A DNA stretch of 30,565 bases from a virus: positions 1 to 30,565 of the IMG/VR virus record IMGVR_UViG_3300042924_000915; one strand, given 5' to 3'. Each line of letters starts with the position of its first letter. Position 1 is the stretch's first letter. A program made the translations under genes and the position numbers. The notes under the pieces are model-generated. The model searched no databases and was not told the DNA's origin. It saw only the letters and a list, made by a program, of their open reading frames with translations. This document shows positions 1-30,565 of the stretch, in pieces.

Positions 1-291
1 GCAACAGCAGCAGAAGTGCTGACTGGCATTGTTACGGCAACACCAACCACAACCCGTAGCATCCAACTGCCAACAGGTGCAAACCTTGACTTGGCAACTG
101 AGTGGGCAATAGGTGATTCGTTTGACTTCAGCGTCATCACTTTGGCTGCATTTGCTTTGACCATCACGGTCAACACAGGTGTGACCATTGTGGGTTCTGC
201 CGCAACTGCGGCAACGTCTGGTGCATCTGCACGATTCCGTGTTCGCAAGACTGCGGCTGATACCTTTATCGTCTACCGCATCGGCGGCTAA
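1..291 (+). CDS. C-terminal part of a capsid-associated beta-rich structural protein (5' truncated)
   Basis: The frame is open from the first base of the window, so this is the 3' end of a longer gene; the GTG at 16 is not needed as a start. The visible 96 residues are rich in Thr, Ala and Val and read as alternating beta strands, ending FIVYRIGG. The pattern (T-x-T-P-T-T-T-R-S-I-Q-L-P-T-G, then GDSFDFSVI, then FRVRKTAADTF) resembles a beta domain common in phage head-fibre and decoration proteins and at the ends of capsid-associated proteins. It lies just before gp4, where P22-like maps place coat-associated genes, and is closed by a strong terminator. Virion location is inferred; the domain name is recalled, not searched. 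Confidence 0.6.
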   Translation, partial: ATAAEVLTGIVTATPTTTRSIQLPTGANLDLATEWAIGDSFDFSVITLAAFALTITVNTGVTIVGSAATAATSGASARFRVRKTAADTFIVYRIGG

Positions 292-299
292 ACCAAGAC

Positions 300-329
300 A
301 GGCCAGCAGAGATGTTGGCCTGTTTTTTT
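300..329 (+). terminator. Rho-independent terminator after the capsid-side gene
   Basis: A 9-bp stem (300-308 with 313-321, one G-T wobble) closes a GAGA tetraloop and is followed by G and seven T. It starts 9 bases after the stop codon at 291 and precedes the gene at 344, so it separates the capsid-side transcript from the tail genes. Confidence 0.9.
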
Positions 330-343
330 AACTGGAGAACGAT

Positions 344-514
344 ATGCCAATGACCAAAGGTTACTCTCAGAAATCCATCGGCAAGAACATTGCTATGGAA
401 ATGAAATCGGGCAAGCCACAAAAGCAAGCTGTTGCAATGGCACTTAGCACGGCAGCCAAGGCAGCAAAAGCCGCAGGCAAGCCAAGCAAAGCTCCGATGA
501 AGAAGATGAAATGA
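344..514 (+). CDS. Small basic phage protein (56 aa) with a KQAVAMAL motif
   Basis: ATG at 344 follows GGAGAACGAT and reads 56 codons to TGA at 512-514. The protein starts MPMTKGYSQKSIGKN and contains SGKPQKQAVAMALSTAAKAA before a Lys-rich tail ending MKKMK. This SGKPxKQAVAxAL pattern recurs in many tiny phage proteins of unknown function. It is strongly cationic, which suggests nucleic-acid contact or packaging with DNA, but that is inference. The stop overlaps the next start as ATGA, so the two genes are translationally coupled. Confidence 0.75.
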   Translation: MPMTKGYSQKSIGKNIAMEMKSGKPQKQAVAMALSTAAKAAKAAGKPSKAPMKKMK

Positions 515-810
515 TTAAGTCAGCCGCAATCGTCAAGACCAAAACTCTCGCCCCGTGGCGAGAGTTGCGGCTGCAAAAGCGCAAAGCCAAAAAGATTGCG
601 ATGCTTGAGCGCAAAGCGATCAAGCAGTATTACCCATCCCGCATTGATGCCACAATCATTGAGGTGCAAGCTGCACCGCAGGACGATGCGCCACCAACCC
701 GCACTGAGCTGGAGGCCAAGGCCACAGAACTTGGAATCAGGTTTGATGGTCGCACAAAGGACAAAAAGCTGGGACAATTGATCCAGGACAGACTGTCTAC
801 AGGAGAATGA
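511..810 (+). CDS. Hypothetical protein with a C-terminal HeH/LEM-like helical motif
   Basis: A 99-residue protein starting MIKSAAIVKTKT with a basic N-terminal half (RELRLQKRKAKKIAMLERKA) and an acidic/Pro linker around residues 50-62. The last 35 residues (TRTELEAKATELGIRFDGRT, then KDKKLGQLIQDRL) look like the small helix-extended-loop-helix (HeH/LEM-like) motif often found at the ends of phage structural or packaging proteins. It is translationally coupled to the gene before it and 1 base from gp4. A minor head-tail joining role would fit the position but is not shown by the sequence. Confidence 0.7.
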   Translation: MIKSAAIVKTKTLAPWRELRLQKRKAKKIAMLERKAIKQYYPSRIDATIIEVQAAPQDDAPPTRTELEAKATELGIRFDGRTKDKKLGQLIQDRLSTGE

Positions 811-811
811 C

Positions 812-1294
812 ATGGGGTGGACCAAGCGCCAATTTATTGAGCAGGCTTTCGATGAGATTGGCCTGGCCTCCTATGCCTTCGATCTCGGACCAGAGCAAAT
901 GCAGTCTGCTCTGCGCAGGCTGGACACCATGCTGGCCGCCTGGAATGCCTTGGGCATTCGTCTGTCATACCCGCTGCCATCCAGCCCCCAGGACAGTGAT
1001 CTGGATGAGCAGACCAACGTGCCCGACAGCTCCAATGAGGCCATCTACACCAACCTGGCCATCAAGCTGGCCCCGAGCTACGGCAAGCAGGTAATGCCTG
1101 ACACCAAGGTCACGGCCAAAGAGTCGTACAACACGCTTCTGTCCCGTGCTGCCATGCCAATGGAGCAGCAACTGCCCAGCACCATGCCAGCAGGCGCAGG
1201 CAACAAGCCATGGCGCGTTTACGACAATCCCTTCATTCGTCCACCAGCCGATCCCGTCCTGGCCGGTCAAGACGGCCCAATCGAATACTACTGA
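812..1294 (+). CDS. P22 gp4-like tail accessory factor (head completion)
   Basis: A 160-residue protein with AGGAG six bases before the ATG. The pattern MGWTKRQFIEQAFDEIGL, then FDLGPEQMQSALRRLDTMLA, then W-N-A-L-G-I-R matches the P22 gp4 family (166 aa in P22). These proteins bind the underside of the portal ring after DNA packaging and start tail assembly; P22 gp4 also has cell-wall hydrolase activity. The middle region (EAIYTNLAIKLAPSYGK) is the conserved helical core. P22 gp4 sits in the same place before gp10. A tailspike head-binding protein at 11758 fits the expected partner set. Confidence 0.88.
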   Translation: MGWTKRQFIEQAFDEIGLASYAFDLGPEQMQSALRRLDTMLAAWNALGIRLSYPLPSSPQDSDLDEQTNVPDSSNEAIYTNLAIKLAPSYGKQVMPDTKVTAKESYNTLLSRAAMPMEQQLPSTMPAGAGNKPWRVYDNPFIRPPADPVLAGQDGPIEYY

Positions 1295-1306
1295 GGAACA
1301 GCAGTC

Positions 1307-2482
1307 ATGCCAACGATCAATCAACTATCGCCCATTTCTCAAGTATCCGGTGGCGATCAGCTCCCGATCTATGTGCCCAACAATGGTGACGCACGCAGGG
1401 TCTCAGTCACGCAGCTTCTGCAATATTTCCAGCAGACGTTTGCATCTCCGACCTTGGCGACAAACCTATACGTTCCAGGCACAGGTTTTAACATCACTGT
1501 GCCAACACCCGTCAGCAATGACCAGTGGATGCTTCTGCAGCCTGCTAGCACACTGGCCACTGGCACGATCACCCTGCCATTGAATACTGGCGTTCCTGAT
1601 GGCACTACTGTGCTGATTACGACCACGCAAGAGATCACCTCGCTGACCATTGCACTGAATGGCGCATCTGCCATTTTTGGTGCAGTCACAAGCCTGGGCG
1701 CTGGCACCGCAACAGCAATCAGGTTTTATCAGCCCACAAATAGCTGGTACAACATAAATTTAACTACGGTTTATGCGGCAGGGATTCAGTCGTGGTTAAC
1801 CACCCCAAGCAGTGCCAATCTACGGGCAGCAATGACCGACGAGACCGGCACTGGTGTGCTGGTGTTCAACAACACCCCGACTTTAATCACACCAATACTT
1901 GGCACTCCGACATCAGGCACTCTTACCTCATGCACCGGCTTGCCAGTTACGACAGGCATCAGTGGCCTGGGCGCAAATGTGGCCGCATTCTTGGCAACCC
2001 CAAGCAGCGCAAATCTTGCCGCTGCGTTGACCGATGAAACTGGCACAGGGGCAGCAGTTTTTGCAAACACCCCCACACTAGTCACGCCCAATATTGGCGC
2101 AGCCACAGGCACAAGTCTGGCAGTAACTGGTGCAGTCACTTCATCCGGAACGGCTGGCGTGGGCTATGCCACAGGCGCAGGCGGTGCAGTAACCCAAGGA
2201 ACCAGCCGCACCACCGGCGTGACACTAAATAAAACCTCTGGTGCGATAACCCTGTTCAGCGCAGCAGGCACAACAGTCGCGACGACCTTTACCGTGACCA
2301 ATAGCACCGTTGCAGCAACCGATGTCATCATCCTGAACCAGAAATCAGGCACAGATCTCTATGACTTGATGGTCACAGCAGTTGGTGCTGGAAGTTTCAA
2401 CATCACATTCCGCACCACGGGTGGCACGACAACCGAGCAGCCTGTTTTCAACTTTGTGGTCATCAAAGGCGTGGCAGCGTAA
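1307..2482 (+). CDS. Beta-rich virion protein with tandem TPSSANL...TDETGTG repeats
   Basis: A 391-residue protein starting MPTINQLSPISQVSGGDQLP. Residues about 14-35 (GDQLPIYVPNNGDARRVSVT) form an N-terminal anchor-like motif found in phage appendage proteins. A beta domain follows (about 45-150), then two copies of a repeat carrying TPSSANLxAAxTDETGTG and NTPTLxTPxxGxxTG (about 165-270), then a C-terminal domain ending FNFVVIKGVAA. This repeat is widespread in phage fibres and decoration-type appendages. Sitting between gp4 and gp10, where P22 has no such gene, it is probably an added virion appendage or capsid decoration; that role is inferred. The stop overlaps the next ATG by one base. 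Confidence 0.75.
   Translation: MPTINQLSPISQVSGGDQLPIYVPNNGDARRVSVTQLLQYFQQTFASPTLATNLYVPGTGFNITVPTPVSNDQWMLLQPASTLATGTITLPLNTGVPDGTTVLITTTQEITSLTIALNGASAIFGAVTSLGAGTATAIRFYQPTNSWYNINLTTVYAAGIQSWLTTPSSANLRAAMTDETGTGVLVFNNTPTLITPILGTPTSGTLTSCTGLPVTTGISGLGANVAAFLATPSSANLAAALTDETGTGAAVFANTPTLVTPNIGAATGTSLAVTGAVTSSGTAGVGYATGAGGAVTQGTSRTTGVTLNKTSGAITLFSAAGTTVATTFTVTNSTVAATDVIILNQKSGTDLYDLMVTAVGAGSFNITFRTTGGTTTEQPVFNFVVIKGVAA
1802..2090 (+). repeat. Two in-frame 65-codon repeats inside the appendage gene
   Basis: Copy 1 starts at 1802 and copy 2 at 1997, a 195-base offset. Both begin ACCCCAAGCAG and encode TPSSANL, TDETGTG and NTPTL. They differ mainly at third codon positions, so selection has acted on the protein after duplication. 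The second copy is clear to about 2090 and then fades into the C-terminal domain. Confidence 0.8.
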
Positions 2483-2670
2483 TGGCAACCAAGCCCAAGT
2501 CCTCTGTCAATAAGGCGGCTGTTTACACCAAGCCGACTATGCGCAAGAACCTGTTTGAGAAGATCAAAGGACAGGCTGTGCAGGGCACTGAAGCTGGGCA
2601 GTGGTCAGCTCGCAAGGCGCAGTTGCTGGCCAAGCAATACAAGGCCAAAGGTGGAGGTTACAAGTCATGA
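2482..2670 (+). CDS. Small basic protein with a QWSARKAQLLAKxYK motif
   Basis: A 62-residue, Lys-rich protein: MATKPKSSVNKAAVYTKPTM, a central KIKGQAVQGTEAGQWSARKA, and a GGGYKS end. The block G-x-W-S-A-R-K-A-Q-x-x-A-K-x-Y-K-x-x-G-G-G-Y is conserved in a DUF family (DUF5872-like, from memory) found in aquatic phages and some large eukaryotic viruses. No function is known to me. The pattern and high charge suggest nucleic-acid binding, which is inference. It overlaps the upstream stop by one base and the next gene by four. Confidence 0.75.
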   Translation: MATKPKSSVNKAAVYTKPTMRKNLFEKIKGQAVQGTEAGQWSARKAQLLAKQYKAKGGGYKS

Positions 2671-2900
2671 AGGCCACGCAGAAATCGCTCAAGGACTGGA
2701 GTGCACAGAACTGGCGCACCAAGTCTGGAAAGCCGTCTAGCGAGACGGGAGAGCGCTATCTGCCCGAGAAGGCCATCAAGGCTTTGACCCCGGCTGAGTA
2801 CGCTGCAACAACCCGCGCCAAGCGCGAGGCCACATCCAAGGGAAAACAGTTTGCAAAGCAGCCCAAGAAGGTGGCCGCAAAAGTGGCGAGGTACAGATGA
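2667..2900 (+). CDS. Small basic protein with a TGERYLPEKAI motif
   Basis: The start is the ATG at 2667, overlapping the upstream TGA as ATGA; a longer upstream extension exists but would run through the previous gene. The 77-residue product begins MKATQKSLKDWSAQNW, contains RTKSGKPSSETGERYLPEKA, then EYAATTRAKREATSKGKQ and a Lys/Arg-rich end. The same motif set (SLKxWxxxxWxTKSGKxS, TGERYLP, KGKQ, KQPKK) recurs in small proteins of marine and freshwater phages and algal viruses, usually beside the type at 2482. Function unknown; a DNA- or RNA-binding role is inferred from charge only. Confidence 0.75.
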   Translation: MKATQKSLKDWSAQNWRTKSGKPSSETGERYLPEKAIKALTPAEYAATTRAKREATSKGKQFAKQPKKVAAKVARYR

Positions 2901-3193
2901 AAACACCGGCATGGCAGCGCAAAGAAGGGCAGAATCCAAAGGGCGGCTTGAACGCTGCTGGTCGCGCCAGCTTGAAAGCTGCAGGCCAGAACATCAAGCC
3001 ACCTGTTAAGTCGGGCGACAACCCGAGGCGAGCCAGCTTCCTGGCTCGAATGGGAAACATGCCTGGGCCAGAGATGAAAAACGGTGAGCCGACCAGGCTG
3101 CTGCTCAGTCTGAAGGCCTGGGGCGCAAGCTCCAAGGAAGATGCACGGTCTAAGGCCAAGGCAATCTCAGCACGCAACAAAGCCAAAAAGTGA
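2897..3193 (+). CDS. DUF6321-like small basic protein
   Basis: A 98-residue protein starting MKTPAWQRKEGQNPKGGLNA, followed by KPPVKSGDNPRRASFLARMG, then a PTRLLLSLKAWGAS block and a Lys-rich end. This is the pattern of a small conserved viral family I know as DUF6321: W-x-R-K-E-G-x-N-P-x-G-G-L-N, then SGDNPRRxSFLARMG. Function is unknown. It is the third of three overlapping genes of this sort (ATGA overlap at 2897), all absent from P22 at this position. The stop lies 4 bases before the gp10 start. Confidence 0.78.
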   Translation: MKTPAWQRKEGQNPKGGLNAAGRASLKAAGQNIKPPVKSGDNPRRASFLARMGNMPGPEMKNGEPTRLLLSLKAWGASSKEDARSKAKAISARNKAKK

Positions 3194-3197
3194 TGCC

Positions 3198-4643
3198 ATG
3201 CAAGTTCCAATCCTAAGTGGCATCTACGCTGACAGCACGCCAGAGCTGCGCACCGCATACCCTGTGAACATGGTGCCGGTGCCAAAGGCGTCAGGCATCA
3301 GCAATGGATTCCTGCGCCCAGGCGATGGCATCGTGGCCAACGGCACAGGCCCAGGCGTTGACCGTGGCGGCATCAACTGGAACGGCGTCTGCTACCGTGT
3401 AATGGGAACCAAACTGGTGTCGGTGGACAGCAATGGGTCTGTGACCGTGCTGGGCGATGTTGGTGGGCCTACCACCGAGCTGGTGACTATGGACTACAGC
3501 TTTGATGTGCTGGCCATTGCCTCTGGTGGGCGACTGTACTATTGGATTCCGGTCAATACGCCAGGAACCATAGGCTGGAACCCAACTGCTCCAATCTTGC
3601 GTCAAGTCACCGACCCAGACCTTGGTGTGGTGCTGGACTTCTGCTGGGTGGATGGCTATTTCATGACCACCGATGGCGCCAACCTGGTCGTCACCGAGTT
3701 GTCAGACCCTACCCAGGTCAACCCCCTGAAATATGGCAGCTCAGAAGTTGACCCCGACCCAGTGGTGGCCCTCATCAAGTTGCGCAACGAGGTCTATGCA
3801 CTGAACAGCAACACGATGGAGGTCTTCGACAACGTGGGCGGCGAGCTGTTTCCATTTGCTCGCATTGATGGTGCACAAGTCCAAAAGGGCGTTCTTGGCA
3901 CGCACGCTTGCTGCGTCTACTTGGAGCGCATTGCGTTTTTGGGCGGTGGTCGAAACGAAGCCCCAAGCATCTACCTTGGCGCAGCGGCCACCACCCAGAA
4001 AATCAGCACCCAGGAAATCGACAATCTGCTCCTTCAGTACACTGAGGAGCAACTGGTCAAGGTTCAACTGGAAGCACGCAACGACAAGAACCACCAGCAC
4101 CTCTACGTCCATCTGCCAGACCGCACGGTGGTCTACGATGCCTCCGCATCTGAGGCTCTGGAGCAGCCCGTCTGGTTCACTCTGACCACCACAGTGGTCG
4201 GTTTCAGCCAGTACCGGGCACGCAACATGGTCTGGATATACGACAAGTGGCTGGTCGGCGATCCGCAGTCCAACTCCATCGGCTATCTGGTGCAAGACAT
4301 TGGCCACCACTGGGGCCAGCAAGTGCGCTGGGAGTTTGGCACGGTCATCGTCTACAACGAAGGCAATGGCGCGATCTTCAACCGCCTTGAGCTGGTCGCA
4401 CTGACCGGCAGCGTGGCGCTGGGCAAGAACCCGCAGATCAGCACCAGCTACAGCGTCAACGGCCTCGCCTGGAGTCAAGACCGCAGCATTGCTGTTGGCA
4501 CGATTGGCAGCACAGCCAAGCGCCTGGCTTGGTTCCAGCAGGGGCACATGCGCAACTGGCGCATCCAGCGTTTCCGTGGCGACAGCGATGCCCATGTGTC
4601 GTTTGCACGCCTTGAGGCACAGATCGAGGCGCTGGCATACTGA
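3198..4643 (+). CDS. P22 gp10-like tail hub protein (packaged DNA stabilisation)
   Basis: The 481-residue product from ATG 3198 begins MQVPILSGIYADSTPELRTA and continues Y-P-V-N-M-V-P-V, the N-terminal pattern of P22 gp10 (472 aa). An ATG at 3141 in the same frame would run inside the previous gene, and the family start favours 3198. The rest is a beta-rich fold with GGRLYYW, LDFCWVDGYFMTTDG and RNEVYALNSNTMEVFDNVGG, typical of the gp10 family. gp10 forms a hexameric ring below gp4, closes the portal channel and receives the tail needle. The following needle-like gene fits. Overlaps the next ATG by one base (TGATG). Confidence 0.87.
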   Translation: MQVPILSGIYADSTPELRTAYPVNMVPVPKASGISNGFLRPGDGIVANGTGPGVDRGGINWNGVCYRVMGTKLVSVDSNGSVTVLGDVGGPTTELVTMDYSFDVLAIASGGRLYYWIPVNTPGTIGWNPTAPILRQVTDPDLGVVLDFCWVDGYFMTTDGANLVVTELSDPTQVNPLKYGSSEVDPDPVVALIKLRNEVYALNSNTMEVFDNVGGELFPFARIDGAQVQKGVLGTHACCVYLERIAFLGGGRNEAPSIYLGAAATTQKISTQEIDNLLLQYTEEQLVKVQLEARNDKNHQHLYVHLPDRTVVYDASASEALEQPVWFTLTTTVVGFSQYRARNMVWIYDKWLVGDPQSNSIGYLVQDIGHHWGQQVRWEFGTVIVYNEGNGAIFNRLELVALTGSVALGKNPQISTSYSVNGLAWSQDRSIAVGTIGSTAKRLAWFQQGHMRNWRIQRFRGDSDAHVSFARLEAQIEALAY

Positions 4644-5437
4644 TGGCAACCGCACCACAATCCCGCAAGTTAAACCTGACCCGCGATCAGCTCGCGGAGT
4701 TTCTGACCGACCAGCAGCAGATCAGGCAGTTCGAGCTGCTGTTTTCTGCCGTCGATCAGCTCCAGGTTATTGTCGGGACTGACTTTGAGTACCAGGCAGA
4801 CACGGCGGCGGCCACAGCAAACGAGGCGCTGGCGCAGATCAGTGCATTGGCACAAGAAACCTTTGTCAGCATTGCGTCAGCCGAGAACAAAGCCAATCAA
4901 GCATTGGCGCTGTTAAATAAACTGACCGCAGCCGTTGAGGGTTTGCAAATGACCCCACCGCCAAGGGAGTTCAAGCGCAGCCGCTACGGATCGTTCTACG
5001 ACACCACCACGCAACCGGCAACGGTCATCAATACTGCGACGGCTATTACGTTCAACACGACAGACCTGAGCAATGGTGTTTATCTTGGTTCTCCCACCTC
5101 GCGCATCATTGTGGACAGCGAGGGAATTTACAACTTTGATACATCGTTTCAACTGGACAAAACCACAGGTGGCACTGCTGAGTTCTATTTTTGGTTCAGA
5201 CTCAATGGCGTGGATGTGCCAAACAGTGCAAGCCAGATCAGAATTCAAGGCAACAACTCTGAAATTTTCTCGTCGTTAAATTACTTTTTTAACCTCAAGG
5301 CCAACGATTATGTCGAGCTGATGTTTTCTGTCAGCGACCTGAGCGCCGTGCTTACTGCCTTTCCTGCGGCTGCACCGCACCCAGGTATTCCGTCCATAAT
5401 TCTCACAGTCAACAACAACATCGGAGGTGTCCAATGA
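4643..5437 (+). CDS. Probable tail needle: coiled coil plus C1q/TNF-like knob
   Basis: A 264-residue protein directly after gp10, where P22 has gp26 (233 aa) and Sf6 has gp7 (282 aa). Residues about 25-105 are helical with heptad-like Ala/Leu spacing (ATANEALAQISALAQETF, ENKANQALALLNKLTAAVEG), fitting a trimeric coiled coil. Residues about 112-264 form a beta-rich domain starting YGSFYDTTTQ with YNFDTSFQLDK and FYFWFRLNGVDVPNSA, the pattern of C1q/TNF-like jelly rolls on phage fibres. The Sf6 needle ends in a TNF-like knob, so architecture and position agree. Alternative: an unrelated short fibre. It would plug the tail tube and meet the outer membrane first. Confidence 0.65.
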   Translation: MATAPQSRKLNLTRDQLAEFLTDQQQIRQFELLFSAVDQLQVIVGTDFEYQADTAAATANEALAQISALAQETFVSIASAENKANQALALLNKLTAAVEGLQMTPPPREFKRSRYGSFYDTTTQPATVINTATAITFNTTDLSNGVYLGSPTSRIIVDSEGIYNFDTSFQLDKTTGGTAEFYFWFRLNGVDVPNSASQIRIQGNNSEIFSSLNYFFNLKANDYVELMFSVSDLSAVLTAFPAAAPHPGIPSIILTVNNNIGGVQ

Positions 5438-5769
5438 CCGTCATCATCAAAGTGCTGATTCCTGCCAAGCAGGCCGAGAACAGCCAGACCACTCAGTACA
5501 CGGCCACAAACTGTAAGGCCATTATCGACAAGTTCACTGCCACCAACACGAGCGCAGGCAATGTGACTATCAGCGTCAACCTGGTGACCAGTGGCGGCAG
5601 TGCAGGCACGAACAACTTGATCGTGGACACCCGTAGCATCGTACCGGATGAGACCTATACCTTTCCAGAGCTGGTCGGCCAGGCTCTAGAGCCTGGCAGT
5701 TTTATTTCCACCATTGCCAGCGCAGCCACATCGTTGACAATCCGAGCATCTGGCCGCGAAATCACTTAA
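5434..5769 (+). CDS. Small beta-sandwich virion-associated protein
   Basis: A 111-residue protein with MTVIIKVLIPAKQAENSQTT, then a Cys-poor beta pattern (NVTISVNLVTSGG, NLIVDTRSIVPDETYTFPEL) ending SLTIRASGREIT. Small all-beta proteins of this pattern are frequent in podophage tail and head operons and are annotated only as hypothetical. It starts inside the ATGA overlap with the needle gene, so its synthesis is probably coupled to it. A needle- or hub-associated role is possible but unproven. Confidence 0.7.
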   Translation: MTVIIKVLIPAKQAENSQTTQYTATNCKAIIDKFTATNTSAGNVTISVNLVTSGGSAGTNNLIVDTRSIVPDETYTFPELVGQALEPGSFISTIASAATSLTIRASGREIT

Positions 5770-5780
5770 AGGAGAACAGC

Positions 5781-6182
5781 ATGGACAAATTTATGATGAT
5801 GCCCAAAGGCTTTATGGGCCTGCCAATGGATGAGGAATTCATCACCACGGCAGAAAACAAGAAGAACTACGTCATTGCGGTGCAGGACTGGAACTACGGT
5901 CCAGAGATGCCCACCAACGAGCCAGGCGCAAACAAGGAGTTCTACGCAGGGCTGGCCGAGGCCATGCAGTGCACCGAAAAGGACGCACGGCGCAAGCATT
6001 GCTCAAATTGCGAGTATTACGACAACAGTTTTATGGCCCAAGTCAAGATCGAGCGTATTCCGATGGCAGCCTACGACAAAGGCGCAGGCTTTCGTGGCCA
6101 CTGTGAAAAGCTGAACTTCATCTGCAACGACATGCGCGTCTGCCAGGCCTGGGAAGACCGGGAAGAAGAAGAAGAATATTGA
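5781..6182 (+). CDS. Hypothetical Cys-rich protein with a CxxCxYY...C...C...CxxW pattern
   Basis: A 133-residue protein with AAAGGAG upstream of the ATG. The C-terminal half holds six cysteines: C64, C74, C77, C108, C115 and C121, followed by W124, then a run of acidic residues (EDREEEEEY). The spacing suggests a zinc-bound or Fe-S mini-domain; I cannot tell which. It resembles the Cys pattern in the small protein at 19531 and the end of the nuclease at 21326. Homologues in similar phages are uncharacterised. Its place among tail and ejection genes suggests a late role. Confidence 0.72.
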   Translation: MDKFMMMPKGFMGLPMDEEFITTAENKKNYVIAVQDWNYGPEMPTNEPGANKEFYAGLAEAMQCTEKDARRKHCSNCEYYDNSFMAQVKIERIPMAAYDKGAGFRGHCEKLNFICNDMRVCQAWEDREEEEEY

Positions 6183-6260
6183 CGGGATGCCGAAATGTGG
6201 GAAAATGCAGCCGCTGAGCCTATCGAGCCGCCAGCAGCTCACCCTGAACAGGAGCTGCGC

Positions 6261-6710
6261 ATGTCTGGTGTCGATTGGTTGAGAGTGAACCTGCAAAGGG
6301 TTTTCGCGCTCCCAACGCCAGCCGTTGAATGGCTGCTCATGCTTTATGGGGCCATCCAGGTCTTTGATGATGTCGCAGACGGTGATCCAGTCGAGCGCGA
6401 AGACCTCAATGCGGTGATCTGGAACACCCTGGTTGGCATGAACCAGAACACATTTTGGATTGCCAACTCCCACAGCCTCGCACCCATAGTGGCCACCATG
6501 ATCCTGAAGTGGCAGGCATCCGACCAGGCCGAGCGATCAGGCAAGGCCGATGCACGGTCATTTGTCTGGCGTGCAGGGTACTATGACGTTGTGCTGATGA
6601 CCGTGGCGCTGTGCCACGGCACTCGTCGTGCGACAGAAGATGCAGGCAGCGTCATGGAGTTGTATGGCGAGAAATTTGAAGACTACATGAAGGAGTTCAG
6701 CCATGCCTGA
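6261..6710 (+). CDS. P22 gp14-position protein (head assembly/ejection accessory)
   Basis: The start at 6261 is chosen because AGGAG lies six bases upstream; an in-frame ATG at 6195 would add 22 low-complexity residues but has no good ribosome site, though it would give 171 aa, close to P22 gp14 (172 aa). The product is helical: MSGVDWLRVNLQRVF, LLMLYGAIQVFDDVADGDPV, LKWQASDQAERSGKADARSF, VWRAGYYDVVLM, ending MKEFSHA. P22 order is gp14-gp7-gp20-gp16, and here this gene is followed by gp7- and ejection-type genes, so it is probably the gp14 counterpart. The DDVAD run resembles the Asp-rich motif of prenyl synthases, but nothing else supports that. Overlaps the next gene by 8 bases. Confidence 0.7.
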   Translation: MSGVDWLRVNLQRVFALPTPAVEWLLMLYGAIQVFDDVADGDPVEREDLNAVIWNTLVGMNQNTFWIANSHSLAPIVATMILKWQASDQAERSGKADARSFVWRAGYYDVVLMTVALCHGTRRATEDAGSVMELYGEKFEDYMKEFSHA

Positions 6711-7353
6711 TCCAGTAACAGCTCTAGTTGTTGGCGGCAGTCAACTTGTCAGCGGCATGATGCAGGCCGATGCAGCAGGAGAAGCTGCAGGCATCCAAGC
6801 AGGCGCAGCAGAGGCTGGCATTGCAGAGCAGCGTAGGCAGTTCGATGCACTGCAAGCATTGCTCAAACCTTACACCGAGGCAGGTCTTCCTGCGCTTCAG
6901 CAGCAGCAGGCATTGCTTGGCCTACAAGGACCAGAAGCAGAGCAGGCCGCCATTGAGCGCATTCAAGGTGGTCAAACCTTCCAGGCTTTGCAGCAGCAGG
7001 GCGAAAACGCACTTCTTCAGACCGCATCGGCCACTGGTGGCTTGCGCGGTGGAAATCTGCAAGGCGCCCTTGCACAATTCCGACCAGCTTTGCTGAGCCA
7101 AGCCATCGAGCAGCAATATGGCCGCCTGGGCGGCATGACCACTTTGGGCCAGCGTTCTGCTGCCGGTGTCGGCGCTGCTGGCATGGAGTCTGGAACCAAT
7201 GTGGCCAACTTACTGGCCCAGCAAGGAGCAGCCAGAGCTGGTGGAGAACTTGGCGAGGCCAAGGCATTCAGTGGCCTGTTCAACCTGCCAGCTCAGGTGC
7301 TTGGTTTCCAGTACGGCGCAGGTGGCAAGGCTGGTATGGGCTTCAAGTTTTAA
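6703..7353 (+). CDS. P22 gp7-like DNA ejection protein
   Basis: A 216-residue Ala/Gly/Gln-rich protein starting MPDPVTALVVGGSQLVSGMM. The hydrophobic, Gly-rich start, the FDALQALLKPYTEAGLPALQ block, the QNALL-type and SATGGLRGGN motifs and the GRLGGMTTLG stretch are typical of the P22 gp7 / DNA-transfer family (229 aa in P22). gp7 is carried in the virion and ejected into the cell to form part of the trans-envelope DNA conduit. It is followed by two larger proteins in the positions of gp20 and gp16. Confidence 0.82.
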   Translation: MPDPVTALVVGGSQLVSGMMQADAAGEAAGIQAGAAEAGIAEQRRQFDALQALLKPYTEAGLPALQQQQALLGLQGPEAEQAAIERIQGGQTFQALQQQGENALLQTASATGGLRGGNLQGALAQFRPALLSQAIEQQYGRLGGMTTLGQRSAAGVGAAGMESGTNVANLLAQQGAARAGGELGEAKAFSGLFNLPAQVLGFQYGAGGKAGMGFKF

Positions 7354-7363
7354 GGAATAAAAC

Positions 7364-8890
7364 ATGGCCACCATCAATCCATTCCAAGCCCCGATCAACT
7401 ACGCAGTCGATGTGCAAAGCCCTTTTGAGGCGGCACTCGGTGGGTTCAAACTTGGCGCTGGTGTAGCAGAGGCTCGGGCACAAGTAGAGGCCCAAAGACA
7501 GGCAACTCAGAATCAACAGGTTTTTGAGACTGGTCTGCGCACATTCTTTGCCAATCCAGACCGCAAATTTGAGGACTTGGAGTCGATCCTTCCAATGGCC
7601 AACAAGCAGCAGTTTGATGCGCTACAAGCCATTGGCAAAAACATGGGCGAAAGGCGTTTGGAAAACGCCAAACTCTTTTCAGGCCAGCTTCTCGCAGCTC
7701 TTGAGTCAAATCCTACAATTGCTCGGAACATGCTTGAGCAGCGTATTCAAGCCGAAACTGATCCGCAACAACGCGATGCCTTTCAGGCAACCCTGAAACT
7801 CCTTGATGTCAGCCCAACTCAAGCGGCTCAGATGGTCGAATACACCGGAATGGGTGCATTCGGCAAGGACTGGTACGACAACGTAACGAAAATTCGTGCT
7901 GAGCGTAGGACTGCAGCGATGCAGCCAGATGTGGCCAGAAAGACCGCTGCAGATGCCGATGCGGCTGTGGCAGAAGCACAGAGAAAAGTTGCAGAAGCAG
8001 CAAACACACCAGATCGTCTGAAAGCAGAACAAGACTTGCGAGTCGCTCAGGTCAGAAAAGAAAGGGCAGATGCAGATGTGGCTGCTGCCACTGTGCAATC
8101 ACGCATTGCAAAAGCAGCGGAAGAGGCCAAACCTGCTCCTGGTTTTGCAATCATTCCAGAGGCAGAAAGGGTAAGACTTGGACTGCCTGCTGGCGTTTAT
8201 CAGAGAAACCTTGGAACGCAGAAGATTGAGCCTGTCAGCAAGGAGCTGGTGCGCATAGACATGGGCCAGCAACTTGAAACATTGCTCACTGAAAAACTTG
8301 AAGTTCCAAGGGCACAAGAATTTTCTGCCGCTGCTGCATCTGCCCGGACATTTGCACGAGACTCAAGGGTCATCGCAGACCTGCTCAAAGGCAAAGGAGG
8401 CGGAACGCTTGTTAAACTCACCAGTGATTTTGCTAAGACCCTTGGATTTGAGACAGATACTGTAAAAGCAAACGACTTGGCAAATTCACTTTCAGTTCGT
8501 GGCGCAACTCAGCTTCGTCCGCCTGGTTCTGGTTCAACGTCAGACATTGAGTTTAAAGCGTTTGTCTCTGCATTTCCTTCGCTGGCCAATTCTGAAGGTG
8601 GCCGTGATTTGATGGCCAAGTATGCTGAGGCTTTTGCAACACGATCTGCGAAACTGTCTGACTATGCGAACAAATTAATTCGTGAGCGCAGATATAGCCA
8701 AGAAGAAATCGCAAGATTCGACGAAGGTCTTGGCTCAGTTCTTGGTCAGGATTTCTACACTGGCGCAAGAACCAGGGCACCCGCTGCTCCTGCTCCAGCC
8801 GCAGCAGCTCCAGCGCCAGCCCCAGCGGCTCCTGCGGCAGCCCCCGCAGCAGCCCCAGCAATGCCCTCTGGTTTCCGCGTAATTCGGTAA
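7364..8890 (+). CDS. P22 gp20-position ejection protein with an Ala/Pro tail
   Basis: A 508-residue, strongly helical protein starting MATINPFQAPINYAVDVQSP. Residues about 20-180 are Gln/Ala/Leu-rich helices; about 185-260 form a charged coiled-coil stretch (KTAADADAAVAEAQRKVAEA); about 300-460 is a folded helical domain with RDLMAKYAEAFATRSAKL. The last 45 residues are an almost pure Ala/Pro linker ending SGFRVIR. P22 gp20 is 471 aa and lies in the same place; sequence resemblance is not visible, so the assignment rests on order, size and composition. Expected to sit inside the capsid and be ejected with the DNA. Confidence 0.72.
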   Translation: MATINPFQAPINYAVDVQSPFEAALGGFKLGAGVAEARAQVEAQRQATQNQQVFETGLRTFFANPDRKFEDLESILPMANKQQFDALQAIGKNMGERRLENAKLFSGQLLAALESNPTIARNMLEQRIQAETDPQQRDAFQATLKLLDVSPTQAAQMVEYTGMGAFGKDWYDNVTKIRAERRTAAMQPDVARKTAADADAAVAEAQRKVAEAANTPDRLKAEQDLRVAQVRKERADADVAAATVQSRIAKAAEEAKPAPGFAIIPEAERVRLGLPAGVYQRNLGTQKIEPVSKELVRIDMGQQLETLLTEKLEVPRAQEFSAAAASARTFARDSRVIADLLKGKGGGTLVKLTSDFAKTLGFETDTVKANDLANSLSVRGATQLRPPGSGSTSDIEFKAFVSAFPSLANSEGGRDLMAKYAEAFATRSAKLSDYANKLIRERRYSQEEIARFDEGLGSVLGQDFYTGARTRAPAAPAPAAAAPAPAPAAPAAAPAAAPAMPSGFRVIR

Positions 8891-8902
8891 AGGTCAAAAC
8901 CA

Positions 8903-11761
8903 ATGGCAAGATATAAAGTCCAAGCGCCTGACGGCAGCATCATCGAGCTGGATGGCCCGGATAACGCAACAGATGTGCAATTGATCCAGGCTGCTCAGGC
9001 GGCCTATGCACAGCGCCAGCAAGGCGCTCAGGCACAAGCTGCCGCCCCTGCACCTGCCGCAGCTTCTGCCGCAGCGCCAGCAGCAATGGCACCTGCGCCT
9101 GCACCGGCTGCGGCTCCCAGAGCAGCTAGACCTGCCCCTGCCGCTATGGCAACTCCTGCGCCTATTGTTGCACCTGCACCGGCAACCCCTGCTACTGCCC
9201 CTGCTCCTGCTACGGCTCCAGAGCAGCAAAGGCCGATGGGATTTTTCGAGGGATTGGTTGAGTCTGTCACCGGACGCGCTCGCGCAACGCCTGAAACTCA
9301 GCAATTGCCTGAGTGGACAACCATGCCAGAACTCAATCAGATGAGCGTGGCATCTTTCAGAACTGCCCTTGGATCGCTGCTCAGCAATCCAAAGGAAACG
9401 GTGCAGATTCTGCAGTCCAACTTCCCTGGATTGCAGGTTCGCCAAGACGAAAAGGGAAACTACATCCTGCGGTCATCTGTTAACCAGAAGGAATATGCTA
9501 TCCCGCCAGGCCTCACAATGGGCGATCTTCCCAGGATTCTTGGTGGATTTGCTGCATTCACACCGGCAGGCCGAGCTGCGACCATCCCTGGCGCTGCTCT
9601 CAAGGCTGGCGCAACGCAGGCAGGAATTGAGGCAACACAGACGGGCATTCCACCGCATTCTTTGGTGGGTGATGCTCTGAGTGTTGGCGGCGAGTTCAAT
9701 TTGGGCGAGGTTGGCCTAGCAACCGTCACAGGCCCAGCTGGGCAGATCATTCAACGCGTAGCACCACCTGCGGCTGCAGCCGTGCGACAAGGCGTCCAGC
9801 GAGCCACAGGACGCGCTCCTGCGGCTCCTTCTGTTCCTGCCGCACCTCGCGTCGAGCCGACTTTTGACATGGGGCCACCTACTGGTGCACCAGCGGCACA
9901 GCTCCAGGCGCTTGAGTTTGAACTGGAAATGCTTTCCTCTCAGCCAATCCGGCAGGGTGAGTCCAGAGGAATCCGAGAGGCCAGGCTTGGCGAGGTGCAA
10001 CAGCAAATCGCTGCACTCAGGAGCAGGCCAGCACCTGCACCTCCAGCACCGGCAGCAGTGCCTCCTGTGGCCCCAGTAGTGCCTCCAGCAGCCGCAGCAA
10101 TACCCGAGGCACCACCTCCTGCTCCTGGCCCTGCTGGCGCTCCTACGGGCACGGCAATGGCCCCTGAAGTGCCGCCTGCAGCAGCCGCAGCAGAGGCCAC
10201 AGCAGGTGGCGTCATCGATGTTCTGAACCTGGCACGCAAGGCTGGAGGATTTGGGCCTGGATCGTCAGCGGCCAAGGCCCAACTGGTTGATCTTGCGCAG
10301 GTTAACCCAGAGGCCCGTGCAGCAGCCGAGCGTCTTCGCATCGACTTGCCATTCGATGTATTGAGCGACAACCCGCAGGTGCGCAGTGCCGTGGGCCTGA
10401 CCCGTGCGCTGGTCGCAGGCGAGGCTGAGGCCGCATGGGAAAGCACCGTGCGCAACGCCATCCAGCGTGCCGACGAGGTGTCGCAGCAGTTTGATGCGAA
10501 TTTCATTGCTGGCAGACCAGCTCCTGGGGCTACCTCTCAGAAGATTGTGGAAAACTTGCAGCAGGCCAGGCAAACGCTGAAAACTGACGCCAAGGCGATC
10601 TATGACCGTATTGATGAGGCAGTGCCAAAGAATTCTCCAGTTGAACTGAACAACCTCAAAACTTACCTTGACGACCTGCGTACCAATCTGGGCGCTGCAG
10701 GACGCATGACGCCACAGGAATCCAATCTGGCCAAGATGCTGGAGAAGGGTGAGCTGACCTATTTCGGCCTCAAGCGCGAGAAGGACTTGGTAGGCCAGGC
10801 CGTTGGCGGCCTGAAGTCACCATATGACAACATGGCAGCCGGTGACCTCAAGCGCCTTTATGCTGCACTTGCCCAAGATCAACTGGACAACGTGGCAACG
10901 CTGGCAGGCGAGGAGGCTCGGCGCGAGCTGCGTGCGGCAAACTTGCTGACCGCCAAGCAGAAGGCGCTGGAGAAGCGCATCGTCGGCGCATTCGGCCAGG
11001 AGATCGATGGCAGCGTGGCCCAACGTATGCAGACGGCCATCACAACGGCTGCCAAGGGCGATGCCGCGGCCTTCAATCGTCTGATGAAGGTGGTGCCAGA
11101 TGAGTTGCAGAAGGAGACGCTGGCCACTGCGCTGGCATCTGTGACCGCAGGCAAAGCGGCAGGCCGTGCTGCTGGAGCTGCTGAAACCGTGTTCAGCCCT
11201 GCAGAGTTTACCAAGGTCTATCGTGGCCTTCGAGCCAACCCACCTGTCTACTCCCAGATGGTCAAGATCATGGGGCCAGAGTGGGATCGTGCATCGCGTG
11301 ACCTCTACGAGATTTCGCGTCGCATTGCAGACGCTCAGGCTCGCATCCCGACCACTGGCAAGGCAAACCAGATTCTTGGCGATGCAGCGGTTCAAGGTCT
11401 GATGGGCCAGGTCATGTCAAGCAGCGTTGCACAACGTGTTGCCACTGGCGTAGCAGGCGCAGTGCCTGGTGGCGGCCTGATTGCACCAGATATCGTGCAA
11501 TGGATGTCCTCAGCCAAGGGCGCTGGCGTACAGAAGGCTGCCAAGCTCTTTGCCTCACCAGAGTTCCAAGAGCTGGCCGTGCAGACTGCCACCAAGGGTG
11601 GCCAGCCAAGCCAGGCGGCGCTTCGTCGCACGGCCATGAGCAAGTCCTTTGGGGATTTCGCAAAAGAAGCGAACCTGCCACAATCTCTGGATGCACGCAT
11701 CCAGTTTTTGCAGAGTGCAATCCAAACAGGACGACAATTCGATCAGGAGAACCAACAATGA
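8903..11761 (+). CDS. P22 gp16-position large ejection protein with Ala/Pro linkers
   Basis: A 952-residue protein starting MARYKVQAPDGSIIELDGPD, a short beta motif common at the start of phage ejection and internal virion proteins. Ala/Pro-rich linkers occupy about residues 40-110, 300-330 and 370-430. Between them lies a domain with SFRTALGSLLSNPKETVQIL, RSSVNQKEYAIPPGLTMGDL and the hydrophobic Gly/Ala stretch GFAAFTPAGRAATIPGAALK. The C-terminal half (from about 440) is helical. P22 gp16 (609 aa) occupies this place; the larger size here comes partly from linkers. I see no lysozyme or transglycosylase motif. The stop overlaps the next start as ATGA. Confidence 0.72.
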   Translation: MARYKVQAPDGSIIELDGPDNATDVQLIQAAQAAYAQRQQGAQAQAAAPAPAAASAAAPAAMAPAPAPAAAPRAARPAPAAMATPAPIVAPAPATPATAPAPATAPEQQRPMGFFEGLVESVTGRARATPETQQLPEWTTMPELNQMSVASFRTALGSLLSNPKETVQILQSNFPGLQVRQDEKGNYILRSSVNQKEYAIPPGLTMGDLPRILGGFAAFTPAGRAATIPGAALKAGATQAGIEATQTGIPPHSLVGDALSVGGEFNLGEVGLATVTGPAGQIIQRVAPPAAAAVRQGVQRATGRAPAAPSVPAAPRVEPTFDMGPPTGAPAAQLQALEFELEMLSSQPIRQGESRGIREARLGEVQQQIAALRSRPAPAPPAPAAVPPVAPVVPPAAAAIPEAPPPAPGPAGAPTGTAMAPEVPPAAAAAEATAGGVIDVLNLARKAGGFGPGSSAAKAQLVDLAQVNPEARAAAERLRIDLPFDVLSDNPQVRSAVGLTRALVAGEAEAAWESTVRNAIQRADEVSQQFDANFIAGRPAPGATSQKIVENLQQARQTLKTDAKAIYDRIDEAVPKNSPVELNNLKTYLDDLRTNLGAAGRMTPQESNLAKMLEKGELTYFGLKREKDLVGQAVGGLKSPYDNMAAGDLKRLYAALAQDQLDNVATLAGEEARRELRAANLLTAKQKALEKRIVGAFGQEIDGSVAQRMQTAITTAAKGDAAAFNRLMKVVPDELQKETLATALASVTAGKAAGRAAGAAETVFSPAEFTKVYRGLRANPPVYSQMVKIMGPEWDRASRDLYEISRRIADAQARIPTTGKANQILGDAAVQGLMGQVMSSSVAQRVATGVAGAVPGGGLIAPDIVQWMSSAKGAGVQKAAKLFASPEFQELAVQTATKGGQPSQAALRRTAMSKSFGDFAKEANLPQSLDARIQFLQSAIQTGRQFDQENQQ

Positions 11762-12240
11762 GCGCACTCTCGATTCAACCGCCATACCCAGCATTCGCTG
11801 GCGCTGACGGCCTGCCGCTGGAGAACGGCTACATCTGGGTGGGCACGGTTAACCTCAACCCGCAAACCAACCAGATCGCGGTCTACTGGGATGCAGCTCT
11901 GACTATTGCAGCCGCCCAGCCGATCCGCACGCTCAACGGCTATCCGGTCTATCAAGGCACGCCCTCACGCTTCTACGTGGCCAGCGACTACAGCATCCAA
12001 GTTCTGGACAGCAAAGGCAGCCTGGTCTACACCTCACTGAATGGGAACGTGGCTTCTGGCTCCGTGGCCACCAACGCAACTGGCAATGGAACTCAGACAA
12101 TTTTTGCTGTCACCTCCACACCGTTTGCCATCTACATCAACGGCGTCTATCAGAACCAGAACACCTACACAATCGCAGGTGGGAATGTCACGTTCTCCGA
12201 AGCGCCACCATTCACCTCGGTGATCGAATTCTTGGTTTAA
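11758..12240 (+). CDS. Stand-alone tailspike head-binding adaptor protein
   Basis: The start at 11758 is an ATG in an ATGA overlap preceded by AGGAG; a longer frame upstream lies inside the ejection gene. The 160-residue product has the P22 tailspike head-binding fold pattern: PPYPAFAGADGLPLENGYIW, V-G, then NPQTNQIAVYWDAALTIAAA, RTLNGYPVYQGTPSRFYVAS and DYSIQVLDSKGSLVYTS. This beta domain of about 110 residues attaches the P22 tailspike to the gp4-portal region. Residues about 110-160 form a second beta motif (IYINGVYQNQNTYTIAGGNV, TFSEAPP), common as an adaptor on tail fibres. No catalytic domain follows in the same chain; the receptor-binding parts are the next two genes. Confidence 0.85.
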   Translation: MSALSIQPPYPAFAGADGLPLENGYIWVGTVNLNPQTNQIAVYWDAALTIAAAQPIRTLNGYPVYQGTPSRFYVASDYSIQVLDSKGSLVYTSLNGNVASGSVATNATGNGTQTIFAVTSTPFAIYINGVYQNQNTYTIAGGNVTFSEAPPFTSVIEFLV

Positions 12241-12250
12241 GGAGAACGAA

Positions 12251-12808
12251 ATGCTCAAGACAGTTACCAACTTAATCAACGCCAGCCAGATTCAAACGCC
12301 CATCACCTTGCCTGGTGATGTCACGCTGTCCACAGGCAACCTCATCATCGGAACCTCGGGCAAAGGCATCGACTTTTCTGCGACACCGGGTACAGGCACA
12401 AGCGAGTTGCTGGACGACTATGAAGAAGGCACTTGGACACCAACCTTTACAGGATTGACTGTTGGCAACGGCTCAGTGTTTGGTTTTTACACAAAAACGG
12501 GCCGACAAGTCACATTGACTTACGGTTTTATCACAGGCTCGACATCGGCGGTGGGGACTTTGACCGGGATTACAGGTTTTCCGTTTACCACAGGAACAAT
12601 TGGTGCAAGCCGATTCTTTGACTCAGGTGGCACTGCGTTTAAAAGCGGTGTGGGCTGGTATGGTGCATACGCTGCTTTGTTCAATGCGGCAACCACGGGG
12701 TCAGGGCCAATTTCTTCAGCAAATGACGCGGGAATGAGCGCAACTGCGCCGTTTACATGGGCCGCAGATGACAGCCTGAGTTTGACCGCAACCTACTTTG
12801 TGGATTGA
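12251..12808 (+). CDS. Tail fibre/receptor-binding protein with EEGTWTP-type C-terminal domain
   Basis: A 185-residue protein, TAAGGAGAACGA upstream of the ATG. The N-terminal 55 residues (TPITLPGDVTLSTGNLIIGT) are a short beta linker typical of fibre proteins. From residue about 55 the DDYEEGTWTPTFTGL pattern opens a beta domain with YTKTGRQVTLTYGF, seen at the ends of many tail fibres and depolymerases. The same domain type ends the next protein (DEGTWTATLDG, WTRIGRQVFVTVEF), so the two probably share fold and partner. It likely trimerises and contacts the host surface; no enzymatic motif is visible. Ends 7 bases before the depolymerase start. Confidence 0.7.
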   Translation: MLKTVTNLINASQIQTPITLPGDVTLSTGNLIIGTSGKGIDFSATPGTGTSELLDDYEEGTWTPTFTGLTVGNGSVFGFYTKTGRQVTLTYGFITGSTSAVGTLTGITGFPFTTGTIGASRFFDSGGTAFKSGVGWYGAYAALFNAATTGSGPISSANDAGMSATAPFTWAADDSLSLTATYFVD

Positions 12809-12815
12809 TGCTGAC

Positions 12816-14279
12816 ATGGCGCTCACAAAAGTTTCCTACTCAATGATCCAAGGCGCTGTCGCCAACGTCTTGGATTTTGGTGCCGACCCCACTGGAGTTG
12901 CTGACTCTACTTCAGCCATCCAAGACGCGATTGATTCTGTCAAAACGGCTGGCGGTGCGGTTTACTTCCCAACAGGCACATATCAAATCAATGACACGAT
13001 CATTGTTGATACAAACCAATACACGGTTGGCTTGATCTTGTTTGGCGATGGTCGCAATACCATCATCGCCCAGACCGGAACCAACAAAGACGCTTTTCAT
13101 TTCTCCACGACTCAGTTTTTGCAGAACAGTGGTTTTAGGGATTTAAAAATTACCTGCGACGCAGATGCTGGTCATTGCATCAACATCGTATACGGCTGCA
13201 CGACTTGCTTTGTGACCAACGTTGACATGGAGCAAGCCAACCCCGCCAAATCGTTGATTTATGGCGACTACACCAGCTTTGGTGGCGGTGTGTATGACAC
13301 CAAGTTCAGTGGTGGCTCTTGGTATTGCAACCCAAACACAACTGTGCCCGGTGTTGCGTTCGTAGCAAACGGCACAATTTTTAACGAGAACATCTTTGAG
13401 AATCTGCGCGTTTACAACTCAAAGACGGTGCAGTTTTTCTACATCAACACTACAACTACACCAACCATTTGGTTGATAAACAACGTATGGCGCAACATCA
13501 ACTTTGAAGTCTGCAAGGGCGGCGGCATTTACTTTGATTGTTTCAAAAACTGTTTATTTCAGAATTTGTCGTTTTGGGATACGGGCAGCGCTTACGAAAA
13601 CAACTTAATTGAGATGGGCACGGGCGTTGGGTATGAAAGCGCCAGCAACACCTTCATCAACGTGGGCCGTAACGGTGACTCACTTGCTGCTGGTGTTTAC
13701 GACATTCGGATTGTTGCTGGTCAAGACACAACACTGATTGATTGTTTTACCCAAACAGGAGACTCGCCTCTTTACAATTTCAACAACAAGCGTGTGACTG
13801 CAATCGGCCCACTGACTGGTACTGTGCAGAATCCTGGTGGTCTTTTCAGAGTGGGCAGTGCTTTTGGTCAATTGCAATTTCCCGGCACTATCAACGGCGC
13901 TTATTTGACTTATTACGACGAAGGAACTTGGACAGCAACTCTTGACGGCAGCAGCACAAGCCCAACAACACCCGTTACCGCAACTGGCGTGTGGACACGT
14001 ATTGGTCGTCAGGTATTTGTGACAGTTGAATTTTTAAACGTGACAACTACAGGAGCAACCGGAAATGTTGTTGTCACTGGTTTGCCGTTTATCGCTGTAA
14101 CCAGAAACGGATACGGCGCTACATCAATCAAAGGACTTGGCGCTAACGCTGTTGTAGCCTCTCCAACACAGGCATCAACTCAAATTGATTTTTACCTTGC
14201 CACTGACAGATCAACAAATTTGACCTTTGGTGCTGGCACTGGTCAATATCTTGCATTCTCAGCCACATACATCGCTTAA
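12816..14279 (+). CDS. Pectate-lyase-fold tailspike/depolymerase
   Basis: The 487-residue product starts MALTKVSYSMIQGAVANVLD; a TTG six codons upstream is a poor alternative. Residues about 15-60 (FGADPTGVADSTSAIQDAID, GGAVYFPTGTYQI) are the start of the pectate_lyase_3 / right-handed beta-helix family. The body to about 370 shows beta-helix rungs rich in Asn, Phe and Gly (FENLRVYNS, WRNINFEVCKGGGIYFD, LFQNLSFWDTG). The end (about 375-487) is the GTWT-type domain shared with the previous protein. Such spikes cut surface polysaccharide as receptor. The substrate and active site cannot be read from sequence. The N terminus is too short to bind the virion alone, so the adaptor at 11758 is the likely anchor. 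Base composition is AT-richer than in the ejection genes. Confidence 0.82.
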   Translation: MALTKVSYSMIQGAVANVLDFGADPTGVADSTSAIQDAIDSVKTAGGAVYFPTGTYQINDTIIVDTNQYTVGLILFGDGRNTIIAQTGTNKDAFHFSTTQFLQNSGFRDLKITCDADAGHCINIVYGCTTCFVTNVDMEQANPAKSLIYGDYTSFGGGVYDTKFSGGSWYCNPNTTVPGVAFVANGTIFNENIFENLRVYNSKTVQFFYINTTTTPTIWLINNVWRNINFEVCKGGGIYFDCFKNCLFQNLSFWDTGSAYENNLIEMGTGVGYESASNTFINVGRNGDSLAAGVYDIRIVAGQDTTLIDCFTQTGDSPLYNFNNKRVTAIGPLTGTVQNPGGLFRVGSAFGQLQFPGTINGAYLTYYDEGTWTATLDGSSTSPTTPVTATGVWTRIGRQVFVTVEFLNVTTTGATGNVVVTGLPFIAVTRNGYGATSIKGLGANAVVASPTQASTQIDFYLATDRSTNLTFGAGTGQYLAFSATYIA

Positions 14280-14287
14280 GGAAAATC

Positions 14288-14542
14288 ATGGCAATCAAAC
14301 TCACAAAGACAACAGCTTCTGGACTTGTTGCGTCTGACGCTTATCATCGTGTCGAGAATCTGTCTCTTGCGAACAAGGCGCAGATGAATTTTGCGCTCAG
14401 AAGTTACGCAACGCCAGACAAGCCAGCATTTGAAGAGTCGTTCTTTTCTTGCGCATACGACATCGCAGGCGACAATCCAATCAAGCAAGCCTACGCCCAT
14501 TTGAAAACCTTGCCAGAATTCGCTGGCGCAACCGATTGTTAA
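14288..14542 (+). CDS. Small tail-associated protein (YHRVENLSL/LKTLPEF family)
   Basis: An 84-residue protein starting MAIKLTKTTASGLVASDAYH, then RVENLSLANKAQMNFALRSY, CAYDIAGDNPIKQAYAHLKT and LPEFAGATDC. This is a conserved small protein that follows fibre and tailspike genes in many phages of Proteobacteria. Its function is unknown to me; position suggests tail-fibre assembly or chaperoning. AAGGAAAATC precedes the ATG, 8 bases after the depolymerase stop. Confidence 0.72.
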   Translation: MAIKLTKTTASGLVASDAYHRVENLSLANKAQMNFALRSYATPDKPAFEESFFSCAYDIAGDNPIKQAYAHLKTLPEFAGATDC

Positions 14543-14549
14543 ACCAAAG

Positions 14550-14567
14550 CCCAAGTGGATTCTTGGG
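14550..14567 (+). other. Short intergenic hairpin
   Basis: CCCAAG and CTTGGG form a 6-bp stem around a 6-base loop between two small tail genes. No run of T follows, so a terminator is unlikely; it could be a processing or RNA-stability hairpin just before the AGGAG site of the next gene. Confidence 0.4.
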
Positions 14568-14585
14568 TCAGACTAGGAGAGCATC

Positions 14586-14831
14586 ATGCTTGAGAAAACT
14601 CAAATTGTTGACCGCATTGAAGTGGTCGAAAATGGATGTGTGCAAGTCCGCACAAAGACCACCATCATTGAAGATGGCAAACAAATCAGCGGAACTTTCC
14701 ACCGCCATGTCGTTGCCCCTGGTGATGACTACAGCGCAGAGGATGCCCGTGTGCAGGCCATCTGCGCGGCCACTCACACCGCTGAAGTAATCGCAGCATA
14801 CAAGGCAGCCATCGCTGCGCAAGGAGTCTGA
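14586..14831 (+). CDS. Small conserved tail-region protein (HRHVVAPGDDYSAED family)
   Basis: An 81-residue protein starting MLEKTQIVDRIEVVENGCVQ, then VRTKTTIIEDGKQISGTFHR, HVVAPGDDYSAEDARVQAIC. The series is highly conserved in small proteins that end tail operons of many phages, but no function is known to me. AGGAG lies 7 bases before the ATG. One base separates its stop from the next gene. Confidence 0.72.
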   Translation: MLEKTQIVDRIEVVENGCVQVRTKTTIIEDGKQISGTFHRHVVAPGDDYSAEDARVQAICAATHTAEVIAAYKAAIAAQGV

Positions 14832-14832
14832 C

Positions 14833-15189
14833 ATGGCCCAGAACAGTCAAATCGCATTTGCCCCTCTTGGCAACACAGTTGTCATCCCTGCCAATACTTC
14901 TGCATCAACTGGTGTCCAGGCGCTGGTGTTTTCAAGGCTTGATGCCCAAAGCACAGGCCAATACCGCATCATCAACAACAGTGCCAATACGGTGTTTCTG
15001 GGCGTTGGCAACACTGCAGCAGAGGCCGCAGCCAATGCGGTGGCTCCTGTGGCTGGCACTCCTTCGGCGGCCATTGTGCTGATCCCTGGTGCTGTTGAAG
15101 TGCTGCGCTTTGCGCGTGAGTCATTCTTCAGCGGCCTGGCCCCTGCTGGCGCATCCACTGTCTACATCGTGCAGGGCGAGGGCATGTAA
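14833..15189 (+). CDS. Small beta-rich hypothetical protein at the end of the tail genes
   Basis: A 118-residue protein rich in Ala, Val and Thr, starting MAQNSQIAFAPLGNTVVIPA. Beta strands such as YRIINNSANTVFLGVGNTAA and AAIVLIPGAVEVLRFARESF suggest a small beta sandwich of the type found as decoration or fibre-tip proteins. It lies between tail genes and the lysis region. Its stop TAA overlaps the next ATG by one base. Function not recognised. Confidence 0.65.
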   Translation: MAQNSQIAFAPLGNTVVIPANTSASTGVQALVFSRLDAQSTGQYRIINNSANTVFLGVGNTAAEAAANAVAPVAGTPSAAIVLIPGAVEVLRFARESFFSGLAPAGASTVYIVQGEGM

Positions 15190-15368
15190 TGAGCCAGGTT
15201 GATGCAACCGATGCACGACTTCAGACGCACGAAGAAATTTGTGCGCTGAGGTATGACCAGATCAATGCGCGACTCAAGCGCATTGAGGCCATCATGATAA
15301 AGACTGCTGGCGTCATGATTGTGTCAATGGCAGGAACCATATTTGCTGCGATCTGGATGACAAAGTGA
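15189..15368 (+). CDS. XhlA-like small membrane protein (59 aa)
   Basis: ATG at 15189 is in the TAATG overlap and the frame reads 59 codons to TGA at 15366-15368. A short charged helix (HEEICALRYDQINARLKRIE) is followed by one membrane segment (AGVMIVSMAGTIFAAIWM, about residues 39-57). This helix-then-membrane layout with RYxxIxARLKRIE is typical of the XhlA/holin-associated family in lysis cassettes. It opens a set of membrane-protein genes before the endolysin. A lysis role is likely but inferred. Confidence 0.72.
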   Translation: MSQVDATDARLQTHEEICALRYDQINARLKRIEAIMIKTAGVMIVSMAGTIFAAIWMTK

Positions 15369-15844
15369 TTGATCCCATCACCGCCCTTGCTGCGGTATCT
15401 TCAGCGGTAAACCTCGTCAAAAAGGCTGTCAAGACCGTTCAGGATGTGCAGTCTTTGGGGCCGGTGCTGGGACAGTATTTCGACGCCAAAGCGCAGGCCA
15501 TCGAGGTCGTAGAGAAGGCGAAGACAGGTGGCTTTAAAGGCTCGGCACTTGGCAAGGCACTGGAGCTGGAACTTGCTCTAGAGCAGGCTCGGGAGTTTGA
15601 GGAGCAGGTGAAGATGCTCTTCTTCCAGTCCAACAAGATGGATGTCTGGATGCGCATCACGGCTAGGGCCAAGCAGATGGAGGCCGATGCGGCGCGTGCT
15701 GAAGGCAAGCGCAAAGCTGAGGCAAAGCGCAGGCAGGCCGAGATCGACGACATCATCTTGATTACGATTTCCGTCCTTACGTCAGTATTTGTTCTCGGCC
15801 TGACCGTTTACTTCATAGTTGAGATGGGGCAGCGGCATATATGA
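15365..15844 (+). CDS. C-terminally anchored membrane protein of the lysis region
   Basis: The start is GTG at 15365 within a GTGA overlap. The 159-residue product begins MIDPITALAAVSSAVNLVKK, which resembles a known but uncharacterised aquatic-phage family (MIDPxTALAxAxxAxN). A long charged helix (about 60-128, rich in Lys, Glu, Ala and Arg) precedes one membrane segment (about 130-152, IILITISVLTSVFVLGLTVY). Coiled coil plus anchor could fit a spanin-like or holin-partner role; there is no lipobox. Coupled to genes on both sides. Confidence 0.68.
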   Translation: MIDPITALAAVSSAVNLVKKAVKTVQDVQSLGPVLGQYFDAKAQAIEVVEKAKTGGFKGSALGKALELELALEQAREFEEQVKMLFFQSNKMDVWMRITARAKQMEADAARAEGKRKAEAKRRQAEIDDIILITISVLTSVFVLGLTVYFIVEMGQRHI

Positions 15845-16455
15845 CCGAAAAGCTCAACGCCAACACCACCCTCGATAAAATTCTTGGGTATGTGGACAGC
15901 CCTTTCAAACTGTTTGCGGTGATTCTTATGGCGGTGATTGCGTTTGCTGGTTATGCCCTGTACGAAAGCCAAGACTTCATTCGTGACGCCTACAAGGAGT
16001 CGCAGAAACTGCCTGAGATACGAACAGACCGAGCCGATGATGCGGCGACGATGCTGTTCAAGCAAACTGGTGCAACTGTGGTGGCGATCTTCAAAGTCAA
16101 CCCGCTGTTCAATTCCAGGACGCTTTACAAGGCCTACACCAAGGACGGGCGCGACAAGACGATTGAGAACATCGATGTTGGCCTGTTCACGCACAACTCA
16201 TCGAATAACTCAGATGTGGTCAAGCTGATGACCAATGAGATACCATGCGGCGAATACCGATACGCACAGTCCGAGGTCGGGCTTTGGTATCTTGAGAAGG
16301 GTGTGACGTACACCTGTCGAGTCAGTGTCCCACCAGACTCGCATCGCTTTGTGGGACAGGTCACAGTTGGCTGGGCAACGCAGCCAACAAATCTAGAGCA
16401 GACAAAATTTATGCTGGAGATTGCCAGCGCAATGTTGACCAAGAGAGGGAGTTAA
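15841..16455 (+). CDS. N-terminally anchored membrane protein with an outside beta domain
   Basis: A 204-residue protein in an ATGA overlap with the previous gene. One membrane segment (about residues 21-41, SPFKLFAVILMAVIAFAGYA) is followed by a domain of about 160 residues with TMLFKQTGATVVAIFKVNPL, FNSRTLYKAYTKDGRD and an IPCGEYRYAQSEVG / VTYTCRVSVPP pair of cysteines that could form a disulfide. The topology would put it in the periplasm. Similar proteins lie beside lysis genes in other aquatic podophages; function unknown. It is a candidate lysis regulator or superinfection factor, by position only. Confidence 0.65.
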   Translation: MTEKLNANTTLDKILGYVDSPFKLFAVILMAVIAFAGYALYESQDFIRDAYKESQKLPEIRTDRADDAATMLFKQTGATVVAIFKVNPLFNSRTLYKAYTKDGRDKTIENIDVGLFTHNSSNNSDVVKLMTNEIPCGEYRYAQSEVGLWYLEKGVTYTCRVSVPPDSHRFVGQVTVGWATQPTNLEQTKFMLEIASAMLTKRGS

Positions 16456-16456
16456 T

Positions 16457-16948
16457 ATGGATTGGCTTAAACAAATCGCACCAACCATTGCCACCGCACT
16501 AGGTGGCCCATTGGCAGGCATGGCTGTATCAGCAGTGTCCAAGGCCATTGGCGTGGACGAGGCAAAGGTAGGCGACCTGATCGCCTCCAACAAGCTGACC
16601 GCCGACCAGATCGCGCAGGTCAAGCTGGCCGAGATTGAGCTGCAAAAGCAGGCGCAGGAGCTGGGTCTGAACTTCGAGAAGCTGGCCGTCGAGGACCGCA
16701 AATCTGCCAGGGAGATGCAGGCCACCACTCGCTCGATGATGCCTCCTATCTTGGCTGGCGCTGTGACCTTGGGTTTCTTCGGCATCATGGTGATGATGTT
16801 CTTCAACCAGATCGACAGCAACAATCCTGCCATCCTGATGATGCTCGGCAGCCTGGGCACTGCCTGGACAGGGATCATTGCCTACTACTTCGGCAGCTCT
16901 GCTGGCTCCCAGGCCAAGACCGATCTGCTCTCCAAAGCAAACAAGTGA
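16457..16948 (+). CDS. Holin of the GTA-type three-segment family
   Basis: A 163-residue protein, GGGAG before the ATG. The N-terminal segment IAPTIATALGGPLAGMAVSA is hydrophobic and probably amphipathic. A soluble charged helix follows (LTADQIAQVKLAEIELQKQA), with the DRKSAREMQ motif at about residues 80-88, then two membrane segments (about 94-116 and 122-146). This layout with D-R-x-S-A-R is the holin_3TMs (gene-transfer-agent holin) family. It would permeabilise the inner membrane and release the endolysin encoded 8 bases downstream. Confidence 0.82.
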   Translation: MDWLKQIAPTIATALGGPLAGMAVSAVSKAIGVDEAKVGDLIASNKLTADQIAQVKLAEIELQKQAQELGLNFEKLAVEDRKSAREMQATTRSMMPPILAGAVTLGFFGIMVMMFFNQIDSNNPAILMMLGSLGTAWTGIIAYYFGSSAGSQAKTDLLSKANK

Positions 16949-16955
16949 GGACACC

Positions 16956-17468
16956 ATGAAACAGAATTTTGAAGCTGCGCTGGCTGCCGTCCTACACCAC
17001 GAGGGTGGCTTTGTGAACCACCCAAAAGACCCAGGTGGCATGACGAACCTCGGCTGCACCAAAAAGGTCTGGGAGGAACACTGTGGCCACGAGGTTGACG
17101 AGAAGACCATGCGTGCGCTCACGCCTGCCGATGTAGCTCCTCTGTACAAGACAAGGTATTGGGACAAGGTGCGTGGCGACGAGCTGCCGTCTGGCGTCGA
17201 TTACGCTGTCTTCGATGCCGCCATCAACAGCGGCCCAGGAAGGGCAGCGAAGTGGCTCCAGACGTGCGTTGGCGTTGAGCCTGATGGTGGCATAGGCCCG
17301 AAGACTTTGGCGGCTGTGGCGGCCTTTGATGCGCAGCAGCTCGTCGAGGATTATTGCAATCGCCGACTGTCATTCCTGATGTATTTGGAACACTGGCCAA
17401 CCTTTGGCAAGGGCTGGGAAAGGCGCGTTGCTGATGTGAAGGCCAAAGCCATCAGCATGATCGCCTGA
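16956..17468 (+). CDS. GH108-family endolysin (N-acetylmuramidase)
   Basis: The start ATG 16956 follows GAGGACACC; the frame extends upstream into the holin gene but without a site. The 170-residue product has HHEGGFVNHPKDPGGMTNLG at about residues 14-33, the E-G-G-[FY]-x-N-x-x-x-D-x-G-G core of GH108, with E16 as the likely catalytic acid. The C-terminal part (VGVEPDGGIGPKTLAAV) is a peptidoglycan-binding-like extension typical of the family. There is no signal peptide, so it depends on the holin. Its stop is 3 bases from the stop of the opposing gene. Confidence 0.88.
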   Translation: MKQNFEAALAAVLHHEGGFVNHPKDPGGMTNLGCTKKVWEEHCGHEVDEKTMRALTPADVAPLYKTRYWDKVRGDELPSGVDYAVFDAAINSGPGRAAKWLQTCVGVEPDGGIGPKTLAAVAAFDAQQLVEDYCNRRLSFLMYLEHWPTFGKGWERRVADVKAKAISMIA

Positions 17469-17471
17469 GAC

Positions 17472-17783
17472 CTACTGCGTGGCCTTGCGATTGCGGCAGG
17501 CCTCACGCATCGCTGGGGTGAAGTCAGGGTGAAACGATGCAAGGCTGCAGTCGATCACCCGTCTTTCAGGTGCGACTATTGCAGATGCTGCGATCAGGAC
17601 GATCCACATGCAGGTTACCAGCACCACGGCCAGCACCACGAGCATGGCACTGGCCATCCTTTTCAAGTATCCAGCCACAGGGCTGTCAGGCAGTGGTTCA
17701 GCGGCCAGCATGACTGGCTTGCACTTGGCCACACGGGCAGGGCACTCGCGGCCCTGCACGCAGTCGTAGTCACAGCAGTTCAT
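17472..17783 (-). CDS. Cys-rich single-pass membrane protein
   Basis: The ATG at 17783 overlaps the upstream TGA as ATGA, preferred over the longer frame to 17807. The 103-residue product starts MNCCDYDCVQGRECPARVAK, with C3, C4, C8, C14 and C21, then a membrane segment (about residues 44-70, SAMLVVLAVVLVTCMWIVLI). The C-terminal 30 residues are outside the membrane with C79 and C96. The motif C-x-Q-G-R-x-C-P-A-R recurs in phage small proteins of unknown function. It is the last gene of the leftward block and lies against the endolysin. Confidence 0.68.
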   Translation of the reverse strand: MNCCDYDCVQGRECPARVAKCKPVMLAAEPLPDSPVAGYLKRMASAMLVVLAVVLVTCMWIVLIAASAIVAPERRVIDCSLASFHPDFTPAMREACRNRKATQ

Positions 17784-17935
17784 TTGTCCAGGCCCAAGAA
17801 CAGACAAGCGTGCTTGTGGCTCACGCCTTTGGAGTCAATGTAAGTCTCTCCGCAGCCGACCATCCACTCGGCCAGCAGGACGGCGACAGCCACCCCAATG
17901 GCCAAGGCCAGCGCAGCATGAAGCAGCCATTTCAT
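17780..17935 (-). CDS. Very small membrane protein (51 aa)
   Basis: The ATG at 17935 overlaps the upstream TGA (AATGA), giving MKWLLHAALALAIGVAVAVL, then LAEWMVGCGE and a polar end KHACLFLGLDK. One hydrophobic segment (residues 3-22) and two cysteines (C28, C44). It overlaps both neighbours by four bases. A signal-anchor peptide or inner-membrane effector is possible; no family recognised. Confidence 0.65.
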   Translation of the reverse strand: MKWLLHAALALAIGVAVAVLLAEWMVGCGETYIDSKGVSHKHACLFLGLDK

Positions 17936-18081
17936 TTCTTGGCCTCCGAAGGTGGCACCCAGCCCATTGCGCGAAAGCGATCCATGATGTTGGTGGACGC
18001 TGCTGGGGTGTATTTCCAGTTGGGATTGAGCAGGCTGGCCCGTTGGGCCAGCCAGGCTGGTTGTTGCTGGCTGTTGTTCAT
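17932..18081 (-). CDS. Small hypothetical protein (49 aa)
   Basis: ATG at 18081 is preceded by AAGGAG at good spacing, and the frame runs 49 codons to TGA overlapping the next start. The product reads MNNSQQQPAWLAQRASLLNP, NWKYTPAASTNIMDRFRAMG, WVPPSEAKK. It is soluble and shows W-x-Y-x-P-A-A-S-T-x-I-x-x-R-F-R, a pattern seen in small phage proteins of unknown role. The strong ribosome site and ATGA coupling support it as real despite its length. Confidence 0.65.
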   Translation of the reverse strand: MNNSQQQPAWLAQRASLLNPNWKYTPAASTNIMDRFRAMGWVPPSEAKK

Positions 18082-18095
18082 GGTGGTCTCCTTCA

Positions 18096-18305
18096 TCATT
18101 GCACGTTAACTTTGAAGCCGTCGCCAATCAGCGTGGCGTAAAAACGCTGCGACTCAGACTTGCGAATCTCAACCGACTTGCCACCGTAAATGCGGTCTTG
18201 TGCCGCTTTGTTGTTGGCAACAAAAGTTACCGTGGTGTCGTTAAAATCAAAGGGAAGAATCTGGAAGTCAGCCATTTGGGCGGTCTTGTTGGCAGTTGCT
18301 TTCAC
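18096..18305 (-). CDS. Small hypothetical early protein (69 aa, GTG start)
   Basis: AAGGAG at 18317-18312 is spaced six bases from GTG 18305, so the start is the GTG rather than the ATG 10 codons later. The product has MADFQILPFDFNDTTVTFVA, NNKAAQDRIYGGKSVEIRKS and an FYATLIGDGFKVNVQ end, a compact alpha/beta pattern. It is the first gene of a leftward transcript with its own promoter (18373-18343). Function not recognised. Confidence 0.7.
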   Translation of the reverse strand: MKATANKTAQMADFQILPFDFNDTTVTFVANNKAAQDRIYGGKSVEIRKSESQRFYATLIGDGFKVNVQ

Positions 18306-18342
18306 GTTCAGCTCCTTGCTGGTTGTGGGTTGGTAGGCCTCC

Positions 18343-18373
18343 AGTATACCACGATTTCCCACAATCTATGCAA
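18343..18373 (-). promoter_or_regulatory. Sigma70-type promoter with extended -10 for the leftward small genes
   Basis: On the minus strand TATACT (18348-18343) is preceded by TGG (18351-18349), an extended -10, with TTGCAT (18373-18368) 19 bases upstream. The spacing is one or two bases longer than ideal, but the extended -10 compensates. Transcription would start near 18336 and serve the genes from 18305 down to 17472. The gap 18306-18386 holds nothing else that I can see. Confidence 0.6.
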
Positions 18374-18386
18374 CTAGGGACAAACC

Positions 18387-18545
18387 CTAGTCTTTGGGAG
18401 TTTTTGCAGCAATTACCTTGGCCACCTTCTCAAGCGTTGTGAAGCGGTGCATGTTGGCGCATTCGTAGCGCCTGTACTTGGCATTGTCTGCACGCTGGCG
18501 AGTCTCCTTCACCAGCGTCCAGGTGCCACACACTGGGCACTTCAT
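18387..18545 (-). CDS. NrdR-like zinc-ribbon mini-protein (52 aa)
   Basis: ATG at 18545 overlaps the upstream TGA as ATGA; stop TAG at 18389-18387. The product is MKCPVCGTWTLVKETRQRAD, then NAKYRRYECANMHRFTTLEK, then a basic end. C3, C6 and C29, with H33, give a probable zinc site. CPVCG plus R-R-Y-E-C-x-x-x-H-R-F-T-T-x-E matches the N-terminal ribbon of NrdR-type regulators and many phage Com-like proteins. With no ATP-cone domain it is a stand-alone DNA- or RNA-binding ribbon. Possibly a small early regulator. Confidence 0.75.
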   Translation of the reverse strand: MKCPVCGTWTLVKETRQRADNAKYRRYECANMHRFTTLEKVAKVIAAKTPKD

Positions 18546-18724
18546 GAGGCCACCTTCTTGCCCTCGTCTGCCAGCCCCTGCTTGATGTAGTGCAGCACCT
18601 GGGCGGCCAGTGTGCGGGTGTCGTTTTCAGCCTGGCGGCGCAGCGCCAGCTCAACATCTGCTGGAATGCGGATCGTCATGTAACGATCCTTGACGGCCGA
18701 TGTCAACAACTTGGGAGTGGTCAT
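18542..18724 (-). CDS. Ribbon-helix-helix (Arc-like) regulator (60 aa)
   Basis: A 60-residue protein starting MTTPKLLTSAVKDRYMTIRI, then PADVELALRRQAENDTRTLA. The MTIRIPADVELALRRQAE strand-helix and the following helix AAQVLHYIKQGL are the RHH fold of Arc/MetJ-type repressors, which bind DNA as dimers through the beta strand. The target is not visible; nearby promoters at 18343 and 24148 are candidates. ATGA overlaps on both sides put it in a tight regulatory cluster with the zinc-ribbon gene. Confidence 0.78.
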   Translation of the reverse strand: MTTPKLLTSAVKDRYMTIRIPADVELALRRQAENDTRTLAAQVLHYIKQGLADEGKKVAS

Positions 18725-18951
18725 TCGGTAGCCTCCTCATAAGTGGCTGCAAAAATGTCAGGCTTGCAAGGGTAGTGCTCGCCTTTCACTCCGGTGATGA
18801 TCCAATCGCCTGGGGTGACAAGATGCACACCCTCAAGCGTTTCGATCATGGGGACACCAGTGTGCTTGCCTGGTCGAACTTCTGGATGGTCTCCCATCTT
18901 GAACCACTGCGTGGCCTCAATGACCACAGGCTTCTTGCGAAACTTGGCCAT
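18721..18951 (-). CDS. Conserved phage protein with a PGDWIITGVKGEHYPCKPDI motif
   Basis: A 76-residue protein starting MAKFRKKPVVIEATQWFKMG. The end, PGDWIITGVKGEHYPCKPDI then FAATYEEA, is a highly conserved motif of a small phage and prophage family with no assigned function. The N-terminal KFRKKPVVIEA is the other conserved block. The gene starts one base inside the upstream stop (TGATG). I do not infer a role beyond membership of the early block. Confidence 0.8.
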   Translation of the reverse strand: MAKFRKKPVVIEATQWFKMGDHPEVRPGKHTGVPMIETLEGVHLVTPGDWIITGVKGEHYPCKPDIFAATYEEATE

Positions 18952-19190
18952 CAGTCCGTGCCCCCAGCATTGATGACCACATCCTCAAAGATGTCTGCCA
19001 TTGCCTGGCCGGTGGCCAGCTCGACAGGCACGCCATGCGTGAGCAGGCTCACCAGATCGTCCTGGCCAGCCACCTCGATGTCGAATCGGGTCTGGGCTGC
19101 GTACTTAATGGCCTGGGCCTGGTTGGCTGCACGAATCAGGCGGTGCTTGTTGGTCTCGGTGTCGGTGACGACATAAATGCGGGTGGTCAT
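18951..19190 (-). CDS. Small hypothetical early protein (79 aa)
   Basis: The ATG at 19190 overlaps the nuclease stop as ATGA and is chosen over the longer frame to 19265, which lies in that gene. The product starts MTTRIYVVTDTETNKHRLIR, then AANQAQAIKYAAQTRFDIEV and a helical end. Proteins with I-Y-V-V-T-D-T-E-T and R-A-A-N-Q-A-Q-A are common in early blocks of Burkholderiales phages. Function unknown. Confidence 0.7.
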   Translation of the reverse strand: MTTRIYVVTDTETNKHRLIRAANQAQAIKYAAQTRFDIEVAGQDDLVSLLTHGVPVELATGQAMADIFEDVVINAGGTD

Positions 19191-19543
19191 GTGTTTCCTA
19201 TGTGATTGGTGAAAAAAGCGCTGATCTGCTCTTTTGCATGACCAGCACCTTTCCCCACTATACAACAGAATCCCACACTTTCGAGATATGAAATCCAGTC
19301 TTTTTGCTCGGCGCTGAGGCTGCCGCCTTTGCTACGTTTCATCTCGACCCACAGGCTCCAGGCAGGCACAAACAGATCGGGCACGCCAGAGGCCACACCT
19401 TCTGCCTTCAGGCGGCCAGCGGTGGCAGGGCTGCGTGCACCGCCATTTGGGATCGCAAAGATGCGCACGTCTGGCCAAGTCTGTCGAAACCAGCGCACCA
19501 GCTCGCGCTGCTCCTCATGTTCGGTGGGGATTAAAACGGACAT
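19187..19543 (-). CDS. VRR-NUC domain nuclease
   Basis: ATG 19543 has GGGAG five bases upstream; an in-frame ATG four codons earlier is less well placed. The 118-residue product shows the VRR-NUC order: E8/E11-Q12 in TEHEEQRELVRWFR, IPNGGAR at 31-37, S-G-V-P-D-L at 52-57, then WVEMKR at 65-70 with the E-x-K pair, and SLSAEQKDW at 75-83. These are small PD-(D/E)XK endonucleases; stand-alone phage copies are thought to cut branched or flapped DNA. It belongs with the helicase and Cas4-like nuclease upstream in the transcript. Confidence 0.87.
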   Translation of the reverse strand: MSVLIPTEHEEQRELVRWFRQTWPDVRIFAIPNGGARSPATAGRLKAEGVASGVPDLFVPAWSLWVEMKRSKGGSLSAEQKDWISYLESVGFCCIVGKGAGHAKEQISAFFTNHIGNT

Positions 19544-19728
19544 GCAAACTCCCATTTGTCGCAGGCATTCACCTCGTCAGCAAACTCGCCTGGCGGCCTC
19601 ATGTCAAAGACCGAGCAGTGGCCTTCCTGGCTGAAATGCTCGCAGGTGTGGCAGCACTTCGGCGGCCCAGACTGCACCCACTGGCGGTAATCAAGCAGGA
19701 ATTGTGGCTCTGGTGGTCTGGTGGTCAT
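19531..19728 (-). CDS. Small Cys-rich protein (CHTCEHF family, 65 aa)
   Basis: ATG 19728 sits in the ATGA overlap with the helicase stop and has AAAAGGAG six bases upstream, so it is preferred over the ATG two codons earlier. The product has C25, C26, C29, C38, C56 and C63, with CCHTCEHFSQEGHC and a later ACDKWEF. The spacing suggests one metal site. This family is frequent in phage early blocks; function unknown. The pattern resembles the extra domain at the end of the Cas4-like nuclease encoded two genes upstream. Confidence 0.75.
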   Translation of the reverse strand: MTTRPPEPQFLLDYRQWVQSGPPKCCHTCEHFSQEGHCSVFDMRPPGEFADEVNACDKWEFACPF

Positions 19729-21326
19729 GTCCAACTCCTTTTCAAAACACGATGAAACTTCCCGTCCATTTTGTACTCGATGGCCTTGGGTGGTTGACTG
19801 TTGCTCATCTGCACTGCCAAGTATTCCAGCCCTTCGCTATCACCCATGCGCTCGGCCTCGGCCAGATGCGCACCTGACGAGTTGGCCATCTTGAAGAGCT
19901 GCTGCATTGCACGTTCTCCAGCATAGCCATCATGCAGCACCGGCAGGTATTCGGTGATGGGCTTGTCGGACAAACTGCCATAGTAGGTGCAGGACAACAT
20001 CTCCTTGCCGCTGGCCTTGCTGATGTGCCTGCGCCAGTTCCAGCTCGTCACCTCAAGGTCTTTGCCTTCCAGGCCCATGATGTCGTCGTTGCGCAGCTCC
20101 AGCTTCTTGCGCTCAGGCTTAGGAAATGGATGCAAGCAGGCAGGGCAGACGGCCACCGAGATGGCGCACAGCTCGCCACAGTTGTCGCAGACCTTCACTG
20201 GTGCCTCACCATTGCCATCGCCTGCCTTCTTTGGCGGCTGCACTGCGGTGATCGGCCCATGTGTGGCCACTACCCCTGCAAAATCCAGTACCAGGCAATG
20301 ATCGGTGTGGCTCTTGACCCTCATGCCTCGGCCTGCCATCTGCACATATAGACTGGCGCTCATGGTCGGGCGCAGCATGGCGATCAGGTCGATGTCAGGG
20401 TAGTCGAACCCAGTGGTCAGCACGTTGGCATTGGTCAGGGCGCGTAGGCGGCCAGCCTTGAACTCTGTCAGCATTCGCTCGCGTTCTTTCTTCGGAGTTT
20501 CACCCGTCACGCACTCAGCGGTCACGCCTTGCTGGCGTAGGACTTCGGCTACATGCTGTGCGTGCTTGACGCCTGTACAAAACATCAGCCAGGCCTTGCG
20601 ATCTCCTGCCAGCTCAATGACCTCGCGCACAACCCGCTGATTGTTGTCGTCGGTGTCAACGGCCGCCTGCAGCTCGGCCTCGATGAACTCGCCCCCACGC
20701 TTGTGCACGCCAGTCACATCCAGTTTGGCCCTAGTGACCTTGGACCGCAGGGTGGCTAGGTAGCCCTTGAAGACCAGCTCCTCGATGCTCACAGGCTCAA
20801 TCAGGGCATCGAACAGGGCAGGTTTGTCAGTTATCAGTCCGTGCCCCAGGCGGTAGGGCGTGGCCGTGAGGCCAATCACCCGCAGGCTCGGGTTGATTGC
20901 CTTCAACTCGGCCAGCAGCTTTCGGTATCCACCCTCGTCCTTGTGGTTGACCAGGTGGCACTCGTCAATGATGACCAGATCGATATGGCCCAGCTCCTTG
21001 GCCTTGCTTCGCACCGACTGAATGCCTGCAAAGGTGATCGGCTCCCCGAGCTGCTTCTTTCCGATGCTGGCGCTGTAGATGCCCAGCGGCGCACCTGGCC
21101 AGTGCTGGCGCATTTTCTCTGCATTCTGCTCGATCAGCTCTTTGACGTGCGTCAGCATCAGCACCACGGTCTCTGGCCAATTCTGCAGCGCGTCCTTGCA
21201 CAGCGCGGCCACGATGTGGCTCTTGCCTGATCCGGTGGGCAGCACCAGACAGGGATTGCCTGAGTGGCCTGCCTCGAACCACGCATAAAGCTGGTCGATG
21301 GTTCGCTGTTGGTAGTCACGAAGCAT
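19725..21326 (-). CDS. SF2 DNA helicase (DEAD/DEAH type) with zinc-finger insert
   Basis: The start is ATG 21326 (TGATG overlap with the nuclease stop), giving 533 residues. SF2 motifs in order: LRDYQQ at 2-7 (Q-motif region), Walker A PTGSGKS 30-36, DECH 121-124, TATPYR 154-159, TGETPKKERE around 274-283, TTGFDYPDID 304-313 and motif VI QMAGRGMR 329-336. A four-Cys zinc finger follows (C380, C383, C394, C397), then an uncharacterised C-terminal domain. Helicases of this type sit beside nuclease and ssDNA-binding genes in phage recombination modules and remodel forks or D-loops; the exact reaction is inferred. Confidence 0.88.
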   Translation of the reverse strand: MLRDYQQRTIDQLYAWFEAGHSGNPCLVLPTGSGKSHIVAALCKDALQNWPETVVLMLTHVKELIEQNAEKMRQHWPGAPLGIYSASIGKKQLGEPITFAGIQSVRSKAKELGHIDLVIIDECHLVNHKDEGGYRKLLAELKAINPSLRVIGLTATPYRLGHGLITDKPALFDALIEPVSIEELVFKGYLATLRSKVTRAKLDVTGVHKRGGEFIEAELQAAVDTDDNNQRVVREVIELAGDRKAWLMFCTGVKHAQHVAEVLRQQGVTAECVTGETPKKERERMLTEFKAGRLRALTNANVLTTGFDYPDIDLIAMLRPTMSASLYVQMAGRGMRVKSHTDHCLVLDFAGVVATHGPITAVQPPKKAGDGNGEAPVKVCDNCGELCAISVAVCPACLHPFPKPERKKLELRNDDIMGLEGKDLEVTSWNWRRHISKASGKEMLSCTYYGSLSDKPITEYLPVLHDGYAGERAMQQLFKMANSSGAHLAEAERMGDSEGLEYLAVQMSNSQPPKAIEYKMDGKFHRVLKRSWT

Positions 21327-22357
21327 CAACCCACCACCCTTCCACCAAACTGCTTGCGCAGGTCATGCAGTTGCGTCCAGCCCTTATCCGCACAGGCAGC
21401 AGCATTGGCAAGCAGCTCCTTAGAACCAAACACGCCTTCCTGCTCAGGGTCTCCGTTGGCCACATTCGTGCCATTGATCTCATAAACAGCCGTCCATTCG
21501 TCTGGCCCGTCCTTGCGCTGCCAGGCCACCAGATCAGGATGTAGGACATGGCCTTCACAGCCCGTGCGTTGGGCATCCACCGGGATCACAGCATCCCACT
21601 TGGCGCAGTGCCACTCGCTGGCCTTGGTGGCCGTGCTGTGCGCACAGGTGCGGCAGTTCACATGCTTGGTGGTCTTGGTGCTGTGGCAAAACTCATGCGC
21701 ATCGCAGAACTTGCACTGATACCAGCTCGGGTCTGTGCTGATTGGAGGCGGTATCCGATCCTCTGTGGCCAGCCTGTGGCCTCGCTGGATGTACTTCTCG
21801 GCCACTTCTTTGTCGTAACGCACACGCTCAGTGTGGATGCGGTCATCGTCCTTGCAGACTGCCAGATAAAAGGCACGGTCGATCTTGGTGCCGTGCATGT
21901 AGAGCTGCATCTGCACAAAATGCTCGGGCTTGGACTTCTCCACGCCTTCTTTCACCAGGTCATCAAATGACTTCTTGCTGTGCGTCTTGAACTCGGCCAC
22001 ATGGCGCTTCTTGGGCGCTTCAGGTACTCCTGACTCGATGATGGCGTCCAGGCTGCCTGACACATGGCATCCAAGGTCAACACGGCTTTGTGCACTTCCT
22101 GTGCTGCGCACGTCCATGCCGATGGCTCGCAGGTCACTGACGATGGTTTCCTCTTCCATCTGGCCCCTGCGGAACAGGCGCAGGACTCGGCCAGGAAACT
22201 TGGACTGCACAGCCCAGCGAAAGCTCAGCCACAGCCACCTGTCGCACACATGGCCGAGCTGGCTGCAGCCCATGTGCGGCCTGGGCACCTCGGCCTTGGC
22301 CTCATGTGCTTTGTCAATCAACCCCTGGATGCTATGATTTGCTTCGGGTATCTTCAT
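21326..22357 (-). CDS. Cas4/RecB-like PD-(D/E)XK nuclease with Fe-S cysteines
   Basis: ATG 22357 follows AAGGAGACGGATACC; a longer frame upstream covers non-coding DNA. The 343-residue product has D104 in GSLDAI, the E122-F-K124 pair, and Q149/Y153 in QMQLYM: the RecB-family nuclease core. C31 or C38 near the start, with C215, C218 and C224 (CKFCDAHEFC), match the four-Cys Fe-S layout of Cas4/AddB-type nucleases. Beyond residue 230 comes a second Cys module (C235, C238, C251, C267). It would make ssDNA ends for the Sak4 and ssDNA-binding proteins. There is no CRISPR context. Confidence 0.83.
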   Translation of the reverse strand: MKIPEANHSIQGLIDKAHEAKAEVPRPHMGCSQLGHVCDRWLWLSFRWAVQSKFPGRVLRLFRRGQMEEETIVSDLRAIGMDVRSTGSAQSRVDLGCHVSGSLDAIIESGVPEAPKKRHVAEFKTHSKKSFDDLVKEGVEKSKPEHFVQMQLYMHGTKIDRAFYLAVCKDDDRIHTERVRYDKEVAEKYIQRGHRLATEDRIPPPISTDPSWYQCKFCDAHEFCHSTKTTKHVNCRTCAHSTATKASEWHCAKWDAVIPVDAQRTGCEGHVLHPDLVAWQRKDGPDEWTAVYEINGTNVANGDPEQEGVFGSKELLANAAACADKGWTQLHDLRKQFGGRVVG

Positions 22358-22389
22358 GGTATCCGTCTCCTTCCTGTAGTTGCCACATT

Positions 22390-22425
22390 GCCCCAGGTTC
22401 CTCACGGTCCCTGGGGCTTTTCTTT
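22390..22425 (+). terminator. Plus-strand terminator-like hairpin inside the minus-strand block
   Basis: GCCCCAGG (22390-22397) pairs perfectly with CCTGGGGC (22410-22417) across a 12-base loop and is followed by TTTTCTTT. On the minus strand the same hairpin has no T-run after it, so the terminator points rightward. No rightward gene lies nearby; it would stop readthrough from the late genes ending at 17468. On the minus strand it lies in the leader of the nuclease gene. Confidence 0.5.
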
Positions 22426-22429
22426 GGGT

Positions 22430-22493
22430 GGGGCACACAGGTGGGTTTCAATTTACGGGGAGTCGAACCCCACCCACTACCGCTGTGCGCCCC
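22430..22493 (-). other. Structured RNA element with a tRNA-like T-loop
   Basis: On the minus strand an 11-bp outer stem (22493-22483 with 22440-22430, containing one G-U pair) encloses a 5-base bulge, a 6-bp stem (GTGGGT with ACCCAC), and a 4-bp GGGG/CCCC hairpin with loop TTCGACT, the canonical T-loop sequence. A 10-base bulge lies on the 3' side. On the plus strand the G-U pair becomes an A-C mismatch, so the fold favours the minus-strand transcript, which is the direction of the flanking genes. It fills the 142-base gap between the ssDNA-binding and nuclease genes together with the hairpin at 22390. It cannot be drawn as a normal tRNA. Confidence 0.6.
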
Positions 22494-22499
22494 AAAAAC

Positions 22500-23021
22500 T
22501 TACTTTTTCAGCCAGGGCGGTGCTGCCTTGGCTGGTGCTGCCTGGGAGGCAGGTGCTGCTGCAGGTGCGGCTGGCTTAAATGCTGGCGCTGATCCACCAT
22601 TGATTGCGCGATAACCCTTCACATCGTTGCTGGCCTCGTAGGTCTTGCCGGTCTTTTCATCCGTGCGTGCAGCACGAATCGCCAGCTTGATGTTGACGCT
22701 GCTGCCGATCAACTGGTCGGTGTCCGTCACCTTCGACAGCCCAATCGCTCGCATAATGTCCCCAAGCTGCTGGCGGCCAATCTCCTCGGCCTTGGCGTTG
22801 GCGTTCTTGATGTTCAAGTTCGAGAACACAACTCGCCCCTGGTGGCTTGGGCCTGTGATGTCCAGGCGAATCTTGATGTATTGGCCGGTGCCATCGTTGG
22901 TGTCCTTCAGCTCGGCCTGCGTAATGTTGGCGTTGTAGTTGCCCTCAGGCAGCGGTGCATAGCTTCCACCATTGCCTTGCGGCAGTTCGTTTGCGTCAAA
23001 AGTTTGTCCAAGAAAAGCCAT
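22500..23021 (-). CDS. DUF669-family single-strand DNA-binding protein
   Basis: A 173-residue protein with AAGGAG upstream of ATG 23021. MAFLGQTFDANELPQGNGGS, Y-A-P-L-P-E-G-N-Y and IKIRLDITGPSHQGRVVFSN followed by LNIKNANAKAEEIGRQQLGD are hallmarks of DUF669, an OB-fold-like phage family that replaces SSB next to Sak-type recombinases. An Ala/Pro linker (about 145-168) ends in PPWLKK, a short tail that may act like the SSB C-terminal tip. It would coat ssDNA made by the nuclease downstream and help the Sak4 ATPase upstream. Confidence 0.85.
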   Translation of the reverse strand: MAFLGQTFDANELPQGNGGSYAPLPEGNYNANITQAELKDTNDGTGQYIKIRLDITGPSHQGRVVFSNLNIKNANAKAEEIGRQQLGDIMRAIGLSKVTDTDQLIGSSVNIKLAIRAARTDEKTGKTYEASNDVKGYRAINGGSAPAFKPAAPAAAPASQAAPAKAAPPWLKK

Positions 23022-23026
23022 GATGA

Positions 23027-23419
23027 TTACTCCTTAATTGTGATTTTGAAAGATGGGCGGCCAGCTTTGGCCGTGATTGCGTCTGCTAGTGGGCGAGTGA
23101 TGGTCTCGTCTGCAGCCTTCCAGAGCGCCATGTTGATCTCTGGAGTCCAGCGGAACAAGCGTGCCAGATGATCTGTTAGGCCATGCTCGGCGGCCAGCTC
23201 CTGCAGCTTGTCGCTGTCAACCTTGCGGTCAATGCGGCCAGCGATCTTGACCACAAAGCCGTCTGGCTCGGCAGTCTCGGTGCCCTCGAAGTTCTCAGCC
23301 AAGGCCAGCAACTTGACGATCTTGTCCTCAATCTTGCGGCGCTCAGTCGTGGCATTGCCTTCTTCGGCCTTGTAGCGCAGCCAGTCTGCGCTGAGTGTTT
23401 TCAGGTCTGCGTTCATCAT
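23027..23419 (-). CDS. Hypothetical protein of the recombination module (130 aa)
   Basis: ATG 23419 is six bases after GGAGG; a second ATG at 23416 is also possible (ATGATGA around the upstream stop). The product starts MMNADLKTLSADWLRYKAEE, has a helical N-terminal third (TTERRKIEDKIVKLLALAEN) and then an alpha/beta part with VVKIAGRIDRKVDSDKLQEL and LFRWTPEINMALWKAA. Similar proteins lie between Sak4-type ATPases and DUF669 genes in other phages. A nuclease-accessory role is plausible; no catalytic motif is visible. Confidence 0.72.
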   Translation of the reverse strand: MMNADLKTLSADWLRYKAEEGNATTERRKIEDKIVKLLALAENFEGTETAEPDGFVVKIAGRIDRKVDSDKLQELAAEHGLTDHLARLFRWTPEINMALWKAADETITRPLADAITAKAGRPSFKITIKE

Positions 23420-24093
23420 GATTTGCCTCCGATCTTTGCAATGACTGCGCTCAAGTCTGGTGCCTCCCAGGCATCCAGCTTTCCGCTTCGATCCTTGGCC
23501 AGCCAGAGGCCGTCCGAGTCGCACATCAACGCACGCTGGGTATTGCCATCGCCATCCTTTTCAACACGCAGTGCCAGCACCTCGTCGAAGAAGTAGGGCA
23601 GCGCCTGGCCGGTCTTATTGCCAGGCATCGATGGCGAGTACAGAACCCGTCCCATCTCGTCCTGCGTCTTTTCCAGCTTGGCGCTCATGTACACATGGCG
23701 GCCAGGCAGATCGCGGAATGCGCGGATGATGTCGGCCATCTGCTCCTGCATCGCACCGTAGGCCTGCCTCGGGTCTTTGGTAGCCTTCTTCTCTGTGTTC
23801 AGGCAGACCTCAGCAATCTCGCTGATGCTGTCCAGTGCCACCGACTTGTAGGCCTTAGCCTCGTCGCTGCTGGTCAGCCAGGTGTAGGCCTCCTGCAGCT
23901 CGGTCATCGAGGTGATCTCAATGAACGGCAGGTCGGCGTCCTGAATGGACAGCAGGCCACCCTCTGCACTCAGCACAATGGGGCTGGGCAGCGTCTTGAT
24001 GAGGCTGGTCTTTCCAGCCCCTGCCTGGCCATAGACCAGGACTTTCACACCGTTGGCAGACAGACTGCCGGTGGTCTTCACGTTGATTGCCAT
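23416..24093 (-). CDS. Sak4-type RecA-like ATPase (single-strand annealing/recombination)
   Basis: ATG 24093 has AAGGAG upstream, so the longer frame to 24156 is not used. The 225-residue product has Walker A GQAGAGKTS at 22-30, a Walker B-like SVALDSI around 84-90, and YMSAKLEKTQDEMGR, QALPYFFDEVLALRVEKDGD as conserved AAA_24/Sak4 blocks. Sak4 proteins are RecA-core ATPases that work with a phage SSB in annealing-based recombination; the DUF669 gene two genes on fits. It is the first gene of the leftward operon, directly under the promoter at 24181-24152. Confidence 0.86.
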   Translation of the reverse strand: MAINVKTTGSLSANGVKVLVYGQAGAGKTSLIKTLPSPIVLSAEGGLLSIQDADLPFIEITSMTELQEAYTWLTSSDEAKAYKSVALDSISEIAEVCLNTEKKATKDPRQAYGAMQEQMADIIRAFRDLPGRHVYMSAKLEKTQDEMGRVLYSPSMPGNKTGQALPYFFDEVLALRVEKDGDGNTQRALMCDSDGLWLAKDRSGKLDAWEAPDLSAVIAKIGGKS

Positions 24094-24147
24094 GTTGGCT
24101 CTCCTTTTTGGTTGCTGCGCCTTTGGGTGATTCCGTTCGCGCAGTGG

Positions 24148-24177
24148 TTGCATCATAAACCGAAAATCGGGTATAGT
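24148..24177 (+). promoter_or_regulatory. Rightward promoter for the HTH/primase operon, with operator-like palindrome
   Basis: TTGCAT (24148-24153) and TATAGT (24172-24177) are 18 bases apart; start expected near 24184. Between them CCGA-AAA-TCGG (24160-24170) is a perfect 4-bp inverted repeat, and TTGCA/TGCAA (24148-24152, 24177-24181) frame the whole. A 12-base palindrome AAAAATATTTTT (24192-24203) sits in the leader just before the AGAGGTG ribosome site. This is a good operator for the HTH protein encoded 40 bases away; that link is inferred. Confidence 0.65.
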
Positions 24178-24181
24178 GCAA
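24152..24181 (-). promoter_or_regulatory. Leftward early promoter
   Basis: On the minus strand TTGCAC (24181-24176) and TATGAT (24157-24152) are 18 bases apart. Transcription would start near 24145 and reach the Sak4 ribosome site 35-40 bases later. The elements lie within those of the opposite promoter, so only one polymerase can bind at a time. The 120-base gap between the two genes holds this control region and nothing coding. Confidence 0.62.
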
Positions 24182-24216
24182 GCACCCCCGCAAAAATATT
24201 TTTAGAGGTGCAACAA

Positions 24217-24402
24217 ATGATGACTGTTGAGCAGATCAAGAAACGGCTTGAGGACGCCAACCTCAAGCGAGTGGCCGAGAATGCTGGCGTGCATCCAGCC
24301 ACGGTCTACAGGTTTATGCAGGAGGATTCCAAGCCCCTGTACGAGACGGTCAAGGCGCTGTCGGATTATTTGACACGGCAGGAGGCGGCATTGCATGGCT
24401 GA
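24217..24402 (+). CDS. Small helix-turn-helix regulator (61 aa)
   Basis: Two adjacent ATGs (24217, 24220) follow AGAGGTG; the first is used. The product MMTVEQIKKRLEDANLKRVA, ENAGVHPATVYRFMQEDSKP, L-Y-E-T-V-K-A-L-S-D-Y-L is a bare HTH: LKRVAENAG as the first helix and HPATVYRFMQ as the recognition helix, of the XRE/LacI-like kind. It is Cro-sized with no dimerisation or cleavage domain. As the first gene after the divergent promoter pair it probably autoregulates and switches between the two operons. Its end overlaps the next gene by 8 bases. Confidence 0.78.
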   Translation: MMTVEQIKKRLEDANLKRVAENAGVHPATVYRFMQEDSKPLYETVKALSDYLTRQEAALHG

Positions 24403-26449
24403 CCTCTCCAACATCCTTGGCGGTCCTTGGTCTCCACCACCTGAGAAGAGGGTTGACGATCCAGAGACACAGCTCCTCAATGCCATCCTTGATGCGGGGC
24501 TTGCAAAGCCAGAAAAGCCCATTGAGATCGATGGCAAGATGCATCGATTTAACAGTGGAACCAAGGGCAGCAAGGGTTACGATAAATCTGGATGGTACAT
24601 TGCCTATCCCGATGGCGTTCCATCCGGACGCTTTGGTTGCTGGCGCATTGGCATCGATCATGTCTGGCGCTGTGATGTAGGACGCAGGCTCACAGCCATT
24701 GAGGAAATGGCTCATGCAAGGCGCGTTACTGAGGCCAAGGCAATGCGTGACGCGGCCTTGGAAAAGCAGCATGAAGTCGCGGCCAACACGGTCGAGACAA
24801 TCTGGAGCCAAGCCCAGGCTGCACATCAAGACCATCCATACTTAGCACGCAAAGGCATCCAGCCCCACGGCGCACGTATCACAGGCGATGGCAGGCTGAT
24901 CGTGCCCCTGTTTGACAAGGATGGCCAGCTTTGCACGCTGCAATACATCGACAATGAGAAGGGCAAGCTATACCATCCAGGCGGCGAGGCCGGTGGGAAA
25001 TTTTGGATGGTAGGCTCACTGGATGAGCCTGGCGTGCTTTATGTGGCCGAAGGGTTTGCCACCGCAGCTACCATTCACGAAACAACCGGGCGGCCCTGCG
25101 TGGCTGCATTCAGTGCCAGCAGCTTGGTGCCAGTAACTGGCAGTTTGCGCGAAATGTTCGGAGCAGCTCAGGATATTGTGATCGTCGCAGACCATGACAA
25201 GCATGGCGTCGGGCAAAAGTATGCCGACCAAGCCAGCGCGAAGTTCGGGGCCAGGGTGATTATCCCACCTATCGAGGGCATGGACGCCAATGATTATGCA
25301 CAAGCTGGGCACGATTTGGTAGGTCTTCTGGTACAGCAAACCGGCACAGCCGTGATTGACAAACTGCAGGTGGTGTTTGGTGACCAGCTCGGCACCGACT
25401 ACGAGGCACCCGACGAGCTGGTCGAAGGCTTGATGACCATTGGCAGCTCGGTGGTTGTGTACGGCGACAGCAACTCCGGAAAGACCTTCTGGGCGCTATC
25501 AGTGGCAACGGCGATCGCTACCGGAGAGGACTGCTACGGTCGCAAGACCGATCCCGGACTGGTGGTTTACTTGGCCAGCGAGGCACCTGCCAGCATCCGT
25601 TCTCGTATGCAGGCCATCAAGAAGTTTCACGGCTGCAGCTTGGAGAACCTGGCGATGGTTCCGGTCCCGATGAATTTTTATGTCGGAGACCAGGATGCCC
25701 ATGATGTGATTGAGCTGGTGCGAGCCATCGAGATCGCCAAGGGTAAGCCGGTGCGACTGATTATTGGCGACACGCTGGCCAGGATGAGCGCAGGGGCCAA
25801 CGAGAACAGCGGCGAGGACATGGGGCCAGTCATGGCCAGATTTGACCAAGTGGCCACCGCCACGGGCGCTGCCATGATGATCATCCACCACAACGGCAAG
25901 GACGCTGCCAGAGGCGCAAGGGGTTGGTCAGGCATCCGTGCCCACATCGACACCGAGATCGAGGTCTCCGAAAAGGATGGCAGTCGGTCTGTAACGGTCA
26001 CCAAGCAGCGCGAGCTGCCCAGTAAGGGCGAGACGATCTACTTCCGTCTGGAGGTGATCGAGATGGGGATCAGCAAATTTGGCTCACCTTCCACCACTTG
26101 CGTGGCCGTTCCAGATCAGGAAGCAAATGACACGAAACCCCACAAAAAACCCACAAAACACGATGAGAATGTGCGCACAGTTGAGCGTGCTTGGTGGGCA
26201 TCAGGTGCCGAAGAGCGCGAGGGTTTTCCCTACGTCAGCAGGTCGGCGATGCGTGAACTGCTGGTCAAAGATGGGGCGACTGAGCGCACCGCCAAGAACA
26301 AAACCGAGGCATCCAGATCGGGTTCAATCATCGAACAATTGCTCAATGCAGGCACTTTGGAGACCTTCGAACATGGCTGGATTTTCAGCAACAAGACCCA
26401 GGCGAGCGCAATGCTAATGCAGAAAAATGCTCCCAAAAATCGCCCCTAA
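24395..26449 (+). CDS. Primase-helicase fusion (TOPRIM plus RepA/DnaB-like ATPase)
   Basis: A 684-residue protein. The N-terminal part (about 40-100, RFNSGTKGSKGYDKSGWYIA) is a substrate-binding region of the kind found in TOPRIM-type phage primases. TOPRIM: LYVAEGFATAA with E219, and IVIVADHDKHG with D266/D268. The helicase/ATPase domain has Walker A GDSNSGKT at 357-364, RLIIGD at 454-459 and HHNGKD at 499-503, typical of AAA_25/RepA-like hexameric helicases. The end (about 600-684) looks like a small winged-helix or primase-interacting domain. It would prime and open the replication fork. The repeat region at its 3' end is a plausible origin. The first repeat copy encodes its last two residues and stop. 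Confidence 0.87.
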   Translation: MADLSNILGGPWSPPPEKRVDDPETQLLNAILDAGLAKPEKPIEIDGKMHRFNSGTKGSKGYDKSGWYIAYPDGVPSGRFGCWRIGIDHVWRCDVGRRLTAIEEMAHARRVTEAKAMRDAALEKQHEVAANTVETIWSQAQAAHQDHPYLARKGIQPHGARITGDGRLIVPLFDKDGQLCTLQYIDNEKGKLYHPGGEAGGKFWMVGSLDEPGVLYVAEGFATAATIHETTGRPCVAAFSASSLVPVTGSLREMFGAAQDIVIVADHDKHGVGQKYADQASAKFGARVIIPPIEGMDANDYAQAGHDLVGLLVQQTGTAVIDKLQVVFGDQLGTDYEAPDELVEGLMTIGSSVVVYGDSNSGKTFWALSVATAIATGEDCYGRKTDPGLVVYLASEAPASIRSRMQAIKKFHGCSLENLAMVPVPMNFYVGDQDAHDVIELVRAIEIAKGKPVRLIIGDTLARMSAGANENSGEDMGPVMARFDQVATATGAAMMIIHHNGKDAARGARGWSGIRAHIDTEIEVSEKDGSRSVTVTKQRELPSKGETIYFRLEVIEMGISKFGSPSTTCVAVPDQEANDTKPHKKPTKHDENVRTVERAWWASGAEEREGFPYVSRSAMRELLVKDGATERTAKNKTEASRSGSIIEQLLNAGTLETFEHGWIFSNKTQASAMLMQKNAPKNRP

Positions 26450-26570
26450 TCGCCCCTCAGTGCCCCTAGGGGCTTTTAGGGGCAAGGGGCAAAAGCATTT
26501 TGAATCTGCCCCTAAACCCCGCCCCTCTCCTACCCCCTTTAGGAAGGGGTAGGGGAGGTAGGGGAGGGGC
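26441..26570 (+). repeat. Phased GCCCCT/AGGGGC repeats: candidate replication origin
   Basis: GCCCCT begins at 26442, 26452 and 26462, exactly 10 bp apart, and the inverted form AGGGGC begins at 26468 and 26478, also 10 bp apart, then at 26485. They meet in the perfect palindrome GCCCCTAGGGGC (26462-26473). A second half follows: AGGGGCA (26485-26491) pairs with TGCCCCT (26507-26513), GCCCCT recurs at 26521, CCTACCCC pairs with GGGGTAGG around 26529-26553, and a 9-bp direct repeat TAGGGGAGG occurs at 26550 and 26559. One-helical-turn phasing suggests cooperative protein binding. Lying after the primase-helicase gene it is a good origin candidate; GCCCCT...AGGGGCTTTT could also act as a weak terminator. 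Confidence 0.6.
26546..26569 (+). other. G-quadruplex-forming motif
   Basis: Four runs of GGGG (26546-26549, 26552-26555, 26561-26564, 26566-26569) are separated by loops of 2, 5 and 1 bases, an ideal four-tetrad quadruplex on the plus strand. It lies at the right end of the repeat region, about 75 bases before the next start codon. Confidence 0.7.
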
Positions 26571-26597
26571 AGATCATGATGCAGAATTTTTTGCTAA

Positions 26598-26628
26598 ACC
26601 CTTTGTGGTTGATGTAAACTCAAAGGGT
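26598..26628 (+). promoter_or_regulatory. Inverted repeat upstream of the small pre-terminase genes
   Basis: ACCCTTTG (26598-26605) and CAAAGGGT (26621-26628) form a perfect 8-bp inverted repeat with a 15-base centre. The centre contains TGATGTAAACT, a weak extended -10, with TTGCTA (26591 area) as a possible -35. It could be an operator over a weak promoter, or a leader hairpin just before the AAGGAG site at 26633-26638. Confidence 0.45.
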
Positions 26629-26644
26629 CTACAAGGAGAAAGCA

Positions 26645-26962
26645 ATGGGCAAAATGTATATGGGGAACATTCCAGATGCCAGCGAAGGCTGGGATGAAAT
26701 GGACAAGTTCATGGACAAGGACAATGTGCAATGGTTGATGTTCAGCAAAAAGCAAGACCACAATCAAGACTGGTGGACTATCAAGATCGCTGCCAAAGGT
26801 CGCGCAAGCACCAAAGCAAATTATTGGCTGGCGATTAATGTCAGGACAGGTCAGCTTGGATTTTCTCGGGATTACGTTTTGATGCGCGAAAACAGACCAG
26901 AGTTGCATTCGCAAATTGAAACAATCTTTAAAACCGTTCAAAGTAAGCAAGCACTAACATGA
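26645..26962 (+). CDS. Hypothetical protein (105 aa) before the terminase genes
   Basis: ATG 26645 follows AAGGAGAAAGCA. The product starts MGKMYMGNIPDASEGWDEMD, then KFMDKDNVQWLMFSKKQDHN, QDWWTIKIAAKGRASTKANY and W-L-A-I-N-V-R-T-G, ending in a helix. It is an alpha/beta protein with many aromatic residues; I recognise no family. Its place after the putative origin and before terS suggests a replication- or packaging-related late role. The stop overlaps the next start as ATGA. Confidence 0.68.
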   Translation: MGKMYMGNIPDASEGWDEMDKFMDKDNVQWLMFSKKQDHNQDWWTIKIAAKGRASTKANYWLAINVRTGQLGFSRDYVLMRENRPELHSQIETIFKTVQSKQALT

Positions 26963-27141
26963 CACAACCACCAGATCATCCCAACTTCGCAACCTGGGAG
27001 CGCGACAACCTGGTGCGCTTTTGCCAGGACTGCTACGCTGCCCTGCTGGCCGAGCAGGAGGCAAACGAGCAGCTCAGGATTGACCTCAAAGATGCGATGA
27101 AGATGGCGCGGCAGCAAATTCTGAAGGACAATGCAGCATGA
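26959..27141 (+). CDS. Small helical protein (60 aa) before terS
   Basis: A 60-residue protein, MTQPPDHPNFATWERDNLVR, then FCQDCYAALLAEQEANEQLR and a helical Lys/Asp-rich end. F-A-T-W-E-R-D-N-L-V-x-F resembles small proteins lying directly upstream of terminase genes in other podophages; a helix-turn or coiled-coil pair is likely. It is in ATGA overlap with both neighbours, so it is translated with terS. Function unknown. Confidence 0.68.
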   Translation: MTQPPDHPNFATWERDNLVRFCQDCYAALLAEQEANEQLRIDLKDAMKMARQQILKDNAA

Positions 27142-27590
27142 CCACGAAAACACACAAAGCAAAGACTGTAGCAAAGAAGCCAGTTAGAAGGCACGAGAAC
27201 AAGGCCGAGTTGATCGGCTTGGTGCTTTCCGGAATGCGTAACGGTCTGAGCGCCTTCAAGGCCTGCGAAGCCGCTGGTTTGTCGCAAAGCACTTTCAACC
27301 TGTGGGTCAATGAGGACGCAGAGCTTGCCGCAGAATACGCGCGCGCGAGGGAAGACCTGATCGAGCGCATTGCCAACGAGGTGATCGAGCTGAGCGATGC
27401 CGATGTCGGAATGCAGCCAGACGGCAAGAAAGACTGGGCAGCGGTGCAGAAGCACAAGCTGCAGGTCGATACCCGCAAGTGGCTGCTGTCCAAGCTGGCC
27501 CCGAAGAAATATGGCGAGAAGATCGAAGTTTCTGGCGATCCTGCCAATCCGCTGGTGCAACGCATTGAGCGCGTGATCGTCAAGACATGA
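27138..27590 (+). CDS. terS: Sf6-like small terminase subunit
   Basis: A 150-residue protein with a basic N terminus (MTTKTHKAKTVAKKPVRRHE). A DNA-binding HTH follows: SAFKACEAAGLSQSTFNLWV at about 36-55. The central part (DLIERIANEVIELSDADVG) is the oligomerising helix pair, and KLQVDTRKWLLSKLAPKKYG at about 111-130 is the conserved end of the Sf6 gp1-type TerS. These form an octameric ring that marks the pac site and stimulates TerL. The pac site is usually inside or near this gene and cannot be picked out by eye. Confidence 0.88.
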   Translation: MTTKTHKAKTVAKKPVRRHENKAELIGLVLSGMRNGLSAFKACEAAGLSQSTFNLWVNEDAELAAEYARAREDLIERIANEVIELSDADVGMQPDGKKDWAAVQKHKLQVDTRKWLLSKLAPKKYGEKIEVSGDPANPLVQRIERVIVKT

Positions 27591-28810
27591 GCATCCTGCA
27601 GCTTGCAACCCCCGAATGGGCACTGCCACTGCTGGAGCCCAGCCGCTACAAAGGCGCTTGGGGTGGCCGAGGCTCTGGCAAGTCCCACATGTTTGCCGAG
27701 CTGATGATCGAGGCCCACATCATGGATCAGAAGCGGCGCAGCGTTTGCGTGCGAGAAATCCAGAAGTCCCTGAACCAGTCCGTCAAACGGCTGCTGGAGA
27801 CCAAGATTCAGGACATGAACGCTGGCGCTTACTTCGAGGTGCAGGATGTCGTCATCAAGTCCAAAAAGGCCGATGGCGCGATCATCTTCCAGGGTATGCA
27901 GAACCATACTGCCGACTCGATCAAGTCGCTGGAGGGTTATGACTGCGCCTGGGTTGAGGAGGCCCAGAGCCTGAGCCAGACCAGCCTCGACCTGCTGCGG
28001 CCAACGATCCGCAAGCCAGGCTCAGAGCTGTGGTTCACCTGGAACCCACGCGATCAGTCCGACCCGGTGGACTTCCTGCTGCGTGGCCCGACACCGCCCA
28101 AAGATGCCACCGTCCTGAAAGTCAACTTCACCGATAACCCGTGGTTCCCAGAAGTCCTGCGCGACGAGATGGAGTACGACAAGCGGCGCGATCCCGACAA
28201 GTACAGCCATGTCTGGATGGGCCAGTACCTGACCAACAGCAGCAGCCGAGTGTTCAAGAACTGGCGCGTCGAGGACTTCGAGGCACCGCCAGACGCCATC
28301 CACCGCCTCGGCGCTGACTGGGGCTTTGCCGTCGATCCGACCGTTCTGGTGCGCTGCCACATCATTGGCCGCACCCTGTACATCGACCACGAAGCCTACA
28401 TGATCGGCTGCGAGATCGTGAATACCCCTGAACTGTTCATGACCGTGCCCGAGGCCGAGAAGTGGCCCATCGTGGCCGACTCGGCCAGGCCAGAGACCAT
28501 CAGCCACATGAAAAAGAACGGCTTTCCCAAGATCATGACGGCGATCAAAGGCCCGAAGTCTGTAGAGGAAGGCATCGAGTTTCTGAAGAACTACGACATC
28601 GTGGTTCATCCGCGCTGCATCCACACAATTGACGAGCTGACCCTTTACAGCTATAAGCAAGACCCATTGACCGGCAGAATATTGCCGGTGCTGGAGGACA
28701 AGAAAAACCACGTCATTGACGCCTTGCGGTATGCCTGCGAGGCCGTGCGGCGATCCAGCGCAGCCAGGCCCATTGCTTTTACCCCCATCGCCAATATGAA
28801 AAAGTGGTGA
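27587..28810 (+). CDS. terL: Large terminase subunit (ATPase-nuclease packaging motor)
   Basis: A 407-residue protein overlapping terS by four bases. ATPase part: Walker A GGRGSGKS at 26-33 (YKGAWGGRGSGKSHMFAELM), Walker B region CAWVEEAQSLS at 120-130, and the coupling motif WFTWNPRDQSDP at 149-160. Nuclease part: LGADWGF with D244, VADSARPE with D298 and HVIDALRY with D378, the RNase H-like metal triad. This is the terminase_3 / Sf6 gp2 pattern of headful packaging phages. It docks on the portal encoded 29 bases downstream. Confidence 0.92.
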   Translation: MSILQLATPEWALPLLEPSRYKGAWGGRGSGKSHMFAELMIEAHIMDQKRRSVCVREIQKSLNQSVKRLLETKIQDMNAGAYFEVQDVVIKSKKADGAIIFQGMQNHTADSIKSLEGYDCAWVEEAQSLSQTSLDLLRPTIRKPGSELWFTWNPRDQSDPVDFLLRGPTPPKDATVLKVNFTDNPWFPEVLRDEMEYDKRRDPDKYSHVWMGQYLTNSSSRVFKNWRVEDFEAPPDAIHRLGADWGFAVDPTVLVRCHIIGRTLYIDHEAYMIGCEIVNTPELFMTVPEAEKWPIVADSARPETISHMKKNGFPKIMTAIKGPKSVEEGIEFLKNYDIVVHPRCIHTIDELTLYSYKQDPLTGRILPVLEDKKNHVIDALRYACEAVRRSSAARPIAFTPIANMKKW

Positions 28811-28839
28811 GACAATTGCACAAATTGAGGAATTAATCT

Positions 28840-30565
28840 ATGGCCAGAATCTCAAACGACCAACGGCTCTCGAATCTGCACAGCGAAGCCCTGCGCCAGT
28901 TCAATGACATCCAGACTGCGCTGCGGGATGAGCGCCTGCAGTGCCTGCAAGACAGGCGCTTCTACTCCCTGTGCGGCAGCCAGTGGGAAGGCCCATTGTG
29001 GGATCAGTATGAGAACAAGCCCAAGTTTGAGGTCAACAAGATCATGCTGGCGGTCATTCGCATCGTCAACGAATACCGCAACAACCGCATCACTGTGGAC
29101 TATGTGTCCAAAGACGGCACAGATAACGAGAAGCTGGCCGAAGTCTGCGATGGACTATACCGTGCCGACGAGCAGGCATCCGTGGCAGACGAGGCCTACG
29201 ATAACGCTTTCGAGGAGGCAGTCGGCGGCGGCATTGGTGCATGGCGGCTGCGCACCGTCTACGAGGACGAAGAGAACGGCGAAGATGACCGGCAGCGCAT
29301 TCGCATGGAGCCAATCTTTGATGCCGACAGCTCGGTGTTCTTTGACCTGAATGCCAAGCGCCAGGACAAGTCGGACGCCAAGTATGCCTTTGTGGTCTCC
29401 AGCATGACCCGCGAGAGCTACAAAGAAATCTACAACGACGACCCCACAGACTGGCCCAAGATCATCCACCAGTATGAGTTTGATTGGGCAACGCCTGATG
29501 TCGTGTTTGTGGCTGAGTACTTCAAGGTCGAGGAAAAGATCGAGACCATCCGCATCTTCCAGGCCATCGACGGCACCGAGGAGCGTTACAGCTCTTCCGA
29601 CTTCGCAGCCGACGAGACCCTAGAGGAAACGCTGGCAGCAGTCGGAACCCTTGAGGTGCGGCAGAAAAAGGTCAAGCGCAAGCGCGTGCGCAAGTACATC
29701 ATGTCCGGTGGCAAAGTGCTTGAGGACGCAGGCTACATTGCAGGCAACTGCATTCCGATTGTGGTGGTCTACGGCAAGCGCTGGTTCGTGGACAACATCG
29801 AACGCTGCATGGGTGCGGTACGCCTGGCCAAAGATGCCCAACGCCTGAAGAACATGCAGCTCTCCAAGCTGGGCGAGATCAGCGCACTGTCCAGCGTGGA
29901 AAAGCCAATCCTGGTTCCAGAGCAGGTCGCAGGCCACCAGGTCATGTGGGCCGAGGACAACCTCAAGGACTACCCTTACCTGCTGGTCAACCCGATCACA
30001 GGGCCAAACGGCGAGCAGCAAATCAGCGGCCCGATTGCGTACACGAAAAGCCCACAGATACCGCCAGCAATGGCCGCACTCCTGCAGATCACAGAGACCG
30101 ACATGCAGGACATTTTGGGCAATCCGCAAGGGGCTGACAAGATGGTGTCGGGCATTTCTGGCAAAGCCGTGGAGATGATCCAGACCCGTGTGGACATGCA
30201 GTCGTTCATTTACATGAGCAATTTTGCCAAGGGGATGAAACGCAGCGGCGAGATTTGGCTATCAATGGCGCGAGACATCTACGTTGAGGAAAAGCGCAAG
30301 ATGAAGGCCATTGCGCCAACTGGTGAGTCAAGCGTGGTCGAACTGATGAAGCCTGCGATTGACACCGAAACAGGCGCAATGGTCATGGAGAACGACCTCA
30401 GCTCTGCCACCTTTGATGTGATTGCCGAGGTTGGCCCATCCAGCAGCAGCAAAAAGCAGGCAACCGTCCGTGCCCTGACCGGAATGCTTGCCATGACGCA
30501 AGACCCAGAGACTGCGCAAGTCTTGACCGCAATGGCCATGATGAACATGGAGGGCGAAGGCCTCA
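28840..30565 (+). CDS. P22-like portal protein (3' truncated by the window end)
   Basis: ATG 28840 follows TTGAGGAATTAATCT and the frame stays open through the last base, giving 575 residues of an expected 700 or so. MARISNDQRLSNLHSEALRQ, the FYSLCGSQWEG motif, NKIMLAVIRIVNEYRNNRIT, and IFDADSSVFFDLNAKRQDKS are the P22 portal family pattern. MGAVRLAKDAQRLKNMQLSK and ISGKAVEMIQTRVDMQSFIY are further along. Portals form the dodecameric ring through which DNA is packaged and to which gp4 binds. The long C-terminal barrel helix typical of P22 would lie beyond the end. Confidence 0.92.
   Translation, partial: MARISNDQRLSNLHSEALRQFNDIQTALRDERLQCLQDRRFYSLCGSQWEGPLWDQYENKPKFEVNKIMLAVIRIVNEYRNNRITVDYVSKDGTDNEKLAEVCDGLYRADEQASVADEAYDNAFEEAVGGGIGAWRLRTVYEDEENGEDDRQRIRMEPIFDADSSVFFDLNAKRQDKSDAKYAFVVSSMTRESYKEIYNDDPTDWPKIIHQYEFDWATPDVVFVAEYFKVEEKIETIRIFQAIDGTEERYSSSDFAADETLEETLAAVGTLEVRQKKVKRKRVRKYIMSGGKVLEDAGYIAGNCIPIVVVYGKRWFVDNIERCMGAVRLAKDAQRLKNMQLSKLGEISALSSVEKPILVPEQVAGHQVMWAEDNLKDYPYLLVNPITGPNGEQQISGPIAYTKSPQIPPAMAALLQITETDMQDILGNPQGADKMVSGISGKAVEMIQTRVDMQSFIYMSNFAKGMKRSGEIWLSMARDIYVEEKRKMKAIAPTGESSVVELMKPAIDTETGAMVMENDLSSATFDVIAEVGPSSSSKKQATVRALTGMLAMTQDPETAQVLTAMAMMNMEGEGL

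Follow-up and report, generated by a model that had tools for sequence, protein, structure and literature searches.

What does an array of short inverted repeats directly behind a replication gene do, and which protein reads it? The question is raised by a virus record of 30,565 bases, which was analysed over its whole length and is called the window here. In it, the hexamer GCCCCT starts at 26442, 26452 and 26462 and its inverse AGGGGC at 26468 and 26478, the two arms meet in GCCCCTAGGGGC, and the first copy spans the last codons and the stop of a primase-helicase gene (CGC CCC TAA, 26441-26449). All this had been pointed out from the letters alone and is borne out exactly, except that the list of copies was incomplete: four further units (AGGGGC at 26485, GCCCCT at 26508 and 26521, and AGGGGC at 26565) bring the total to nine copies in 130 bp. 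The repeats are genuine and greatly exceed chance expectation. None of 200 first-order Markov simulations of the window reached the five copies found in a span of 45 bp (maximum 4), and the nine copies in 130 bp compare with a maximum of 6 for any hexamer in 100 simulations of the same kind. The spacing of 10 bp holds for the five copies originally listed, but AGGGGC at 26485 starts only 7 bp beyond the preceding unit (26478).

These units are arranged in two hairpins. Hairpin A (26442-26490, no strand assigned) is a single interrupted hairpin overlapping the primase stop codon, in which three left units (the first three GCCCCT copies) pair with three right units (AGGGGC at 26468, 26478 and 26485). 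It is followed by an A+T-rich linker (26491-26503, unstranded, 23% GC) and by hairpin B (26504-26574, likewise unstranded), which contains the remaining two GCCCCT copies and the last AGGGGC, ends in the tip CTTTAG and is of a long form, referred to as type 2. Directly outside hairpin B stands the motif GATGCAG (26578-26584, + strand). The minimum free energy of the array is -85.6 kcal/mol as RNA (z -6.2 against shuffles) and -43.1 as DNA (z -5.4), the DNA z values over both strands being -5.4 and -5.1 against shuffles. The segment GGGGTAGGGGAGGTAGGGGAGGGG (26546-26569, + strand) is also a canonical G-quadruplex motif, and the C-rich arms of the array have similar motifs on the other strand.

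Does this layout belong to one phage or to the gene that it follows? Near-identical DNA among annotated phages was searched for, with no match. Eighty relatives were collected by protein search, and when the gap after the primase stop codon was compared, nearly all of them showed the two-hairpin layout directly past it, with a differing next gene. In the reverse direction, a search of 2.9 million viral contigs with the DNA pattern of hairpin A only gave 38 loci, of which 37 encode the primase-helicase beside the array (primase identities going down to 38-44%), the contig of the 38th ending inside the array; at three of these loci the array lies a few hundred bases onward, past a small inserted gene. 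A scan of genome contigs gave mostly distant homologues, among them those of a Methylomonas MAG (L124), with an AGGGCG array, and of a Latescibacterota MAG (L126), with a GGTACA/CGGTAC array; the scan for relatives by C-terminal alignment used the alignment of one class. Full-length relatives with sufficient sequence downstream number 171. In 165 of them the gap directly 3' of the primase-helicase contains a single hexamer four or more times, in both orientations, usually as the two-hairpin layout, and the median is 8 copies per locus (control windows usually contain 2-4). The sequence-only reading had named relatives with the primase-helicase and no repeats as the evidence that would speak against it, and only three of the 171 are of this kind (L252, L265 and L274), an outcome that favours the reading; the other exceptions are a degenerate array (L233) and two arrays lying beyond a small gene (L077 and L082).

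Throughout the relatives, it is the architecture that stays. The location of hairpin A is matched, a GG..CAAA linker is found in 75 of 108 loci, GATGC[A/G/T] stands at the site of the outer motif in most relatives, and the tips of hairpin B are mostly CTTTAG, CTATAG, GTATAC or CTTAAG, regardless of the repeat unit. The structured layout is retained where the sequence diverges, and the basal stem of hairpin B, which does not include the repeat unit, covaries (19 stem types in 60 rows, with a mean of 5.25 paired bases against 2.2 with mismatched partners). Because the layout is kept without its sequence and the basal stem covaries, selection seems to act both on the recognition of the unit by sequence and on the pairing inside each arm. 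Very stable hairpins directly past a stop codon, together with this covariation, would also suit an RNA element at the 3' end of the primase transcript, be it a terminator, an mRNA-stabilising hairpin or a small RNA. Nonetheless, there is no conserved T-run after either hairpin in the relatives, on which ground the terminator was rejected, and the Rfam matches are at chance level, being spurious miRNA-type matches far below the curated gathering scores. A riboswitch or leader of the downstream gene was rejected as well, since that gene varies and the array is constant.

The type 2 form of hairpin B is common to the window, L007, L013, L065, L072, L118 and others. It accompanies an inserted small gene (26645-26962 in the window) and the absence of a DnaA box, some of the relatives that have it carry operator-like CCTATAGG repeats, and the region 26504-26962 as a whole has the look of a cassette that can be exchanged. 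Within the AGGGGC family, one subclass (L099, L105, L107 and L117) has a second, GCACAATGTGC-like repeat past hairpin B, perhaps an operator.

What does change from phage to phage is the hexamer, and all the copies in one array change together. The gap after the primase contains GGGGACA/TGTCCCC repeats in Salicola phage CGphi29, GGTACA/TGTACC in Idiomarinaceae phage 1N2-2 and GGTTCA/TGAACC in Alteromonas phages PB15 and XX1924, and a scan with the divergent alignment added the units GGTAAC, CGTATC, GGGTCA, GGACAA, GGGACA, AACCCT, CGTACC, ACGGAC, GGGAAC, CGGAAC and AGGGGG. The 108 non-redundant loci bear 21 top-hexamer labels, which we estimate to amount to about 15 unit classes once the shifted labels of one repeat are merged. 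Pairing alone, as an RNA element would have it, fails to explain one hexamer recurring across different stems and switching in all of them together. The spacing is not constant either: 10 is the commonest value in the AGGGGC class, followed by 9, whereas it is about 7 in the GGTAAC class, 8 in CGTACC and 6, 8, 10 or 12 in the GGGTCA relatives. One-turn phasing with cooperative binding on the same face of the helix, which had been put forward as the key feature of the array, is therefore no property of the family, and the table of spacings across classes rules it out as a rule.

If the unit varies, something has to read it, and the first place to look is the gene that the array overlaps. The primase-helicase (684 aa, 24395-26449, + strand) comprises a Toprim primase, a RecA-fold hexameric helicase and a C-terminal winged helix, and is proposed to be a self-encoded initiator. 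Pfam places Toprim_3 at residues 215-304 and AAA_25 at 326-504, the Toprim EG(Y/F)ATA motif is present in the alignment as EGFATAATI, the helicase domain is of the RSF1010 RepA type by profile (1g8y, E 2.9e-14), and the best fold match of the full-length model is the T7 gp4 primase-helicase. The C-terminal domain (residues 588-678, 26156-26428, + strand), proposed to bind the iterons, was modelled by AlphaFold2 with a mean pLDDT of 89.7 and the element order H-E-H-H-H-E-E-H, so that we assign the predicted fold as a winged helix with confidence; it had no significant fold match in the PDB, and the P4 domain was absent among the 50 matches listed. The second helix of its helix-turn-helix is formed by residues 630-637 (ERTAKNKT), and the proposed recognition helix with the loop that follows is ERTAKNKTEASR (residues 630-641, 26282-26317, + strand). 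The helicase domain (residues ~310-560, about 25322-26074) occurs in two types, with the P-loops GDSNSGKT and GPSGGGKT, on shared primase domains, which implies that exchange has affected the helicase too, without regard to the repeat unit. An uncultured phage protein annotated as Prim_Pol (BFVD A0A6J5RWR5), a different primase type, shares the C-terminal winged-helix domain (39% identity, E 2.6e-9), which suggests that the reader domain moves between enzymes.

Several natural pairs point to this domain. The enzymes of L101 and L205 are 96-100% identical over residues 1-550 but only 68, 34 and 23% over the three final blocks of 50 residues, and their arrays are made of AGGGGC and GGTAAC, respectively; conversely, L204 and L227 have cores of about 60% identity, a nearly identical C-terminus and an identical repeat unit. 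The helicase parts of L348 and L261 are a full match, but the units are AGGGGG and GGTAAC. On a finer scale, L250 and L256 are 94% identical. Over the last 70 residues their only differences are V/Q, A/S and T/P, located within the recognition helix or immediately behind it, and the units of the two arrays, GGGAAC (CGGAAC) and GGTAAC, are one base apart, while KKLKPGSADQ goes with CGTACC repeats in L254 and KKMKPGYPDQ with CGGACC repeats in L251. Controlling for the core, the correlation between array and protein similarity peaks at 0.69 at residues 616-635 of L101, inside the C-terminal domain, and drops to 0.2-0.3 over the final 30 residues, the part whose codons are nearer to the array. Pairs with the same unit are best told apart from pairs with different units by three residues, in the window R641, K636 and N635.

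Could the repeat and the C-terminal domain simply travel together by DNA linkage, without any recognition between them? They are adjacent, and some events, such as that separating L101 from L205, resemble one crossover. However, the helix region keeps a partial correlation of 0.65 with the array given core and tail (reached in 0 of 500 permutations, whose maximum was 0.18, with phylogeny only partly modelled), and the tail between helix and array, although nearer to the array, has one of 0.00 given core and helix. This argues against linkage alone, as do the near-identical C-terminal domains whose differences are confined to the reader and which go with different repeats. We regard linkage as largely refuted by these comparisons and, as a full explanation, scarcely credible. 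For 52 new loci, predicting the unit from the nearest training helix was correct in 52 of 52 and from the nearest core in 45 of 52, but the tail also scored 52, so this result speaks for the domain and not specifically for the helix. The same correspondence bears on some of the exceptional loci. L077 has an AGGGGC-type helix (NKIDPSR) and, as that helix predicts, AGGGGC repeats, one gene downstream. In L252, whose helix predicts a GGTAAC array, the primase stop is followed by an ORF that presumably resembles a host acyltransferase; since the contig continues into this ORF, the junction is doubtful, and we suspect a provirus edge or a chimeric contig. Overall, as judged from the coevolution, the repeat specificity appears to match the C-terminal DNA-binding domain of the primase-helicase.

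The neighbouring genes offer another candidate reader. A small Cro-like HTH gene (24217-24402, + strand, phrog_18104) overlaps the start of the primase gene, Sak4- and SSB-like genes run in the opposite direction to it, and terminase genes lie downstream. With an HTH gene just upstream and the array situated in the 5' leader of the next gene, the repeats could be an operator through which the primase-helicase or the HTH protein regulates the replication operon or that next gene. Nevertheless, the downstream genes differ while the array stays, and in several relatives that keep it the HTH gene is replaced by unrelated genes, for which reason the HTH protein was discarded as the binder of the repeats and its gene is dispensable for explaining their specificity. 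The copy number (median 8) and the DnaA boxes also fit an origin better, and we hold it to be very unlikely that the array is an operator in place of an origin; autoregulation may exist in addition to origin function.

Across the relatives, the DnaA boxes (TTATNCACA) concentrate at the array: the 250 nt past the stop codon contain 0.65 per locus, whereas most of the remaining bins are close to 0.01. Secondary peaks are seen at -1250, where a site within the gene is conserved, and, in a subgroup, at +500 to +1000. A box is found within 250 nt after the stop in 40 of 108 loci, and in many relatives hairpin A is preceded by tandem boxes and hairpin B is followed by one box. The array of the window has none, and neither does that of any of the 11 members of its class with the type-2 form; among the 77 type-1 members of that class, 45 have a box. 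In the subgroup formed by L036-L040, L048-L049, L055-L056 and L066, no box lies beside hairpin B, and DnaA boxes, often several and in both orientations, occur about 500-1000 bp past the primase stop. GC skew does not help to locate an origin here: a switch near 26500 had been proposed as support, but the minimum in the window is at 24.05 kb, at the point of divergent transcription rather than at the array. Given that the minimum is also at or near such a point in CGphi29 and 1N2-2, and elsewhere in the circular relative MW202867, it coincides with or adjoins the point of divergent transcription in three of four cases and is uninformative.

Since, across the family, the DnaA boxes concentrate at the array and the repeats track the recognition helix, we conclude that the array is very probably the replication origin of the phage, with the adjacent primase-helicase as its own initiator. 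The clustering of the boxes and the tracking of the hexamer by the helix are again beyond what pairing alone explains, and an RNA element as the whole explanation seems very improbable to us. The sequence-only reading had proposed an initiator-binding array or origin beside the primase-helicase, and this core is strongly supported by the comparative evidence, origin function being predicted, while its one-turn phasing and its skew test were not upheld; it contained neither the change of unit between phages nor the domain that would read the repeats.

How might such an origin work? Judging from the coevolution and the fold, the C-terminal winged helix of the primase-helicase would bind the hexamer repeats in both orientations, and, by analogy with SaPI Rep, the two inverted clusters would bring helicase subunits or rings together on the two arms and set their orientation. 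The A+T-rich linker, the palindromic tips and the arms, which could form cruciforms or single-stranded structures, would then open, possibly assisted in many relatives by host DnaA at the flanking boxes (the array of the window has no box). The domain identities suggest that the RepA-like helicase would be loaded and that the Toprim domain would prime. As regards evolution, the sequence pattern indicates that specificity changes by swapping the C-terminal domain together with the repeats, and also by small alterations that affect the recognition helix and all repeat copies in concert, along a mutational path that we infer.

The principle of an initiator that reads its own adjacent origin is known; the present case differs in its enzyme, in its two-hairpin array, in how many specificities it comprises and in its fine-grained natural series. 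According to PMC7581432 (citing Ubeda 2007), the C-terminal domain of the initiator helicase of SaPI Rep and SCCmec Cch2 recognises a short-iteron origin directly downstream of its own gene. By its sequence pattern, the present system resembles SaPI Rep-ori in having a C-terminal recognition domain and downstream iterons. Unlike SaPI Rep and Cch2, which have DUF927 or D5-type helicases (and AEP primases in the SaPIs), it has an AAA_25/RSF1010 RepA-type helicase and joins a Toprim primase and an RSF1010-RepA/T7 gp4-like RecA-fold helicase in one protein. In PLE RepA, from Vibrio cholerae satellites, the DNA-binding domain covaries and is exchanged with the origin, and cognate pairs were tested experimentally (PMC8263062). 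The reader domain covaries and is exchanged with the repeats here too, again as a pattern in the sequences; nonetheless, PLE RepA has an N-terminal RepA_N domain, no primase or helicase and two specificity groups, compared with about fifteen here. The Sulfolobus plasmid pRN1 has a small regulator gene (orf56) and a primase-helicase (orf904) followed by an essential stem-loop, its proposed origin, whose sequence varies while its structure is kept (PMC4234260). Both systems thus have a regulator gene, a primase-helicase and a downstream hairpin element, although pRN1 differs in its AEP primase, its SF3 helicase and an origin without iterons. As described in the same source (PMC4234260, citing Ziegelin & Lanka 1995 and Yeo 2002), the P4 alpha protein combines a Toprim-type primase, a helicase and a winged helix that binds origin repeats. 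The enzyme studied here shares with it the Toprim primase with the EG(Y/F)ATA motif, but its winged-helix fold is predicted and has no detectable match to the P4 domain, and the two-hairpin array lies downstream of its gene, unlike in P4. The helicase of P4 alpha is of the SF3 type and that of the window is of the RecA-fold AAA_25 type (RepA/gp4-like). In this domain the protein is like RSF1010 RepA (profile E 3e-14), gp4 being the top full-length fold match, and to our knowledge neither RSF1010 RepA nor T7 gp4 carries a C-terminal winged-helix origin reader.

Taken together, these phages probably form a family that has a T7 gp4-like primase-helicase with a swappable winged-helix reader and a two-hairpin origin cognate to it, the roughly fifteen iteron specificities being connected through natural domain exchanges and concerted one-base repeat changes. 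No description of this family was found in the open literature, subscription journals being mostly outside the search. One can speculate that the variety of specificities reflects selection for replicon identity, through competition between co-infecting phages, satellites or origin-directed nucleases (such as Odn, PMC8263062). The family also bears on a hard problem: how can an initiator switch specificity in step with about eight copies of its site, when each intermediate should fail? It offers near-identical enzymes with few helix changes and one-base repeat changes, as well as whole domain exchanges, across more than 100 loci, and these natural pairs and exchanges make the question of co-change directly testable with small purified domains. 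If true, a protein-DNA recognition code could be read from these phages, for example Q or V in the helix with GGTAAC or GGGAAC in the repeats, and they would preserve in nature how the specificities of an initiator and of a multi-copy site shift together.
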